From assembly GCF_014695395.1 (NCBI RefSeq), contig NZ_JACJOF010000024.1, forward strand, positions 1-64,000: 64,000 nucleotides of DNA, given 5' to 3'. Positions 1 to 64,000 of the stretch are shown here, piece after piece; positions within the stretch are counted from its first letter, which is position 1; each line of letters begins with the position of its first letter. The DNA comes from Nodosilinea sp. FACHB-131 (lineage in GTDB: Bacteria > Cyanobacteriota > Cyanobacteriia > Phormidesmidales > Phormidesmidaceae). The notes under the pieces were generated by a model. It was not told where the DNA came from and did no database searches. It saw nothing but the letters and a program-made list of their open reading frames with translations. Both the position numbers and the translations under genes were made by a program.

Positions 1-50
1 ATGGCGTCGATGACCTTTTGCCTCAAATCGAGGCTGTAGGGTTTGGGCAT
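1..50 (-). CDS. IS630-type transposase, N-terminal fragment (runs off the left edge)
   Basis: Reading the minus strand from 50 down to 1 gives an open frame that begins with ATG and encodes MPKPYSLDLRQKVIDA. This is the typical opening of IS630-family transposases, the start of the N-terminal helix-turn-helix that binds the element ends. The frame is still open at base 1, so the gene continues outside the window. Only 16 residues are visible, so whether the transposase is intact cannot be judged. The family call rests on that short but characteristic stretch. Confidence 0.7.
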   Translation of the reverse strand, partial: MPKPYSLDLRQKVIDA

Positions 51-112
51 AGCACTTGGAGGAAAATGTCTCTGCTTATAGCTTACGTCCTAACTCACAT
101 GGCTGTAGCTAT
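1..112 (-). mobile_element. Right-hand part of an IS630-like insertion sequence
   Basis: The transposase start at position 50 is followed by about 60 bp that look like the terminal region of the element, ending near the sequence GGCTGTAGCTATA at 101-113. IS630-type elements insert at TA dinucleotides, and a TATA lies at this point. The exact end is inferred, because the other terminus with its matching inverted repeat lies outside the window. Confidence 0.45.
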
Positions 113-329
113 ATTTGAAGCGCCATCTTTCGTTTTTGGGTGCCTAACAACGAGCAGGGTTTCTAACCAGTAATCAACATTACACATTTATCTGGCAAGA
201 GTGATTTAAGAGCGCTAGCCTTGACTATGGGCTTAAATCAGGGGGCGGATAAGCTCCACCCTGCCCGGTATCGCCTCACGGTAGACAAGACCGGGAAGAC
301 TAGGAAGAGCATTCAATTTGACTCATCCG

Positions 330-3300
330 ATGATTGAGCTGCCTGGATACCAAGTCTTAGATCAGCTGCACGTCGGGGTTAAGAGCTTAGTCTACCGCGG
401 GCGGCGGGTGGCTGATGGCCAGACGGTGGTGATCAAGGTGTTGCGCAGTGAGCGGCCAACGCCGGACGAGCTGATGCAGTTTCGTCATCAGTTTGCGATC
501 GCCCGCAGCCTCCACGCGCCCAACATCGTGCGGCCCTACGAGCTGCGGCCCTACCGCCAGAGCTACGCGCTGATTTTAGAAGATTTCGGCGGCATCTCCC
601 TCAAGCAGTGGCTGGAGCAACGCCGGGATGAGGGTAGGGGCGAACTGGGGCTGCTAGAGTTTCTCGACATTGCCCAGCAGCTCGCCGATATCCTGAGGCA
701 TCTAAACGACCAGGGCATTATTCACAAAGACATCAAACCTAGCAACCTGCTGATTCATCCCCAAACCCGGCAGGTGAAGCTGACCGACTTTAGCCTCGCC
801 TCTCGCCTGCCGCGCGAGGCAATTTTCGGACAGCGCCACAGCCTGCTAGAGGGCACCCTGGCCTACATTTCGCCTGAGCAGACCGGGCGCATCAATCGCG
901 GCGTCGACTACCGCACCGACTACTACTCCCTCGGCATCACCCTCTACGAACTGTTGACCGGACAAGTGCCCTTCAGCGCCGACACCCTGATGGGCCTGGT
1001 GTATTGCCACATTGCCAAGGCCCCGCCGCCGCTCGCCAGCGTGAACCCGAGCGTACCGGCGGTAGTAGCGGCCATAGTGAGCCGGCTGATGGCAAAAAAT
1101 CCGGAGGATCGCTACCAGAGCGCAGTGGGCCTACACCACGACCTCGAACGGTGCCGCCACCAGCTCGAGCAGACGGGGCAGATTGTTGCCTTTGCGATTG
1201 GGCAGCGCGATCGCAGCCATCGCTTTCTAATTCCCGAAAAGCTCTACGGTCGAGGGCAAGCCGTGGCGGCGGTGCTGGCCGCCTTTGAGCGCGTCAGTGC
1301 GGTTGGGTCGACCGACAGCGAGATTGTGCTGGTTGCGGGCTACTCGGGGGTGGGCAAAACGGCCGTGGTCAATGAAGTGCAGCGGCCGATCGCCCGTCAG
1401 CAGGGCTACTTCATTCAGGGTAAGTTTGATCAGTTTAAGCGCAATACCCCCTTTGCGGGCTTTTTGACCGCTCTGCAAGCGCTGATGCAGCAGTTACTCA
1501 GCGAACCTGAGGCACAGCTTCAGGCCTGGCGCACCAGCATTTTGACCGCCCTAGGCCCCAACGGCCAACTGCTGATTGACGTCATTCCTGAGCTGGGACA
1601 GATTATCGGGCCTCAGCCCCCCGTGGTAGAACTCTCCGGCCAGGCGGCACAGCATCGCTTTAATCGGCTATTTCAGAACTTTGTTCGGGTGTTTGCCGCA
1701 CCTCAGCATCCCCTGGTAATGTTTTTAGACGACTTGCAGTGGGCCGATCTAGCCTCGCTTCAGCTGATGAACCTGCTGGTCGGCGACCTCCAGTGTCCTC
1801 ACCTGCTGCTGATTGGGGCTTACCGCGACAACGAGGTGAGCCCGGCCCACCCGCTGATGCTGACCCTAGACACCCTGCGCCAGGGCGGGGCCACCATCAA
1901 TACCATTACCCTAGAGCCGCTGTCGGCTCTGAGCATCAACCAGTTGGTGGCCGATACCCTGGTCTGTCCAGTGCTTCTGGCCCAGCCCCTGGCCAATTTG
2001 GTCTACCAAAAGACCGGCGGTAACCCGTTTTTTGCCACCCAGTTTTTGCGGGTCTTGCACCAGGAGGGCATCATCGTTTTTGACCCGGTACAGGGGGCCT
2101 GGCAGTGCGATCTGGGGCAGGCCCGCCGCGCGGCCATCAACGAGGATGTGGTGACATTTATGGCCCAGCAGCTGCAAAAGCTGGGGCCTTCCACCCAGGC
2201 CGTGCTGAAGCTGGCGGCCTGCATCGGCAACCCGTTTAATTTGGGCACGCTGGCGCTGGTGTCGGAGCTGCCCGAAACTGACGTGGCGATCGCCCTGTGG
2301 AGCGCCCTAGAACTGGGGCTAGTGCTGCCCCAAAGTGAGCTCTACACTCTGTTTTTAGAGCCGGAAGGGAGCCTAGAGCCAGCCCTGCTGCCCCTAGACC
2401 GATCGAATCTGAACTACCGATTTCTGCACGATCGCATTCAGCAGGCTGCCTATTCGCTGATTCCGGCCGATCAGCGCTCCCAGACCCATCTCACTATCGG
2501 TCGGCTGCTCTGGCACAAATCGTCCTTGGCCCAGCGCGACGAGCAGCTGTTTACCATCGTCAACCACCTCAATGAGGGGCAATCGCTGCTGACGGCCGCC
2601 GCCGAACGGGAACAGCTGGCCCAGCTTAATTTGCAGGCGGGTCGTAGAGCCAAAACGGCCACGGCCTACTCGGCAGCGCTGGACTATCTGCGCCAGGGTA
2701 TTGCCCTGCTGCCAGCCAATACCTGGGGGCAGCAGTACGATCTGACCCTGACCCTGCACCAAGAGATCACCGAAGTCGCCTACCTCTGCACTGACTTTGA
2801 GCAGATGGAGCATTGGGCCGACCTCACTATTCGCCACGGCTACAACCTGCTCGATCAGCTGCCTGCCTATGAGATGCGGCTGCTGGCCGACCGCGCCCAG
2901 GGCAACTATCTGGCTGCGGTGCGCACCGGGCTACAGGTGCTGCGTGTTTTAGAAGTTGACTTTGCAGAACAGCCCACTCCGGCTGAGGTGCAGCAGGCTC
3001 TGGCCAACACCCGCCAGCTCTGGGCCGGGCAGGACCCCCTCAGTCTGCTGGCTCTGCCGAGGATGGCGGCGGTGCAGCGGCTGGCAGCCATGCAGATCAT
3101 GACCAAGCTCACCGCCCCGACCTACCGGGCGCTACCGGCCCTGATGCCCATGCTGATGGCCAAGCAGGTAGAGTTTTCCATCCGCTTTGGCAACAGCCCC
3201 ATCTCAATTTTTGCCTACGCGGGCTACGGCATGGCGCTCTGCAGCATGGGTGAGATCGAGCTAGGTTATGGGTTCGGCCAGCTGGCGCTGGGGCTGCTAG

Positions 3301-6218
3301 AGCAGCTCCAGGCCACCACTGGCGAGAGCCGAGCCGGGTATCTGGTGCACAACTTTATCTGCCACTGGCGTGACCCCCTGCGGCAAAGCCTGCCCGCCTT
3401 TGTGCAGGCCTACCAGAGTGGGCTGGCGACGGGCGATCTGGAATGTGTTGTGCTCAACGCCCAGGCCTATAGCCACTATGCCTATTTTGCCGGGCAGCCC
3501 CTGGAGGATTTGGCAGCGGAGATGGCCGCCTACCGCCAAACCCTGCGTCAGCTCAAGCAGGTGTCGCTGAAGTGTTTAGAAATTGTGCAGCAGACGGTGC
3601 TCAACCTGCTGGGGGAAGGGAACCCCTGGTGCTTGAGTGGGTCGGTATACGATGCGGAAGCGTCGGTGCGGTTTCACCTGGAGCACAGCGATCGCACCTC
3701 CCTTTTCCACTACCACTTCAATCAGACGGTGCTCTACTACCTGTTTGGGCAGATTGAGTCGGCGGCCCAGGAGTCCGATCAGGTAGCCGCTTATCTGGAT
3801 GGGGGGCGGGCTCAGTTTCCCTTTGCCCTCTACGCCTTCTACGATGCCCTGATCCAGCTAGCGCTTTGGGACCAGACCGCTGCTGACCACGCCACCCGAT
3901 GGCCGCGCATTCAGCAGCAGCAGGAAAAGCTGACCCAGTGGGCCGACTCTGCGCCCAGCAACCACCGCCACCGCTGGCAGCTGGTTGAGGCTGAAATTGC
4001 CCGAATCGAAGGCCGCTACCTGGAGGCGATGGAGGCCTACGATGGGGCGATCGCCACCGCCAAAACCCACGGGTTTATTCAGGATGAAGGACTGGCGAAC
4101 GAACTGGCGGCTCGGTTTTACCTGGCCTGGGGGCGAGCCAACCTAGCCCAGCCCTACCTGCGTGCGGCCTACCACGCCTACGCCCACTGGGGGGCAAAGG
4201 CCAAAACTCAACAGCTCGAAGCCCTCTACCCCGAGGTGTTGCAGGCGACGGCGGGGCTGCCCGCGCCGGGGGTGCTCAGCGCCAGCGATGAGATCAGCAG
4301 TTGCACTAGCGATACCGCCGCCCTTGATTTGGCCGCCGTGGTTCAGGCGTCCCAGGCTATCTCCCAGGAGCTGCGGCCCGATTATCTGATCGTCACCCTG
4401 ATGCAGCTGGTTCTAGAAAATGCCGGGGCCGAGCGCGGAGCCTTAATTTTGCGCCAGGCCGATCAGCTCGTGGTGGTAGCCCAGTGCCTCAGCGGCGAAA
4501 CCTGCCGGGTGGATCTGGTGCCCCTGCAAACCAGCCGCCGCCTGCCGGTGAGCCTGATTCACTTTGTCGATCGCACGGCTGCCCCTCTGGTGATTGACGA
4601 CATGCGAGTTGAGCCGCGCTTTGCCGCCGATCCTTACCTGGTGCACCATTCCCCCAAATCGGTGTTGGGGCTGCCGCTAATTCAAAAAAACCAGACGATG
4701 GGCGTGCTTTACCTGGAGAATAGTCTAACTACGGGAGCGTTTACCCGCGATCGCATCCAGGTGTTAGACATTCTCTGTGCCCAGGCGGCCATTTCCTTTG
4801 AGAATGCCAATCTCTACCAAAACCTGGAGCTGAGCAACCGCACGCTACAGCAGTCGCTCGAGAATTTGCAAAAAACCCAGGCGCAGCTGATCCAGGCCAC
4901 CGATAAGCTTCAGCATGACGCCCTCTACGACGGCCTCACCAACCTGCCCAATCGCGCCTGTTTCCTCAATCTGCTCAAACACGCCATTCAGATGAGCACC
5001 CAACACCCCAAACGGCTCTATGCGGTGCTGTTTATGGATCTCGATCGGTTCAAAAACATCAACGACAGCCTCGGCCATTTGGTCGGCGACGAGTTTCTCA
5101 AGTTGGCCAGTCAACGGCTGCAACACTGTGTAGGTGCCGCCGCCGTGGTAGCGCGGTTTGGCGGTGACGAATTTGCCATCTTGCTCGAAGATTTGCCGCA
5201 CCCTGACGATGCCCTGGCGGTCGCTCAGCGCATTCAAGACCAGTTTTCGCTGGCCTTTCGGGTGAGCGATTACGAAGTCTTTTCTACCGCCAGCACGGGC
5301 ATTACCTACAGCACCCTCAACTATCAGGTGGCCACCCACGTGCTGCGCGATGCCGACATTGCCCTTTACCAGGCCAAGGCCAAGGGCAGAAACCAGTACG
5401 TGGTGTTTGACCCCGCTATGCAAACCCAGATCACCCAGCGGCTCCAGCTGGAGAGTGACCTGCGGCGAGCCATTGAGGCCCAAGAATTTTGTCTCCACTA
5501 CCAGCCGATCATTTCTCTAGCTACCGGTCAGGTGCGCGGATTTGAAGCCCTAGTGCGCTGGCAACACCCCACCCGAGGGCTAATTTCTCCCCTAGAGTTT
5601 ATTCCAGTGGCCGAAGAAACCGGGCTGATTGGCCCCATCGGCTGGTGGGTGTTAGAAACCGCCTGTCAGCAGCTCAAGCATTGGCAGGCGAACTCCCATG
5701 CGGTGCCGCTAACCATGAATGTCAACCTGTCCGCCATGCAACTGAAGCAGCCTGAGCTGATCGAGCGTCTCGAGGCAGTGCTCCAGGCCACCCAAATTCC
5801 CCGCCATTGTCTCAAATTAGAGATTACCGAAAGCTGCATCCTCGACACCTTCACCTCCGAGGCTCAGTCGCTCAAGCACCTCAAGGCTCTGGGCGTGCGG
5901 CTCTGCATCGACGACTTCGGCACGGGCTACTCGTCCCTCAGCCGCCTGCATGAATTTCCCATCGACACCCTCAAAATTGACCGCTCCTTTGTGCAGCGCC
6001 TGAGCCCCGTGGGGCTAGACCCCCAAACCTCCTTGGAGACGGTGCAGATGATTCTCACCCTGGCCCACAGCCTGGGTATGGACGTGGTTGCTGAGGGTAT
6101 TGAAACCGCCGCCGAACTCGACATTCTCAAAGCTCTAGGGTGTGAATCTGGCCAAGGCTATTGGTTTGCCCCGCCCCTAGCTACAGCGTCTGCGGCACAG
6201 TGGCTGCACCTCGGCTGA
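330..6218 (+). CDS. Ser/Thr kinase - AAA ATPase - GAF - GGDEF - EAL multidomain sensor
   Basis: This giant cytoplasmic signalling protein has about 1,962 residues from ATG 330; a TTG at 318 is an alternative start. Order: a protein kinase domain (about 10-275, with VVIKVL, the catalytic loop IIHKDIKPSN and DFS in place of DFG), and an AAA-type ATPase with Walker A AGYSGVGKT near residue 335. A long alpha-helical TPR-like region follows, then a GAF domain (about 1350-1495), GGDEF (about 1525-1690; motif GGDEF intact near 1610) and EAL (about 1710-1955; FEALVRW and DDFGTGYSS intact). Related cyanobacterial proteins usually end in a histidine kinase. Here that module is replaced by domains that make and break cyclic di-GMP. 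The gene stands alone beside an IS element. The input signal is unknown. Confidence 0.93.
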   Translation: MIELPGYQVLDQLHVGVKSLVYRGRRVADGQTVVIKVLRSERPTPDELMQFRHQFAIARSLHAPNIVRPYELRPYRQSYALILEDFGGISLKQWLEQRRDEGRGELGLLEFLDIAQQLADILRHLNDQGIIHKDIKPSNLLIHPQTRQVKLTDFSLASRLPREAIFGQRHSLLEGTLAYISPEQTGRINRGVDYRTDYYSLGITLYELLTGQVPFSADTLMGLVYCHIAKAPPPLASVNPSVPAVVAAIVSRLMAKNPEDRYQSAVGLHHDLERCRHQLEQTGQIVAFAIGQRDRSHRFLIPEKLYGRGQAVAAVLAAFERVSAVGSTDSEIVLVAGYSGVGKTAVVNEVQRPIARQQGYFIQGKFDQFKRNTPFAGFLTALQALMQQLLSEPEAQLQAWRTSILTALGPNGQLLIDVIPELGQIIGPQPPVVELSGQAAQHRFNRLFQNFVRVFAAPQHPLVMFLDDLQWADLASLQLMNLLVGDLQCPHLLLIGAYRDNEVSPAHPLMLTLDTLRQGGATINTITLEPLSALSINQLVADTLVCPVLLAQPLANLVYQKTGGNPFFATQFLRVLHQEGIIVFDPVQGAWQCDLGQARRAAINEDVVTFMAQQLQKLGPSTQAVLKLAACIGNPFNLGTLALVSELPETDVAIALWSALELGLVLPQSELYTLFLEPEGSLEPALLPLDRSNLNYRFLHDRIQQAAYSLIPADQRSQTHLTIGRLLWHKSSLAQRDEQLFTIVNHLNEGQSLLTAAAEREQLAQLNLQAGRRAKTATAYSAALDYLRQGIALLPANTWGQQYDLTLTLHQEITEVAYLCTDFEQMEHWADLTIRHGYNLLDQLPAYEMRLLADRAQGNYLAAVRTGLQVLRVLEVDFAEQPTPAEVQQALANTRQLWAGQDPLSLLALPRMAAVQRLAAMQIMTKLTAPTYRALPALMPMLMAKQVEFSIRFGNSPISIFAYAGYGMALCSMGEIELGYGFGQLALGLLEQLQATTGESRAGYLVHNFICHWRDPLRQSLPAFVQAYQSGLATGDLECVVLNAQAYSHYAYFAGQPLEDLAAEMAAYRQTLRQLKQVSLKCLEIVQQTVLNLLGEGNPWCLSGSVYDAEASVRFHLEHSDRTSLFHYHFNQTVLYYLFGQIESAAQESDQVAAYLDGGRAQFPFALYAFYDALIQLALWDQTAADHATRWPRIQQQQEKLTQWADSAPSNHRHRWQLVEAEIARIEGRYLEAMEAYDGAIATAKTHGFIQDEGLANELAARFYLAWGRANLAQPYLRAAYHAYAHWGAKAKTQQLEALYPEVLQATAGLPAPGVLSASDEISSCTSDTAALDLAAVVQASQAISQELRPDYLIVTLMQLVLENAGAERGALILRQADQLVVVAQCLSGETCRVDLVPLQTSRRLPVSLIHFVDRTAAPLVIDDMRVEPRFAADPYLVHHSPKSVLGLPLIQKNQTMGVLYLENSLTTGAFTRDRIQVLDILCAQAAISFENANLYQNLELSNRTLQQSLENLQKTQAQLIQATDKLQHDALYDGLTNLPNRACFLNLLKHAIQMSTQHPKRLYAVLFMDLDRFKNINDSLGHLVGDEFLKLASQRLQHCVGAAAVVARFGGDEFAILLEDLPHPDDALAVAQRIQDQFSLAFRVSDYEVFSTASTGITYSTLNYQVATHVLRDADIALYQAKAKGRNQYVVFDPAMQTQITQRLQLESDLRRAIEAQEFCLHYQPIISLATGQVRGFEALVRWQHPTRGLISPLEFIPVAEETGLIGPIGWWVLETACQQLKHWQANSHAVPLTMNVNLSAMQLKQPELIERLEAVLQATQIPRHCLKLEITESCILDTFTSEAQSLKHLKALGVRLCIDDFGTGYSSLSRLHEFPIDTLKIDRSFVQRLSPVGLDPQTSLETVQMILTLAHSLGMDVVAEGIETAAELDILKALGCESGQGYWFAPPLATASAAQWLHLG

Positions 6219-6358
6219 GGGAGAGTAGTAGTTTGCTAAGCTAAAGGTGACCGGTTAGTAGGGGCTCAAGGTTCAGGGTCTCAGGTGCAAGGCAGGTCGT
6301 GAACCCGACACCCAATACCCTAAACCCCGGCTGTTAGAGCCTGTCACAATCAGCTTGG

Positions 6359-8329
6359 TCAGGAATTAGGGGCATAGTTGAGGTGATAGTGGCCTAGGGC
6401 CATCAGCGGAAAATGGTGGCGGTAAAGGTGATAGCGAATATAGAAATGGCGGGGAAAGCCGGTGCCGGTAAACTCCTGCTCGTCCCACGTGCCCTCAGGG
6501 GTCTGAGTTTGAATCAAGTAGCGAATGCCCTTGTGAATGGCCGACTTGGCGGCGGCACTAGAACTATCGGCGTCGATTAACCCTAGCAGCGCCCAGGCCG
6601 TTTGAGAGGGCGTGCTCGGCCCCTGGCCCTTGAGAGCGGGGTCATCGTAGCTGCGGCAGGTTTCGCCCCAGCCGCCGTCGGGGTTTTGGCAGCTGACGAG
6701 CCAGTTAACCCCGCGTGCGATTGCCCCTTGACAACGCTCTGGCGCAATTAACGCTAGGGCCGATAGCGCCCCGCTGGTGCCGTAGAGGTAGTTGACACCC
6801 CAGCGGCCAAACCAGCTGCCGTCGGCCTCCTGTTCGTCGAGCAGAAAGGCTAGGCCTCGTTCGAGTCGCTGAGCGGTGAGGTCGCTGGCGTAACGGCTGG
6901 CAAGGTTGGGTTCACGGCAGAGGCGACCGTGCATCTCCAGCACTCGGGCGGTGATGTCGGCGGTGCTGGGATCGATCATGGCCTTGAGGTCGCCGTAGGG
7001 AACGGCGTTGATCCAATCCTGATCGTTGTTGATGTCGAAGGCGGCCCAGCCCCCGGTTTCGCACTGCATGGTGGCTACCCAGCGCACGGCGCGGGCGATC
7101 GCCTCTCGCTTCAGCGCCTCGTCGGGCAGGGTGACGTCTTGCAGAGCCATAGCGACCACCGCTGTGTCGTCCACATCGGGGTAGAAGCGGTTCTCAAACT
7201 CAAAGGCCCAGCCCCCCGGCTTGCCCTGGGGATTTTTCACCACCCAGTCGCCGTAGTCAAGAATTTGCTTGTCGAGCAGCCATTCGCCCGCCTGCACCAG
7301 GCTGGGGTGGTCGGGGGCGAGGCCCGAGTCGGTGAGCGATCGCATTCCCAAGGCCGTGTCCCACACGGGGGAGACGCAGGCCTGCACCCAGTAGGTGTCG
7401 TCAGTCTCCACAGCAAAGTTGTCGATCGCCTTCAATCCGCGCCGCACTACCGGGTCGTTTACGTCGTAGCCGAGGCAGCGCAGGGCCAGCATCGAGTTCA
7501 GCATGGCGGGAATAATGCCGCCCCAGTCACCGGTGGCTTCCTGCCGTTCTAGAATCCACTGCTCGGCTTTGCGAAGGCCCTCGTCGCGAAAGGGGGTGAA
7601 GTTGATGGATTCTGCAAACTTAAACGCGCCATCCAGCCAAACAAAAATATCGCTCCAATCGCCAGCTTTAGGCAGTTCCCAGCGCACGTTGGCGATGCCC
7701 TCAGCGTAGAGTTCGTCCAGGTTGACGGCGGGCTCAATGACGTAAACCGGCTTTTGGTCAAAGACAATCAGCAGCGGCACGGTGCTGCCCCGAGCCCAGC
7801 TGGAGAGTTCGTAGATGGTGAAGGGCGAGGGTGACTCTAGCAGCATCACCCAAGCGGGCAGAGAGGGCAGGCCACGCCAGTCGTAGCAGCCGATCAGCGC
7901 CAGGTGCAGCTTAGTGAAAATGCGGGTTTTGCTGATGCCGCCGCGCTTGAGAATAAAATCTTTTGCCTTTAGCAGGGCCGGATCGCTGGCGGGCACGCCC
8001 AGCACCCGCAGCGCTGTATAGGCCTCGACGGAGGTGCTGAGGTCGCCACCGTCGCCGTAGAACAGTTCCCACCCGCCGTGGTCGCGTTGGTGCGATCGCA
8101 AATAGTGCTCCGCCTTGGCCAGGGGGCGAGCACTGTCGGTGCCCCAAATCTTGTGCAGCAGAATGATTTCGGCGGTAATGGTGACGTTAGACTCTAGCTC
8201 GGCCCACCAGTAGCCGTCAGGGTGCTGTAGGGCCAGCAGGTAGTTTTGCGCAGCGGCGATTCCCTCAGGGATCGCGTCGCGAGTCGCCGAATCAAGCCCG
8301 GTTAGCTGCTGCGGTTCTTGCGTCTGCAT
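6359..8329 (-). CDS. shc: Squalene-hopene cyclase
   Basis: The protein of 656 residues matches the usual length of squalene-hopene cyclase, which folds squalene into hopene/hopanol at the membrane, the first committed step of hopanoid synthesis. The acid motif of the family (DxDD) is present as PDVDDTAV near residue 387. Repeated QW-type motifs are visible, such as DGYWWAEL, ATGDWGG, ETGGWAAF, ADGSWFGRW, PDGGWGE and PEGTWDE. The start is ATG 8329. The gene is transcribed away from hpnB and lies in a region with hpnG, hpnO and hpnH, which supports the hopanoid role. No oddity is seen. Confidence 0.97.
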   Translation of the reverse strand: MQTQEPQQLTGLDSATRDAIPEGIAAAQNYLLALQHPDGYWWAELESNVTITAEIILLHKIWGTDSARPLAKAEHYLRSHQRDHGGWELFYGDGGDLSTSVEAYTALRVLGVPASDPALLKAKDFILKRGGISKTRIFTKLHLALIGCYDWRGLPSLPAWVMLLESPSPFTIYELSSWARGSTVPLLIVFDQKPVYVIEPAVNLDELYAEGIANVRWELPKAGDWSDIFVWLDGAFKFAESINFTPFRDEGLRKAEQWILERQEATGDWGGIIPAMLNSMLALRCLGYDVNDPVVRRGLKAIDNFAVETDDTYWVQACVSPVWDTALGMRSLTDSGLAPDHPSLVQAGEWLLDKQILDYGDWVVKNPQGKPGGWAFEFENRFYPDVDDTAVVAMALQDVTLPDEALKREAIARAVRWVATMQCETGGWAAFDINNDQDWINAVPYGDLKAMIDPSTADITARVLEMHGRLCREPNLASRYASDLTAQRLERGLAFLLDEQEADGSWFGRWGVNYLYGTSGALSALALIAPERCQGAIARGVNWLVSCQNPDGGWGETCRSYDDPALKGQGPSTPSQTAWALLGLIDADSSSAAAKSAIHKGIRYLIQTQTPEGTWDEQEFTGTGFPRHFYIRYHLYRHHFPLMALGHYHLNYAPNS

Positions 8330-8468
8330 TCACACCCCTCACGTTAGAAATCTGCGGTCAAAACGCTATGGTCACTGGGGCAGCATAATGCAAATGCTCC
8401 CGCCAGGGAAAGATCAGGGACTTGTAACTAGGCTGTGGCCCGACATGCGCAGCAATTGACTAAGCCAT

Positions 8469-9032
8469 TTAGAAAAAGCTGCCTATTTGACAGGAAAACC
8501 CTGGCAGCAGCGGTGATTCGAGATTGTCCGTTGCCAGTAGCGTGCCAATTCGCTGGAGCTGAGCGGCTTGACGGCGGTAGACTTCAACCTGTCGCAGCCG
8601 CCAGTTGGTAATCCAATATTCCTGCACGCCCTGTTGGGAATAGAGTTTGAGCTTGGCTTCGCGGTCGCGCCGCTCGTTGGTACTGCCTTCAGAGAGCACT
8701 TCCACAATTAGCTCGGGTGCACCGCGCAGATGGCCCTCGTCATCCATTAGGGCGGCTAGGCGATCGTGGGAACCCCAAATCACATCGGGAATGACGTTGT
8801 CGGTATCGGTAAAAATTAGTCCTGGAGTAATCAGCGGCTCACCCAAACCACTCTCGTCTGAACAACTCAATAACTGAGCATAAATTCGGCCAATGGCGCG
8901 TTGGTGACCAGAATGAGGGGCGCGAGTCACGAACAGCTCTCCATCAATGATTTCATAGCGCTTCCATTCGTCGGCGGCCAAAACCTCCAGATCGGCAGCT
9001 GTCCAGCGAATTTTGGGAGTGGCCTGAGACAT
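8469..9032 (-). CDS. Uma2 family (DUF820) putative PD-(D/E)XK nuclease
   Basis: This 187-residue protein belongs to the Uma2/DUF820 family, which is greatly expanded in cyanobacteria and has a restriction-endonuclease-like fold. Visible features are the N-terminal MIDGEL-like segment (RYEIIDGELFVT), the metal-site segment NVIPDVIWG, and APELIVEVLSEGS followed by R-R-D-R-E-A-K and YSQQGVQEYW. An AGGAGG ribosome site sits just before ATG 9032. The cellular role of the family is not established. The gene lies between shc and hpnB without an obvious link to hopanoids. Confidence 0.9.
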   Translation of the reverse strand: MSQATPKIRWTAADLEVLAADEWKRYEIIDGELFVTRAPHSGHQRAIGRIYAQLLSCSDESGLGEPLITPGLIFTDTDNVIPDVIWGSHDRLAALMDDEGHLRGAPELIVEVLSEGSTNERRDREAKLKLYSQQGVQEYWITNWRLRQVEVYRRQAAQLQRIGTLLATDNLESPLLPGFSCQIGSFF

Positions 9033-9121
9033 GGGAGCCTCCTAGAGTTGCCTTTTGCTTTAGCTTAGCGTCGTCAGCCAGCGCGATCGCCTCTATGATG
9101 CGTAAGAATTAATCGCAGACA

Positions 9122-10297
9122 ATGGGAATGGCAATCTTAGCGTTGAGCTTGACGAGTCTGGCGCTCCTGATCTGGATTGGGATGCTGCTGTTCTGGGGGC
9201 AGTTTTGGCGCGCTGACCAGCGGCTTGATGGTGATCTGGTGCCACTGGCTGCTTGGCCCAAGATCGCGGTGGTGATTCCAGCCCGCAACGAGGCGGAGCT
9301 AATTGGGGTGGCGGTGCGATCGCACCTCAGCCAAACCTATCCCGGCAGCCTGCAAGTATTGCTGGTGGATGATCAGAGCACTGATGGCACGGCAGCGGTG
9401 GCGCAGGCAGCGGCGACTGCGGTAGACCAGTGCGATCGTCTCACGGTGCTCTCGGGCGCAGCCCTTCCCGCTGGCTGGGCTGGCAAGCTTTGGGCGATGG
9501 AGCAAGGGTTTCGCTACCTAGCGTCGCAGCCTACCCTACCCGACTACGTGCTCTTTACTGATGCCGACATTGAGCACGATGCTGCCAGCCTGCAACAGCT
9601 GGTGGCTAAGGCCGAGCGCGATCGGCTTGACTTGGTATCGCTGATGGTGCAGCTCCGCTGTGAAAGCTTTTGGGAACGGCTGCTGATTCCGGCGTTTATC
9701 TTCTTTTTTCAAATGCTCTACCCCTTCCCCTGGGTGAACAATCCTCAAAAACAGACGGCGGCAGCAGCGGGAGGTTGCGCTCTGATCCGCTTCAGCGCCC
9801 TTCAGCGCATCAACGGGCTTCAGTCCATTCGCCAGGCCCTGATTGACGACTGCGCGTTGGGAGCAGCGGTCAAGGCCAATGGCCCAATCTGGCTCGGCCT
9901 CAGCACCACCATCCACAGCCTGCGCCCCTACCCCGATCTGCACAGCATCTGGACGATGATCACCCGCAGCGCCTACACCCAGCTCAACTACTCACCGTGG
10001 CTGCTGATCGGTACGGTCTTTGGCATGCTGTTGGTCTATCCGGTCGCTCCCCTAGGGGTAGTTTTGGGAGTGATCTGGGGCGACCCTGCCCTGGCGCTGA
10101 CGGGGTTGGCGGGATGGCTGCTGATGGCTCTAGCCTATTGGCCAACGCTGAAGCTCTATGGCGGCCAGCGATCGCTGGCGCTGGCGCTGCCGTTGATTGC
10201 TCTGCTCTACACGCTGATGACGTTAGATTCGGCACGGCGGCACTGGGCGGGGCAGGGCGGGGCCTGGAAGGGACGGGTTTATAGCGATCTGGGGTAG
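9122..10297 (+). CDS. hpnB: Hopanoid-associated glycosyltransferase HpnB-like (GT2)
   Basis: This is a 391-residue membrane-anchored family 2 glycosyltransferase. An N-terminal hydrophobic helix (about 3-27) is followed by the GT-A domain, with VVIPARNEAELIG, LLVDDQSTDGT and the metal-binding segment FTDADIEHD. Hydrophobic segments lie near 190-205 and in the C-terminal third (about 295-375). Length and layout fit the HpnB family that accompanies hopanoid genes, and shc, hpnG, hpnO and hpnH are all near. HpnB's exact reaction is not settled in the literature known to me. A carotenoid-type or other polyprenoid glycosyltransferase is the main alternative. Confidence 0.8.
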   Translation: MGMAILALSLTSLALLIWIGMLLFWGQFWRADQRLDGDLVPLAAWPKIAVVIPARNEAELIGVAVRSHLSQTYPGSLQVLLVDDQSTDGTAAVAQAAATAVDQCDRLTVLSGAALPAGWAGKLWAMEQGFRYLASQPTLPDYVLFTDADIEHDAASLQQLVAKAERDRLDLVSLMVQLRCESFWERLLIPAFIFFFQMLYPFPWVNNPQKQTAAAAGGCALIRFSALQRINGLQSIRQALIDDCALGAAVKANGPIWLGLSTTIHSLRPYPDLHSIWTMITRSAYTQLNYSPWLLIGTVFGMLLVYPVAPLGVVLGVIWGDPALALTGLAGWLLMALAYWPTLKLYGGQRSLALALPLIALLYTLMTLDSARRHWAGQGGAWKGRVYSDLG

Positions 10298-10362
10298 GGG
10301 TTAGCTTCGGTAGTTTACGCAAGGCGATGATCGAAGCTACTAGCTTAGGATGGTGGATATGG

Positions 10363-10818
10363 TTAAGTAGGGGAAATATCCTGCCACAAACTAGCTGTAA
10401 TAAACCTAGATAGATGACCTATGTTTGTCGTTGCAATCACCACATCTGTAATGCCTAATGTCATAGCCTGAGCGATTAGAATCATGTCACCATCAATCGT
10501 TTTATCGCCTGCTGTCGGCTGTCCCTGCTGCCGAGCCTGTGCCCAGAGTTCAGCTCCTTGACGCATAGAAGCGGTTGTAATCGGCAAATATTCAAGCAGC
10601 TGGGACAAACTATTTAACCGTGCAAGCCCTTTCTTTTTGTTCGCCCGTAGTAGCTCACGACGAACTTCATAGTCCGCAATTTCTGGAACAATAATACGGT
10701 TTCCTGCCTTGATATGAGATTGAAGCCACTGATTACAAGCGACACCCTGAGGGGAGAACCTTGGATTAGTAATTAGCCCAATTGGGCCTGTATCTAATAC
10801 GACGGCCCAATTCACCAA
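10363..10818 (-). CDS. PIN-domain toxin (VapC-like)
   Basis: This 151-residue PIN-domain protein is a probable toxin RNase of a type II toxin-antitoxin pair. Acidic metal-binding positions are visible: VVLDTGPIG at the N-terminus, PEIADYEVRREL in the middle and DGDMILIAQA in the second half, followed by the ATTNIGHLSRF signature. Its start overlaps the end of the upstream antitoxin gene by 7 bp, the normal arrangement for translational coupling. It runs convergent with hpnB and shows no functional link to it. Confidence 0.85.
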   Translation of the reverse strand: MVNWAVVLDTGPIGLITNPRFSPQGVACNQWLQSHIKAGNRIIVPEIADYEVRRELLRANKKKGLARLNSLSQLLEYLPITTASMRQGAELWAQARQQGQPTAGDKTIDGDMILIAQAMTLGITDVVIATTNIGHLSRFITASLWQDISPT

Positions 10819-11096
10819 GTAATACCTTTCATCTCAAGCGGGAACAACTTGCGACCGGAAAGTCGATCTTCATCTAGTACCTGGAGCAAATGTTGACCTG
10901 TAGTCTGTTGATCTTCAACATCCTCATCTTCGATCCAGGACTGAAGTATGTCGACAGCTTCAGCCCCTTTCTGTTGGAGCAGAATTAATTGGGTCAGAAG
11001 TTGCAGCGTCATAGCCTCAACCGATAGACCTTTTTGCTCGGCTTCCTGTAAAAGGTACTGCTCTAGTTCAAAGGGAAGGTCCAGGATTAAGGTCAT
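10812..11096 (-). CDS. Antitoxin partner of the PIN toxin
   Basis: This small acidic protein of 94 residues is encoded directly upstream of the PIN toxin and overlaps it by 7 bp. It opens with TLILDLPFELEQYLLQEAEQKG, a beta strand plus helices like those of ribbon-helix-helix or FitA/VapB-type antitoxins, and ends in a flexible acidic tail that would wrap around the toxin. The antitoxin role is inferred mainly from gene order and size; the family was not identified with certainty. Confidence 0.75.
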   Translation of the reverse strand: MTLILDLPFELEQYLLQEAEQKGLSVEAMTLQLLTQLILLQQKGAEAVDILQSWIEDEDVEDQQTTGQHLLQVLDEDRLSGRKLFPLEMKGITW

Positions 11097-11244
11097 AGGT
11101 CTTTTGAGACACTTTCATTAATTAATTTTAACTCTGCTTAGCTGAAGCAGCGAATCCATTCCTGTCTCAGCCTTGAGGTTGCTAACTCGGCATCATAGGC
11201 ATTGGCCATAATTATCTTTGGATCCTCTACTTTAGAAGCGGTCT

Positions 11245-11916
11245 TCACTGTTGAAATAGGAGCAGCGTGACCTGCTCCAGGGCTTTGAGCGCTTGGATTG
11301 AGCCGCTAATAAACTTTAGAGCCGCAATGGGGCGTTTCAAAAAGCTGCGGGCAAGAGTGTCAGCGCGAAGGCTACCGTCCGGGCCGATCGCACCCGAAAT
11401 ATCCGGCAAATCGTGGCTACAATCGTCGCTAATTACTCGTAGAACGGCGACTTTGGCCTGGGGCATGGCCTCCAGCAGTACGGCACTTTCCATATCGACT
11501 ACATCGGCCTGGTAGCGATCGCCCAGCTGCCGTTTTTCATTGACTGTGGTGATGACGCGATCGCACGTTACCCCCTTCCCCACTGGGGCACCAAGGTGTT
11601 GGGCTAGCTCATCGGTGAGGATGCGATCGCACTGATAGCCCTTCGAACTATCCCCCTCAGCAGCATCCCAAACCTGCTCAAGCAAAATGGCGTCGCCGAC
11701 CGAATGCTGGGGCGACAGGCTACCGCCCAGGCCCATCAGCAGAATCTCCTGGGTAGCGAAGCGAGAGTTGTCTTCCCAGCTTTCTAAAAAGGCCCGAAAC
11801 GCCACTGGTCCCGCCGGAACGGCAACCACCGGGGGTGCATGGGGAACCGCCTTCAGGCCCCGCATCACCGCCTGATATTCGGCCCCAGCGGGCACAAGAA
11901 TCACCTGAATTGGCAT
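11245..11916 (-). CDS. hpnG: Hopanoid-associated phosphorylase HpnG (adenosylhopane nucleosidase)
   Basis: This 223-residue member of the purine/uridine phosphorylase family contains VVDMESAVLL and the following VISDD segment that bind the nucleoside in this family. In hopanoid synthesis HpnG removes adenine from adenosylhopane, the product of HpnH, to give ribosylhopane. The start codon overlaps the stop of the upstream RND gene as TAATG (stop TAA at 11918-11916, ATG at 11916-11914), so the two are almost certainly co-translated. Another nucleoside phosphorylase (MTAN-like) would be the alternative, but the neighbourhood favours HpnG. Confidence 0.85.
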   Translation of the reverse strand: MPIQVILVPAGAEYQAVMRGLKAVPHAPPVVAVPAGPVAFRAFLESWEDNSRFATQEILLMGLGGSLSPQHSVGDAILLEQVWDAAEGDSSKGYQCDRILTDELAQHLGAPVGKGVTCDRVITTVNEKRQLGDRYQADVVDMESAVLLEAMPQAKVAVLRVISDDCSHDLPDISGAIGPDGSLRADTLARSFLKRPIAALKFISGSIQALKALEQVTLLLFQQ

Positions 11917-14693
11917 TAGGCTGACCGTTTAGTGAGCTTGAGCCAGCCATCTTCGAGCAGGGTGTAGAGCACCGGCACCACCACCAGACTCAGCAGGGTT
12001 GAGGTTAGCAGCCCGCCAATAATGGCTACGGCCATGGGCTGCCGCAGCTCGGCCCCCGCCCCAAAACCGAGGGCGATCGGCACCATACCCAACACCGACG
12101 AAACGGTGGTCATAAGAATGGGGCGCAGCCGCACCAAGCCCGTTTGTTTAATGGCGTCAGTGCGCTCAAGCCCGGCTCGGCGCAGTTGGTTGATGTAATC
12201 CAGCAGCAAAATCGCATTTTTGCTGAGCAATCCCAGCAAAAATAGCAGGCCCAACAGCGAGACAATGCCAAAGTCGCTGCGGGTGATCCACAGGGCCAGC
12301 GTTGCCCCAACTACCGAGAGCGGCAGTGACAAGCCCACCACCGCCGGTTCTAGCAACCGCCCAAAGGGCACTAACAGCACCAGCAGCATGCAGATCACGG
12401 CCAAAATTAGGATACGGCCAAAACTACCCAGTACTTCCCCAGCCCGGGCCGAGTCGCCCGCCAGGTCGATGCGCACACCGGGAGGCACCACCGATTCCGC
12501 AATTTCTACTACCTGGGCGGTAGCGTCGCCCAGGGCATTGCCGTCACTCAGGTTGGCGCTCACGATGGCGACCCGCTCCCCATTCTGACGGCTGATCTCT
12601 ACGATCGCATCGGCGGTGTTCTCGGCTCCCGAAATGCGCACATCGGCAAAACCGGGTAGCGCTTTCATCTGGGCCTGAATTTCAGCGGCGGCGGTTTGCA
12701 GCGCCGTCAGGTCTTCGCCCACTAGGGCCACCTGGAGGGGTTTTTCGCCGCCGGTATCGACAAACTGAAGGTCTTCAACGCTGGTTTCCAAGCCCGCCCG
12801 CGTGGGCAAATCCTGGCGGAGCTGAGCCTGCACGGCGGCGGTGTCGCGATCGCGCCCCTCCCGCAGCTGAATGTATAGACTGCCCTCGTTGGGGCGCCCC
12901 CGGCCGCCTACGGTAGTCAACACCGACTCGACTTCGGGCAGCTGAGCCACCGCCGCCTCCAGGTCATCAGCCTGCTGGAGGGTCCGTTGCAGGAGCTGCG
13001 ATCGCCCTGCTGCTGCTGCCGCCTCTGCTGCTGCCGCCGCCTGTGGTGCACTCAGACCCGTTGGTAGCTGTCCGGGCGGTGCTAGCTGAGCTCCACCGGG
13101 GCGCTGGGGCAGGGGCACCCGGTAGTTCAGCAAAAACTGCCCCTGGTCGAGCTGGGGAATAAACCCCTGGGGAATCAGCGGAATAATTGCAATGCCTGCG
13201 ACCAGGCTGGCGATCGCCAGCCCCACCACAATCCAGGGATGGCGCAGCGACCAGGCGAGCAAGTGGCTGTACTGCCGCTCTAGCCAGGTGCTCCTCCCCG
13301 TCTCCGCTAGGAGTGCGGCAACTGCGGGATTCGCGGGCTCGGGAACAGCGGGCTCAGGAACAGCGGGCTCAGGGGTAGCGGGGGCAGCGGCCTGGGGCGA
13401 GCCAGCGGCCTTGAGCCAATACACCGCCAGCACTGGGTTCAGGGTGCGCGCCACCAGCAGCGAGAACAGCACTGCCGCCGACACCGTCAGGCCAAAGGGT
13501 TTAAAGAACTGTCCTACGGTGCCGCCCATCAGCGCCACGGGCAAAAATACAGCCACGATGGTCAGCGTCGAGACCGTCACCGTCAGCGCAATTTCGTCTG
13601 TTGCCTGCAGAACTGCCTGTTGCGGAGTCGCCCCCGCTTCCAGGTGGCGCATGATGTTTTCGACCTCAACGATCGCATCGTCGACAATGATGCCAATCAC
13701 GATTGCCAGCGCCAGCAGCGTAATGGTCTCCAGGTTAAAGCCATAAATGGCCATCACGATCGCCGTGCCCAGCAGCGACAGCGGAATCGACAGCGCCGTA
13801 ATCACCGTGGCCCGCCAGCTGCGCAAAAAAGCCAAAATTACCAGCACCGCCAGCACGATCGCCTCCACCAGCGCATCGATGGTAGCCTCGGTCGACGCGC
13901 GAATGAATTCAACCTGGGTGGCGGCCAGGGCAATTTCTATCTGGGGCTGCTGCTCGCGGATCTCTGCGATCGCCGTCTCAACGCGATCGACCACCTCCAG
14001 GGTGTTGGCCTCGCCCTGCTTCACCACCTGCACCGCCAGTGCCGCTTCCCCGTTAAACCGAATTAGCGTTGGCGGGTTTTGTAGCTCTGCCAAAAAACTG
14101 CCCTCACCGCTGGCGGCGGCTCGGCTGCCAGTGCCGCGCAGGTCTACCCGCAGCACCCCAGGAATATCGCGCAGCGTCGGCAAGATTTCACCTTCAACCA
14201 GTGCCGCCAGCTCAGCCGGGGGCAGCTCTTCACTGGTCAGGGCATAACTAATCGCTGTCGCCTCGTTCAAGTTGAGCGGAATAATCTCATAGTCAAACCC
14301 GGCCGCCAGATCAGTCTGGTCAATGGCCTGCTCGACTGCAGCGGTGGTCTCCTCCAGCGCGGCGTTCACCTCAAAATTTAGCCGCAGAATCGCCCGCCCC
14401 GGCGAGGTGGTTGAGTCGAGGCGAGACAACCCGGCCAACGGTTGCAGCTGGGCCTCCAATGGCACGGTGAGCTCGGCTTCTGTCTCAGCTGCCGTCTCAA
14501 TGGGGGCAGTAGCGTTGACGAGCACCACCGGAAAGGTGATGTCGGGAAACAAGGCATACTTCAGAGAGCTAAACGCAAACAGCCCAGCCACCCCAATCAC
14601 AATCCAGCAGAAGAGCGTCAGCCCCTTGTTGCGCAGGGCAAATCGAGAGAGATTTAATCGTTCTCGCAGCTGGTTGAGGTTGAGGCGGGGCAT
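11916..14693 (-). CDS. RND efflux permease (AcrB/HAE1-like), coupled to hpnG
   Basis: This inner-membrane, proton-driven transporter of 925 residues starts at ATG 14693, with a GTG one codon earlier. It has the usual layout: TM1 (GLTLFCWIVIGVAGLFAF), a first periplasmic domain, TM helices with an acidic pair in the 4th (IVIGIIVDDAIVEVENIM), a second periplasmic domain and the final TM bundle with LLGLLFLLGLLSKNAILLLD. It is shorter than typical AcrB (about 1,030-1,080), and both loops carry Ala/Pro-rich low-complexity inserts. No membrane-fusion or outer-membrane partner gene adjoins it. Coupling to hpnG by a one-base overlap suggests, but does not prove, a role in hopanoid transport similar to that of HpnN. 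Confidence 0.9.
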   Translation of the reverse strand: MPRLNLNQLRERLNLSRFALRNKGLTLFCWIVIGVAGLFAFSSLKYALFPDITFPVVLVNATAPIETAAETEAELTVPLEAQLQPLAGLSRLDSTTSPGRAILRLNFEVNAALEETTAAVEQAIDQTDLAAGFDYEIIPLNLNEATAISYALTSEELPPAELAALVEGEILPTLRDIPGVLRVDLRGTGSRAAASGEGSFLAELQNPPTLIRFNGEAALAVQVVKQGEANTLEVVDRVETAIAEIREQQPQIEIALAATQVEFIRASTEATIDALVEAIVLAVLVILAFLRSWRATVITALSIPLSLLGTAIVMAIYGFNLETITLLALAIVIGIIVDDAIVEVENIMRHLEAGATPQQAVLQATDEIALTVTVSTLTIVAVFLPVALMGGTVGQFFKPFGLTVSAAVLFSLLVARTLNPVLAVYWLKAAGSPQAAAPATPEPAVPEPAVPEPANPAVAALLAETGRSTWLERQYSHLLAWSLRHPWIVVGLAIASLVAGIAIIPLIPQGFIPQLDQGQFLLNYRVPLPQRPGGAQLAPPGQLPTGLSAPQAAAAAEAAAAAGRSQLLQRTLQQADDLEAAVAQLPEVESVLTTVGGRGRPNEGSLYIQLREGRDRDTAAVQAQLRQDLPTRAGLETSVEDLQFVDTGGEKPLQVALVGEDLTALQTAAAEIQAQMKALPGFADVRISGAENTADAIVEISRQNGERVAIVSANLSDGNALGDATAQVVEIAESVVPPGVRIDLAGDSARAGEVLGSFGRILILAVICMLLVLLVPFGRLLEPAVVGLSLPLSVVGATLALWITRSDFGIVSLLGLLFLLGLLSKNAILLLDYINQLRRAGLERTDAIKQTGLVRLRPILMTTVSSVLGMVPIALGFGAGAELRQPMAVAIIGGLLTSTLLSLVVVPVLYTLLEDGWLKLTKRSA
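13334..13378 (-). repeat. 15-bp in-frame tandem repeat in the RND gene
   Basis: About three copies of a 15-bp unit (GGGCTCAGGAACAGC on the plus strand, with small changes) lie in the cytoplasmic linker of the RND transporter and encode repeated P-E-P-A-V. A second low-complexity Ala-rich stretch (AAAAEAAAAAG) is coded near 13010-13050. Such arrays can vary in copy number without breaking the frame. Confidence 0.75.
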
Positions 14694-14831
14694 CACTTTA
14701 GATCGGAGAGAAACGCAGATATCATAGCTTGTTCAACCGGTTGATCAGCCCGGGCTTGGGCCTGTCGCCCGCAGCGCCGATCGCCATCCAGGCTCCCAAA
14801 CTTTGGGTGCACCACCATTTGCGAGACTGCC

Positions 14832-16490
14832 ATGAGCTTAGTTTTATTTCTCTTGCAAACCTCTGGGCCAGCCCTGGGAATTGCCCTGGTCACCGGCCTG
14901 GTGAGCGGCGGCTGTAGTGCGGCGCTGATTGCGCTGATCAGCTACACCATCGCCCAGGGGGTGACCGGGGGGGGGGTAGCGGCGGCGTTTGTGGGATTGG
15001 GCGCGATCGCCCTGACCACAGCGATGGTGTCGCGCATTTTGCTGGTGCGGTTTTCCCAGGCGGCGGTGGTGGAGCTTCAGCTCCAGCTCTGTCGCCAGAT
15101 TTTAGCGGCGGAGCTGAAGTCTTTAGAGAGCCTCGGATTGCCCAGCCTGCTGGTGCTGCTAACGGAGGATATTCAGGCGATCGCCGCTGCCGCTGGGGTT
15201 TTGCCCGTTTTGATGATCAATATCGCGGGTACTATCGGCTGCATGGTCTACGTGTCATGGCTGTCGTGGCAGGTGCTGGCCCTGGTGCTGCTGATTACCC
15301 TGGTGGCTTCGTTTAGCTGCCGCTGGTTTTTGGTGGCGGGGCGGCGCGGTCTAGCCGCTGCCCGCGACCACCAGGAGCGGCTGTTTCAGCATTTCCGCAG
15401 TCTGATTGAGGGTATTAAGGAGCTGAAATTGCACTACCTGGGCCGCCAGGACTTCTTTGCGATCGACCTCCGACCCACGGCGCTTCAGGTCAAGCGCTAC
15501 AACCAGCAGGGGTTGAGCTTGTTTGCTGTGCTCGACAGCTGGGGCAAGTTCATCTACTTCTTTGCGGTGGGGCTGGTGCTGTTTGCCCTGCCCAATTGGG
15601 TGGGCATTAGCCCCAACACGCGCATCGCCTACGTGCTGACGTTTACCTATCTGCTGGGGCCGATGGAAAACCTGGTGAACAAGCTGCCGCTGCTGGGCCA
15701 GGCCAGCGTGGCCCTCGATAAGCTCAAGACCCTGGGCCTGAGTATTGATGCCGCGATCGCTGCCGCTACCGTGCCACCTATCGATCCAGACTGGCAGCGG
15801 TTAGAACTCAAGGGCGTGACCCACAGCTATCGCACCGATCAAGAGGGCACCGAATTTACCCTGGGGCCGGTGAATCTAACTGTGCACCCCGGTGAACTAA
15901 TTTTCATTATTGGCGGCAACGGCAGCGGTAAATCGACCTTGGCGAAAGTGCTCACTGGCCTTTACCGCCCGCAAGCGGGGACGATTTGGCTCGATCAGCA
16001 GCCCATTGATGAGCAGAATCAGGAGTGGTACCGGCAACATTTCTCAGCAGTGTTTGCCGATTTTTACCTATTTGATCGGCTGCTGGGGCTGAGTGGCGAG
16101 GCCGACGATAGCAAAGCCCAAGACTATCTAAAAAAGCTACAGCTCAGCCACAAGGTGAGCATCGACCAGGGCCGATTTTCGACGGTGAATCTATCTCAGG
16201 GGCAGCGCAAACGCCTGGCTCTGCTCAGCGCTTATATGGAAAACCGGCCTATTTATCTATTTGATGAGTGGGCTGCCGATCAAGATCCAGCTTTTAAGCA
16301 GGTGTTTTATACCCAGTTTCTGCCCGACCTTAAGGCCCAGGGGAAGACGGTTTTCGTGATCAGCCACGACGACCACTATTTTTATGTGGGCGATCGCATC
16401 CTCAAGCTCAACTACGGTCAGATCGAGTTCGAGCAGAGCCCCACATCTGCAAAGCTAGGCGTTATTCAGTCAGGCGGTATGACAGAGTAA
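14832..16490 (+). CDS. Cyclic-peptide-type (SyrD/PvdE-like) ABC exporter
   Basis: This 552-residue fused ABC transporter has an N-terminal membrane domain of about six helices (1-300) and a C-terminal ATPase. Walker A is GGNGSGKST near residue 360, the signature is LSQGQRKR near 455, and Walker B is IYLFDEWAADQDP. The glutamate-to-tryptophan spacing (DEWAADQDP) is characteristic of the SyrD/PvdE subfamily, which moves cyclic peptides or siderophore precursors to the periplasm. No peptide synthetase gene is nearby. It diverges from the RND-hpnG pair with 138 bp between the starts. The substrate is unknown; a hopanoid link is possible only by position. Confidence 0.9.
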   Translation: MSLVLFLLQTSGPALGIALVTGLVSGGCSAALIALISYTIAQGVTGGGVAAAFVGLGAIALTTAMVSRILLVRFSQAAVVELQLQLCRQILAAELKSLESLGLPSLLVLLTEDIQAIAAAAGVLPVLMINIAGTIGCMVYVSWLSWQVLALVLLITLVASFSCRWFLVAGRRGLAAARDHQERLFQHFRSLIEGIKELKLHYLGRQDFFAIDLRPTALQVKRYNQQGLSLFAVLDSWGKFIYFFAVGLVLFALPNWVGISPNTRIAYVLTFTYLLGPMENLVNKLPLLGQASVALDKLKTLGLSIDAAIAAATVPPIDPDWQRLELKGVTHSYRTDQEGTEFTLGPVNLTVHPGELIFIIGGNGSGKSTLAKVLTGLYRPQAGTIWLDQQPIDEQNQEWYRQHFSAVFADFYLFDRLLGLSGEADDSKAQDYLKKLQLSHKVSIDQGRFSTVNLSQGQRKRLALLSAYMENRPIYLFDEWAADQDPAFKQVFYTQFLPDLKAQGKTVFVISHDDHYFYVGDRILKLNYGQIEFEQSPTSAKLGVIQSGGMTE

Positions 16491-16798
16491 CACCGCACAA
16501 CTGTTGAAGATCAGGCGAGGACTTCATTAATAGGAATGCTTATGGTTGGCTGATCTGAAGTGCGATCGCAGCAAGTCTATCTTTTCTAGGAGTACTATAT
16601 CGGTAAAGCATTTCCACTCCGGATATAACTATAGGCAGTTCGCAAAGCGTTCACACTAGCTCAATCAGGACGAAGTCTAGCAAAATATCGCTGCCGCATT
16701 TCCGCCGAAGAGATGGAGTTAAGGAAAGACGACTACCGCAATTGAGTCCGCCATCATAAAAGTATTTTACGTTCACCCATTCCCTAACAGTAACGCCG
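16491..16798. other. Intergenic spacer, no gene seen
   Basis: The 308 bp between the ABC exporter and the DUF2281/PIN pair contain one HIP1-like octamer near 16562. I see no open frame with coding character, no RNA fold and no clear terminator. It must carry the promoter of the toxin-antitoxin pair, but no site could be assigned. Confidence 0.5.
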
Positions 16799-17017
16799 AT
16801 GATCTCACCCCAGCTCATTGCTACCCTCGATAAACTTCCTCCCAATCTTCAAACTGAAATTCTCCACTATGCAGAATATCTAGCAGCCAAATACACTCCT
16901 ACTCCGCAGGCAGAGACTGCCCCAAAGATCTATCGCCAAGCCGGAACTATGAAAGGGATGTTCACCATGGCCGAAGACTTTGATGCGCCCCTAGAAGACC
17001 TCAAAGACTATATGTAG
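16799..17017 (+). CDS. DUF2281 family antitoxin
   Basis: This 72-residue protein begins with a helix typical of DUF2281 (LIATLDKLPPNLQTEILHYA, then EYLAAKYTP) and ends in an acidic tail. DUF2281 proteins are commonly encoded just before PIN-domain toxins in cyanobacteria and act as their antitoxins. The PIN gene starts 2 bp after this stop codon, which supports that role. Confidence 0.87.
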   Translation: MISPQLIATLDKLPPNLQTEILHYAEYLAAKYTPTPQAETAPKIYRQAGTMKGMFTMAEDFDAPLEDLKDYM

Positions 17018-17019
17018 CT

Positions 17020-17403
17020 ATGACGCTTTTGCTCGATACCCATACACTCATCTGGTTTCTCGATAACGATATCCGGCTTCCAGCTAGCACTCGCCGCCAG
17101 ATCGAGACTACACCCGCTGTCTCGGTCAGTGTTGCCTCGCTGTGGGAAATCGCCATTAAAGCCAACATTGGTAAACTCGACTTGTCTGCCCCATTTAGCA
17201 ACATCGAGCCAAATATAGTCACTCTTGGCATTACTCAACTGTCCATCTCCTTCAAAGACCTAGAAATTTATCTGTCTTTACCTTTGCATCATCGCGACCC
17301 TTTCGACAGAATTCTTATTGCCCAAGCTATAAGTTATTCTCTATGTCTCGTTAGTAAAGACACTCAAATGGATGCCTACTCTATTCAACGTCTCTGGGAG
17401 TAA
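17020..17403 (+). CDS. PIN-domain toxin (VapC type II)
   Basis: This 127-residue PIN-domain RNase toxin opens with LLLDTHTLIWFLDND, the family's first metal-binding aspartate. It contains VSVASLWEIAIKANIGKL, where the conserved glutamate lies, and HHRDPFDRILIAQA, which carries the two downstream aspartates. It sits 2 bp downstream of the DUF2281 antitoxin on the same strand and forms a second toxin-antitoxin pair within the hopanoid region. It is convergent with the sulfotransferase gene. Confidence 0.92.
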   Translation: MTLLLDTHTLIWFLDNDIRLPASTRRQIETTPAVSVSVASLWEIAIKANIGKLDLSAPFSNIEPNIVTLGITQLSISFKDLEIYLSLPLHHRDPFDRILIAQAISYSLCLVSKDTQMDAYSIQRLWE

Positions 17404-17503
17404 TCCAAAAAAAGGATGGTTTTGCTAAATTGCCTGCGATCGCTCTCTTCCCAGCAAAACTTTTACCTTGAGCGGCATCTTGGCTAATGAAAAGTAAGCT
17501 TCT

Positions 17504-18592
17504 TTAAACCGTCTCTAGACTATAGCCCCACTGTTGAATGTAAGAATTCCAGGCATTCTCGATCGCACTAACCTTTTCAGGCTCTAGAGAATACTGGTTT
17601 TGCTGGTAGTCGTCTAGACCCGCCAAATAGGTTTCAAAATAGGGGCGCGCCGCCTCAAAATCGGGCAGCTCTAGCTGCTCAAACAGGCGCTTTAGCACCG
17701 GCAGTGGCTCGCTCTGCAAATCCTCAAAGCGCACCTCGGCAAATTGCTCTGGGGGCAGATCGGCCATATCGGTTTTCAGCGCTTCTAACAGAAACGGGTA
17801 GCTCTCTAACACCAGCGATTCAATCGGTAGCTCGCCGTAGTCTTGTAGGGCCAATTCGGGCAGCAGCCTCGTAAAATAGTGCCGCGCCGAGGGAAACACC
17901 CGGTAGGGGTTGCGGTAGATGTGAATGAACTTGGCCCCCGGCCACAACTCCCGCAGATGGCGAATGTAGCCCGTATAGACCGGATTTTTAATCAGCAGCG
18001 GCCGGTGCCCCTGGTGCACCGAGACCTTTCGCAGCAGCAGGCGATGTAGGCGTTTCCACCGCTCCACATCAGCGGGCGCACCGCCAAACACTTCCCGCCG
18101 AAAATGCGCCTCAAACTGCCGAGGAAAATACATGCCGTGGTAGTACGACTCCGCCCCCATCGTCGCCAGGGGAATGGAATCTTCCTGGGGCGAGGTGGGT
18201 GTGACCGCCACATTGTCGACGTAGCGATCTTGGGGCAGAGCCTGCTCTAGTAAGGGTTCCAGCGATCGCACAATACCCAAAATATCCCACGGCATCCCTG
18301 TTGCCAGCGGAGTGATATAGCCAAATGCTGGGCCCTGTGCCATGACATTGTGCAGGTGGGTAGTGCCCGATCGCCAGTAGCCGACAATAAAAACAGGGTC
18401 GGGCATCGGCTGCTTTTGGGCCAGGGCAAACGCCACCTGTTCTACGGTCGAAAAGGGCCAGCGGGCCAGTGACACCGCTAGGGCTAGAGCCACCTGGGGG
18501 CAGCGGTTAGCAGCAGGAAATCCATTTTCGAGCAGCAGCCTAAGCAGGGTGGGTGGGTTGCTGCCGCACAGCGGATGAAACAGGCTGGCCAT
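17504..18592 (-). CDS. PAPS-dependent sulfotransferase, third gene of the hpnO operon
   Basis: The protein has 362 residues from ATG 18592. An in-frame extension upstream to 18958 exists but overlaps hpnO, so I reject it. The PAPS 5'-phosphosulfate loop is clear as VFIVGYWRSGTTHLHN, and the 3'-phosphate site as FIHIYRNPYRVFPSARHYF. The enzyme would transfer sulfate from PAPS to a hydroxyl or amine of an unknown acceptor. The start lies 8 bp after the hpnO stop, and hpnO lies 37 bp after the synthase gene, so the three form one operon. That suggests a hopanoid or other terpenoid acceptor, but this is inference. Confidence 0.9.
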   Translation of the reverse strand: MASLFHPLCGSNPPTLLRLLLENGFPAANRCPQVALALAVSLARWPFSTVEQVAFALAQKQPMPDPVFIVGYWRSGTTHLHNVMAQGPAFGYITPLATGMPWDILGIVRSLEPLLEQALPQDRYVDNVAVTPTSPQEDSIPLATMGAESYYHGMYFPRQFEAHFRREVFGGAPADVERWKRLHRLLLRKVSVHQGHRPLLIKNPVYTGYIRHLRELWPGAKFIHIYRNPYRVFPSARHYFTRLLPELALQDYGELPIESLVLESYPFLLEALKTDMADLPPEQFAEVRFEDLQSEPLPVLKRLFEQLELPDFEAARPYFETYLAGLDDYQQNQYSLEPEKVSAIENAWNSYIQQWGYSLETV

Positions 18593-18600
18593 GGCTGGGG

Positions 18601-19989
18601 CTATCGGGCTCCGGCTTTGGTTTTCATCGCCTGGGTGGCCAGGGTTTTGCCAAATTCCCAGGCGGCACCCGGCACCCGGTGGGCGTCGGCCACTACATCG
18701 GTAACGGCCTCGACAATCCAGCGGCGATCGCTCTCCTGCAGGGTCAAAGGCGGAATAAACTTGACCACATTCATGCCATAGCCCGCCACCTGCGACAAAA
18801 CTCGGTGGCGGGTAAACAGCGGCACCGTAATGATCTGAGAAAACAGGCCCCGGTTGGCGGTTTCGAGCATCTTCCACGACATTTTTAGGGTCAGGCTCTT
18901 GGGTTCGCCAAACTCCAGCGCCATCATCATGCCCAAGCCCCGCACTGCTTTCAGGCACTCGTACTGGCCCACCAAAGGCTGCAAATCGGCCACAATCTGC
19001 CGCCCCATCTGGGCCGCATGGTCAATCCAGCCCTCGGTTTCGAGCACCTCTAGGGTGGCTAGACCAGCGGCCATGGCCAGGTTATTTTTGCCAAAGGTGC
19101 TGCCGTGGACCACGGCGCGATCCATGCGGTTGAACACTTTGTCGAAGATCCACGACCGACAGGCCACGGCCCCCACCGGCACAAACCCGCCTGAGAGGGC
19201 TTTGGCCATGCAGAGCAGATCGGGCTCGACGCCAAAGTGCTCGACGGCCCACCATTTGCCCGTGCGGCCCAACCCGGTCTGCACCTCGTCGGCAATGAAC
19301 AGGCTGCCGTATTTGCGGCAGAGCGCCGCCGCCCCCGCTAGGTAACTAGCCTCCGGAATCCACACGCCGTGGCCCTGGATGGGCTCGGTGATAAAGGCAG
19401 CCACGTCCTTGCGAGACAGGGCCTTTTCCAGAGCGGCCAAATCCCCAAACGGCACTTCGATAAAGTCGGGCAGAAAGGGGCCGAAACCCTCACGAAAATG
19501 CGGATCCCCGGTGGCAGATAAGGATCCTAGAGTGAGGCCGTGATAACCCCCTTCGCAGTAGACAATCTTGCTGCGTCCGGTAGCGTGGCGGCTAAACTTA
19601 ATCGCCGCCTCAACGCTTTCGGTGCCGGAGTTGGCGAAGAAGATGCGGTCTAGTCCCGGCGGTGTGATCTGCTGAAGCTTTTCGGCCAAGAGCCCCGACA
19701 AAACCGACACATCCAGCTGCACTAGGTTGGGCAGTTCGGCGCTCAGCACATCCTGCAACGCTTGGACGACTTTGGGATGGTTGCGCCCCAGGGCAAAGAC
19801 GCCAAACCCGCTGAGCAGGTCGAGGTAGCGATCGCCCTGGTCGTCAAACAAATAAGGCCCCTCCGCGCGCACGTAGTGGCGATCGAACCCGATCGTTTTG
19901 AGTACGTTGACCATCTGCGGGTTGAGGTACTGCGCGTGCAGCGAGAAATTGTCTCGCTGCCGCTCGGCGATGCGATCGAGAATGTTCAT
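18601..19989 (-). CDS. hpnO: Class III aminotransferase, probable ribosylhopane aminotransferase HpnO
   Basis: This PLP enzyme of 462 residues has the class III layout: FFANSGTESVEAAIKFSR for phosphate binding, ADEVQTGLGRTG with the cofactor aspartate, and the Schiff-base lysine in MAKALSGGFVPVGA. HpnO converts the ribosyl head group of hopanoids to aminobacteriohopanetriol. The identification leans on length and on the neighbours hpnH, hpnG and shc. An acetylornithine- or other omega-aminotransferase is the alternative. It sits between the synthase-family gene and the sulfotransferase, with gaps of 37 and 8 bp. Confidence 0.83.
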   Translation of the reverse strand: MNILDRIAERQRDNFSLHAQYLNPQMVNVLKTIGFDRHYVRAEGPYLFDDQGDRYLDLLSGFGVFALGRNHPKVVQALQDVLSAELPNLVQLDVSVLSGLLAEKLQQITPPGLDRIFFANSGTESVEAAIKFSRHATGRSKIVYCEGGYHGLTLGSLSATGDPHFREGFGPFLPDFIEVPFGDLAALEKALSRKDVAAFITEPIQGHGVWIPEASYLAGAAALCRKYGSLFIADEVQTGLGRTGKWWAVEHFGVEPDLLCMAKALSGGFVPVGAVACRSWIFDKVFNRMDRAVVHGSTFGKNNLAMAAGLATLEVLETEGWIDHAAQMGRQIVADLQPLVGQYECLKAVRGLGMMMALEFGEPKSLTLKMSWKMLETANRGLFSQIITVPLFTRHRVLSQVAGYGMNVVKFIPPLTLQESDRRWIVEAVTDVVADAHRVPGAAWEFGKTLATQAMKTKAGAR

Positions 19990-20026
19990 GCACTAGCGGG
20001 GTAAAGGGGGGCGGTATGCGGTCTAA

Positions 20027-20872
20027 CTAGACTTTAGTCATAAGTTCGACCGATTTGCCAACGCCGAGCAGCGGCGTTACGATCGCCATCACATCGGCCC
20101 GGCTGAGCTTTTCTCGGCCCTGGGCCAGGGCATCGATTGTGGCCGTAGCCAGGGCGAGGGGAATGCGGCAAAACAGCAGGGCTGGCCCCTTGGGCAGGGC
20201 TTGAGTGTAGGCATCGGCCATCTTGAGGTTGCGGCGAGCGTAGTGCTGCATGTCATCCGCCGTCCAGCCATCCGGGAAAAAGTCAACGCCGCGATCTTTG
20301 TCCTCCAAGTGGTTGCGCAAAATATTCACCGATTGCAGGCCGCGCCCAAAGCCAATTGCCTCCATTCGGCTGGTTTCGGTGCCGTCGTACCAGGCCCAGA
20401 GGTCAGACAGCATCAGCCCCACGGCCCCGGCCACGCTAAAGGTGTAGCGATCGAGATCGGCTTCGGTTTTGATCCGCCAGTTTTGCTCGGCCCAGTAGGC
20501 CATGCGATCGGCCATCGCGGCAGTGGCGTCCCAGATCCGGGGGGCGATCGTGTCGGGGGCCAGCAAGGCCCACTCGCCGATGCGCAGGGTCACCTCTTCG
20601 AGCTGTTCGCCATGACCTTCTAGCCCAGTCGCAAAATCAGCCACCGCTGAGGATTCTGTGCCCGCTTGCAAGTTGAGGCTAATTTGGCGCAGCAGCCTGA
20701 TCTTGGTGCTGCCGTCTAGGGTCGGATGGTCTTCAATCTGGTCGATCGCCCGCATGCACAGGTACGCAGATGCCACCGCTTCCTGAAGCCCAGGAGGGAG
20801 TAAGCTGATCGGAATAAAGAATGTTCGGCTGGTCTCCTTCAGCAGGTCCAACGCAGATTTAATCGACGGCAT
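20027..20872 (-). CDS. Squalene/phytoene-synthase family protein (HpnC/D-like)
   Basis: This 281-residue, all-helical isoprenoid synthase-fold protein is the first gene of the operon with hpnO and the sulfotransferase. The first aspartate motif is intact (RAIDQIEDHP). The second, usually NI-R-D-xx-E-D, reads NILRNHLEDKDRG, so its first aspartate is asparagine. The family condenses two prenyl diphosphates head to head; squalene for the cyclase would be the expected product. At 281 residues it is shorter than a membrane-anchored squalene synthase and closer to HpnC/HpnD or phytoene synthase. With the altered motif the exact reaction is open. Confidence 0.85.
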   Translation of the reverse strand: MPSIKSALDLLKETSRTFFIPISLLPPGLQEAVASAYLCMRAIDQIEDHPTLDGSTKIRLLRQISLNLQAGTESSAVADFATGLEGHGEQLEEVTLRIGEWALLAPDTIAPRIWDATAAMADRMAYWAEQNWRIKTEADLDRYTFSVAGAVGLMLSDLWAWYDGTETSRMEAIGFGRGLQSVNILRNHLEDKDRGVDFFPDGWTADDMQHYARRNLKMADAYTQALPKGPALLFCRIPLALATATIDALAQGREKLSRADVMAIVTPLLGVGKSVELMTKV

Positions 20873-21270
20873 TGAGCGCTCTCCTCACGTTGCTTGGGCT
20901 TTCAACCATACTGGTTGACTTTGATTCTGTAAGCTTTAACAGAGCATTAACGGTGAATCAACCCGGATGGATGGTATCTGGGGCTACTAAGCATCTAGGG
21001 TACCTGTAGTCGGTTACTTAGCCACGGGCAGAATTACCCGCATCTTACACCGTCGGCCTCAGCGGCATGCCCTGAGCCAAAACCCCTAATGAAGATCGGG
21101 GTCTAAGCGGGCACAGTATGGGGCCAAAGACAACCGTTTTTGCCAAAATGAATTACGGTAGTTGGGTATCACCATCAGGGTTCGACGCATCAGCTGCCGC
21201 CGTGACCTAGGCTACTGGCCCAGTTAACGGTTATGCTGACGAATCCTCACCAATCGAGGAGTGAAGAGAC
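20873..21270. other. Divergent promoter region between the hpnO operon and hpnH
   Basis: These 398 bp separate two divergently transcribed hopanoid units, so promoters for both must lie here. I could not recognise a convincing sigma-70 box pair, operator or riboswitch. A ribosome site GAGGAG stands at 21255-21260, before the hpnH start. No open frame in the spacer looks coding. Confidence 0.5.
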
Positions 21271-22281
21271 ATGGCAATCAGTTTGCAGCAGGCCCTAGGC
21301 GTGGGGCAATATCTTGTCACCCAGCGCCTCAAAGGGCGCAAGCAATATCCTCTGGTGTTGATGCTAGAACCGCTGTTTCGCTGCAACTTGGCCTGCTCGG
21401 GCTGCGGCAAAATCCAGCACCCCAAAGAAATTTTGAAGCAGAACCTGTCTCCCGAAGACTGCTTTGCGGCGGCGGAAGAATGCGGTGCCCCGGTGGTTTC
21501 GATTCCCGGTGGGGAGCCGCTGCTGCACCCTCAAATTGACGAGATTGTGCAGGGCCTGGTAGCGCGCAAAAAGTTTGTCTACCTCTGCACCAACGGCCTG
21601 CTGCTCGAAAAAAGTCTCGACAAATTCACGCCCTCGCCCTACCTCTCATTCAGCGTGCACCTCGACGGCATGAAGGATCTGCACGATCGCTGCGTCGATC
21701 GCAATGGCGTCTTCGATATTGCCATCAGCGCCATCCGGGCCGCCAAAGCGCGGGGCTTCCGCGTCACCACCAACACCACCGTGTTTGAGGGCACTGATCC
21801 CCAGGAAATCCAGTCTCTGTTTGACTATCTCACCGAGCTGAAAGTAGACGGCATGATGGTGTCGCCGGGCTACAGCTATGATTGGGCCCCCAACCAGGAG
21901 CACTTCCTCAAGCGCGACCAGACCAAGGCGCTGTTTCGAGAAATCCTGGCTCCGTTTACGGCGGGCAAAAAAAAGTGGGAATTTAACCACAACCCGCTCT
22001 TTTTAGATTTCTTGACGGGGCAAAAAGACTACGACTGCACCCCCTGGGGCAGCCCCAGCTACAGCGTGCTAGGTTGGCAAAAACCCTGCTACTTGCTAAA
22101 CGAAGGCCATTACGAAACCTTTCAGGAGCTCCTCGACAATACCGACTGGGAGAAGTACGGCCACAAGAGCGGCAACCCTGAATGCGCCGACTGCATGGTG
22201 CACTGCGGCTACGAGCCGACGGCGGCAGAGGCGGCCATGCAGCCGCAGAATATGCTGCGCGCTATGGGTAGCCTGTTCTAG
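21271..22281 (+). CDS. hpnH: Adenosyl-hopene transferase HpnH (radical SAM)
   Basis: This 336-residue radical SAM enzyme couples 5'-deoxyadenosine to diploptene, giving adenosylhopane, the first step in side-chain elongation of hopanoids. The cluster motif is CNLACSGC (Cys38, 42, 45). It is followed by the SAM-binding segment [12 protein letters not shown], and the C-terminus has a conserved Cys-rich stretch ([15 protein letters not shown]). The length matches HpnH. The start is set by GAGGAG before ATG 21271. It is divergent from the synthase-hpnO-sulfotransferase operon. Confidence 0.95.
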
Positions 22282-22344
22282 CTAGTAGCAGAAGAGCGAA
22301 CTGTATCCCCCTGAGTCGCACCGGCGGCTAGCCTTGGCCTTGGT

Positions 22345-23541
22345 TTAAGGCTGCTCGGCTACCTCTCGGGGCGAGCGGGTGAGCCAGAAGTGTAAGCCGC
22401 CCATGGCGATCGCCAAAGGCAGCATCAACAGGGGAATCACCCCCAGGTCCGACCGACTAGCTACCCAGCCCAGCCCGGCCGGAATCAGCGCCGCCCCTAC
22501 ACTGGCGGCACTGGTGGCAAAGCTCACGGCAGCGGGCACTAGAGCCGCTGGCAAGCGCTTGGGAATCAGCCAAATAATGGTGGGAAAGATGGCTGCCAGG
22601 GCAAACCCAACCAGGGGCAAGCTAATCAATGGGTTGGGCAGCTGCCACCAGCACAGCAGCCCGACCAGGAGCAACCCCAGGGACAGGGTGATAGTGCGGA
22701 TAGCGCCCAGCGATCGCAGCCAGTAGCCCAGCCCAAAGCGCCCCACCGTCAGCCCCAGCCAGTAGGCGCTAACGCTGTAGCCCGCTAGCAGCGCTGGCGT
22801 TGAGCGATCCATCACCTGCACGCTGTAGGCCCAGTTGCTCAGGGAGGCCTCAATTCCCACATAGACAAACAGAAACGCTCCAAACAAAAAGACGAGGGGG
22901 GTACGCAGCGCTTGCTTTAGGTGTGCCCCCGCCGGGGACTCCTGTTCGGCAGGTGGTTTCACCAGGGAGGGGTAACGGTAGACCAAGGCGGCGAACAGGC
23001 CCACCATCAGCAGGCTGATCAGGCTGGCCAGCACGCCGTAGACCTGCCGCCAGCTCAGGCCCAGCGCTAGCAGCGTCGTCGCAATGGCCGGGCCGGAGAA
23101 GGCCCCAATGCCGTAGAAGCCGTGTAGAGCCCCGAGCAGATGGGCGCTGCGAGCATCTTGCACCATGGCCGTGTTGATGCCCGCATCGATGAAGCCAATG
23201 CCCAGCCCCAGCAGGGTGCCCGCCGCCACCATCAACAGCCAGAACGGAGCCAGGGCATAGGTGAGCAGCGCTAAGGTCAGCAAACTGGCCGCCCCCAGCA
23301 GCATGCGCCCCAGTCCCAGCCGCTGACTCACAAGGCTGCTGGTGAGGGCTGCCGTGATGTAACCGCTGATTTGACTGACAAAGAGCAGCGTGACGGTGGC
23401 TGGGGTCAGGCTGTAGGCCGTCAAGATAGAGGGCAGCAAAACCCCTAACCCTGCTTCGGCAATGCCGATGGCAATAAAGGCGTAGAAGTAAATCGCTACG
23501 CCAATCCAGAGGGGCGGCAATGGCTTTTTAGCAAGGCGCAT
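22345..23541 (-). CDS. MFS transporter
   Basis: This 398-residue protein starts from ATG 23541, chosen because GGAGG lies 8 bp upstream; the open frame extends to 23664 without a good start. It has about 12 hydrophobic helices in two halves, with the family's loop-2/3-like segment LVSQRLGLGRMLLGA and a glycine-rich stretch AGTLLGLGIGFIDAGINTAM resembling FucP/YfkF-like sugar or drug transporters. It converges on hpnH. The substrate cannot be read from the sequence; sugar uptake or hopanoid-related export are both possible. Confidence 0.88.
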   Translation of the reverse strand: MRLAKKPLPPLWIGVAIYFYAFIAIGIAEAGLGVLLPSILTAYSLTPATVTLLFVSQISGYITAALTSSLVSQRLGLGRMLLGAASLLTLALLTYALAPFWLLMVAAGTLLGLGIGFIDAGINTAMVQDARSAHLLGALHGFYGIGAFSGPAIATTLLALGLSWRQVYGVLASLISLLMVGLFAALVYRYPSLVKPPAEQESPAGAHLKQALRTPLVFLFGAFLFVYVGIEASLSNWAYSVQVMDRSTPALLAGYSVSAYWLGLTVGRFGLGYWLRSLGAIRTITLSLGLLLVGLLCWWQLPNPLISLPLVGFALAAIFPTIIWLIPKRLPAALVPAAVSFATSAASVGAALIPAGLGWVASRSDLGVIPLLMLPLAIAMGGLHFWLTRSPREVAEQP

Positions 23542-23690
23542 AGACAATCCTCCAGAGATGCAGTAGGGCCAGGAGCGGCGATCGCAAGGTTTCAGGTTAG
23601 TCGGGCGCTGACGGCAACGACAACTGGGGGGATGGTAGCGATCGCCTGAGCGTCCTGGAACCATTAGGAGATTGCTGCCTTTTTTTCAGC

Positions 23691-23712
23691 AAAAAGCCCC
23701 ACCGTCTGGGGC
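23691..23712 (-). terminator. Rho-independent terminator on the minus strand
   Basis: On the minus strand GCCCCA pairs with TGGGGC around a five-base loop (23696-23712) and is followed directly by five T residues (complement of 23691-23695). It would end transcripts coming from the GH1-RmlD gene about 320 bp upstream and insulate the MFS gene. Confidence 0.65.
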
Positions 23713-23730
23713 CGGGTAAATCGCTCCTGA

Positions 23731-23976
23731 GCTGAGTCACTATCTCGGCGCGAGCTGACTTCGGCCTACTTCACCCGTTTGTCTGAGCGGGTGCAAGAGT
23801 AGGCTGAAGCCAGCCCCACCGCCTCGGCCCTAATCGTCACCGAAGACGGCCACTCGGTTGCCAACGCCGACGTGATTTCTTCAGAGCAAGGCAACATCAA
23901 ACGGCTGCTGGCCGACAGTGCCCTGGCGGAAGTAGCTGCGACCATCTCTACCCGGCCGAACGGCTCAGTACGTTGA
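23731..23976 (+). pseudogene. Possible gene remnant with an in-frame stop
   Basis: The plus-strand frame from 23731 to TGA 23974-23976 reads like protein (for example ALIVTEDGHSVANADV and IKRLLADSALAEVA) with third-position GC bias, but it has no start codon and is cut by TAG at 23800-23802. I do not recognise the family. It may be the tail of a decayed gene. The rest of the 23665-24035 spacer holds the terminator and nothing else I can identify. Confidence 0.35.
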
Positions 23977-24035
23977 TGTTGAGCCGATGTTGAGCCGCTA
24001 GGGAAAGGGCTTATTAAGAGACGAAGCCAATGTCC

Positions 24036-26318
24036 CTAAACCTGAACTCGATCGCACTCATGCAGATACTGGGCGATCGCCCGATCCAGATTTGGCAGCA
24101 AAATCCCACGTTCGCTGCTGAGCACACTATAGGCGGGGCGAGATGCCGCATAGCCAAAGCTGTCGATGGAGCAGGATTGAATGGCGGAGGCATCTAGTCC
24201 GGCGAGCTGCGCTGTTTGACGAGCGAGGTCAACCCAGGCGATCGCCCCTGGATTGGCTAGGTGCCAGATACCATGCTCTCCATCAATCAGCAAGTCAAGG
24301 CTGGCATTCACCAGATCGGGAACATAGGTGGGGGACACGATCGCATCCTCCGCCGCTAAAAAGGGCTGTCCTGCCTTCAGGGTGCGGAGGGCAATCGTCA
24401 GGAAGTTGTAATCGTCCCAGGGGCCAAAGAAAGCACTGGTGCGAATGACTAATGAATCGGGATGGTGGTGTAGCACCTGCCGTTCTGCCTGGGCCTTGCT
24501 GTGGCCATAGACGTTCAGCGGCGCGACGGGATCGCTCTCCAGGTAGGGCTGTTGGCGATCGCCATCAAACACCAGATCCGAGGAAAAAGTGATCAGCCCA
24601 ATATGCCGCTGCGCACAACTCTCCGCCAAAATAGCGGCCCCATCGGTATTAATGCTGCGGCACAGGTGAGACTCCCGCTCTGCATCATCGACGCGCACAT
24701 AGCCCGCCGCATTGATCACAGCCCACGGCTGCATCTCCGTCAGCACCTGCTCAACCATGGCTGGATTGGTAACATCCATATCCTGTCGACTCAGCAGGCG
24801 GTAGGGAATGCCCCGTACGTCACAGATGCGAGCAAAGGCTTGACCGAGCGTGCCGGTCGCTCCGGTGATCAGGAGGGGGGAGGGGGTGATGGGTGGATGG
24901 GTAGATGGGTGGGTGAGTGGATGGGTGGATGGAAAATTAGCAGAATCTTCTGAGGTGTGGGTATGGAAACAGGAAATAGGGGGATAGAGAAGCCGATCGC
25001 TCCGCTGCCACCAGCCGGGAACTTCCAGGAGGGGGTGATTGTAGGGCTCGCCGTGGGAGAGGTGGCGGAGCATGGTGGCGATCGCTGTGGGGCGGGGTGA
25101 GGGCGATTGCAGCGTGCTGTTGCATGGGGGGCGCACGTCAAAGACACCCGGCTCGTAAAAGCACTCGTCGCGGGTAACGAGGCTGTTCCAGTCGTAGGCA
25201 CCAAGAAGCGACCAGGCGGTGACGGCCCGCAGGTCTACCCCCTCCTGACGCAGGTGCTGAGCGGCATCCCAAATCTCCTTCAGCCAGCGCAGTTGTTCCT
25301 CCCGAGTGCAGCCCAGGTGAACTTCGGTGATGGCGATGGGCTGGTGGTAGCGATCCCACACTTCTTTCAGCAAAACATTGGGGGGACAAATGCCTTCCTC
25401 GCAAACCCGCACCGCTTCCACGTCAGCATATTGGTGCTTGCCGTTGCCGCCGTGGGTGTGGGGCGGGTAGCGATCGAGGCGTTCATCGAGGAAGCGATCG
25501 CTGGTCAAATAGCGATTAATGCCAAAAATGTCGGGCGGGCAGGGATGATCGAGAAACCAGTCTAAGTCCGATTCCTCAGCTCCGCTCTGCCGCAGATAGT
25601 TCCATAGTTCATGGCTACGATCCACCCGACCGCAGAGTAGATCAAAGGATAGCCATCGCCGCTCATTTTCAAAGGCAATTTGATAGCTCAACAGCGGCGT
25701 GCCAAACGTCTTGCCCAGATCTTCGGTCTGCACCAGTTTTGCCGCCGGGTTGATGCGACGAATGGCCTCCATGGACAGGGCAACCCCACGGCACTGATTG
25801 ATCAAAGCTCGAATAAAGCTCTGATCGTCCTGGGCATGGGGATACCAGTGGCCATACAGCCCGCTAAAGCGGGCGGTGGTCAGGGGTTCGTTGACTGGGG
25901 TGTAATATTCCAGCCAGGGGTAGCGGGTGGCAACGGCCTGGGCAAACTGAGCCAGGCCGTTGGCAAACTCCGGGTCTAACAAGCTGGTGTGAGGCGGGCC
26001 GCTGCCGTGGTGTACCAGGCCAACAATGGGACGAATCCCGATATCGTCCAGGTACGCTAACCGTTGGTCTGCCCAACTCCAATCGGCTAGCTCCGGGCCA
26101 TTGGGCGCAGTGCGCTCCCAGAGGACAGGATAGCGGATGGCTTCAATGCCTAAGGTGGCAAAGCAATCGAGGTCTTCTATGCGGCTATAGTGACCGTTGC
26201 GCTGAAGCTGATCGAAGTAGCGATCGCCCACCCGGTTCACGGTACATTCAACACCACCCCAAAGTTCTAGCTTGGGTGAAACTTGGTCTACACTCATCAC
26301 ACGCTTACTATTGCTCAA
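24036..26318 (-). CDS. GH1-like glycosidase fused to dTDP-4-dehydrorhamnose reductase (RmlD)-like domain
   Basis: The product is a 760-residue two-domain protein. Residues about 10-420 form a family 1 glycoside hydrolase-like barrel that keeps the acid/base motif (TPVNEPLTT) and a nucleophile motif (IAITEVHLG). Residues about 480-755 are an RmlD/SDR sugar-nucleotide reductase with LLITGATGTLGQ, FSSDLVFDGD and the YGHSKAQAE catalytic Tyr-Lys. A Thr-His-Pro-rich linker joins them. The C-terminal half would act on a nucleotide sugar; the N-terminal role is unclear. The start overlaps the glf stop by 4 bp (26315-26318), so it is the last gene of the GT-glf operon, and a role in surface glycan synthesis is likely. 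Confidence 0.88.
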   Translation of the reverse strand: MSNSKRVMSVDQVSPKLELWGGVECTVNRVGDRYFDQLQRNGHYSRIEDLDCFATLGIEAIRYPVLWERTAPNGPELADWSWADQRLAYLDDIGIRPIVGLVHHGSGPPHTSLLDPEFANGLAQFAQAVATRYPWLEYYTPVNEPLTTARFSGLYGHWYPHAQDDQSFIRALINQCRGVALSMEAIRRINPAAKLVQTEDLGKTFGTPLLSYQIAFENERRWLSFDLLCGRVDRSHELWNYLRQSGAEESDLDWFLDHPCPPDIFGINRYLTSDRFLDERLDRYPPHTHGGNGKHQYADVEAVRVCEEGICPPNVLLKEVWDRYHQPIAITEVHLGCTREEQLRWLKEIWDAAQHLRQEGVDLRAVTAWSLLGAYDWNSLVTRDECFYEPGVFDVRPPCNSTLQSPSPRPTAIATMLRHLSHGEPYNHPLLEVPGWWQRSDRLLYPPISCFHTHTSEDSANFPSTHPLTHPSTHPPITPSPLLITGATGTLGQAFARICDVRGIPYRLLSRQDMDVTNPAMVEQVLTEMQPWAVINAAGYVRVDDAERESHLCRSINTDGAAILAESCAQRHIGLITFSSDLVFDGDRQQPYLESDPVAPLNVYGHSKAQAERQVLHHHPDSLVIRTSAFFGPWDDYNFLTIALRTLKAGQPFLAAEDAIVSPTYVPDLVNASLDLLIDGEHGIWHLANPGAIAWVDLARQTAQLAGLDASAIQSCSIDSFGYAASRPAYSVLSSERGILLPNLDRAIAQYLHECDRVQV
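24888..24932 (-). repeat. Minisatellite encoding the (S/L)-T-H-P linker
   Basis: GATGGGTG-type units with an imperfect 12-bp period encode STHP, LTHP, STHP on the minus strand, exactly in the linker between the GH1 and RmlD domains. The array is in frame and could change length without damaging either domain. Confidence 0.75.
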
Positions 26319-27592
26319 CGAGATTTGCCATTTTGTTCGGGTTTGCCTGCCGCTACAGGGGTAGCAGAACGGCTGGCACCATTGCTGGCAGCAGCTTTGA
26401 AAGCGCCATTGCCATTGGAACCGTTAGATCCGTTAGACCCATTGAACGTGGGGGTGACTGGTTGCTTGGTGGTCAAGCTTTCCTCCTTGGGGTGCCAGCT
26501 AGAGCGATTAGACAGTTGGGCATGAAGCGCCAGTGCCTGAGCCACCACCTGATCCATGTTGTAGTACTTGTAGGTGGCGAGCCGCCCGACAAAGTGAACC
26601 CCCGGCTCGGCATCGGCTAAAGCTTTGTATTGCTTATAGAGTTCGGCATTTTCGGGGCGCGGTACGGGATAGTAGGGATCGCCCTCGGCTTGGGGATATT
26701 CGTAGACAATACTGGTTTTGGGATGTTCCTGCCCGGTCAAGTATTTGAACTCGGTAACTCGGGTGTAGAGGTGTTCGTTGGGATAGTTGATGACGGCCTG
26801 GGGCTGATGCACATCCTCATTCAACGTTTCATGTTTAAAGTCGAGGGAGCGATAGGGCAGCTTGCCGTAGCAGTAATCAAAGAAGCCATCCACCGGACCG
26901 GTATAAATCATTTCCTTGTAGGGAATGACATTCTGAATTTCCCGGTAATCGGTGTTGAGCATGATTTTGATGTTGGGATGCGCCAACATTTGCTCAAACA
27001 TGCGGGTGTAGCCGTGGAGCGGCATGGCCTGATAGGTATCGGTGAAGTAGCGATCGTCCCGGTTGGTGCGGGTGGGAACGCGAGCGGTAACGGATTTATC
27101 CAGCTCGGAGGGGTCAACGCCCCACTGCTTGCGAGTGTAGTTGCGGAAGAACTTTTCGTAGAGTTCTCGCCCCACTTTGCTCACCACCACATCCTCAGAG
27201 GTGCGAATGTACTCTTTAGTCTCGGCTAGGGAGGCTAGAAATTCCTCAACCTCAAAAGCGGTCAGCTTCAGTCCGTACAGCTTGTTAATGGTGTCCAGGT
27301 TGATGGGAATTGGGACTAATTGACCATCCACACTGGCTAAAACTCGGTGTTCGTAGCGTCGCCATTCGGTAAATAGAGACAAATATTCAAATACATCACG
27401 GGAGTTGGTATGGAAGATGTGGGGGCCATATTTATGAACCAAAATCCCGTCTTCATTGTAGTGATCGTAGGCATTGCCACCAATGTGGTTGCGAGTATCT
27501 ACAATCAGAATTTTCTTATTTTCCTGAGTTGCTAAGCGCTCTGCTAAAACACTGCCAGCAAAGCCAGCACCAACAATTAAATAGTCAAACAT
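26315..27592 (-). CDS. glf: UDP-galactopyranose mutase
   Basis: This 425-residue flavoenzyme interconverts UDP-galactopyranose and UDP-galactofuranose in the cytoplasm. The FAD-binding N-terminus (YLIVGAGFAGSVLAERLA), HIGGNAYDHY, YGPHIFHT, the NYTRKQWG segment and FVGRLATYKYYNMDQV are all typical of Glf. The core is about 370 residues; the last 50 form a low-complexity tail rich in Asn, Gly, Ser and Ala that is not part of the enzyme fold. The gene lies 23 bp after the glycosyltransferase and overlaps the GH1-RmlD start by 4 bp. Confidence 0.96.
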   Translation of the reverse strand: MFDYLIVGAGFAGSVLAERLATQENKKILIVDTRNHIGGNAYDHYNEDGILVHKYGPHIFHTNSRDVFEYLSLFTEWRRYEHRVLASVDGQLVPIPINLDTINKLYGLKLTAFEVEEFLASLAETKEYIRTSEDVVVSKVGRELYEKFFRNYTRKQWGVDPSELDKSVTARVPTRTNRDDRYFTDTYQAMPLHGYTRMFEQMLAHPNIKIMLNTDYREIQNVIPYKEMIYTGPVDGFFDYCYGKLPYRSLDFKHETLNEDVHQPQAVINYPNEHLYTRVTEFKYLTGQEHPKTSIVYEYPQAEGDPYYPVPRPENAELYKQYKALADAEPGVHFVGRLATYKYYNMDQVVAQALALHAQLSNRSSWHPKEESLTTKQPVTPTFNGSNGSNGSNGNGAFKAAASNGASRSATPVAAGKPEQNGKSR

Positions 27593-27615
27593 GAGGTCAC
27601 TCCTTGCAGTGAAAG

Positions 27616-28944
27616 TTAGATCGCTAGCTGGTCAACGTTGGCTGCGATCGCCGTTGGATACTTGGTCTTGGACGGGGTGGTCTGGCGGGCGTTGGTGGCG
27701 ATCGCCTCCTCAATCCGGTCATTCATGGCCTGCCAGGTCAAATCCCAAGAGGTTTGAGCTAGCCGGGCATCAACTCGGTCGAGCCAGTCAGACGGGGTCT
27801 GGCTCTGGCTGAGAGCAGCGGCGATCGCCTCCACAAACTCCGGCACCGTATCGGCAATGTGAACCAGGCTCTCGTCGCCGTAGGGCCGCACCACATCTTT
27901 AATTGAGGTGGAGACCACAGGTTTTCCACCAGCCAGGTATTCTGGCGTTTTGGTCGGGCTGATGAAACGAGTAGACTCGTTGCGGGCAAAAAGCAGCAGA
28001 GCCACATCCCAACCGGCTAAATAGTGAGGCAACTCCTGATAGGATTTGCCTCCTAAATAATGAATGTTGGGCCGTTGGGGAAGAGATGCCGCGTCAATTT
28101 TGACAACCGGGCCAACCATGACCAAATGCCAGTCAGGCCGAGCCTGGGCGATCCCATCCAACAACTCCAGATCCAGCCGTTCATCGATCACCCCGTAAAA
28201 TCCCATACGGGGATGGGGGATCTCTGCCTGATCGTGTGGCTCGGGCAGGGGCTGTCGAGCTTGAGCAAAGTGAGCGGCATCAATGCTGCTGGGGAAGGCA
28301 TGGACACTTGAATGTTGGTGCTGCTTAGCTTCGTAAAGGCTGTGTCCACCGGTGAATACGAGGTCGGCCATCTCAAACAAACGAGCTTCCCAGGCTTGCA
28401 GTTGGGGATGGGCGCCTTTGAAAGCGGAAAGCTCGTCCATGCAGTCATACACCACAGCAGACGCGGGCAAATGATGGGTAAACGGCACTGCCATTGGCGT
28501 GTAATACCAGAGGATCGGCTGTTGAATTTGAGCTTCCGCAAACAGGGCATTCAGTAGCTGTTGTAGGGAGAGCGTAAATTCCTCGTCGCTCTGGCTTTCG
28601 GAAATATGGGGAACAACAATCCACACTCCAGAATCACGCCTGCTAATGTCGAGCCAGGAAGTCTCGTCGGGAACGGCGATCGGCTCCTCCACGATAAAGA
28701 CGCGGCGGGCCTGAGCACAACGGTTGAGCAGATGCTGGGGCCGCTGATATACAAAATCCCACCGCAGATGGGAGAAGCAAACTAAATCTGGTGTTCCAGG
28801 TACTGGGGGTGTTAACTCCGTACCTTCAGGCCACCGTAAACTAAGAGATGCGGCGCTTTGCTCTAAATAAGGTTGATCTTCTATCAGTTTCTTCTCTGAC
28901 AACCTTCTATTAAAATAGCTCTCCGAAATATAGTGGGTTGACAT
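27616..28944 (-). CDS. Family 1/4-type glycosyltransferase (GT-B fold)
   Basis: I set the start at ATG 28944, because GGGAGGTGAAG lies immediately before it; an upstream GTG at 28962 would place this ribosome site inside the gene. The 442-residue product shows DLVCFSHLRWDFVYQRPQHLL near the N-terminus, a segment common in cyanobacterial GT-B transferases. A C-terminal nucleotide-sugar site follows, with MGFYGVIDERLDL and FISPTKTPEYLAGGKPVVST. It is the first gene of an operon with glf, so it may use UDP-galactofuranose; the acceptor and donor are not shown by sequence. Confidence 0.9.
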   Translation of the reverse strand: MSTHYISESYFNRRLSEKKLIEDQPYLEQSAASLSLRWPEGTELTPPVPGTPDLVCFSHLRWDFVYQRPQHLLNRCAQARRVFIVEEPIAVPDETSWLDISRRDSGVWIVVPHISESQSDEEFTLSLQQLLNALFAEAQIQQPILWYYTPMAVPFTHHLPASAVVYDCMDELSAFKGAHPQLQAWEARLFEMADLVFTGGHSLYEAKQHQHSSVHAFPSSIDAAHFAQARQPLPEPHDQAEIPHPRMGFYGVIDERLDLELLDGIAQARPDWHLVMVGPVVKIDAASLPQRPNIHYLGGKSYQELPHYLAGWDVALLLFARNESTRFISPTKTPEYLAGGKPVVSTSIKDVVRPYGDESLVHIADTVPEFVEAIAAALSQSQTPSDWLDRVDARLAQTSWDLTWQAMNDRIEEAIATNARQTTPSKTKYPTAIAANVDQLAI

Positions 28945-29843
28945 CTTCACCTCCCAATTCACAGGTTTAACAAGCTGGTATTTTCAAAATCGAGGTTCGT
29001 TTTTGGAGCTAAGACAGGCGAAATTCAAGGTGAAATTCCATGGCTTGCACAGCTATCTATTGAAAACAACCATCATTTTTTTCAATTTTGAAAAGTATTC
29101 GCTCCTAACCGCCACTTCAGGTTTCACTAAGGATCTACAGTAGGGGCTGTCACCTTCAGAGTAGGGGGTTTGTTTCCATTAGGAACATCCCTTTCGGTAG
29201 AAGTTTGTGAAACCAAAAGTAGTGTGTCTACGCTATTTCTGGAGATAACGGCTCAACTAGGTTGACGAGAGTTGCCATCTGCGGGAATTTTTGCGATATA
29301 TCTGTGATACAGCGATGTGCTGATTTATCAACAGTTGCAGCAGTTACAGCAGTTGCTGGAGTGCGATCTGCCAAAAAATGATCCGTAGTTTTTCGCCCCC
29401 AGCGAGGAGCTAGAGTTTTCGCCCAGATGCGATCGCTTGTCAAAACGTCGAGGGATCCTTGCCTTTGATGGACTTTTGCTGTGCCCTTACCCCACCTCAT
29501 GCCGAGTGGCTATTGAATTAAGTAATTACTTCTAGAGTTAGAGGAATAAGTAGCTGGTTTTTATTACTCTATCGAGCTAGGGCTAAGGGCTGGTTGGTAA
29601 TCTTTAGCAATGATTGATAAACATTAATAGCATGTTCATTTTTTAAAAGACCTTAATCAGTTTCTTTAGATTGTTTTAATGCCAGAGAACGAAAACAAAA
29701 CACTTGCGCGTTAACTTCCGCTCTCAACCCTGAATTTTTCTGAAGATTAAGCCGGACTTAGTTAAACCAAACAGATACTTTCTGGGTATAGAACTTAAAA
29801 GCACGATTGAAAACGCCATTTCCATTTAAATGTAGGAAACACC
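28945..29843. other. Long divergent intergenic region, GT operon versus galE
   Basis: About 900 bp, more AT-rich than its surroundings, lie between two divergent transcription units. An open frame on the minus strand (29228-29500) has no ribosome site and no recognisable protein character, so I do not call it. A short repeat of CAGTTGCAGCAGTTACAG type occurs near 29330-29355. Promoters of both units and possibly a long leader or small RNA would be here. Confidence 0.5.
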
Positions 29844-30851
29844 ATGCCTGAGAAATCGATGATTTTAGTGACAGGAGGGGCGGGATACATTGGTTCCCAT
29901 GCAGCCCTGGCTTTGCAACAGGCGGGGTATGACCTGTTGGTGTTAGATAACTTGTCGAATGGGCACCAAGAGCTTGTGGAACGGGAATTGCAGGTGAAAG
30001 TGGTGGTGGGCGACATCAGCGATCGCCCCTTCCTCGACCACCTTTTTTCTACCTACCCTATTGCCGCTGTAATGCACTTTGCTGCCTACATTGCCGTCGG
30101 GGAATCGGTCACCGATCCGGGCAAGTATTACCGCAACAATGTGGCGGGAACATTAACGCTGTTAGAGGCGATGGTTGCAGCTTCGGTGAAGCAATTAGTG
30201 TTTTCGTCTACCTGTGCGCTCTATGGCACTCCTAAATTTGTGCCGATTACCGAAGAGCATCCTCAAGAACCCATGAGTCCCTATGCCACCAGTAAACAAA
30301 TGGTGGAACGGATGCTGGCAGATTTTGATGCGGCTTACGGGTTAAAGTCGGTTCGCTTTCGCTACTTCAACGCGGCGGGAGCTGATCCGGATGGACGGTT
30401 GGGCGAAGACCATGCGCCGGAAACCCACCTCATTCCGCTGGTGCTGCTGGCGGCGCTGGGCAAGCTAGAGAGCATCGCTATCTTCGGCACAGATTATCCA
30501 ACCCCTGATGGTACCTGCGTTCGCGACTATATTCATGTTGCAGATTTAGCTCAAGCTCACGTTTTAGGTTTGCAATATTTGCAGAACGGTGGCGACAGCG
30601 ATGTGTTTAATTTAGGAAACGGCAGTGGTTTCTCTGTTCGCGAAGTAATTGAAGCGGCTCGTCAGGTGACGCAGCGGGAGATTCAGGTGGTGGAGCGCCA
30701 TCGCCGCCCCGGTGATCCCCCTATTCTGGTCGGCAGCAGCGACAAGGCCCGCAGCGTTCTGAACTGGCAACCAAAATATGCTGATCTCAACGCCATTCTC
30801 ACCCATGCGTGGCAATGGCATCAGCAGCGACACGGGAGCGATCGCTCCTAG
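29844..30851 (+). CDS. galE: UDP-glucose 4-epimerase
   Basis: This 335-residue extended SDR enzyme interconverts UDP-glucose and UDP-galactose. The NAD site is LVTGGAGYIGSHAAL. The catalytic Tyr-Lys is in SPYATSKQMVE, with the Ser/Thr in FSSTCALYG. The substrate segment RYFNAAGADPDG and the C-terminal RRPGDPPILVGSS are typical of GalE. AGGA stands before ATG 29844. It links galactose salvage (galK, galT) with the galactofuranose gene glf on the other side of the spacer. Confidence 0.96.
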   Translation: MPEKSMILVTGGAGYIGSHAALALQQAGYDLLVLDNLSNGHQELVERELQVKVVVGDISDRPFLDHLFSTYPIAAVMHFAAYIAVGESVTDPGKYYRNNVAGTLTLLEAMVAASVKQLVFSSTCALYGTPKFVPITEEHPQEPMSPYATSKQMVERMLADFDAAYGLKSVRFRYFNAAGADPDGRLGEDHAPETHLIPLVLLAALGKLESIAIFGTDYPTPDGTCVRDYIHVADLAQAHVLGLQYLQNGGDSDVFNLGNGSGFSVREVIEAARQVTQREIQVVERHRRPGDPPILVGSSDKARSVLNWQPKYADLNAILTHAWQWHQQRHGSDRS

Positions 30852-30887
30852 TAATACCTACTAGCCCTAATTCTAGGTTGACGCCTC

Positions 30888-30915
30888 GTAGGGGCATTGC
30901 ATGCAATGCCCCTAC
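30888..30915. repeat. 28-bp perfect palindrome 3' of galE (dispersed repeat copy 1)
   Basis: Arms GTAGGGGCATTGCA and TGCAATGCCCCTAC form a perfect palindrome 36 bp after the galE stop. A nearly identical palindrome follows galT at 39001 and a diverged one lies at 60139. The flanks of copies 1 and 2 also agree (CTCG before; TAGGA-rich after), so this is a dispersed element, not just a local terminator. No T-tract follows. Confidence 0.85.
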
Positions 30916-30968
30916 AAATTGGAGGTGTATAGATAGGATTTATTACAAAGTTCCTAACAAGGGGGTTT

Positions 30969-31307
30969 TTACCACCGAACGGTCAGCACCACGGAGTCTG
31001 CTTCTGCTCGCCAGCAGTGGGCAATGCCGGGCAGCCAGAGGGCATAATCTCCCTGGGTGGCCAGCATCATCTCGCCATCGGGAAACTGTAGGCAAAAGCG
31101 ACCGCTAATCAGAACAGAAAGGGTCGTAGTTTCAGCGGGTTCTGTCCATTCGGAGCGGCGATCGCCCTCCTTATGAACGCCCCATTTTACCTCCACTGTC
31201 GAGCTTGAGCGGGGACTGATAGATGGGGAAATAAACGAACCGACAAACCATCCTCGCCGTTCTTCTCCATCGCTATAGGCGTTGCCCGTGGTTACGTTCC
31301 TTAGCAT
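30969..31307 (-). CDS. Small cupin-fold protein
   Basis: This 112-residue single-cupin protein contains TEPAETTTLSVLISGRFCLQF and GDYALWLPGIAHCWRAE, the two beta-barrel motifs of the fold with few metal-ligand histidines. Such proteins are often mislabelled as signal peptidase in cyanobacterial genomes; no Ser-Lys peptidase motif is present. It lies downstream of GH43 on the same strand, 52 bp after its stop. The function is unknown; small-molecule or sugar binding is possible. Confidence 0.75.
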   Translation of the reverse strand: MLRNVTTGNAYSDGEERRGWFVGSFISPSISPRSSSTVEVKWGVHKEGDRRSEWTEPAETTTLSVLISGRFCLQFPDGEMMLATQGDYALWLPGIAHCWRAEADSVVLTVRW

Positions 31308-31359
31308 CCCAATACCCTAGCTAATATTCCTGGTTGAACTGTGTGAGGGTATAGAGTGC

Positions 31360-32364
31360 TCACTGCACAATTCCACCAACAGTGTCTTGTGGTGTCCAGG
31401 TTGGCCCGTGACAGCGCGGTCCTTCTGCTGTCCAAAGCAACCGATCGATGCACATCCGTCGTGCCGTCATTGCTGGATCCCAAGCATGGTAAACCATGTA
31501 CTCAGTGGAGCTGTCAGGATGCAGGGCGATCGAGTTATGGCCCGGGCCTAAAACGTAGCCGGGATGCGATCGCAACACCCGTGGTCCCTGCTCATTCCCA
31601 CTATCTGAATATGGCCCTAAAACGTGATTGGCAACGCCATAGTCAACCCCGTAGCTCTCGGTTTCCCACCGTCCACCGCTGTAAAAACAGTAGTAGCGAT
31701 CGCCCCGTTTACGCACACAGGGGCCTTCTAGGGTATGCCAGTCGTAGGTGCCACCATACATGGGGCGATCGGCCAAAAACCGTTGCCAGTCGTGGCGGGC
31801 TCGCAGAACGACTTTGGGTGCTCCGGCGAGGGTTGTCATGGTTGAGAGGCGATCGACCATCAAGGCTGTGCCTGCCCGCACCCCCTGTTCCGTATCCAAA
31901 AAATCTTGGGCATAGAAGAGATACCACTGCCCATCGTCATCCTGAAACGGGCTGGGATCAATGGCAAACGCACAGGAATTGGGATTGATTAGCGGCTCGC
32001 CCGCATCCTGATAAGGCCCGAGGGGGTCAATGCTGGTGGCTACCCGCAGCTGATGATTTTTATCCCCATGCCCAACGGAGTAGTAAAGATAGAAGATGCC
32101 TTCGTGATAAGCCACTTCCGGTGCCCAAAAGTTATCCCCCAAAGCGGGATCAGGCCGCAGCAGAGCGTTTTCGGCAGGCTGCCACTGGATCAAATCCTCG
32201 GATGTCAGTAGTGGAAAGACTCGCCGCTTGTGCAGCTCATCTACCTCTCCAGCCGCTTCCGCTGGCCCCGTGCCGATCGCATAATAAATCCCCTGGTATT
32301 GCCACACAAACGGGTCGGCAAAATACTCTGGATAGACCGGATTGGTATAGGTTTGCGGAGCCAT
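31360..32364 (-). CDS. Glycoside hydrolase family 43
   Basis: This 334-residue five-bladed propeller enzyme of the GH43 type has the three acidic catalytic positions in place: the base in NPVYPEYFADPFV, the pKa-modulating aspartate in AIDPSPFQDDD, and the acid in TLEGPCVRKRG. GH43 enzymes release arabinofuranose, xylose or galactofuranose from polysaccharides. No signal peptide is visible, so it probably acts in the cytoplasm. Its position between galE/glf and galK/galT suggests a galacto- or arabino-furanoside substrate, which is inference. Confidence 0.9.
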   Translation of the reverse strand: MAPQTYTNPVYPEYFADPFVWQYQGIYYAIGTGPAEAAGEVDELHKRRVFPLLTSEDLIQWQPAENALLRPDPALGDNFWAPEVAYHEGIFYLYYSVGHGDKNHQLRVATSIDPLGPYQDAGEPLINPNSCAFAIDPSPFQDDDGQWYLFYAQDFLDTEQGVRAGTALMVDRLSTMTTLAGAPKVVLRARHDWQRFLADRPMYGGTYDWHTLEGPCVRKRGDRYYCFYSGGRWETESYGVDYGVANHVLGPYSDSGNEQGPRVLRSHPGYVLGPGHNSIALHPDSSTEYMVYHAWDPAMTARRMCIDRLLWTAEGPRCHGPTWTPQDTVGGIVQ

Positions 32365-32447
32365 TGTTGAACCGGGGCTAAGGTTAGCGATCGCAGGAGG
32401 CAGCGCTCAACAACCTCCTGCGATCGCCAAACTCGCGCTCCCCGCGA

Positions 32448-33254
32448 CTAATATTCGAACTTTACGTAGGTTTCCGTGGCGTTGTCGGCTAACTGTTCTA
32501 CGGTGTTGCACCGGAGCAACTGCTGCTGTTGCGGTGACAACTCATTGTAATAGCCTTGCTCCAGGGTTAAATCTACCTTATGGGTGTGAAGCCAGTGCAT
32601 GACGTACCCCATCACTATCATGGGGCGGGGTTCGGGAGTGGTGTTGGGAGTGCCGCGGTGGAGAGCTAAGGGCGATCGCACCATCACATCTCCCAGCTGC
32701 ATATGAAATTGCTCCATCTCAATTTCGCCCGCTCGAAGTTTGACTAGCCCTTCTTCGCGAGACATCACATGGGTGCCCCGGGCCATCTCAAAGGGGCCGT
32801 TGTCGGCGGTAACTTCGACCAGGGGAAAGTTGACCGCCAGGGCATACAGCGGTGTCACAATCTGGTCGGAAAATAGGGGGCGAAAGTCGCGGTGAATGTC
32901 CTGATATTCAGACCCCTGCATGGGAATATCGGCGGCCAGCTGTACCAGCTTGTATTCCTGATAAAAGACGCGATCGAGGATGCCTAGAATGGTTGAGTTA
33001 GCGAAGACTTCAGGATTGGCAAAGGGGGCAACCCAGGGCAGAGTCACATAGCCGCGCGCAGTGCCTCTAGGGGCGACGCCACCCGGCTGTTGCTGCCGCT
33101 TCTGAAATAAGGCATCGAAGGCGGCTTTCCATTCGTCAATCAGGGCGCGATCGAATAGCCCGCGAATGATGCAAATTCCATCTCGGTTTAAGTCTTCTGC
33201 AAGCTGATCTAAGTCGGTTGTGCTAAACGTTGTTCTTTGAATGCTCTGAATCAT
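32448..33254 (-). CDS. Phytanoyl-CoA dioxygenase family (PhyH-like) oxygenase
   Basis: This 268-residue Fe(II)/2-oxoglutarate dioxygenase has the iron-binding His and Asp in DIHRDFRPLF and the distal His with the 2-oxoglutarate Arg in LALHRGTPNTTPEPRPM. The family hydroxylates very diverse small molecules. It begins about 210 bp downstream of the MITE-like element and is followed by GH43 on the same strand, 83 bp on. No substrate can be inferred. Confidence 0.88.
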   Translation of the reverse strand: MIQSIQRTTFSTTDLDQLAEDLNRDGICIIRGLFDRALIDEWKAAFDALFQKRQQQPGGVAPRGTARGYVTLPWVAPFANPEVFANSTILGILDRVFYQEYKLVQLAADIPMQGSEYQDIHRDFRPLFSDQIVTPLYALAVNFPLVEVTADNGPFEMARGTHVMSREEGLVKLRAGEIEMEQFHMQLGDVMVRSPLALHRGTPNTTPEPRPMIVMGYVMHWLHTHKVDLTLEQGYYNELSPQQQQLLRCNTVEQLADNATETYVKFEY

Positions 33255-33465
33255 TGCGCAATCCGCTAAATGGGGGAGTTAGGGATAACATCGTGCTGCC
33301 AAAGATCCACAGCAGAACAAAATGTAACCCTTGTTATATTTCTATTCTCCCCATTGGTAGAGGCGAAATGCCTGTGATTTTGACGATCTTCAAAAATCTC
33401 AATTTCTACTGCGGAAAAACCCGATAGTCTACGATTTTTACGGTGGGGATTGTATAAAATGTTCC

Positions 33466-33676
33466 TACCGTAACCTCAGTTCGGGTTAGGCATAGTTAGC
33501 AATGTTTCCCGGCAGCCCTCTCCCCCAGCCCCTCTCCCACGAGGAGAGGGGAGCCGGAAGCGCTCAAAGTCCCTCTCCTTGAGGGAGAGGGATTTAAGGA
33601 GAGGACCACAACGCTAGCCAGGCAAAGGCACGCAGCGGTTGCAATGCCAGGCTTATCCCGAACTCAGGTTACCGTA
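33466..33676. mobile_element. MITE-like element with about 30-bp terminal inverted repeats
   Basis: The left end (33466-33495) and the reverse complement of the right end (33647-33676) agree at about 24 of 30 positions, including GTAACCT and AGTTCGGG. The 211-bp element encodes no protein. Inside are two hairpins: CCCCTCTCC/GGAGAGGGG (33529-33551) and CCCTCTCC/GGAGAGGG (33571-33591), a C-rich repeat type seen widely in cyanobacteria. No clear target duplication was found. Its right end reaches into the MBL gene. The remainder of the 33255-33668 spacer shows nothing else. Confidence 0.75.
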
Positions 33677-34517
33677 ACGAAAACTCTTGGGGTGAAGCCT
33701 GAACGAAGGCGTCCAACTCAACGGCATCATGGCTACAGAAAAGGCGGACGTCGTTGTGGTGATCGCACGACAACTGCCACAGCCGATCCTGATTCTGTAG
33801 CCGGGCGGTGCGATCGGCTTCCATCATCCACTGATAGGCTCGCAGCCCTGGGGTGCAGTGTCGCTGCGACGGGTTCATTTCGTCCCGATAGAAATAGGCG
33901 TCGCCAGCGTGCAGTAACCAGCCTTCAGCGGTTTGAACGGCAATTCCCGCATGGCCGTGGGTGTGCCCTACTAAGGGAATGAGCAAAATTTCTGGAGGGA
34001 GTCCGGCTAGGTCACGAACAGCCTCAAAACCAAACCAGGGTTCTCCTACCGCTCTGTAATGTTGCCAGTGCTTGACCTCATCCCACTGGTTGGGGCGATA
34101 GCGCCGACTGGCGATAAACCCCTGGCGATCGCGGGCCGTTTCTATCTCGCTTTGCATTACGTGAACGGTTGCTTCGGGAAAATCTTCTAGGCCACCAGCA
34201 TGATCAAAATCGAGGTGGGTCAAAACAATGTGACGGACATCGCTGGGGGAAAATCCGAGGTGCTGAATTTGCTCGATGGCGGTATATTTGCGGTCAAACT
34301 GGATGTTGTTGAAATGGATGAAAAACGGGCTGAGTCGGGAGTAGGGAGCCTGCACATCACGCAATCCAAAACCGGTATCAATTAGAACCAGTTCGCGATT
34401 GGTTTCGATCAGCAGACAGTGGCAAACGAGATGGGCGGTGAGGCTGCGACTGAAGCCGTCGAAGAGGGAGCCGCCGAGGGGACACATGCAGCCACAATTG
34501 AGGTGATGAACGCGCAT
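33669..34517 (-). CDS. Metallo-beta-lactamase-fold hydrolase (AHL-lactonase-like)
   Basis: The start at ATG 34517 is chosen for GGAGG 8 bp upstream, giving 282 residues; the frame is open to 34556. The metal motif reads LTHLDFDHAGGL, that is H-x-D-x-D-H where the classical motif is H-x-H-x-D-H. Further ligand candidates are in PLVGHTHGHAG and LLHAGDAYFY. The layout resembles N-acyl-homoserine lactonases and related lactone hydrolases. The last three codons (Leu, Arg, stop) lie in the terminal repeat of the MITE-like element, so the natural C-terminus may have been replaced. Confidence 0.85.
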   Translation of the reverse strand: MRVHHLNCGCMCPLGGSLFDGFSRSLTAHLVCHCLLIETNRELVLIDTGFGLRDVQAPYSRLSPFFIHFNNIQFDRKYTAIEQIQHLGFSPSDVRHIVLTHLDFDHAGGLEDFPEATVHVMQSEIETARDRQGFIASRRYRPNQWDEVKHWQHYRAVGEPWFGFEAVRDLAGLPPEILLIPLVGHTHGHAGIAVQTAEGWLLHAGDAYFYRDEMNPSQRHCTPGLRAYQWMMEADRTARLQNQDRLWQLSCDHHNDVRLFCSHDAVELDAFVQASPQEFSLR

Positions 34518-34649
34518 AAGCTTTTCCTCCAGTTGGTCACATTGAAATGAGGGCATTGGGCGATGTGGATTTTTGCGCAGGGTTTGGCTTGAGGGTCCTT
34601 CGTCCCGCAGGCTCTCGGCTGGGAGACGGTAGCCCGTCCCTCAGCCCTT

Positions 34650-36395
34650 TTAGCCAAAGCGGTGAGCCGGGTCGGGCTGCTCCGCATCGGTAGGGTGATC
34701 AGGTTTAGGCGGTGTTATGTCGTGGACGTCGATGAATTGGACGAGGCGTTGGCGGAGGGTTTCCAAGCCCAAGCGTTCAGTCGCAGAGATGAAGAGGGCC
34801 TGAGGGTAGGTTTGTTGGGCCAGGGCGAGGGTCTCGCTATCGGTGCGATCAACCTTGTTGAAGACGAGCAGCACATCGTCGGGGGATGAGGGTAATTCGT
34901 CCAGAACGTTTTGGACAGACTGGATGTGGCGTTCCCAGGCGGGGTGGGACAGATCGACGACATGCAAGAGGGCGTCGGCTTCAGTGACTTCTTCTAAAGT
35001 GGCGCGGAAGGCATCCATCAGGGCGGGGGGCAGGTGGTGGATGAAGCCCACGGTATCGGTGAGGAGGAGATCGCGGCGATCGCCCGTGTCGGGGTTCATG
35101 ACGGTCAGGCGGCGAGTGGTGGGATCGAGGGTAGCGAACAGCTGATCAGCGGTATAGACCTCGGCCTGGGTGAGGGTGTTGAGCAGGGTAGATTTGCCGG
35201 CGTTGGTATAGCCGACAAGGGCGATCGCCGGCATAGCCTGCTGCTCGCGCTGATGGCGCAGGCGGGCGCGGTGGGCCTGAAGCTGATCGACTTCTTGCTG
35301 AAGCTGGTTAATGCGCCGCTGAATGGTGCGGCGTTCGGTTTCCAGTTTGGTTTCGCCAGGGCCACGGGTACCGATGCCTGCCCCCAGGCGCGACATGGCC
35401 TGGCCGCGCCCCCGCAGCCGGGGCAGCATATATTCCAGCTGGGCCAGTTCTACCTGAAGTTTGCCCGCCTGCGATCGCGCCCGCTGAGCAAAGATATCTA
35501 AAATAACCTCGGTGCGATCGACGACAAGTAAACCAATCTGTTCTTCCAGGTTGCGAGCTTGGGTGGCAGAAATATCACGATTGAAGACAATCAAATTGGC
35601 TCTAGAACGCTGGGCTTCTAGGGTCACCTCTTCCACTTTGCCCTGGCCGATCACCGTTTGCGAGTCGGGGCGCGATCGCTTCTGCTGCACCATGCCAACC
35701 ACTTCCCCCTGGGCGCTTTCCACTAAACGCACCAGTTCGCTAATACTGTCCTCAAACTGTTGCTCAGTCATGCCGTTGGCCATTACGCCCACCAGCAAAA
35801 CGCGATCGTGATCGGCTTGCACCGCTGGCGCGTTGGATAGGTCAAATCCGGCCTGCTGGATGTCGCGTTCCCATTCATGAATGCGATCGCCAAAATCTTC
35901 TTCAAACAGGGTATCGGGGGCGATCGTCTCTACGGTCCAGGGCTGTTCTGGATCGGGGACGATGTGGGCCAGGTGTACCTGCTGGATGGCGGCATCGACG
36001 TTTCCCTTGCGGTGTCCTTTGGGGTCGGCCACGGTCAGCACCACCAGGGCATCTAGTCGTTGGCGCATCAGGGCGACAAATTCGCGGGTGTCTGGGGGCT
36101 GAAACTGAACCGTGATGCAACGGATGCCGCTGAGGCGATCGCCACTGCGGCGGGGCAAATCGGTTTCGGAAAGCGGCGTTTGCACAGGCGTGCCGACGCC
36201 CACCCGGATAATTTGTCCTCGGCGGTTAACGTAGCCGCTGATGGGATGGTGAATGGTCTGGCTGAGCGTGGTAAGTTGCTCGGCGATATCGGGGGTGAGC
36301 AGGCGATCGCCCGGTAAGCGTTGCTCATAAAGCTTTTCCAACTGTTTAATATGGCTGGATTTGATCCCTTGAAGATTGCCGTGAACAGTTGCCAT
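34650..36395 (-). CDS. hflX: Ribosome-associated GTPase HflX
   Basis: This 581-residue GTPase rescues or splits stalled ribosomes, especially after heat stress. After the N-terminal extension and HflX domain (signature GIGTRGPGETKLE), the G domain begins with ALVGYTNAGKSTLLN (P-loop). DTVGFIHHLP (G3) and FNKVD (G4) follow. The long N-terminal extension is usual in cyanobacterial HflX. It is the sixth gene in the minus-strand series that begins with the GH2 gene, 38 bp after the small hypothetical gene. Confidence 0.96.
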   Translation of the reverse strand: MATVHGNLQGIKSSHIKQLEKLYEQRLPGDRLLTPDIAEQLTTLSQTIHHPISGYVNRRGQIIRVGVGTPVQTPLSETDLPRRSGDRLSGIRCITVQFQPPDTREFVALMRQRLDALVVLTVADPKGHRKGNVDAAIQQVHLAHIVPDPEQPWTVETIAPDTLFEEDFGDRIHEWERDIQQAGFDLSNAPAVQADHDRVLLVGVMANGMTEQQFEDSISELVRLVESAQGEVVGMVQQKRSRPDSQTVIGQGKVEEVTLEAQRSRANLIVFNRDISATQARNLEEQIGLLVVDRTEVILDIFAQRARSQAGKLQVELAQLEYMLPRLRGRGQAMSRLGAGIGTRGPGETKLETERRTIQRRINQLQQEVDQLQAHRARLRHQREQQAMPAIALVGYTNAGKSTLLNTLTQAEVYTADQLFATLDPTTRRLTVMNPDTGDRRDLLLTDTVGFIHHLPPALMDAFRATLEEVTEADALLHVVDLSHPAWERHIQSVQNVLDELPSSPDDVLLVFNKVDRTDSETLALAQQTYPQALFISATERLGLETLRQRLVQFIDVHDITPPKPDHPTDAEQPDPAHRFG

Positions 36396-36433
36396 GGTGG
36401 TCCTCGCGGTTGGTGGCTAAAGTGTTGGTGGGG

Positions 36434-36649
36434 TTAGAGCCAATCGGTCAGGAAGGTGTCGTCTTCGAGGGACGATGGTTGCTCGTCGGCTGGCATGAGT
36501 TCGGTTTTGGCTGGAGCCGTGCTCCCCAGTTTGATTTGCTCTTCCAGAAAAGTGAGGAACAGATCAGCTTCTTCGATGGCCTCTTCAATGGCCCCTTCGA
36601 TGAACTGATGCCCAGTTTCTAGGTGGTTTTGAGATGGTTCGCTGCTCAT
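36434..36649 (-). CDS. Small acidic hypothetical protein
   Basis: This 71-residue acidic protein (HQFIEGAIEEAIEEADLFLT is its helical core) has a disordered, Glu/Asp-rich C-terminus. The start lies 6 bp after the galK stop and hflX follows 38 bp later, so it is part of the gal-hflX series. I do not recognise a family; size and composition would fit a regulatory or chaperone-like partner, but nothing shows it. Confidence 0.7.
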   Translation of the reverse strand: MSSEPSQNHLETGHQFIEGAIEEAIEEADLFLTFLEEQIKLGSTAPAKTELMPADEQPSSLEDDTFLTDWL

Positions 36650-36655
36650 GGCGGT

Positions 36656-37714
36656 TTAGCTAACGAGAAGACGGCCGTTGTGTCCAGTGTGGTTGTAGCG
36701 TTCGAGGGTGGAGTGGGCGATCGCCCCCCCTTTTCCCTTGGCGACTAGGGCAACGCAGGCGCCGCCAAATCCGGCGCCGGTGAGGCGAGCGCCAAAGACA
36801 TCGGGGGTGGTTTGAAGACTATCTACCAGCGCATCGAGGGCGGGGACAGAAACTTCGTAGTCGTCTCGCAGACTGGCATGGGAGGCGTTCATCAGCTCCC
36901 CAAAAAGTTCTGGGGTGATGCCCTCTAGGGCTTGCAGTACCCGGTTGTTTTCGGTGATCACGTGACGGGCCCGCTGGCGGAGTGGATCAGGCAGTGACTC
37001 GGCTTGCTGGGGGTCGGTAATATCGCGCAAGGCTTTGACGCCGAGGTGTTGGGCAGCGGCTTCACACTCGGCGCGGCGCTGGTTGTAGCCGCTGGTGGCG
37101 AGCGATCGCGCCACACCGCTGTCGATTACGACAATCTCTGCGCCTGTGGGGAAGGGCAGAATGCGGCGATCGAGGGTGCGGGTATCGAGGAACAGCATGT
37201 GGTCGGTATCAGCCAGGCTGGAGGCCATCTGGTCGAGAATGCCGCAGCTGACCCCGGCATACTGAATTTCGGCCTGCTGGCCGAACTGGGCGATCTGTAC
37301 GTCGTCCAGGGGGAGGTGGAGGAGCGATCGCAGCCCCCGCAGGGTGGCTACTTCCAGCGCTGCACTACTAGATAACCCGGAACCGATAGGGACGGACGAC
37401 GTGACGAAGATATTTAAAGGCGGAATTTTGTGTCCAGCCGTTTCTAGGACACGAATGCAGCCGTCAACGTAGCTGGCAAAGCCTTGGGGAGCGGCCCCAG
37501 CGGGGTCGAGGTCAACCTGCTCCTCCAGTTCAGCGGAGTAGAAATGGTGGCGATCGTCGGGACTCAAGCCGATGGCAACGGCAGTGTGTTGGGGAATGGC
37601 GGTCGGCAGCACAAACCCATCGTTGTAGTCGGTGTGTTCACCCAATAGGTTTACCCGTCCGGGGGCACGGGCTTCAACCTCGGGGGCAGTGTTGAAAATT
37701 TGACTGTAGTCCAT
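36656..37714 (-). CDS. galK: Galactokinase
   Basis: This 352-residue GHMP kinase phosphorylates galactose at C1 with ATP. The galactokinase signature is APGRVNLLGEHTDYNDG, the phosphate loop is PIGSGLSSSAALEVA, and the C-terminal motif is RLTGAGFGGACVAL. It starts 2 bp after the M24-like gene and is followed 6 bp later by the small acidic protein, so it is tightly operonic with galT upstream. The length is slightly short of E. coli GalK (382) but all three motifs are complete. Confidence 0.96.
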   Translation of the reverse strand: MDYSQIFNTAPEVEARAPGRVNLLGEHTDYNDGFVLPTAIPQHTAVAIGLSPDDRHHFYSAELEEQVDLDPAGAAPQGFASYVDGCIRVLETAGHKIPPLNIFVTSSVPIGSGLSSSAALEVATLRGLRSLLHLPLDDVQIAQFGQQAEIQYAGVSCGILDQMASSLADTDHMLFLDTRTLDRRILPFPTGAEIVVIDSGVARSLATSGYNQRRAECEAAAQHLGVKALRDITDPQQAESLPDPLRQRARHVITENNRVLQALEGITPELFGELMNASHASLRDDYEVSVPALDALVDSLQTTPDVFGARLTGAGFGGACVALVAKGKGGAIAHSTLERYNHTGHNGRLLVS

Positions 37715-37716
37715 AA

Positions 37717-38820
37717 TTAACGCTCCAGGGGAATCGGTCGGAGTCGTTCGGCAACGTCCTGGTGGGGAAAATGAGGGTCAAAACTCAGGTTCTCCAAACT
37801 GTTATCCGGGTGCAAAACAAAGGTGTCCTCAATTTTTGCCCCCGGAATGCTGGGGTTCCAGGCCAGTGCAGTGGGGGCCACGAGGCGATCGCCCGTCTCT
37901 GCGGTAGCCACGACATCCCGCGCCCCATAGCCAGCGGTTCCCCCCTGGTGGTGCTCCCGAATCGCGTTGGGGTACCCCTGTTGTTCGTAGGCCGTTGCCA
38001 AGGCATGATAAACGGCATTCAGCGGCGTATCCACTTGAGAATGATTGAGCGCAACGGCTTCAATCTCAGCAATGGTGCGATGGCGTTGCCGGTCCGCTTC
38101 GGATAATTTGTCAAAGAAAACAAAACGGGTCAGACTGACGATCAGCCCATGACCTCGCGCACAAAATACCAGCATCGCCTGTCGGCCCAAAGTTTCACCG
38201 CTGGGTAAGGGGTGGCGGTAGAGGGGGAGGCGGCGATCGCCCGCTGCCAAGGTCAGCGCTGGATGAAGGCCCCTGGCCCACATCGCTGCTGCCCCGGCTC
38301 CCGCCAGCTGATGCTCTGTCCAGGTCCGTTGGGTCTGGGTCAGAACCTCGGTCATGGCTTCGCTGGCCAGTCGTCCCACCTGGCGGTACCGATCCAGCTC
38401 GCTAGGCAACATTACCCATCGCCGCTGAATGAGAGATGCAGGCAGGGTCGCTTCAGTAGAGCCTCCCGACGGCTTGTCACTCAACACTTGACCACCCTGG
38501 GTCGCTTCCTGCACAAAGGCTTGGCGCTCAGCACCCTGTGCCCACGGACTGACCTGAAGTTTGTAGGGAGAACCCTCTGGCAGTTCCTCATCCTTGAGCC
38601 GCTGGGCCTCGATTTCATCGGTCAGTACCCAGGCATCGGTGGAGGTCACCAGTACCTCAGCGACCCCCGCCTCAGCAGCCAATAGCACGGTGTTGGAGCC
38701 CCCAGCCGTTGCCCAAGCAAACCAATCAGTTCCCCGCAGGCGAATTCCGGCGGCGTCCGTTTCCTGGAGCGTGTTCCGCAGCACGGCTAATTTTTCAGAA
38801 ATTTCTTCTAACCGATTCAT
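37717..38820 (-). CDS. M24 (creatinase/aminopeptidase P-like) fold protein, probably non-catalytic
   Basis: This 367-residue pita-bread-fold protein has an N-terminal creatinase-like domain (1-150) and an M24-like C-terminal domain. The two aspartates of the metal site should stand in a D-x-G ... D-x-T-R pattern, but here the region reads FCARGHGLIVSLTRF. One glutamate remains in AKIEDTFVL, and a histidine pair in REHHQGGTAGYG replaces the GHGIG-type motif. Peptidase activity is therefore doubtful. It is 2 bp upstream of galK in the galT-galK series, suggesting a galactose- or glycan-related role, which is inference. Confidence 0.78.
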   Translation of the reverse strand: MNRLEEISEKLAVLRNTLQETDAAGIRLRGTDWFAWATAGGSNTVLLAAEAGVAEVLVTSTDAWVLTDEIEAQRLKDEELPEGSPYKLQVSPWAQGAERQAFVQEATQGGQVLSDKPSGGSTEATLPASLIQRRWVMLPSELDRYRQVGRLASEAMTEVLTQTQRTWTEHQLAGAGAAAMWARGLHPALTLAAGDRRLPLYRHPLPSGETLGRQAMLVFCARGHGLIVSLTRFVFFDKLSEADRQRHRTIAEIEAVALNHSQVDTPLNAVYHALATAYEQQGYPNAIREHHQGGTAGYGARDVVATAETGDRLVAPTALAWNPSIPGAKIEDTFVLHPDNSLENLSFDPHFPHQDVAERLRPIPLER

Positions 38821-39000
38821 GGCAAACCGTTGCTCTGTTCAGTGGTCAGTGATAATTCATTACTTAGGCGACTTCTGAAAAACAGTCTCCCTAATGGTGG
38901 GCAGTGCCCACCCTACAGCGGCGGCGGCTTCTGGCCAAAGTAAAGACCTCCCTTAATGCGACATCTGACATGAGAAACCCCAATTCAAAACAGGCACCTC

Positions 39001-39029
39001 GTAGGGGCATTGCAGTGCAATGCCCCTAC
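39001..39029. repeat. 29-bp palindrome 3' of galT (dispersed repeat copy 2)
   Basis: Arms GTAGGGGCATTGCA and TGCAATGCCCCTAC around a single central G match copy 1 at 30888 exactly, and the flanks are related as well. It lies 29 bp beyond the galT stop on the minus strand. A 238-bp non-coding gap (38821-39058) holds it; no other feature is visible there. Confidence 0.85.
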
Positions 39030-39058
39030 CAATCAGGCGTAGCCAGGTAGGACTCGTA

Positions 39059-40159
39059 TTAGACATGCGTGACTTCTTCCAGCTCAACCTTAACGGCCTG
39101 TAATTCCTTAGCTTTTTCTTCCGGCAGCGCATCGTTGGCAAACATGCCCGCCGCCAGTTCCGTTCCGGCCAAATACTTAAGCCTGTCTGACGTGCGATAG
39201 GGTGGATAAAACTGGGCGTGAAGGTGCCATTCCGGATGCTCTTCCCCGTTCACCGGAGCCTGAAACCAGGCCATCAAATAGGGAAATGGACGCTGCCACA
39301 ATCCGTCATACTTCAGGGTCACCGTCTTGAGCGCTCTGGCTAAGCTCGCTCGTTGGTCAGCGGTTAGATCCATAAATGTTGCCACGGGATGAATCGGTGC
39401 AATCCACACCTCGTAGGCATACCGCGCGCATACCGGAATAAAGGCGATCGCCCACTCATCCCGATACAAAATCCGCTGATTGTCCTCAATCTCAGCTTGA
39501 ATCAAATCCTCCAACAACCCCCGCTGGTGCTGCTGATAATACTCCTGCTGACAGGCTCCCATCCGAGCTGGGACCGGAGGCACAAAAGGATAGGCATAAA
39601 TTTGTCCGTGAGGATGGTGTAGCGTCACCCCCACCTCAACCCCTTTATTCTCAAAGGGCAGCACGTATTCGATTTGGGAGTGCTGGCTGATGGCCTGGGT
39701 GCGATCGCCCCACACCTGAAACAGCAGCTCAATATGATCCAGCGGTAGCGAACTCAGCGCCGCCTGAGGATTTTGGGTAAACACCACCACCTCGCAGGCG
39801 CCATTGGCAGGCACTGTATCCACAATTTCACGCGGGGAATCCGCCGCTGACGGAATCAGCGACGGAAAGCGATTCTCAAATACCGCGATGTCGTAGTTGC
39901 CCTGGGGTAACTCGGTGGGAAATTGCGGGTTTTTGGTGGGAGCCAGCGGATTATATTTTGGAGGCGGCATAAATGTCCGCCCCTGGCGATGGCTCGCGTA
40001 GGCCACCCACTCCCCCCGCAGCGGATGCCAGCGGAGGTGAGGGTTGGCCTGGACGGGGTCGCTGCTCGGACTAGGCGCAGTTATTCCCGCCGCAATGGGT
40101 GATCGGCTGTACAGGGTGAGGTTGCGCCCATCTGGCTTCAAGAGCGTCTGAGAGTGCAT
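39059..40159 (-). CDS. galT: Galactose-1-phosphate uridylyltransferase
   Basis: This 366-residue HIT-superfamily enzyme of the Leloir pathway swaps UMP between UDP-glucose and galactose-1-phosphate. The active-site motif is [12 protein letters not shown], with the uridylylated histidine, and the zinc/N-terminal region has [20 protein letters not shown]. The start at ATG 40159 is kept because [12 protein letters not shown] looks like a conserved N-terminus; it makes galT overlap the upstream GH2 gene by 89 bp. Confidence 0.95.
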
Positions 40160-42044
40160 GTTCTATGTGGGCCTGGGCTACTTTTACAGGCTCTTGCAGC
40201 ATAGACGGGGCATCCTCTCCCATCCCCCTACCTAAAGTGGCAGATGCGATCGCCCAAATGGGGAACTTTGGCGTGCGATCAATGTATAACAGCCCATTTG
40301 CCTCCTGGAAGGTATCTGTCAGCTGGGTGTAGCAGAAACCGCTGAACATTTCCACCTGATTCACCGTTTGCAGTAGCTCCGCATACTGCCGCTGAAACTC
40401 CAGTGCGTTATCTGAGCGCGCATATCCCCAGGTGTTGCTCTGCTCTTCGGGTTTGGTACAGGCAATGCCGCCAAACTCCGTCAGCATGATTGGCTGTCCC
40501 TGGTGGGGGTAGCCGTCTAGGGTTAGCACCCGACCGCCGGGACGCTGGCGATCGAATAGATCCGCCAACTTCACCTCAGGCCCATAGCGTTTTGCCAGAC
40601 TATGGGATTGCGTGTCATAGTCGTGGATTGCCAAAATATCGGTAGCCGTACTTTCCCAACCATCATTCCCAATCACCGGACGGGTGGGATCAAGGGTTTT
40701 GGTCAGGTGATACAACGCCTGGACACAGTGGCGATGGGCCGGAGTTGCGGTCAGGTCGGGCACGCCCCAGGACTCGTTAAAGGGCACCCAGACAACAACG
40801 CAGGGATGGCTAGCATCCCGTTCGATGACCTCCGTCCACTCCTTCGTCAACCGTTCTACTGCCTTAGGGCTAAAGCGGTAGGCACTGGGCATTTCTTCCC
40901 ACACCAGCAGCCCCAGCACGTCGGCCCAGTAAAGGAAGCGGGGATCTTCAATCTTCTGGTGCTTACGCACGCCGTTGAAGCCCATTTGCTTAACCAGTTC
41001 CACGTCCTGGCGCAGCGCTTCATTAGAAGGGGCCGTCATCAGTGTGTCTTCCCAATAGCCCTGATCGAGCACCAGCCGCAAATAGTAGGGATGCCCGTTG
41101 AGCATGAAGCGATCGCGCTGAATATTTACCGTCCGCATGGCGGTGTAGGATTGCACCTCATCCACCAATTGCCCCTGACACCAGAGTTGAATCTGAGCAT
41201 CAATCAGGGTCGGCTTCTCAGGACTCCACAGCAATGTATTGCGATAGTCATCAATACCGGGGTCGGATAGAGCGATACGGCGGTGAATTTCGCCATTCAG
41301 CACCTCATACATGTCGTTGACTAGGAGCTGCTTGCCCACCGTCAACCGCACCTTTAGGTGCATTTCCTTTTGCAGGTCGCCGGAGACAAACCCTTCAAAG
41401 CCAATCTCCCAGCGCTCAAAGTGGGGTGTCCATTTGATGCGATCGATATAGGTGACAGGGACTTTTTCCAACCACACCGTCTGCCAGATACCGCTGGTGC
41501 GGGGATACCAGATGCTGTGAGGTTCCCGCTGCCAGTCCTGCTTACCCCGTGGTTTTGCCAAGTCAGTGGGGTCGTCTTCGGCCCATACGGTCACCGTCTG
41601 CTTGCCATCTGGGCGCAACACGGACGTAATATCCATCGAGAAGGGTGTGTGCCCGCCCTCGTGGTCAACCATGAACTGGCCGTTTACCCAAACCCGTGCC
41701 CGATAGTCGACAGCTCCAAAGTGGAGAAGGACGCGATTGCCCTCTGCCGCCACCTCAAACTCTCGTTCATACCAACAATTTGGATGGAACCCCGTGTCAT
41801 GAATACCACTGCGGATAGATTCGGGAGCGAAGGGAACTTCGATATTCTGACCCCACGATGTAACATCGCTGGGTCGTGCAAAGTGCCCTTCGTCATCGTA
41901 GGTAAACTTCCAAGTGCCATCCAGGGAAGTCCACTGAGAACGCTGTAGCTGAGGACGGGGGTACCCTGAGCTTGCCTGCGCCTGAAGGGTGGGGGTTAAG
42001 TCGCAGGGATATTCTTCTTCAAGACATTTACCGAAGAAATTCAT
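40071..42044 (-). CDS. GH2 family beta-galactosidase-like enzyme
   Basis: The product is a 657-residue glycoside hydrolase family 2 protein. A sugar-binding jelly roll (about 30-190, with SLDGTWKF and HFGAVDYRARVWVNG) and an immunoglobulin-like domain (200-300) precede the barrel. The acid/base is in VVWVPFNESWG, and the nucleophile in PIMLTEFGGIA. No signal peptide is seen, so it acts inside the cell. The last 30 residues (a Pro/His/Asn-containing tail) are coded in the 89-bp overlap with galT and are unlike the rest. It is the first gene of the gal series; beta-galactosidase or another beta-glycosidase activity fits. Confidence 0.9.
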   Translation of the reverse strand: MNFFGKCLEEEYPCDLTPTLQAQASSGYPRPQLQRSQWTSLDGTWKFTYDDEGHFARPSDVTSWGQNIEVPFAPESIRSGIHDTGFHPNCWYEREFEVAAEGNRVLLHFGAVDYRARVWVNGQFMVDHEGGHTPFSMDITSVLRPDGKQTVTVWAEDDPTDLAKPRGKQDWQREPHSIWYPRTSGIWQTVWLEKVPVTYIDRIKWTPHFERWEIGFEGFVSGDLQKEMHLKVRLTVGKQLLVNDMYEVLNGEIHRRIALSDPGIDDYRNTLLWSPEKPTLIDAQIQLWCQGQLVDEVQSYTAMRTVNIQRDRFMLNGHPYYLRLVLDQGYWEDTLMTAPSNEALRQDVELVKQMGFNGVRKHQKIEDPRFLYWADVLGLLVWEEMPSAYRFSPKAVERLTKEWTEVIERDASHPCVVVWVPFNESWGVPDLTATPAHRHCVQALYHLTKTLDPTRPVIGNDGWESTATDILAIHDYDTQSHSLAKRYGPEVKLADLFDRQRPGGRVLTLDGYPHQGQPIMLTEFGGIACTKPEEQSNTWGYARSDNALEFQRQYAELLQTVNQVEMFSGFCYTQLTDTFQEANGLLYIDRTPKFPIWAIASATLGRGMGEDAPSMLQEPVKVAQAHIEHALSDALEARWAQPHPVQPITHCGGNNCA

Positions 42045-42566
42045 GGGGGTCTCTAACCAAACTGCCTGTGTTCAAACTGCTGCACTAAGGATGCCCTCTT
42101 AGCACTCCTTAACTACCTCTATTCTCGCAGTTATTTCACTCCATAACCTGGATTTAATTCCTGGCGGCGCCTCCAAAAATCCTTGAGGAGGCTGTCTTGC
42201 CGTGAGACTGCGGAGATAGAATAACTGGACTCTAACTCGTTAGGACGAGTAAGTGGCTTAGCCCCTGATGAAATGGAGTCAGATCTTCATCGAGTGGGCA
42301 GTGCTCGTTAATCAATCTAAATACAGATATAGCCTTTGCTATTAACTTAGCTGACCTAAAACGGTTGCCGAGCTAACGAAAGCTTGGGTAACTTAAGCGA
42401 TGAACCAATGAGGCTAAGTGCTAGGAATTTGTGGCGCTAGCTCAGTAGGGGTGCGATCGCGTCTATTATGCCGAATCAACATCGCATCCATGGGCCAGGG
42501 GAGTCGCTGGTTAGTTAAGAGCTATCCTTTTGGATCCAAATCCGCAAAAGGAAAGTTCTTGCTAAA
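42045..42566. other. Intergenic region between GH2 and tRNA-Thr
   Basis: About 520 bp contain no frame with coding character. At 42525-42552 an interrupted hairpin (TCCTTTTG with CAAAAGGA) follows the tRNA on the minus strand and may help end its transcript, but it lacks a T-tract. The promoter of the GH2-gal series should lie near 42045-42200. Confidence 0.45.
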
Positions 42567-42638
42567 AGCCGATGGCGGGATTTGAACCCGCGACCGCTCG
42601 ATTACGAATCGAGTGCTCTACCACTGAGCCACATCGGC
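42567..42638 (-). tRNA. tRNA-Thr (anticodon CGU)
   Basis: The minus strand folds as a full cloverleaf of 72 nt without CCA. The acceptor stem is GCCGATG/CATCGGC, the D arm GCTC...GAGC, and the anticodon stem CTCGA/TCGAG with loop TTCGTAA. The T arm is GCGGG TTCAAAT CCCGC, and the discriminator base is U. The anticodon CGT reads ACG threonine codons. Confidence 0.97.
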
Positions 42639-42750
42639 ATAGATATTTACAGTTAGCTAGTATAACAGGGTCGGGCGATCGCACGATCGAGTCGTTTCCC
42701 AGGGCAGCGAGGCTAGGCAAAGCAGCACAACCCTGGGACCAACCTGACAC

Positions 42751-43272
42751 CTAGTCTTTCTCAATGTACTTGCGAACGCTGTTGAGGTCGATGTAGCGAT
42801 CGGTGGCGTTGCGCAGTTCACGAGCAATCATCCCTTCTGTCGAGACAACCGTTATGTGGGTGTTTTTGGAGCGCAGCAGCTCAATAGCCCGCTCAAAGTC
42901 GCCGTCGCCACTAAAAAGAACAACCTCATCGTACTGATCTACGGTATTGAACATGTCGATGGCAATCTCAATATCGAGATTAGCTTTTTGGGAGTATCGC
43001 CCGGAGGTATCGTCGTAATACTCCTTGAGAATTTTGGTCCGTACAGTGTAGCCAAGGCTGATCAGCGCATCCCGGAAACCGCGCTGGTCTTGAGGATCTT
43101 TCAGCCCGGTATACCAAAAGGCATTTACTAGGGTAGCCCCACCGTCAAGGCTAAGAAAATATTCGAGTACCCGCTTTGGATCAAAGAACCAGCCATTTTT
43201 TTGCTGGGCGTAGAACATATTATTGCCGTCTACGAAAATCGACAAACGCTTCAAACCGTATCTATTTGCCAT
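42751..43272 (-). CDS. NYN domain (LabA/DUF88) putative RNase
   Basis: This 173-residue PIN-like NYN domain protein has the acidic site in SIFVDGNNMFYA, the middle aspartates in KANLDIEIAIDM and the third set in LFSGDGDFERAIELL. Cyanobacterial members include LabA, which affects circadian output; this one may be an orthologue or paralogue. The family is thought to act on RNA. It is a single gene, 112 bp after the tRNA-Thr on the same strand. Confidence 0.9.
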   Translation of the reverse strand: MANRYGLKRLSIFVDGNNMFYAQQKNGWFFDPKRVLEYFLSLDGGATLVNAFWYTGLKDPQDQRGFRDALISLGYTVRTKILKEYYDDTSGRYSQKANLDIEIAIDMFNTVDQYDEVVLFSGDGDFERAIELLRSKNTHITVVSTEGMIARELRNATDRYIDLNSVRKYIEKD

Positions 43273-43896
43273 AAATATGAATAATAATCAACTTAACGAG
43301 TCATCTATCTTATAAGCAGTGTAGATGCTGATTCTAGTTAACTCAGTAGACTAATCACTCAATCAATAGTGAGATCTGACTCAAGAAAGCTAGGCCTAGC
43401 CAAAGCATTCATATAGAGAACAAGGCTAAGAGTGTAGCCGTTTCTATCAAAAAAATCTAGAGATTAGTTAGGCTTAAAGGTAGAAAAGTTCGCCTGGTAA
43501 GGGGTGAATGGGCTAATCCACGCTGCTAAAACTAACAAAATTTCAGGGATTAACTTTACAGCTTCTTAAGTAAAAGTTGAAGGAATTCAACACCTTAGAC
43601 TGCACTGAAGCCCTGTTAGTAAGCCTTAAGATGAGTGGATCTACTGTTTTCACCTGAAGTAAACGCACTCTGTCAAATCAATAATGTGAATTTGACAAAA
43701 TAAAGCCAAAATCTACCTTGTTCTTAGCAGTTGTATCAGGGAACAACTGTCCAGCTGAACTGGCTACGCCCGCAAAATCGCTCTAACGCAGTTTTAATAA
43801 CTAAACCCAATATCATATTGAACTAAGCCTAAAATTTAACTTTATCTTTTTAACTATAGTATACTGCCAATTCCAGATCTGGAATTAGGTACCCAC
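43273..43896. other. AT-rich intergenic region
   Basis: These 624 bp are clearly more AT-rich than the rest of the window and have no coding frame. At 43869-43886 lies a perfect 18-bp palindrome (AATTCCAGATCTGGAATT), 11 bp beyond the nuclease stop; no T-tract follows on either strand. I see no RNA gene here, though an unannotated small RNA cannot be excluded. Confidence 0.45.
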
Positions 43897-44940
43897 TCAT
43901 GGGAGCGGGTCGCTGGTGCGGGCCTTAAGAATGGCCTGAAGCTCGGCGGGTAGATTCTCAAAGAAGCTATAGCCAGTGGCTATTTCAATGCGTTGGACTG
44001 AGGTTTGGTAGCGACGCCAGTCAGGGCTGACCTGGTTGCTGTTGGGCAGGTCAACGGCAATTATTTGACTGTCACTGCCAATGCCTAAACCTCCGTCGGG
44101 GAGGCGATCGTACACCACGATGATTTTCCACAGGCGAGAGGGTATGACAATGGTGCGGTTGCTGATGCTGCCCTGGCTGCCGTAGGCGCCAGCAAACACG
44201 TGCAGGCTGTGGTCGTACTGGTAGACCAGCGATCGCCCATATTCCTCCAGTTCCCGCCAGGTGCCACGGTTGTTGTCAGGGGCCTGGGGAATGATGTTGG
44301 TCATCAAAAAGGTGGCAGCGTTGTCGCTTACGCTGCCGGTGCGATCGCCCGAGGGCACCACGTGGCCGCGATCGTAGCCGCTGCCCCGATAGTCGTTGGG
44401 AAGAACCTGGTAAAACCCAGCGGGCAGCGCTCCGTCGGGACGAAAGTCGTCCTGGCGATCGGTGGAGCCCAACCAAGCGGCATCGACTTCCCAACTGGCC
44501 CAGTTGAGCCCGTTGCGATCGCGGCTGTAGCTGAGTGCGTATTGATTGCGCTGAATTAAATAGTTATTGGGGTTGGTGGTCGCCGCCTGACTGGGGTTAC
44601 CCAACGCCAGGTGGGGGTTGCTAGAGGGTGAGGCCGGTGGATCGACAGCCGGTGTTTCGGCGGGCAGCAGCTCGCAGGCTCTACCGTTGCCGTCACCGTC
44701 GAGGCCGTAGGGATCGCCCCCAAAGGCATCGAGCACTGCCTGAGCTTGGGACTGGCTAGCGAAGTCGCCACAGTTGCAGTCGTCATCGACGCAGGGAGGT
44801 AGGGTTGATACATCTACAGGGGTAACCCAATTAAGCATCGACAGCAGGTTCCCACAGCCTGCCAGCCCCAACGCCAGGACCACCAACGACAGTCGGCTCC
44901 AGAGACGCCGTCGAGAAAATATCATTGCCAACTGCCTCAT
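43897..44940 (-). CDS. Secreted/lipoprotein DNA/RNA non-specific endonuclease with excalibur domain
   Basis: The start at ATG 44940 is chosen because it opens a lipoprotein signal peptide (SLVVLALGLAGCG, cysteine at the lipobox); longer frames upstream lack this. Of 347 residues, about 45-85 form an excalibur calcium-binding repeat (CNCGDFAS and GLDGDGNGRACE). The rest is a NUC1-type beta-beta-alpha nuclease with catalytic YDRGHVVPSGDR and a downstream Asn/Glu metal region. It would degrade nucleic acids outside the cytoplasmic membrane. It diverges from sodN. Confidence 0.92.
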   Translation of the reverse strand: MRQLAMIFSRRRLWSRLSLVVLALGLAGCGNLLSMLNWVTPVDVSTLPPCVDDDCNCGDFASQSQAQAVLDAFGGDPYGLDGDGNGRACELLPAETPAVDPPASPSSNPHLALGNPSQAATTNPNNYLIQRNQYALSYSRDRNGLNWASWEVDAAWLGSTDRQDDFRPDGALPAGFYQVLPNDYRGSGYDRGHVVPSGDRTGSVSDNAATFLMTNIIPQAPDNNRGTWRELEEYGRSLVYQYDHSLHVFAGAYGSQGSISNRTIVIPSRLWKIIVVYDRLPDGGLGIGSDSQIIAVDLPNSNQVSPDWRRYQTSVQRIEIATGYSFFENLPAELQAILKARTSDPLP

Positions 44941-45218
44941 AGTTAAGCGGCCATTCCCTTGAAGATAATCATACAAATGTACTGAAGCCGAGCCTGAGCA
45001 CAACTGCCCGCCTTGCCAATTCTGGCCGATCGACCGCCAACAGCAGGGGCGGAGGTTGCGGAAGGGCTCAATAGCGTTAACAATATGAAACGTGGCCTGG
45101 CTTATCCCCCCGCCCGGCATAGGAATGTTTCACCCCGTCGGGTGCGGGGCTACCGCTCGGGCCAGGTGCAAAAAATTCTCGCTTTTTGCCCGTATTTCTA
45201 TTCATTACCAGGATGATT

Positions 45219-45692
45219 ATGCTCAACCAAGCAATCGCTAAGCTACAGGCATGGTTCCCCGCCGCCGCCGTCCACGCGCACTGCGACGGCCCCTGCGGCG
45301 TTTACGACCCCTCCTCGGCTCGCATTGCCGCCGAAGCCGTGCTGTCGATGACCAAAAAGCTGGTCGACCTTGAGGTGCCCGCCAGTGGTGATAAGGCCGC
45401 TTCCGTTGCCTACCACAACACCTTCGCCCGCTATACCGCCATCAAAGAAGAGCAGGCCCAAATCACCAAAGATGAGCTGTTGGTGCTTTGGACGGACTAC
45501 TTTAAGCCTGTGCACCTGGAGCAGTTCCCTGACCTACATGACACCTTTTGGAAAGCCGCTAAACTCTGCTCTGCCTGCAAGGTCGAAGTCAGTGTGCAGC
45601 ATGCCAACGAGCTGATGGAAGCCGTGCAGAAAATCCACGGCATTTTCTGGGCAACCAAGAACCGTGATGTGTCTTGGTACACCGCTAGCTAG
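45219..45692 (+). CDS. sodN: Nickel superoxide dismutase
   Basis: The 157-residue precursor starts from ATG 45219, with AGGA at 45210-45213; an ATG at 45213 would overlap that site. A leader of 20 residues ends before HCDGPCGVYDP, the nickel hook whose His1, Cys2 and Cys6 bind the metal after processing. The rest forms the four-helix bundle. The enzyme removes superoxide. sodX follows 129 bp downstream on the same strand and should encode the maturation peptidase. Confidence 0.98.
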   Translation: MLNQAIAKLQAWFPAAAVHAHCDGPCGVYDPSSARIAAEAVLSMTKKLVDLEVPASGDKAASVAYHNTFARYTAIKEEQAQITKDELLVLWTDYFKPVHLEQFPDLHDTFWKAAKLCSACKVEVSVQHANELMEAVQKIHGIFWATKNRDVSWYTAS

Positions 45693-45693
45693 A

Positions 45694-45819
45694 GGAGATG
45701 GGGAAGGTGAGGAAGATAGGGGGATGAGGGGGTGAGGGAGATAAGGGGGCTTTCCCTGACCTTCCCCACCCTCCTCACCTCCCTGACCTTCCCTACCTTC
45801 TTGCTTCCCACCCTCCCCG
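45694..45819. repeat. Polypurine tract followed by polypyrimidine tract between sodN and sodX
   Basis: From 45692 to 45749 the plus strand is almost pure purine (motifs GGGGAAGGTGAGG, GATGAGGGGGTGAGGG). From 45750 to 45819 it is almost pure pyrimidine (CCTGACCTTCCCC, CCTCACCTCCCTGACC). The two halves are imperfect inverted repeats of each other and could pair in RNA or form triplex-type DNA. It fills most of the spacer. Confidence 0.8.
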
Positions 45820-45821
45820 CC

Positions 45822-46193
45822 GTGACTTCCCCGTCGTTTCAGCCGCCGTCGCAGTTGCGCAACAGTCAGCTCACCGATCTGGTGCTCTGGCTGCTGCGCC
45901 AGCGACGGCGGTTTCGCATTGTGGGGACTTCGATGCTGCCTTTGTTAGAGCCGGGTACGGAGGTGTTAATCAACCCCTCCGCCTATGGCCCGCAGCGACC
46001 CCAGCCAGGCGATCTGGTGGTGGCCGAGCATCCTCGCCAGCCGGAGTTGCTGCTGATCAAGTGGGTGGTCTATGTCGATGCCGACGGCTGCTTTTTGCAG
46101 GGGCTGAATGCGGCGGAGAGCACCGACAGCCGCGAGTTTGGCCTGGTGCCCTGGGCGGGGCTGGTAGGCCAGGTTGTCTGCCGGCTGCCCTGA
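45822..46193 (+). CDS. sodX: Nickel-SOD maturation peptidase SodX (S26 type)
   Basis: I start at GTG 45822, because further upstream the frame only translates the pyrimidine tract into an artificial Leu/Pro/Thr run. The 123-residue product is a compact S26 signal-peptidase-like protein. The serine motif is VGTSMLPLLEPG and the general-base lysine lies in LLLIKWVVYVD, followed by GLNAAESTDSREFG. It should cut the sodN leader before His1. It is convergent with the HAD hydrolase gene, with 11 bp between the stops. Confidence 0.92.
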   Translation: MTSPSFQPPSQLRNSQLTDLVLWLLRQRRRFRIVGTSMLPLLEPGTEVLINPSAYGPQRPQPGDLVVAEHPRQPELLLIKWVVYVDADGCFLQGLNAAESTDSREFGLVPWAGLVGQVVCRLP

Positions 46194-46204
46194 GGGGAGT
46201 GGAG

Positions 46205-46801
46205 CTAGGAGAAGCTTTTCACAATGGCCATGACTTCGGTGGGAGAGTGGACGCGGTAGGCGTGAATGCCGAGGGCGCGGGCCGCTTCAACATTGCGCGC
46301 CCCGTCGTCGAAGAACGCTACGCTGTTGGCGGGGGCATCGAGCGCTGACAGCACATGCTCAAAGATGGCTGTACTGGGCTTGATCAGACCGATTTTGTAG
46401 GACAAAAATAGCTGGTCGAAGTAGTCAAAAAAGTCGTAGCGATCGCGCAGTCGTTCGTAGTGGGCGGGGTTGGTGTTCGACAGCAGCGATAGATGGTAGC
46501 GGGATTTGAGGGCCGTGAGCACGTCATTGCACTGGGGTAGCGGTGCCCGCACGATCTCTAAAAACTCATGCTGAACGACTGCGGGGGCGATCGCTAGACC
46601 AAAATCTTGCACAAAGGCGGCAGCAAAGGCATCAAAGTCGGTGCGGCCGCTCTCAAAATCGACGACGCAGGGGGCGCTGACCCAAAGGCGGTGGATCTCC
46701 TCGATAGTGATGGGACGACCCAGCAAGTCTTTGACTCGCTCAAGCCACTGTAGCTCGATCAGCACCCCACCCATATCAAACACAATGTGCGTAATGGCCA
46801 T
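46205..46801 (-). CDS. HAD family hydrolase
   Basis: This 198-residue HAD-IA phosphatase-like protein opens with IVFDMGGVLIEL (nucleophile Asp9). It carries LLSNTNPAHY (motif II) and the lysine in IGLIKPSTAIFEHV, and ends with VAFFDDGARNVEAA (acidic motif IV). The substrate is unknown; relatives dephosphorylate small metabolites such as sugar phosphates or FMN. No operon partner is evident. Confidence 0.92.
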   Translation of the reverse strand: MAITHIVFDMGGVLIELQWLERVKDLLGRPITIEEIHRLWVSAPCVVDFESGRTDFDAFAAAFVQDFGLAIAPAVVQHEFLEIVRAPLPQCNDVLTALKSRYHLSLLSNTNPAHYERLRDRYDFFDYFDQLFLSYKIGLIKPSTAIFEHVLSALDAPANSVAFFDDGARNVEAARALGIHAYRVHSPTEVMAIVKSFS

Positions 46802-47208
46802 CGTCGTTGCTCCGCTGAAAATTGACCAGCCTTACCTTACCGGGCTTTGTTCTTGCTTTGCCTTTGTGGCAGTGATTGGGGTCAGATTTAGTGGGCGTCT
46901 CGGCTAGATATCTGTGGGCCGATTAGGGATGATTGAGATATTACCGCTTGTGACAGGAGATTACGTTTTTTCTCGGCTGTTGCTGTTGCCGGACTCCTGC
47001 GATCGCCCCAAAGCCGCAACGGTAGAGCCTTTCGTCTTTATGTCACAACGTAACGGCCGGATTGTAACAGCATTGCCGAAAGAATAATTCACACTGGCGG
47101 CCAATAAAGTTCGCTAGGCTGAAATCATTGATAAATAAGGAACTCAGCCCAAAGCCCCGAGTTTCTGACCCAGCACTTCACCTATCATCCCTCACTAGGC
47201 ATATATTC
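46802..47208. other. Intergenic region upstream of a membrane protein gene
   Basis: This spacer of about 400 bp lies between the divergent HAD and membrane-protein genes. It has no convincing open frame; an in-frame extension of the membrane protein to 47128 lacks a good start. TGTCACAACGTAACGG near 47041 and a HIP1 site near 46999 are the only notable features. Confidence 0.45.
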
Positions 47209-47739
47209 ATGAATTCGCTATCTCACCCCACCGCTAAACCCACCCCCTGGATCGGGGCAGTTGTGTTTGCGCTCATGTTTTGGTTCAGCAGCAGCCTGCT
47301 AATGGATTTTGTCATCATGCCCGGGCTGTTTGTTGGCGGCATGATGAGCCAGCCCGATTTTGGTTCGGCGGGCTACGCCATGTTTTGGGTATTTAATCGT
47401 CTAGAGCTGCTCTGCGCTGGCGTTATTTTGACCGGTCTATTGGCGGCTCGACAGTCTCGCCCCCAGCGCCCCGTGGTGGCCAGCGGCCTGCGCAGCCGTT
47501 GGGCCGTAGAGATCGGGCTAGGCCTGTTGGCCCTCACCCTGGTGCTGACCTATGCGATCGCCCCGGCCATGGCTGCCCTGGGTGCTTCCCTAGACCCCTT
47601 TGCCGCTACCGTTGAAGTACCCGGTGCGATGAACCAGATGCACGGGCTGTACTTTGGCTTAGAGGCCGTCAAGCTGCTGGGCTGTGGCGCGCTACTTAGC
47701 TTGCTCTACGGCGACCTCAGCCGAGCTGAGGAACTGTAG
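47209..47739 (+). CDS. Four-helix membrane protein (DUF4149-like)
   Basis: This 176-residue integral membrane protein has four hydrophobic segments (about 13-35, 58-80, 98-118 and 138-165). The start is ATG 47209; the frame reaches 47128 but that part is unlike protein. The layout, with a long first helix followed by a Pro-rich loop (FVIMPGLFVGGM) and MHGLYFGLEAVKL late in the protein, is reminiscent of DUF4149. I do not know its role. A strong bidirectional terminator follows. Confidence 0.78.
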   Translation: MNSLSHPTAKPTPWIGAVVFALMFWFSSSLLMDFVIMPGLFVGGMMSQPDFGSAGYAMFWVFNRLELLCAGVILTGLLAARQSRPQRPVVASGLRSRWAVEIGLGLLALTLVLTYAIAPAMAALGASLDPFAATVEVPGAMNQMHGLYFGLEAVKLLGCGALLSLLYGDLSRAEEL

Positions 47740-47762
47740 GTTCTTTGCCCTAATCTTTATCC

Positions 47763-47803
47763 AAAAGCCCCCCAATTCTTCATTAGAGAATTGGGGGGCT
47801 TTT
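47763..47803. terminator. Bidirectional rho-independent terminator
   Basis: A perfect 17-bp stem (AAAAGCCCCCCAATTCT with its complement at 47787-47803) around a 7-base loop carries A/T tracts on both sides. It can end transcripts from both converging genes, the membrane protein (stop 47739) and dnaJ (stop 47826). Confidence 0.95.
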
Positions 47804-47825
47804 AGTTGCGCTCGTTTTTAACAAT

Positions 47826-48809
47826 TTACAGGCGCGTGTTGGTCAGGCTTTGGCGTGGGTTAGTCGTGCGGCCATCGCGAATTTTTTCGTACAGCTGGCG
47901 CTCGGTGTCGCTGAGGCTTGTCGGTGGCGTAATCACCACTTTGATCAGCAGATCGCCGCGATCGCCCTTGGGTCGAGGCCAGCCCTTGCCTCGCAGCCGC
48001 AGAGTTTGACCCGAGCGCGTGCCCCCAGGTAGGTTCATGGTCACGCTACCATCGGGGGTAGGCACATCAATCTTGCCCCCCAGCACCGCCTCATCGGGGG
48101 TGATGGGTACCTCGGCCGTGAGGCTGTCGCCCTCTAAGGTAAAGAAGCTATGCCCCTCTAGCTGCACCACTAAATAAATATCGGCGGGCTGCTTGGTGTA
48201 GGGGTTCATCGGCCCCTTGCCCTTGAGGCGAATCTTGCTGCCCTGCTTGGCCCCCGGTGGAATGCGCACCTCCACACTGTCGTTGCCAATGCGCAGGCGC
48301 TTGTGGGCACCGTGGAAGGCTTCGCTAAAGGTGAGGCGAATGCTGGCCTCTTGATCAAAGGATTGGTTAGGGGCGGCTTCGTAGCCAAACCCAGGCCCAC
48401 CTGCCCCACCCCCCGGAGCACCATAGGGATAAGAGCGAGCACTGCCGCCGCCGGGGGTAGCAAAACGACCCAACAGCTCGTTGATGAACTCGTCAAAGCT
48501 GCCGTAGTTGCTAAAGTCAAAACCGCCCATGTCGCCGGGGCTGCCGTAGGCGGTGCCGGCTCCGGCTCGACTAGCCTGCTGCCAGTATTGACCGTACTGG
48601 TCGTACTTTTTGCGCTTGTCGGCGTCGGAGAGCACCTCGTAGGCTTCGCTCACCTCTTTAAACTTGGCCTCAGCGGTTTTGTCGTTGGGGTTCACATCGG
48701 GGTGGTACTTGCGGGCCAGCTTGCGAAAAGACTGCTTGATCTCGTCGGCACTTGCCGTGCGATTGACCCCCAGCACCGCGTAGTAGTCTTTAAAGCCCGT
48801 AGCAGCCAT
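47826..48809 (-). CDS. dnaJ: DnaJ/CbpA-type J-domain co-chaperone
   Basis: The product is a 327-residue Hsp40 protein. The J domain (6-72) has the HPD motif at 36-38 ([10 protein letters not shown]). A Gly/Ala-rich linker (about 85-135) and the C-terminal substrate-binding domains follow ([34 protein letters not shown]). There is no zinc-finger region, so this is a type II/CbpA-like protein that stimulates DnaK rather than the full DnaJ. An AGGA stands before the start (TAGGAGGATT upstream). Confidence 0.95.
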
Positions 48810-48978
48810 TCCAATCCTCCTAAAAACCCGCGACTCAAGTGGTGACTATTGTCCATAGCCAGCTTGGGGCTGGGAAGGGCGACCGCCGCTTCTGCCAGAC
48901 CCACATCTACCTCTGGGTTTAGCGTAGCAAACCCCACGCTCCAGGGAAGTTCGGTTTTCCAGGTTGGGGCGGGGCTAA

Positions 48979-50328
48979 TTAGGCTACCCCCACCACCGCA
49001 TCGAGTTCGGCGTAGTCGGGCAGGGTAGTGTCGATGGGGCTACCCTGGCGCAGGACGATGCGATCGCCCTGGGGCCGCGACAGCAGCTCGCTAAAGCTAC
49101 GGGCCTTGAATACCACCAGATCCGCCGGGCGGCTTGTGCCAATTAGCCCCGCCTCTAGGCCCATAATCTGGGCTGGGGTGCGGGTCACGGCTTGGGGCCA
49201 GTCGCCAATGGGGCGATCAAGCTGGCCAATGCGCACCGCCTGGGTAAACACCTCCACCATGTCGTGGTCACCGTAGGCAAAGAACGCGTCGCGGCAGTTG
49301 TCGCTGGCCAGGGCTACGGCCACTTCAAACTGACGCAGCTCAGGCAGCAGGGTGACGCCGCGATAGCGGGGCATGCGGCCCGGTTGGCGATCTTGCAGGT
49401 AGAGGTTACACATTGGCAGGCTGACGACGCTGATGCCGGTTTGCTTAAGCAAAGTCAAGGTATCTTGGGCGCGATCGCTCGCCTGCACCGAGAGACTACA
49501 GCAGTGGCCACAGTTGACCCGCCCAGCAAAGCCTCGCCGCAGTTTGGTCTCGGCCACCACCCGTAGGCCTTCGGCCTTGGGGTCAAGACTTTCATCGGCG
49601 TGAAAGTCGATGTCCAGACCCCGGGCCTCGGCCAGGGCAAAGGCGCGATCGATCTGAGTTTCCAGACCGGGTTGGGGATAGATGACTCCGCCTAAAACGC
49701 CGCCGTATCGGGCAACAGTATCCGCCAGATGTTTGCCCTCAGGGCGATCGTAGTAGTCCATCGACACTAGGCACACGGCCTGGAGCTCGATCTTGCCCCT
49801 CCATTCCTGCCGCAGCCGATCGAAGACCGCAAAGCTGATCTCCTCTTGCCCGTTCAAGCAGTCCAAATGGGTTCTAACGGCCTGAGTGCCGTGGGCATAG
49901 CTGCACCGCAGACCAAAGTTCATGCGGGGGTAAAGGTCTGCGGCACTCCAGTGGCTCTGGTCGGCATCGGCCGCTTGAAGAGCTGAGTTAAAGGTGCCAT
50001 CGGGGTTGGGGTTGCGAAACCAGGTGTGGCCTTTGTCCAAATGGGTGTGGCAGTCGGCGAAGCAGGGCCACACCATGCCCTGCCGCAGATCCCAGCTGGG
50101 CCATTCGGAATCGATGGGCTGACTAGTGGGGATAATTGCCGCAATGCGACCATCCTGAATTTCCAGGTGGGCAGCGACTAATTCTTCTGATATTGGAGGG
50201 GCGGCTAGAGCTGCGATCGCATTCCAGGTCACCGATTCGTCAACGCAGGCCAGGGGCAGTCGAGCATTTTGGAGCCAGTAGTGAGCCGAAGACTGTTGCA
50301 AAAACTGGGGCAGGGCGGTTGAATTCAT
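48979..50328 (-). CDS. Cytosine-deaminase-like amidohydrolase
   Basis: This 449-residue metal-dependent amidohydrolase (TIM barrel) has the metal ligands in CFADCHTHLDKGH, IDFHADESLD and VNCGHCCSLS, and the catalytic aspartate in VALASDNCRDAF. These fit the CodA/atrazine-chlorohydrolase-like group, with HADE in place of CodA's HCDE. It would deaminate cytosine or a related ring. It is a single gene between dnaJ and the small-ORF spacer. Confidence 0.9.
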   Translation of the reverse strand: MNSTALPQFLQQSSAHYWLQNARLPLACVDESVTWNAIAALAAPPISEELVAAHLEIQDGRIAAIIPTSQPIDSEWPSWDLRQGMVWPCFADCHTHLDKGHTWFRNPNPDGTFNSALQAADADQSHWSAADLYPRMNFGLRCSYAHGTQAVRTHLDCLNGQEEISFAVFDRLRQEWRGKIELQAVCLVSMDYYDRPEGKHLADTVARYGGVLGGVIYPQPGLETQIDRAFALAEARGLDIDFHADESLDPKAEGLRVVAETKLRRGFAGRVNCGHCCSLSVQASDRAQDTLTLLKQTGISVVSLPMCNLYLQDRQPGRMPRYRGVTLLPELRQFEVAVALASDNCRDAFFAYGDHDMVEVFTQAVRIGQLDRPIGDWPQAVTRTPAQIMGLEAGLIGTSRPADLVVFKARSFSELLSRPQGDRIVLRQGSPIDTTLPDYAELDAVVGVA

Positions 50329-50532
50329 AGTATTGGACTAAACAGCTGATTGAGATCACCGCCGCAGGGCTTCGGCATCACCGAGGTATAGAGCGTTTAT
50401 CACGGCAGTTTTAGCCCTACCAACCTACAGTGAGACTAGAGCCTGAGAGTCTAAGCCCCAAGATTCTAAAGTTAGATTCGGGAATACTTAGAGCACACAG
50501 TGTTTCTATCCTTAACCTGTAAGGTAAACGCC

Positions 50533-50619
50533 ATGGTTGACAACACAGCTTCTAAAATTTTCTGGCAGTCTGGCGCTTCGGTTTTTGGTTTTCTGCTGCT
50601 GGTGATTCTACTAGCCTGA
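50533..50619 (+). CDS. Possible 28-residue membrane peptide
   Basis: ATG 50533 to TGA 50617-50619 encodes a short peptide with a polar N-terminus (MVDNTASKIFWQSG) and a single hydrophobic helix (VFGFLLLVILLA), the shape of single-span subunits of photosynthetic or respiratory complexes. AAGGT lies just before the start. I cannot match it to a known Psb, Pet, Psa or Ndh subunit. The rest of the 50329-50762 spacer shows no other feature. Confidence 0.4.
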   Translation: MVDNTASKIFWQSGASVFGFLLLVILLA

Positions 50620-50762
50620 AAGGGCAGCGCTAGATGTTTCAGGTCGAGCTAAAGCAAATTTGGCAATTCTGACGCACACCCTAAAACCTCGCAAGGGCAT
50701 AGCCCGCTACATCTCTATTGACTAGCAACTGGGGATTCCGCGGATAGGATTTCCCAAAGAAA

Positions 50763-51734
50763 TTACGGATTTAACAAGGCTAGGGCCAGCGGTATTTGCT
50801 CCTTTACGGAGGCCGCCGATTGCTCTAGGGCCGCCTGCTCAGCTGGCGTAAGCGATAGCTCTAAAACGTCTTCAATTCCCCCCTGGCCCAGGCGGCAGGG
50901 CACGCCTAGGTAGAGATCACTCAGGCCATACTGGCCTGTCAGATGAGCGGCTATGGGCAGTATGCGCCGCTGGTTGAGCAGCATTGACTCTACCATGACG
51001 CAGGCCGAGGAGGCTGGTGCGTAGTAAGCACCCCCCTGCTTGAGCAGCTGCACAATTTCAGCACCGCCGTTGCGGGTGCGATCGATCAGCGCCTGGAGAC
51101 AGGGTGCAGGAATTAGCTCAGCCACCGGAATGCCGTTGACGGTAGTGTAGCTGGGCAGGGGCACCATTAGGTCGCCGTGGCCTCCCAGCACCATGGCTGA
51201 AACATCCCGCGGAGGCACTCCCAACTCCCAGGCAATGAAGGTTTGAAATCGGGCCGAGTCGAGCACTCCGGCCATGCCCATCACCCGCTGGGGAGGCAGG
51301 TCACTGGCTTTCCAGGCTAGGTAGGTCATGACATCGAGCGGGTTGGTGACTATAACCACGCTGGCCTGAGGCGATACGGCCAGGGCCTGGCGCAGGGTGT
51401 CGATCACAATCTTGCCGTTGACCTGGGTGAGATCGTCGCGGGTCATGCCGGGGCGGCGGGGCAGTCCAGCGGTAATTACCACAATGTCTGAGTTGGCGGT
51501 GTCATGGTAATCGTTGGTGCCCACAATGGTGCGGTTGTGCCCTTCGCAACCCGCCGCCTGGGATAGGTCGAGGGCGACACCTTGAGGGCGACCCTCAACA
51601 ATATCGACCAACACCACATTGGCCAGGTCGCGCTCCAACAGACGCTGGGCTAGGGTGCTGCCTACGTTGCCCGCCCCCACTACAGTAACCTGGCCAACCG
51701 AATTGCAAGCAGAGGGGGTAGAAAAGGCAGTCAT
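50763..51734 (-). CDS. mdh: Malate dehydrogenase (LDH-like type)
   Basis: This 323-residue NAD-dependent dehydrogenase has a Rossmann motif VTVVGAGNVGSTLA and the active loop AGLPRRPGMTRDDL. Arginine at the specificity position points to malate/oxaloacetate rather than lactate. The aspartate/histidine pair of the active site is in GVLDSARFQTFIA and VLGGHGDLMVPL. No operon partner is visible. Confidence 0.95.
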   Translation of the reverse strand: MTAFSTPSACNSVGQVTVVGAGNVGSTLAQRLLERDLANVVLVDIVEGRPQGVALDLSQAAGCEGHNRTIVGTNDYHDTANSDIVVITAGLPRRPGMTRDDLTQVNGKIVIDTLRQALAVSPQASVVIVTNPLDVMTYLAWKASDLPPQRVMGMAGVLDSARFQTFIAWELGVPPRDVSAMVLGGHGDLMVPLPSYTTVNGIPVAELIPAPCLQALIDRTRNGGAEIVQLLKQGGAYYAPASSACVMVESMLLNQRRILPIAAHLTGQYGLSDLYLGVPCRLGQGGIEDVLELSLTPAEQAALEQSAASVKEQIPLALALLNP

Positions 51735-52017
51735 AGCGTCAACACAGCGAAGGAGGGTATGGGGCTGGCCCCTTGTGGTGTCTTTGGCCTAAGGATGCTT
51801 CGATAGGCTAAAGACGCCGTCCATATTCTGGCGGATGCTAGTTAATTTATCCTGCAATTGTTGTGATTTAGATCATAGCGGTGGGTGACAGCTACATGAT
51901 GAAGCTGTGATTGGCTAGGCTTTTTAGAAACGCTCACCGACACTTCATACTGGGGTTATGAACGCCCTTCTAAAAATGGGAGATGCTAGAGCAACCCCCT
52001 GAAAAATCGTGCTTGCC

Positions 52018-53343
52018 ATGAAAATCTTTCCTGCCTTGTCTTGCTCCATATCCCCCGGTTCATTGCCTCCTATGGAACCCGCCTTTGAAGACAGCGACAG
52101 CACTAGCCTAGTGGCCGACATGGCGATCGCCCCTGACTGCAATGTTCGACTATTTGCGGCCAGTGAAACGATTTTTGTCGAGGGCAGCGCCGCCGATAAA
52201 GCCTACATTATTGAGTCGGGCTACGTTGAGATTTTCGTGGGTTCTGGCAACAATTCAATTCAGCTCAATGTTCTGGGGCCAGGGGATATTTTTGGGGAAA
52301 TGGGCATTATTGACGCCTCGCCTCGCTCGGCCTCGGCTAAAGCTCTTAGCCCCTGCCGCTGTATTGTGGTATCGGCAGCTCGAGTAGCTGAGCGCATCGA
52401 GTCGTCGTCGCCAATGGTGCGGCTGTTTATCTCTATGTCGCTGCATCGCAACCGAGCCTACAATACCTACATCAAGGCTCTGGCAAACCCTCACATGGGT
52501 CTGCCCAGCCCCGCTATAACTGAAAAAGCCTACGCTAAAAGTCAGCAACACCAGCAAATTTTAGACGACATCAAGCTAGAGTCTGACCTGCAAAATGCCG
52601 TCCACAACGATGAGCTGTCGTTGGTGTATCAGCCCCTTCTTAATCTCACTACAGGAACCATTGTGGGCTTTGAATCGCTGCTGCGGTGGCAGTGCCCTCA
52701 GCGCGGCTCTGTGACTCCTCTACGGTTTATTAGCTTGGCCGAAGAAACCTCGCTAATTTTGCCCATGGGCGACTGGATTTTAGATCACTCCTGCGCCGAT
52801 CTGCGCCGTTTTCAAAAGCACTTGGAAAGCCGAGGTCAGAACCGCGCTGGCTTTTTTATTAGCATTAACATCTCAGTACGTCAGTTCCAGCAGCCTGACT
52901 TTTTTGAGCGGTTAATTGCCTGCACTCAGCGCCATGGCGTTGAGGCCCAGCAGATTAAGCTAGAGGTGACGGAGCGGATCTTTTTGAATGAAGCTGAGGC
53001 CATTGACTCCATCGGCAAGTGCCGCGCCGCCGGATTTGAGGTTTCCCTCGACGACTTCGGCACCGGCTACTCTAGTCTCAACTATCTAGAGCGCTGCGAG
53101 ATCGACTGTTTGAAAATTGATCAGTCGTTCATTCAAAAGTTGTGCAGCAGCGATCGCGCCAAAATTTTAGTCGGCTCGATTATCGATATCGCTCGCCAAC
53201 TGGGTCTGCCCACCGTGGCTGAGGGCATTGAAACCCCTGCCCAGATGGCGGCTCTAAAATCGATGGGCTGTGACATTGGCCAGGGCTTTCTATTTAGCCC
53301 TCCCTTGCCGCTAAATGAGGCCCTGGCTCTGCTAGATCAGTAA
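52018..53343 (+). CDS. Cyclic-nucleotide-binding domain fused to an EAL phosphodiesterase
   Basis: From ATG 52018 (GTG 52009 and ATG 52072 are alternatives) the product has 441 residues. A CRP-like cNMP domain occupies about 45-165 (LFAASETIFVEG, GPGDIFGEMGIID). An EAL domain follows (about 195-440). The signature is ESL (VGFESLLRWQ), not EAL, but the metal and catalytic positions NISVRQF, VTERIF, LDDFGTGYSSL, KIDQSF, AEGIET and QGFLFSPPL are kept, so cyclic di-GMP hydrolysis is likely. There is no GGDEF domain. It is convergent with the host-attachment gene. Confidence 0.92.
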   Translation: MKIFPALSCSISPGSLPPMEPAFEDSDSTSLVADMAIAPDCNVRLFAASETIFVEGSAADKAYIIESGYVEIFVGSGNNSIQLNVLGPGDIFGEMGIIDASPRSASAKALSPCRCIVVSAARVAERIESSSPMVRLFISMSLHRNRAYNTYIKALANPHMGLPSPAITEKAYAKSQQHQQILDDIKLESDLQNAVHNDELSLVYQPLLNLTTGTIVGFESLLRWQCPQRGSVTPLRFISLAEETSLILPMGDWILDHSCADLRRFQKHLESRGQNRAGFFISINISVRQFQQPDFFERLIACTQRHGVEAQQIKLEVTERIFLNEAEAIDSIGKCRAAGFEVSLDDFGTGYSSLNYLERCEIDCLKIDQSFIQKLCSSDRAKILVGSIIDIARQLGLPTVAEGIETPAQMAALKSMGCDIGQGFLFSPPLPLNEALALLDQ

Positions 53344-53359
53344 ACTTGAGCTAGATTCG

Positions 53360-53878
53360 CTAGCTGTTGCTGTAGCGCGATCGCCCCGTTGCCAGTGCCA
53401 CCTGCCGAGTTGGCAACACACCCTTTTGGGCCAGGTAATCTTGCAGCTGTTGAGGTTTCATTTTGCACAGGTCTTTGGCCAGTTCTTGCACCTGCAATCG
53501 ACCGCTCATTCCCGCTAAACAGGTGCGCAATGTGCCTAAAATCTGCGGCTCGGCCACTAGCACCAGAGTATTGAGATCATAAGCATTAATCAATGCTTCC
53601 ATCTGCGACCCAATGGCTTGGGCAAAGCGGCGCTCAAACTCAACTAGGTAGTTGTCCCGGCGATCGTCGTAGCTGTGGCCTCGGCTGCCGCTGCCCCGGT
53701 TGCGACTGGCTTTAGTGTTAGCCCCCAGGTCTTGATTGGAAACTTCTGCTGCTGAATTTAGCAGTTGGCAACGTTCGATCAAATCGGGACCCGATTCTAA
53801 CTCTGGCACTGCCACGGGCTCAAGGGTCAAAAACTTAGCTTTGGCACCATCTACTACGGCTACAAGAAAGCGAGTCAT
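53360..53878 (-). CDS. Host-attachment/baeRF family protein
   Basis: This 172-residue protein of the Host_attach (archaeo-eukaryotic release-factor-like) family begins with TRFLVAVVDGAKAKFLTLEP and contains VEFERRFAQAIGSQME and TLVLVAEPQILGTLR. In between is a basic, disordered stretch (KASRNRGSGSRGHSYDDRRD). The family was named for plant attachment in Agrobacterium, but a ribosome-related or RNA role is also discussed. The function here is unknown. Confidence 0.82.
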   Translation of the reverse strand: MTRFLVAVVDGAKAKFLTLEPVAVPELESGPDLIERCQLLNSAAEVSNQDLGANTKASRNRGSGSRGHSYDDRRDNYLVEFERRFAQAIGSQMEALINAYDLNTLVLVAEPQILGTLRTCLAGMSGRLQVQELAKDLCKMKPQQLQDYLAQKGVLPTRQVALATGRSRYSNS

Positions 53879-54234
53879 AAAGAATCTCCCGTTGCTAGAT
53901 TTGGTGGCATCCTAACAAGTTAAAAAGACCCTATGGGGCGCAAAGGTAAAGGTTAACTTCTTTTCGAAAATGGTCAAGGAATGCCGATAATTTAAGGGTA
54001 TTTCTGTTGTCGTCAATGCCGTTTAACGTTGATTTAAGTAGTGTTTAGTGAATGAATATGAAGCATATTCATAAAGATCGCCTATCGCTGATCGATGGAT
54101 TTCGATCGCAAGGCTAACTGGCCTAATGGCTCAAACCCAATAGCGCAGAGCAAAAAAGTGGAATATTTAAGCTCAATCAAACCAGGCGATCGCCAGTGAG
54201 CGGCCTTAGGTTGGCAACAGTAAATCGGCAAGTT
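53879..54234. other. Intergenic spacer
   Basis: About 355 bp between host-attachment and PhoH genes. The sequence is AT-rich near 53990-54070. HIP1-type sites occur at about 54100 and 54187. No open frame or RNA structure is recognised. Confidence 0.45.
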
Positions 54235-55560
54235 CTACAACAGCATCGCGGCCCGCTCAGCCAGGCCCGATCGCTCCCCTTTATTGAGCGTTATGTGCCC
54301 AGCTAGGGCTTCATCCTTAAACCGCTCGACGACGTAGGTTAGGCCGTTGCTAGAGGCGTCAACATAGGGGTTGTCGATCTGGTCGGGGTCGCCGGTCAGA
54401 ACGATTTTGGTGCCTTCCCCAGCGCGGGTGAGAATAGTTTTGACCTCGTGGGGGGTGAGGTTTTGGGCTTCATCGACAATCAGGAACTGCTTGGGAATCG
54501 AGCGCCCCCGAATGTAGGTCAGCGCCTCAATCTGCAATAGCCCCTGGTCGATCATTTCTTCGTGGCCGCGCCGCCAGTGTTCAGGGCGACCCCGCATGTC
54601 CTGGGTGCCAAAGATGAGGTCGAAGTTGTCGTAGAGGGGCTGCATCCAGGGGTTGAGCTTTTCGCGCATATCGCCGGGTAGGTAGCCGATGTCGCGGCCC
54701 AGGGGCACGATGGGGCGAGCGATTAGCAGGCGCGAGTAGAGGCGCTCGTCGGCGACTTTTTGCACCCCGGCGGCGATCGCCAACAGCGTTTTCCCCGTGC
54801 CCGCCTTGCCCACCAGGGTCACCATCGAGATCGAGTCTTGCAGCAGCAGCTCAAAGGCAAATCGCTGCTCGCGGTTGCGGGGCAGCACCCGCGATACCCC
54901 AGCGTGGGGTAGCTTGCTGAGGGGCACCAGCTTGCCGCTGCTGCCCTGCACCATCGCTAGTGCTGTGTGGTTCGGGTTTGACTCATCGACCAGGGTCACG
55001 GCCTGGTTGGGGTGGAGGGGCACATCGAGCTTTAGGTAGCCGTTGCCAAACAGCTGGCTCATGGCCTCGGCGGAGGTCATCACCTCCAGGGTGCCGGTGT
55101 AGAGGTCGTCGTAGTCAATCTTGTCGGTTTCGTAGTCTTCGGCCACCAGCCCGACGGCATTGGCTTTAATGCGCAAGTTGGTATCTTTGCTGACCAGCAC
55201 CACGGGCATGTCGTGGTGGTGTTTGTACTCCATTGCCACGGCGAGAATAGCGTTGTCGCCCTGGTCGCCCTCCAGCTCGGCGGGCAGCTGCCGTAGGGTA
55301 TCGCGGTGGCATAGGGCCACCTTGAGGGTGCCGCCCTTTTCTAAAGGAATGCCTTGCACCAGTGATCCCTGCTGGCGCAGCTCGTCTAGAGTGCGCGACA
55401 CATAGCGGGCGTTGCGGCCGGTGTCGGCTGTGCCTTTTTTGAAGCGATCGAGTTCTTCAATGATGGTGATGGGTAACACCACATCGTTGTCCTCAAACCT
55501 GAACATTGCCATCGGATCGTGAAGCAATACGTTGGTGTCGAGGACGAAAACTTTTTTCAT
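54235..55560 (-). CDS. PIN-PhoH ATPase (YlaK-like)
   Basis: The product is a 441-residue protein. The N-terminal PIN domain (1-135) carries FVLDTNVLLHDP, and EELDRFKKG and VSKDTNLRIKA. The C-terminal PhoH ATPase has Walker A VGKAGTGKTLLAIAAG, Walker B FLIVDEAQNLTPHE and the arginine/sensor region TGDPDQIDNPYVD. Homologues are RNA-associated, with unwinding and nuclease activity proposed. It runs divergent to proS, with about 360 bp between them. Confidence 0.93.
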   Translation of the reverse strand: MKKVFVLDTNVLLHDPMAMFRFEDNDVVLPITIIEELDRFKKGTADTGRNARYVSRTLDELRQQGSLVQGIPLEKGGTLKVALCHRDTLRQLPAELEGDQGDNAILAVAMEYKHHHDMPVVLVSKDTNLRIKANAVGLVAEDYETDKIDYDDLYTGTLEVMTSAEAMSQLFGNGYLKLDVPLHPNQAVTLVDESNPNHTALAMVQGSSGKLVPLSKLPHAGVSRVLPRNREQRFAFELLLQDSISMVTLVGKAGTGKTLLAIAAGVQKVADERLYSRLLIARPIVPLGRDIGYLPGDMREKLNPWMQPLYDNFDLIFGTQDMRGRPEHWRRGHEEMIDQGLLQIEALTYIRGRSIPKQFLIVDEAQNLTPHEVKTILTRAGEGTKIVLTGDPDQIDNPYVDASSNGLTYVVERFKDEALAGHITLNKGERSGLAERAAMLL

Positions 55561-55920
55561 AGATGAGCAATAGTTGAGACGGTACGCCTAACCCAGACCT
55601 TGAGGATGCAGGATATTGCAGCGTCAGTCTCTCGGCGAGGCTATTTTCAGGAACGATGGGCAGATGCCGCTTCCCTTGCAATGCAACAATTCTGGTTGAG
55701 CTGCGGGAAATAGTCGAAGACCGGCCAAAGGCCAACGCCCAGCGCCAATTCTAGAACGGCTGCTTAGACACTGTAGCGGATTTCTCTACCATTCCCGATA
55801 GGCGCCAGCAGGTAATCGAGCGCCAAACAGTTCCGGCTGCACCGGTCAGGTGATGGAAGGGCTGCCCGTCCTCGTTTACTATGGCCTATGAGCCCTCCCC
55901 AGTCACCGTTGGAGACCCCC
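55561..55920. other. Divergent promoter region PhoH / proS
   Basis: The 360 bp separate two divergent genes. No T-box-like leader, operator or coding frame could be identified. An in-frame ATG at 55888 lies upstream of the conserved proS start but has no clear ribosome site. Confidence 0.4.
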
Positions 55921-57735
55921 ATGCGTCTATCCCAAATGCTGTTTGTCACCCTACGAGAAGATCCGGCAGAGGCCGAGATTCCTAGCCACAAACTGCTGCT
56001 GCGGGCGGGGTACATGCGTCGTGTTGCCAGCGGGGTCTACGCCTACCTGCCCCTGCTGTGGCGAGTGCTCAACAAGATCTCAGATATTGTGCGCGATGAG
56101 ATGAATATTACGGGCGCGCAGGAGTGCCTGCTGCCCCAGCTGCAACCGGCTGAACTGTGGCGCGAGTCGGGCCGGTGGGATACCTACACCAAGGCTGAGG
56201 GCATTATGTTCTCGCTGATCGATCGCCGCCAGCAGGAGGTTGGACTTGGCCCCACCCACGAGGAGGTGATTACTGCCATCGCCCGCGACATGGTGCGCTC
56301 CTACCGGCAGCTGCCCCTGCACCTTTACCAGATTCAAACCAAGTTTCGCGATGAGATTCGGCCTCGCTTTGGCCTCATGCGCGGGCGCGAGTTCATTATG
56401 AAAGACGGCTACTCGTTTCACACCAGTGAGAGCAGTCTGAAGGAAACCTACCAGGAGATGTACCAGGCCTACAGCAACATTCTGCGCCGCTGCGGGCTGG
56501 AATTTCGAGCGGTGGATGCGGACTCTGGGGCGATCGGCGGGTCGGGCTCCACTGAGTTTATGGTGCTGGCCGAGGCGGGCGAAGACGAGGTGCTCTATAC
56601 CGAAGACGGTAAGTACGCCGCCAACGTGGAGAAGGCCGTGTCGCGCCCAGTAGATTCGGTGCCCTCTACCTTTACTAAGTTTGAGAAGCTGGAAACCCCA
56701 AACACGCCCACGATTGAATCTCTGGCAAAGTTTCTCAAGTGCTCACCCACCCAGATCGTCAAGAACGTGCTGTATCAGGCGGTGTTCGACAACGGCCGGG
56801 TGGTGCTGGTGCTGGTCAGCCTGCGCGGCGACCAGGATGTCAACGACGTGAAGCTCACTAACGAACTCACTAAGCTGGCCGCCGACTACGGCGGTGCCGC
56901 CGTGATCTCCCTAGGAGTGCCCGACGAAGACGCCCAGCGCCAGTGGGCCGCCAAACCTCTGCCCCTGGGCTACATGGCTCCCGACCTGGGCGATGACTAT
57001 ATTAACGGCGGCAAAGAGGTGGAGCCCAAGTTTCTGCGCCTGGCCGATCGCACCGCCACCGACCTGAAAAACTTCGTCACCGGCTCAAACGAGGCGGGCT
57101 ATCACGTGGTGGGCGGCAACTGGGGCAAGGAATTCACCCTGCCCAAACAAGTGGTGGATGTGCGCAAGGCGGCGGCGGGCGATCGTGCCCTGCATGACCC
57201 CAGCCAAACCCTGCAAACCGCGCGGGGCATTGAGATTGGCCACATCTTCCAGCTGGGCACTAAATACTCCCAGGCGCTAGGGGCCACCTTCACCGACGAA
57301 AACGGGGCCGAGCTGCCCCTGGTGATGGGCTGCTATGGGATTGGTGTGTCGCGTCTGGCCCAGGCGGCGGTGGAGCAGTCCTACGATAAAAACGGCATTG
57401 TCTGGCCGGTGGCGATCGCGCCCTACCAGGCGATCGTGGTGATTCCCAACATGGGCGACGATTTGCAGGTCGAAGCCGCCAAGGCGATCTACAAAGAGCT
57501 GCTGTCAGTGGGAGTCGAGGCCCTGCTCGACGATCGCGACGAGCGGGCTGGGGTCAAATTTAAAGATGCCGATCTAATTGGCATTCCCTACCGTATTGTT
57601 ACCGGCCGGGCCTTGGGGGATGGCAAAGTGGAGGTAGTCGATCGGGCCACAGGCATTGTGCAGGAGGTGGCCCTGGCCGAGGTCGTTGCCCTGATCAAGG
57701 GCTGGATTGTCGACGAACTGCTGGCCAGCCGCTAG
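55921..57735 (+). CDS. proS: Prolyl-tRNA synthetase
   Basis: The class II synthetase has 604 residues from ATG 55921, the usual beginning [19 protein letters not shown]. It has motif 2/3 elements: [21 protein letters not shown], the [14 protein letters not shown] loop, an insertion/editing (INS) domain (about 235-390) and the C-terminal [10 protein letters not shown]. The anticodon-binding domain follows. It charges tRNA-Pro. A DUF2993 gene follows 32 bp later on the same strand. Confidence 0.97.
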
Positions 57736-57767
57736 GACCAGCCCCCACCCACTCCCCAGGAGGAACC

Positions 57768-58604
57768 ATGGAACTGATCACCATTATTCTCTCGGCCCTG
57801 CTGGGGGTGGCGGGTAGCGGCGGCGTGGTGGTCGACACCCTGGCCGAGGCCGCCCTGCGCAACCAGCTTGCCGAGGCCGAGACGTTGCAGGTGCGCATCG
57901 ACAATGTGCCTAACTATCAGCTGGCCAGCGGCCGCATTGAGCACACTTGGATTGCCGCCCGGGGAGTCGAAACCCGTCAGCTACCTGGCCTCCGCATCGA
58001 CTCTATAGATATCGAAACCGATGCTGTAGATGTGGATCTTGGCCGTTTGCAGCAGGGGACGCTGGTGCTCGATGAACCCGCCCAGACCGCCCTGCGCCTG
58101 CGGCTCAACGACGACGATCTCAATGCGTTTTTGCAGTCGCCCCTGGTGCAGGGCTGGCTCGACACCCTAGAATTTACCCTGCCTGGGGCAGCAGGCCAGC
58201 GGGAGAGAAATCGCTACGGCCTGGCCAACCCGTCGCTGGAGTTTCTAGAGGGCGATCGCTTTCGCGTTGTGGTCGACCTGCAAGACCGGGTGACCCAGGA
58301 GAATATTGCGATCGTGGTCGAGCTCGGACTGGCCATCCTCAACGGCCATCGGTTTGCCCTGGTTGACCCCACCATTACTGTTGACGGTGAAGACACCCCA
58401 CCCCAGCTGCTCGAATCGTTTGTGCAGGGCGCTCAGGAGCGCCTTACCCTGCGGCGACTGGAGGCACTGGGCGTAGTAGCCCGCGTCATTGACTTTAAAG
58501 TCCGAGACAATGAGCTAGACGTTGCCATCTTTGCCAAAATAGAGCCCACCTCCCCGCTCTTAATTCGGCAGCCAGCTCAAGAAGCTGTCCTCCCCCCACC
58601 CTAG
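57768..58604 (+). CDS. DUF2993 family protein
   Basis: The product is a 278-residue protein. A hydrophobic N-terminal segment (LITIILSALLGVAGSG) looks like a membrane anchor or signal. The rest matches DUF2993 (LmeA-like), with the VRIDNVPNYQLASGRI segment and a predicted beta-rich lipid-binding fold. AGGAGG stands before ATG 57768. It may be co-transcribed with proS. The function in cyanobacteria is unknown. Confidence 0.85.
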   Translation: MELITIILSALLGVAGSGGVVVDTLAEAALRNQLAEAETLQVRIDNVPNYQLASGRIEHTWIAARGVETRQLPGLRIDSIDIETDAVDVDLGRLQQGTLVLDEPAQTALRLRLNDDDLNAFLQSPLVQGWLDTLEFTLPGAAGQRERNRYGLANPSLEFLEGDRFRVVVDLQDRVTQENIAIVVELGLAILNGHRFALVDPTITVDGEDTPPQLLESFVQGAQERLTLRRLEALGVVARVIDFKVRDNELDVAIFAKIEPTSPLLIRQPAQEAVLPPP

Positions 58605-58656
58605 AGAAAGTTGGACTACCCTAGGCTAAGGTTGTGACCCCATTTGGACCCCCACC

Positions 58657-59352
58657 ATGGATCTCAAAAGCAAGCTAAGGCGTATTCCCCTCGGCGTTTT
58701 GGCCGGATTAACTACTCTGGTAGTGGCCTCGGGTGGGTCTGTGGCGTGGTTTACCTGGCGTGCCATCAACCCCACGCCTCCGGTGGCAGAGTTTCCCAGC
58801 CTCGACATTGACCCCGACCCGATCATGACCGTGCCGGAGGTCACCACCCCTGCCGCACCGCCCAAGGTCGAGGACACCCCCTCCAAAGACCCAGTTAGCC
58901 AGCCTGCCCCGGCGGCAGAAGTTACTGGCCAGGTCTACTGGCTAAAGGACGAGGGTACAGGCTTTGCGCTGGTACCCCAGCCGATTACCATCGCGGCTGA
59001 TGCCTCCCCCTCGGAGAAAGTCACCGCCGCATTCAGCGACCTACTCTCTAAGTCGGGCGACCCGAGCCAGCAGGCGTTTACCACAATTCCCGAAGAGACT
59101 CAGCTGATCGAGGCTTCAGTGGAGGCAGACGGGGTCCATGTTGACCTGTCGAGCAACTTTGAGGCTGGCGGCGGCAGCGCAGCAATGGTGGGTCGCCTAG
59201 GCCAGGTGATCTACACCGCCACCGCCTTTGACCCCGCCGCCCCGGTGTGGATATCGGTGGATGGCAAGCCCTTGACCGTGCTGGGGGGCGAGGGCTTGGA
59301 GGTCAGCCAGCCCATGACCCGCAGTGATTTTGATGAGGGGTTTGGGCTATAG
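58657..59352 (+). CDS. GerMN domain protein
   Basis: This 231-residue protein has one N-terminal membrane anchor (LAGLTTLVVASGGSVAWFTW) and a Pro/Thr-rich stalk (60-95). A GerMN domain (about 100-210) follows, with VYWLKDEGTGFALVPQP and ADGVHVDLSSNFEAGGGSA. It probably lies in the periplasm. GerMN domains often accompany cell-envelope proteins. The role is unknown. Confidence 0.88.
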   Translation: MDLKSKLRRIPLGVLAGLTTLVVASGGSVAWFTWRAINPTPPVAEFPSLDIDPDPIMTVPEVTTPAAPPKVEDTPSKDPVSQPAPAAEVTGQVYWLKDEGTGFALVPQPITIAADASPSEKVTAAFSDLLSKSGDPSQQAFTTIPEETQLIEASVEADGVHVDLSSNFEAGGGSAAMVGRLGQVIYTATAFDPAAPVWISVDGKPLTVLGGEGLEVSQPMTRSDFDEGFGL

Positions 59353-59484
59353 AAGAGTTCTAGAGCTTTTGCCTCGGCCTAGCTGCTGGAATCGTGGCGC
59401 TGGCAGAGCGTAACTAAAGCCAAAGTGCTCACCTATGGCGGAACGGTCTACAATAAGTACCCATGTTCCACCCTAGAGCGCTCT

Positions 59485-60117
59485 ATGGATCTGTTCTCTA
59501 CGGCCCTGCCCCCCTGCCGTCTCGGCAAAGTGGTGAAGTCTAACTCCCACTGCGACTATGTAGTGCAGGTTGATGACGCCCAGGATGTCTGTTCGCCACC
59601 AACGCCGGAAGACTGCGGCTTTGGTCAGTTTGTCAGCTTTGACAACGACAGCCGCCATTGGGCAGTGGGGCTGGTATACAACTCGCAGTTGTTCAACCCG
59701 CTATTTTTTAACAGCGGGCCACGGCTTTCTAGTGAGCCTGATCCTTTATTTACCCCCGATCTGGTGCAAGAGACTCGCACCCTGCTTGGGGTGGTGCTGG
59801 TAGGCACCTTAGAGGGCGAGGGCAATCAGCGCTATGGGAAACATGGTATTCCTCGTGTGGTGGTGCCTGCCAATACGCCGGTCTATGGCCTGACGCCAGA
59901 GCAGGTGCACTGCTTTCACTGCAACGAAGATGGGCAGACGCAGTTTAGCTACTACAGCCATTTGCTCAGGTCGGGGGGCATGTTTGCCGCTCAACTTGCC
60001 CAGCAGGTGCTGGCCGAATTAGTAGAGAGTGGCTTGTTTACCGGAGCTGATCAAAAAGCGCTGATGGTGCTGGGTAAAGAGCTGAGCTGGAAAAACACTC
60101 TAGGGGCAATTCGATAA
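59485..60117 (+). CDS. HAS-barrel-like hypothetical protein
   Basis: Start at ATG 59485, giving 210 residues; the frame is open from a GTG at 59425. The N-terminal part (RLGKVVKSNSHCDYVVQVDD, then FGQFVSFDNDSRHWAVGLVY) resembles the HAS barrel found in front of HerA-type ATPases. No HerA gene lies next to it. A central part with PRVVVPANTPVYGLTP is followed by a helical C-terminus. The assignment is tentative; no function known. Confidence 0.6.
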   Translation: MDLFSTALPPCRLGKVVKSNSHCDYVVQVDDAQDVCSPPTPEDCGFGQFVSFDNDSRHWAVGLVYNSQLFNPLFFNSGPRLSSEPDPLFTPDLVQETRTLLGVVLVGTLEGEGNQRYGKHGIPRVVVPANTPVYGLTPEQVHCFHCNEDGQTQFSYYSHLLRSGGMFAAQLAQQVLAELVESGLFTGADQKALMVLGKELSWKNTLGAIR

Positions 60118-60138
60118 TCAGGGCATTTGGAGTCTCCT

Positions 60139-60165
60139 GTAGGGGCAAACGGTCGTTTGCCCTGC
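60139..60165. repeat. Diverged copy of the dispersed palindrome (copy 3)
   Basis: GTAGGGGCAAACG and CGTTTGCCCTGC flank a central GT. The outer GTAGGGGCA matches copies at 30888 and 39001, while the inner arm differs. It starts 21 bp after the HAS-barrel-like gene stop, the same kind of 3'-end position as the other copies. Confidence 0.6.
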
Positions 60166-60254
60166 TCAAATTCATGCTTCGATTCAGCAAACTCCGATAA
60201 TTATGGGGCCGAAGTCAGTCGCTCTAACAATCTCCTAAGTTGGCAGGGGAGGCT

Positions 60255-61049
60255 CTACGCCAGGGTGGCTAGGCATAGCAGCAGGGTTTCGGTCCATTCC
60301 ACCGTAGCTCCGTAGGTGTCGCCTGTGTGGCCCCCCAGACGACGATTTAGCCAGGCTCCTATGAGAAGGGAGAAGATCAGTCCCCCCGCCAGGCTGATAC
60401 CGATGAGCAAAATTTGATCGGGCTGCTTCCAGAACCAGAAACCGTGTATCCCTAGGGCTAGCGCTAGCCCTAGCAGCCAGTCTTGGGGCGATCGCAAATG
60501 CTCCCGATGCAGTGCCCCTTTGCCCTCGGCACGCAGGTAGGGGTAGCGGGCGATCGCCACTACCTGACCCCAGCGACCCCACACCATCGCTGCCACCAGC
60601 ACCCAGCCGCGCCCGGTAGCTAACTCAGCCAAGGCCAGGGTTTTGAGGCCGAGAATGGCGATCGCTGCCATCACCCCAAAGGCGCCGCTGTGGCTGTCGG
60701 CCATCACCGCTAGACGCCGTTCAGGAGCCATCACTGCCAGACCGTCGGCGGTATCCATCGCGCCATCGAGGTGCAGGCCGCCAGTTAGCCACACCCCCAG
60801 CCCAATCACCAGCGCGCTGCGGGTTAGCGTCGGCATGCCTATCTGCGCCAGGGCCAAATCTATCGCCAATAAACCCAGGCCGAGGCCCAGACCCACTACT
60901 GGAGCCAGCGGGGCAATGCCCTCAAAGCGCGGCTCCCAGCCCGGCGGCAAAGGCAGCTTTGTGTAGAACAAGATGGATCCGCCCAGCCTGGCGAACCAGC
61001 CGGGGCGGGGGTAGGTTTCACCGGGTCGCGCGGGGGGCAATGGGGTCAC
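60255..61049 (-). CDS. cobS: Adenosylcobinamide-GDP ribazoletransferase
   Basis: This 264-residue membrane enzyme makes the final cobamide by joining the lower ligand to adenosylcobinamide-GDP. It has several hydrophobic helices and the conserved acidic segment GGLHLDGAMDTADGLAVM, followed by DSHSGAFGVMAAI. The start is GTG 61049 with AGAGGTGG upstream. No cobalamin riboswitch was found in front of it and no other cob genes are near. Confidence 0.92.
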   Translation of the reverse strand: MTPLPPARPGETYPRPGWFARLGGSILFYTKLPLPPGWEPRFEGIAPLAPVVGLGLGLGLLAIDLALAQIGMPTLTRSALVIGLGVWLTGGLHLDGAMDTADGLAVMAPERRLAVMADSHSGAFGVMAAIAILGLKTLALAELATGRGWVLVAAMVWGRWGQVVAIARYPYLRAEGKGALHREHLRSPQDWLLGLALALGIHGFWFWKQPDQILLIGISLAGGLIFSLLIGAWLNRRLGGHTGDTYGATVEWTETLLLCLATLA

Positions 61050-61282
61050 GGATCCACCTCTGCGCTGTAGAAAAACATTTCGGCAAAATTACGGAGACTT
61101 CAGCATTCTGGCGGAATGCTTAGCAGTTGGACCTTTGGCAGAATTGTCTCAGGGTTTTCCACAGAGCTAAGCGATCGCTGGGCAGATCATTCCCAGCGAT
61201 ATCGAGTATCGTGGATATAGACCCACAGGAGCGATCGCCACGGGCCTTGCTCCACCCGCCAACGTAGCGTGGTTAAAAACCC

Positions 61283-61738
61283 ATGAATCACGAGCGTGCT
61301 AGTAATTTAAGCATCCCCGCTCCTTGTTTAATCGATAGCGGGGTCGTTGTCAACAAAAACGACATGCTCAGGCTACTGCAAGACCTGGGACAGGTGCAGT
61401 ACCGCCACTTTCAAGACGGCATCACGCTCTCCGAGGGCCAAGGACTGGTCATGGAGGTGTTCGCCGATGGGCAGCAGGCTACGCTCGTGGCCAATCATAC
61501 ACTCTATATCAACGTTTACAGCTTCGATTGCTTAGAAATTGGCAAAACCGACGCCGACGGCAACCATTTTGACCTGGTGCAAGACAACCGACGACTGCGC
61601 CTGATCCCGCTGTCAGACCCGATGCACGAGCACATTACGCGATCGGTTAACACCGCCGCCTTCGAGGCCATGGTCGCCGACGCTCTCTCCGCCAGCTGGG
61701 ACGCCTGCCTCGACGACGATCGCAACTTCCTTGAGTAG
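61283..61738 (+). CDS. Conserved-type hypothetical protein
   Basis: This 151-residue soluble protein looks like a member of a cyanobacterial hypothetical family. It has a beta-rich centre (GQGLVMEVFADGQQATLV, then HTLYINVYSFDCL) and an acidic C-terminus. There is no signal peptide or recognised domain. It lies 25 bp from the HicB stop, convergent. I cannot assign a function. Confidence 0.75.
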   Translation: MNHERASNLSIPAPCLIDSGVVVNKNDMLRLLQDLGQVQYRHFQDGITLSEGQGLVMEVFADGQQATLVANHTLYINVYSFDCLEIGKTDADGNHFDLVQDNRRLRLIPLSDPMHEHITRSVNTAAFEAMVADALSASWDACLDDDRNFLE

Positions 61739-61763
61739 AGTTAGCCTAGCTTTACTCAATCAA

Positions 61764-61988
61764 CTAAGCTGCTTGTAGGATTTGAGGCTGGGGCAAGGCC
61801 CTATCTTCAGCCTGATAACTTTCGATCAATAGCTCTAATACTTCTTGAGCATTGCGAAGGGCTTCTTCGTAGGTATCTCCGTGGGTGAAGTAGCGCTGCG
61901 CTTCTGTAGCAAATTCTGGCAGCTCGACTAAGTAGGCATCGTCTTCCTCAGACCAGAGGATATTAACTCGATATTTGAGTGATGTCAT
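61764..61988 (-). CDS. hicB: HicB-like antitoxin
   Basis: This 74-residue single HicB-like domain (KYRVNILWSEEDDAYLVELP, then GDTYEEALRNAQEVLELLIE) is encoded after hicA and overlaps it by 4 bp. It lacks the C-terminal DNA-binding part found in some HicB antitoxins, so it may neutralise HicA without strong own-promoter repression. The antitoxin role is inferred from family and pairing. Confidence 0.9.
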   Translation of the reverse strand: MTSLKYRVNILWSEEDDAYLVELPEFATEAQRYFTHGDTYEEALRNAQEVLELLIESYQAEDRALPQPQILQAA

Positions 61989-62200
61989 TGGCCTTCTCCC
62001 TTTTCCTTTAGCTTACGCAAAGCTGCTTGAACCAATCTTTCCTGATAGACCTTGGCATCTCTGCTGTCTTTACCCGCAAGGGTAATAGGCAACTCTGGTA
62101 GCGTCGGATGTACCCAACGCTCATGACTTCCTTTAGTACGTTTACGCTCGAAGCCAGCTTGGCGCAGTAATGATTTTAATTCTCCAACTTTCTTAGGCAT
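61985..62200 (-). CDS. hicA: HicA-like toxin (mRNA interferase)
   Basis: This 71-residue dsRBD-like toxin has the catalytic histidine in KGSHERW (His26) and the basic start MPKKVGELKSLLRQAGFERK. HicA toxins cut mRNA. It comes first in the pair, and its end overlaps hicB by 4 bp. The pair lies between a hypothetical gene and the sucrose-phosphorylase-like gene. Confidence 0.92.
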   Translation of the reverse strand: MPKKVGELKSLLRQAGFERKRTKGSHERWVHPTLPELPITLAGKDSRDAKVYQERLVQAALRKLKEKGEGQ

Positions 62201-62301
62201 TCCTCAACCAACAACCAGCTACTTTCGTGGGATTACAGAGTACCCCAACCTGAATTTAAGGGGAATCTACGCTCTCACAGATCCCCCTTAAGGCTGTTAG
62301 G

Positions 62302-64000
62302 CTACAGCAGCGTTGGCATCGTGTCGTCGTGGGCGGAGTTGGGCTTGTTGGTAATCCACACCGACTGATAGGGAGCCAGTTCGTAGACTGCCCGATCATC
62401 AGTGAAACGGTGGCCGCTGATCAGGTCGTACCAGTCGTCGGTGCTGACTAGGTTGAGATCACTCAGCTGTAGGTCTTGGGGCTGGTCGCTTAAATTGTGC
62501 ACCGAGAAGATGCTCTGGTCACGGGTCAGGCTTTGCCGCCAGAAGGCAAACAGTGCCGAATTCATCGGGTGCAGTGTGTACTGGGTGGCGTTGGGGTGAA
62601 ACGAGGTCTGCTGGCGACGAATCTTGATTAGTCGCTTGAGCTCCGCCAGCACCTTAGCGTGGGAGGTGGTGGGGTCGGCTAGGGCGGTTTCCAGCGTCTT
62701 GAGATCCCACTTGTAGCGGTTGATGGTGCGGTTGTGCCCGGTCTCTTCAACGCCTTCGGTGTAGTTGTGGGTGCCTAGCAGGCTGTGAATGTAGAACGCA
62801 GGAATGCCCTCTAGCGCCATCATGATCGTCTGGGAGCAGAGAAACCGCTCTACCTGCCACTGGTCTTCGCCCTTGACGGTGCCTTTGAGGGCGTCAAATA
62901 ACGAGATGTTGATCTCGTAGGGCGACTCGGTGCCATCGGGGCGAGAGCGCATGCTAATTTTGCCGCCGAAGTTGCGCATGGCCGAGATCAGCTGCTCGTA
63001 CTCGTCACCGGTTAGCAGCCCTTCGGCGGGGCGCATGCCAATGCCGTCGTGGGAGGCGGTGAAGTTGAAGTAAGCGCAGCCGATGGGAGCCGGCGGCATG
63101 CTCATCATCCAAGTTTTGAGGTGGTCGGCGCGGCCCTGCATGAGCGCGTTCAGCAGCAGCGGCGGCAGGCTGAAGTTATAGATCATGTGGGCTTCGTTGC
63201 GGTTGCCGAAGTAGCTGAGGTTCTCGCGGTTGGGTACGTTGGTCTCGGTAATCAGCGAGATGCCGGGGTCAACCAGCTGCAAGATCTCGCGGAATAGGCG
63301 CACGATGGCGTGGGTCTCGGACAGGTGCATGCAGTTGGTGCTGTGCTTTTTCCACAAGAAGCCCACCGCATCGAGGCGAATGTAGCGCGCCCCGGCCTCG
63401 ACGTAGGCCAGGATAATTTTGACGTACTCAATCAGCACGTCGGGGTTCTCGAAATTGACGTCGACCTGGTCAGCACTGAAGGTCGTCCAGACGTGCTTCT
63501 CACCTGCGGCGGTTTCTACGGGAGTCAGCAGTGGCGAACTGCGGGGCCGCACCACTTGAGATAGGTCTTCGCTGGGGTCGGCGGTGATGAAATAGTTGCG
63601 GCCGGGCAGTTCGTTTTGCTTAAACTGCTCAAACCACTGGTGCTGGCTGGAGATGTGGTTAATTACCAGGTCGGCCATCAGGTTGAAATTGGTGGCGATC
63701 CGCTTGATATCGTCCCAGCTCCCCAACTCGGGGTTGACCTTGAGGTAATCGATGACGGCAAAGCCATCGTCGGAGCTGTAGGGGAAGAAGGGCAGAATGT
63801 GGACGCCGGTAACGGTGTCGTAGAGATGAGTTTCGAGAAACTCGGCCAGCACCGATAGCGGCGGGCGATCGCCATCACAAATGGTGTCGCCATAGGTAAT
63901 CAGCAGAACATTGTTGTGGTTCCACTTTTTAAGATCTTCGCGGCCTGAGGGGCACAGGGTGTCTTTAATCAGAGCAAAGATTTCGGTGGTCAACCGCTCG
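62302..64000 (-). CDS. Sucrose phosphorylase-like GH13 enzyme, start outside the window
   Basis: The enzyme is of the GH13 (sucrose/glucosylglycerate phosphorylase-like) type. The nucleophile lies in RYIRLDAVGFLWK, the acid/base in SLITETNVPNREN, and the third acid in FTASHDGIGMRP. At the right edge the frame is still open: TTG at 63991-63993 could be a start (563 residues), but the frame continues to 64000, so the true start may be outside. Substrate choice (sucrose, glucosylglycerol or glucosylglycerate with phosphate) cannot be read from the sequence. Confidence 0.88.
   Translation of the reverse strand, partial: ERLTTEIFALIKDTLCPSGREDLKKWNHNNVLLITYGDTICDGDRPPLSVLAEFLETHLYDTVTGVHILPFFPYSSDDGFAVIDYLKVNPELGSWDDIKRIATNFNLMADLVINHISSQHQWFEQFKQNELPGRNYFITADPSEDLSQVVRPRSSPLLTPVETAAGEKHVWTTFSADQVDVNFENPDVLIEYVKIILAYVEAGARYIRLDAVGFLWKKHSTNCMHLSETHAIVRLFREILQLVDPGISLITETNVPNRENLSYFGNRNEAHMIYNFSLPPLLLNALMQGRADHLKTWMMSMPPAPIGCAYFNFTASHDGIGMRPAEGLLTGDEYEQLISAMRNFGGKISMRSRPDGTESPYEINISLFDALKGTVKGEDQWQVERFLCSQTIMMALEGIPAFYIHSLLGTHNYTEGVEETGHNRTINRYKWDLKTLETALADPTTSHAKVLAELKRLIKIRRQQTSFHPNATQYTLHPMNSALFAFWRQSLTRDQSIFSVHNLSDQPQDLQLSDLNLVSTDDWYDLISGHRFTDDRAVYELAPYQSVWITNKPNSAHDDTMPTLL

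Follow-up and report, generated by a model that had tools for sequence, protein, structure and literature searches.

A PAPS-type sulfotransferase gene paired with a putative HpnO-type aminotransferase gene in a hopanoid island of Nodosilinea

Described hopanoid systems and the Nodosilinea locus

Hopanoids are the bacterial equivalents of cholesterol. According to the accessible part of PMC12583986, the HpnO aminohopanoid branch converts ribosylhopane to 35-aminobacteriohopanetriol. The locus analyzed here resembles that branch in carrying an HpnO-type aminotransferase gene (AMT) beside hpn genes, with genes for squalene-hopene cyclase (SHC), HpnH and an HpnG-like phosphorylase present. It differs in the sulfotransferase (SULT) that follows the aminotransferase; SULT was absent from all nine HpnO genomes searched outside the cyanobacteria (all MAGs, completeness not given), which places it outside the standard aminohopanoid pathway. 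A Streptomyces cluster (L122) encodes an aminotransferase 53% identical to AMT in one gene run with hpnC, hpnD, hpnE, shc and hpnH, and its annotation also includes ispG and dxs. Unlike the Nodosilinea locus, it shows no annotated sulfotransferase over the 37 kb that were read, and it uses HpnC/D/E where the present locus has one squalene synthase-type enzyme (SQS). The BHT cyclitol ether branch (HpnI, HpnJ, HpnK) decorates the C35 side chain, as is proposed below for SULT, but its head group is glycosyl-derived whereas the proposed SULT product carries a sulfate, and the glycosyltransferase of the present island is HpnB rather than HpnI. Finally, CurM and olefin-synthase domains and the mycobacterial enzymes STF1 and STF9 share the PAPS-type sulfotransferase fold with SULT, at 16–18% identity in structure alignments, while their substrates and gene contexts differ from those of SULT. 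Neither a link between a sulfotransferase and hopanoids nor a sulfated hopanoid was found in the papers searched, in agreement with the original prediction, which suggested a sulfated or sulfamated hopanoid head group not known as a described product.

The window, which is the whole 64,000-nucleotide stretch analyzed from Nodosilinea sp. FACHB-131 (contig NZ_JACJOF010000024.1), contains the following features.

6359–8329, minus strand: SHC (HpnF), squalene-hopene cyclase; TIGR01507 928.5 bits, cut-off 431
9122–10297, plus strand: HpnB, hopene-associated glycosyltransferase; TIGR03469 562.1 bits, cut-off 379
11245–11916, minus strand: HpnG-like phosphorylase; best match TIGR03468, 73 bits, below the cut-off of 187
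14832–16490, plus strand: ABC exporter of the cyclic-peptide-export family; TIGR01194 480.9 bits, cut-off 286
17504–18592, minus strand: SULT, PAPS-type sulfotransferase of the hopanoid-linked group, 362 aa; PF13469 E-value 1.8e-31
18601–19989, minus strand: AMT, putative HpnO-type class III aminotransferase, 462 aa; PF00202 326 bits
20027–20872, minus strand: SQS, squalene synthase-like, 281 aa; PF00494 93.9 bits
21271–22281, plus strand: HpnH, adenosylhopane synthase (radical SAM), divergent from SQS; TIGR03470 551.7 bits, cut-off 225

The minus-strand order SQS-AMT-SULT with divergent hpnH had been proposed beforehand, and the coordinates bear it out: 37 bp separate SQS from AMT (19990–20026) and 8 bp separate AMT from SULT (18593–18600), while 398 bp lie between the starts of SQS and hpnH. 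SHC, HpnB, the HpnG-like gene, HpnH, SQS, AMT and SULT all fall inside 16 kb, forming a hopanoid island, and the strong SHC and HpnH matches place two bacteriohopanepolyol (BHP) pathway enzymes in the same genome, both within the window. A promoter and terminator scan returned 1 promoter-like site against 1.0 expected and 6 terminator-like sites against 4.4 expected. One base (11916) is shared between the HpnG-like gene and an RND gene, a possible member of the system, whose top-scoring models are those of multidrug RND permeases rather than HpnN, at well under cut-off (528 vs 1250).

SQS and CrtB (566.7 bits, cut-off 550) are the only SQS_PSY genes of the genome. SQS has an SQS_PSY domain above cut-off and is a different gene from CrtB, but its NCBIfam scores lie below cut-off for squal_synth (TIGR01559), the best match at 78.6 bits against 286.75, and for HpnD (44.9 bits) and HpnC (20.3 bits). 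The gene is named squalene synthase-like because these equivalog cut-offs are not reached. No HpnO model occurs among the best 25 of 69 NCBIfam matches of AMT, which are headed by PigE (429 bits, below its cut-off of 850). AMT is putatively assigned as HpnO-type from gene context, because its relatives sit in the Streptomyces hpn cluster or, in Actinobacteria, are fused or adjacent to HpnA. Another relative (L089) lies beside HpnH and an SQS-like gene.

The SULT protein

SULT scores 110.5 bits with PF13469 (cut-off 27) and 31.9 bits with PF00685 (cut-off 22). Its true start is the ATG at 18592, which opens the conserved MASLFHPLCGSN start and whose M1 is kept in at least 90% of 20 aligned rows; the GTG at 18958, the start given in the automatic ORF list, is spurious. 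Values of dN/dS between 0.10 and 0.12 in all five comparisons indicate purifying selection. W73, R74, S75, G76, T77, T78, H79, L80, R227, P229 and S235 do not vary in any of the 11 SULT rows, and these residues are taken to be the 5'-phosphosulfate and 3'-phosphate binding motifs. Foldseek searches with the structure model returned 21 matches at E ≤ 0.001, all of them sulfotransferases (TM, query, 0.3–0.6). The model has a pLDDT of 67 and is unreliable over residues 95–171, so it carries no information on the acceptor pocket. By profile, motif and fold, SULT is a PAPS-dependent sulfotransferase (Sulfotransfer_3).

Among the closest solved sequences and folds are the sulfotransferase domains of CurM and the olefin synthase, in which sulfation primes a hydroxyl for elimination or displacement. 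A transient sulfate of this kind, leaving a sulfur-free end product, would also fit the lack of a sulfated hopanoid in the literature searched. Against it, the recurring SULT neighbors are hpn genes, HpnL-like genes and an ABC exporter, with no thioesterase or lyase noticed among the neighbors looked at, and this route is considered quite improbable.

Conservation of the gene pair and its linkage to hopanoid genes

Of 23 cyanobacterial loci, 8 of them Microcystis near-copies, 22 have SULT immediately after AMT, as does one Muproteobacteria MAG; in the 23rd cyanobacterial genome SULT lies on another contig. The gap is 9 bp or less in 17 of the 20 cases measured, and AMT and SULT trees agree in their main branches, so the pair has a shared history. 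The pairing part of the predicted three-gene unit is thus retained across 23 of 34 AMT loci. The full order is local to the window's clade: SQS is directly upstream of AMT in 9 of 34 loci, all close relatives of the window, and lies 2.8 kb from AMT in L074. An ancient SQS-AMT-SULT operon was rejected because Microcystis-type genomes carry SQS elsewhere and other loci do not have it next to AMT. What is conserved as a unit is AMT-SULT. In two complete Microcystis-type chromosomes, AMT-SULT is far from SQS, SHC and HpnH. An ABC exporter is near the pair in 10 of 23 SULT-bearing AMT loci, and in L084 it is co-directional and immediately after SULT. In the Muproteobacteria locus, a multidrug-type RND gene adjoins SULT on the opposite strand.

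Orthologues occurring mostly without hpn genes would have spoken against a hopanoid role. At E ≤ 1e-90, every SULT match in two phylum samples lay beside HpnO or in an hpn cluster, in 9 of 9 cyanobacterial genomes (the window's included) and in 4 of 4 Pseudomonadota genomes, so the predicted involvement in head-group synthesis holds at the level of gene linkage. For weaker matches, neighbors were looked at for 12 of 34 cyanobacterial places and 7 of 8 Pseudomonadota places (all except G506:C41). SQS is present in 9 of 9 strong-SULT cyanobacterial genomes versus 79 of 386 overall, and HpnH in 8 of 9 versus 84 of 386, seven of the nine belonging to one genus; no HpnH above cut-off was detected in the remaining strong-SULT genome (G097) or in the Muproteobacteria MAG, where SHC is present.

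Some hpn clusters that have no HpnO nearby carry SULT as well; they belong to one more cyanobacterium, to three of the sampled Pseudomonadota genomes and to Azospirillum brasilense. These clusters contain SHC, HpnB, HpnG-like, HpnA, HpnH and SQS (G374); HpnA, B, C and D with HpnH about 10 kb off (G768); HpnA, B and C/D-like genes with HpnH about 9 kb off (G439); HpnA, G, L and H (G775); and HpnA, G, N, H and SHC (A. brasilense Sp7), with HpnG-like matches below the cut-off of 187 (53.5 in G374, 149 in G775 and 181 in Sp7, as for 73 in the window) and HpnA matches at 262–328, below the cut-off of 368, in G768, G775, G439 and Sp7. The HpnG-like genes of the window and G374 are 40% identical. For Azospirillum, seven plasmid records (H21–H27) were listed with SULT at 45–46%, of which five were read. 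The linkage therefore spans at least five lineages (the HpnO-linked clade, G374, G768/G439, G775 and Azospirillum). Chance adjacency was rejected, given this recurrence and a probability of very roughly 0.5% that a gene falls within 10 kb of a given locus in a 4 Mb genome.

The clusters with no HpnO nearby bear on whether SULT N-sulfates the HpnO-made amine to give a hopanoid sulfamate, as the original prediction had allowed. AMT and SULT form the tightest and best-kept pair, and their concordant trees would suit such a step. The sulfamate is nevertheless disfavored, and judged unlikely, because close SULT relatives occupy those hpn clusters; the whole G374 genome lacks an AMT match at E ≤ 1e-110, and no aminotransferase appears in the annotated stretches that were read for SULT relatives linked to C30 carotenoids.

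These relatives, at 37–40%, lie in C30-carotenoid clusters of Azospirillum and Palleronia, so the SULT group is not confined to hopanoids; the literature search found nothing on diapocarotenoid sulfotransferases. In the SULT tree, a single branch (support 99/95) separates the hopanoid-linked and C30-carotenoid-linked proteins (27 of 44 rows) from the other 17 rows, around which no hpn cluster was found within the 7–19 kb read. The tree excludes, mostly as near-copies, L039, L041, L043, L051, L053, L055, L057, L058, L073, L078–L082, L086, L090, L091, L095, L099, L101 and L133; from the phylum samples it draws on matches whose surroundings were read. The carotenoid-linked relatives, and the separation of AMT-SULT from SQS, SHC and HpnH in Microcystis, would fit an enzyme that acts on another lipid, such as a C30 carotenoid or a glycolipid, and is merely housed in hopanoid loci. 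The hpn linkage in several lineages and the consistent hpn or HpnO linkage of strong matches in both phylum samples make this improbable. The linkage test does not refute a hopanoid role, since SULT occurs in hpn clusters both with and without HpnO and the hopanoid-linked proteins group together.

Proposed function and significance

SULT is probably (roughly 0.65) a hopanoid tailoring enzyme that O-sulfates the C35 polyol side chain; in genomes with HpnO, the product would be an amino-sulfate hopanoid, possibly a zwitterionic one. From gene content, we infer the acceptor, sulfation site, step order and transport as follows. SQS would supply squalene and SHC diploptene; HpnH would form adenosylhopane, and the HpnG-like enzyme would release ribosylhopane, the HpnO substrate. 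AMT would convert this to 35-aminobacteriohopanetriol, and SULT would transfer SO3 from PAPS to a side-chain hydroxyl. In genomes lacking HpnO, SULT would instead yield sulfated bacteriohopanetetrol or a related polyol. The product may cross the membrane through the neighboring ABC exporter, a candidate, or, in Microcystis and its relatives, through a membrane protein resembling HpnL.

A broader and more tentative proposal is that HpnO and SULT together make a new membrane-lipid class, a zwitterionic amino-sulfate bacteriohopanepolyol with a dedicated ABC exporter or HpnL-like protein, and that SULT represents a family of C30-terpenoid sulfotransferases serving hopanoid and staphyloxanthin-like carotenoid pathways in two phyla. 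Common hopanoid methods favor periodate-cleavable or positive-ion species, for which reason such a lipid would have stayed undetected so far.

For A. brasilense Sp7, the accessible part of PMC12583986 reports no Rohmer products and only adenosylhopane. Since SULT and an HpnG-type gene are both in its hpn cluster, an end product may have been missed, although low flux past adenosylhopane is the simpler reading, and one sulfate would leave some of the vicinal diols needed by the Rohmer method. The same part of that survey of alphaproteobacterial hpn clusters describes no obvious further candidate genes beside them (PMC12583986), yet Sp7, among its strains, does carry SULT by its cluster. Loss of a strongly polar lipid in extraction or detection could explain some genomes that seem BHP-capable but apparently do not produce BHPs.

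Few molecular fossils of bacteria are used as much as hopanes, and side-chain chemistry helps to name the makers. A sulfated hopanoid, if it exists, would extend the known head groups by an anionic or zwitterionic one and could serve as a marker of Microcystis, Nodosilinea-type and Azospirillum-type bacteria.

Gene set and hopanoid island

The originally noted three-gene arrangement with a divergent hpnH was borne out by the coordinates, the 37 bp (SQS-AMT) and 8 bp (AMT-SULT) gaps and the Pfam and NCBIfam names. The genes follow the order squalene-hopene cyclase (SHC), HpnB, HpnG-like, RND gene, ABC exporter and SULT-AMT-SQS / HpnH, and the surroundings of the trio are a hopanoid island.

Features of the hopanoid island in the window
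6359-8329: squalene-hopene cyclase, 928 bits
9122-10297: HpnB, 562 bits
11245-11916: HpnG-like phosphorylase, 73 bits (below the cut-off of 187)
14832-16490: ABC exporter, between the RND gene and SULT
17504-18592, minus strand: sulfotransferase (SULT), Sulfotransfer_3 (Pfam, NCBIfam)
18601-19989, minus strand: class III aminotransferase (AMT) (Pfam, NCBIfam)
20027-20872, minus strand: squalene/phytoene synthase (SQS) (Pfam, NCBIfam)
21271-22281, divergent from SQS-AMT-SULT: hpnH, HpnH (Pfam, NCBIfam)

The true start of SULT is the ATG at 18592; at least 90% of 20 aligned rows share M1. Five comparisons place SULT under purifying selection, at dN/dS 0.10-0.12, and AMT values were 0.03-0.06. 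The only other SQS_PSY gene of the genome is CrtB, which leaves SQS as the only candidate squalene synthase of this family found. The RND-type gene (11916-14696) shares one base with the HpnG-like gene, which lies on the same strand; the models it matches best, though well below cut-off, are those of multidrug RND permeases, and it may thus be a transporter of a type other than HpnN. Further along, a 760 aa frame at 24036-26318, read from translation, resembles a fusion of a glycoside hydrolase with an RmlD-like reductase. Two genomes from the family of the window's genome (G170, G215) gave no SHC, SQS or HpnH match at the limits used, so the hopanoid pathway looks patchy within this family.

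Identity of AMT and conservation of the AMT-SULT pair

AMT relatives were encoded at 34 loci in the scan of genome contigs, 23 of them cyanobacterial (8 Microcystis). AMT was assigned by context as a probable HpnO-type enzyme, since its relatives are fused to HpnA in one actinobacterial locus (L092), precede HpnA in four others (L093, L094, L097, L100), have HpnH on one side and an SQS-like gene on the other in L089, a Pseudomonadota MAG, and, on a Streptomyces plasmid (53% identity), lie in an annotated run including hpnC, hpnD, hpnE, shc, hpnH, ispG and dxs. The fusion, a single open frame of 875 aa in a Streptosporangiaceae MAG (L092:9974-12601), is a hint that the steps of HpnA and HpnO are close to each other. 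The AMT-type enzyme is rare in cyanobacteria, detected in 8/386 sampled genomes (E <= 1e-110) versus 84/386 for HpnH (E <= 1e-80).

SULT was located immediately downstream of AMT in 22 of the 23 cyanobacterial loci and in a Muproteobacteria MAG (L085); in the sole cyanobacterial exception (L075) it is on a separate contig. The gap, measured for 20 of 23 pairs, was 1-9 bp in 17 and ~40-52 bp in the remaining three, where the start or stop is less sure. By these comparisons the conserved unit is AMT-SULT, not the trio. The SULT and AMT trees have their main branches in common: the Muproteobacteria MAG falls outside, and L084 with Pleurocapsales/Xenococcaceae and Microcystis stands against a Nodosilinea-type group including the window, within which the finer order is not resolved alike. 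SULT was not found (E <= 1e-5) in the nine non-cyanobacterial HpnO genomes searched, all MAGs; the AMT of the tenth such locus (L098) is only 28% identical.

Among the 386 cyanobacterial genomes, 40 contained a SULT match at E <= 0.001 and nine at E <= 1e-90 (the window's own, seven from one genus, and G374). Eight of these nine are AMT-SULT pairs. In G374, SQS, HpnH, HpnA, an HpnG-like gene, HpnB and SHC lie beside SULT, and AMT was not found (E <= 1e-110). Among the 34 weaker cyanobacterial places, the 12 inspected (L046-L057) had no hpn neighbours. Eight of these (L050-L057) are distant sulfotransferases (28-32%) in small genomes of one family (f20), with no tested hpn gene in the 19 kb read around each.

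The sample of 398 Pseudomonadota genomes gave SULT matches in nine, at 12 places (E <= 1e-20), four of them at E <= 1e-90. One is an AMT-SULT pair (G386); the others accompany HpnA, B, C and D (G768), HpnA, B and C/D-like genes (G439), or HpnA, G, L and H (G775). In G768 and G439 the contig that carries SULT also has HpnH, ~9-10 kb away. At the seven places examined among the eight weaker ones, hpn neighbours were not found; HpnH is some 200 kb away in one (G494).

Sulfotransferase phylogeny and related clusters

The SULT tree comprised 44 rows (15 HpnO-linked, 8 other hpn-linked, 4 C30-carotenoid-linked, 17 from other contexts). The HpnO-linked rows form one group (support 100/99), and a 99/95 branch unites them with the other hpn-linked and carotenoid-linked rows, so that SULT appears to represent a family of C30-terpenoid sulfotransferases whose core is hopanoid, the HpnO-linked group being nested inside it. 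Within these 27 rows, the split between other hpn-linked (74/52) and carotenoid-linked rows is weakly supported. The 17 remaining rows fall outside, several with long branches, and include L137, beside annotated polyketide synthases.

Plasmid records of Azospirillum brasilense, A. argentinense and Azospirillum sp. TSH58 encode a 45-46% SULT, with HpnA, SHC and HpnH present in 5/5 Azospirillum loci read. For A. brasilense Sp7, HpnH, SHC and HpnN scored above cut-offs, HpnG and HpnA below. A 37-40% SULT follows two crtI-type desaturases, an acyltransferase and a glycosyltransferase in A. oryzae, A. lipoferum, A. ramasamyi and Palleronia, a layout known from staphyloxanthin-like C30 carotenoid clusters. 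On four of these plasmids (L135, L136, L138, L139) a SULT of the same group ends the cluster, aldehyde dehydrogenase included, which suggests a sulfated staphyloxanthin-like carotenoid as product.

An HpnL-like gene follows SULT in nine loci (Pleurocapsales, Xenococcaceae, Microcystis); the two scanned had HpnL as best model (156.6 and 160.7, below the cut-off of 195.65). An ABC exporter lies near AMT-SULT in the window and in 10 loci, of which nine fall on the window's side of the tree and the tenth is L084. Exporters beside these SULTs include window 14832-16490, L084:3657-4875, L076:8092-9756 and L048:7288-8928, with TIGR01194 matched in the window and L048. The L048 SULT lies outside the hopanoid group yet also adjoins an exporter.

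Predicted reaction and relation to known hopanoids

PAPS-binding motifs are conserved in SULT, and its predicted fold matches sulfotransferases at modest model quality. A hopanoid role for SULT is well supported by the comparisons across genomes, with a sulfated hopanoid as the predicted product. We infer that SULT would sulfate not the amine but a C35-polyol hydroxyl, the simplest acceptor common to all, given that related SULTs are also present in hpn clusters where no HpnO is near. HpnO and SULT together would yield an amino-sulfate head group, possibly zwitterionic; its transport could fall to the ABC exporter or to the HpnL-like protein.

Ribosylhopane is the substrate from which HpnO makes aminobacteriohopanetriol; most Alphaproteobacteria carry hpnO outside the hpn cluster, and near hpn clusters no obvious further candidate genes were seen (PMC12583986). 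Literature queries on sulfate esters, BHPs with sulfur and hopanoids bearing sulfate or sulfonate groups returned nothing relevant in the literature covered, which holds few subscription papers, so this does not prove absence. The words 'sulfotransferase' and 'hopanoid' occur together in thirteen papers; in passages of four of these, PMC8776678, PMC12858407, PMC7356697 and PMC5472815, they stand in unconnected contexts.

For A. brasilense Sp7, PMC12583986 describes no Rohmer products and only adenosylhopane detected. In another Sp7 record the hpn cluster holds a SULT and an HpnG-type gene, and this mismatch provides a direct test case; low flux could explain the adenosylhopane-only result. Under the hopanoid reading of SULT, the gene set would represent a new branch of the known hopanoid pathway.
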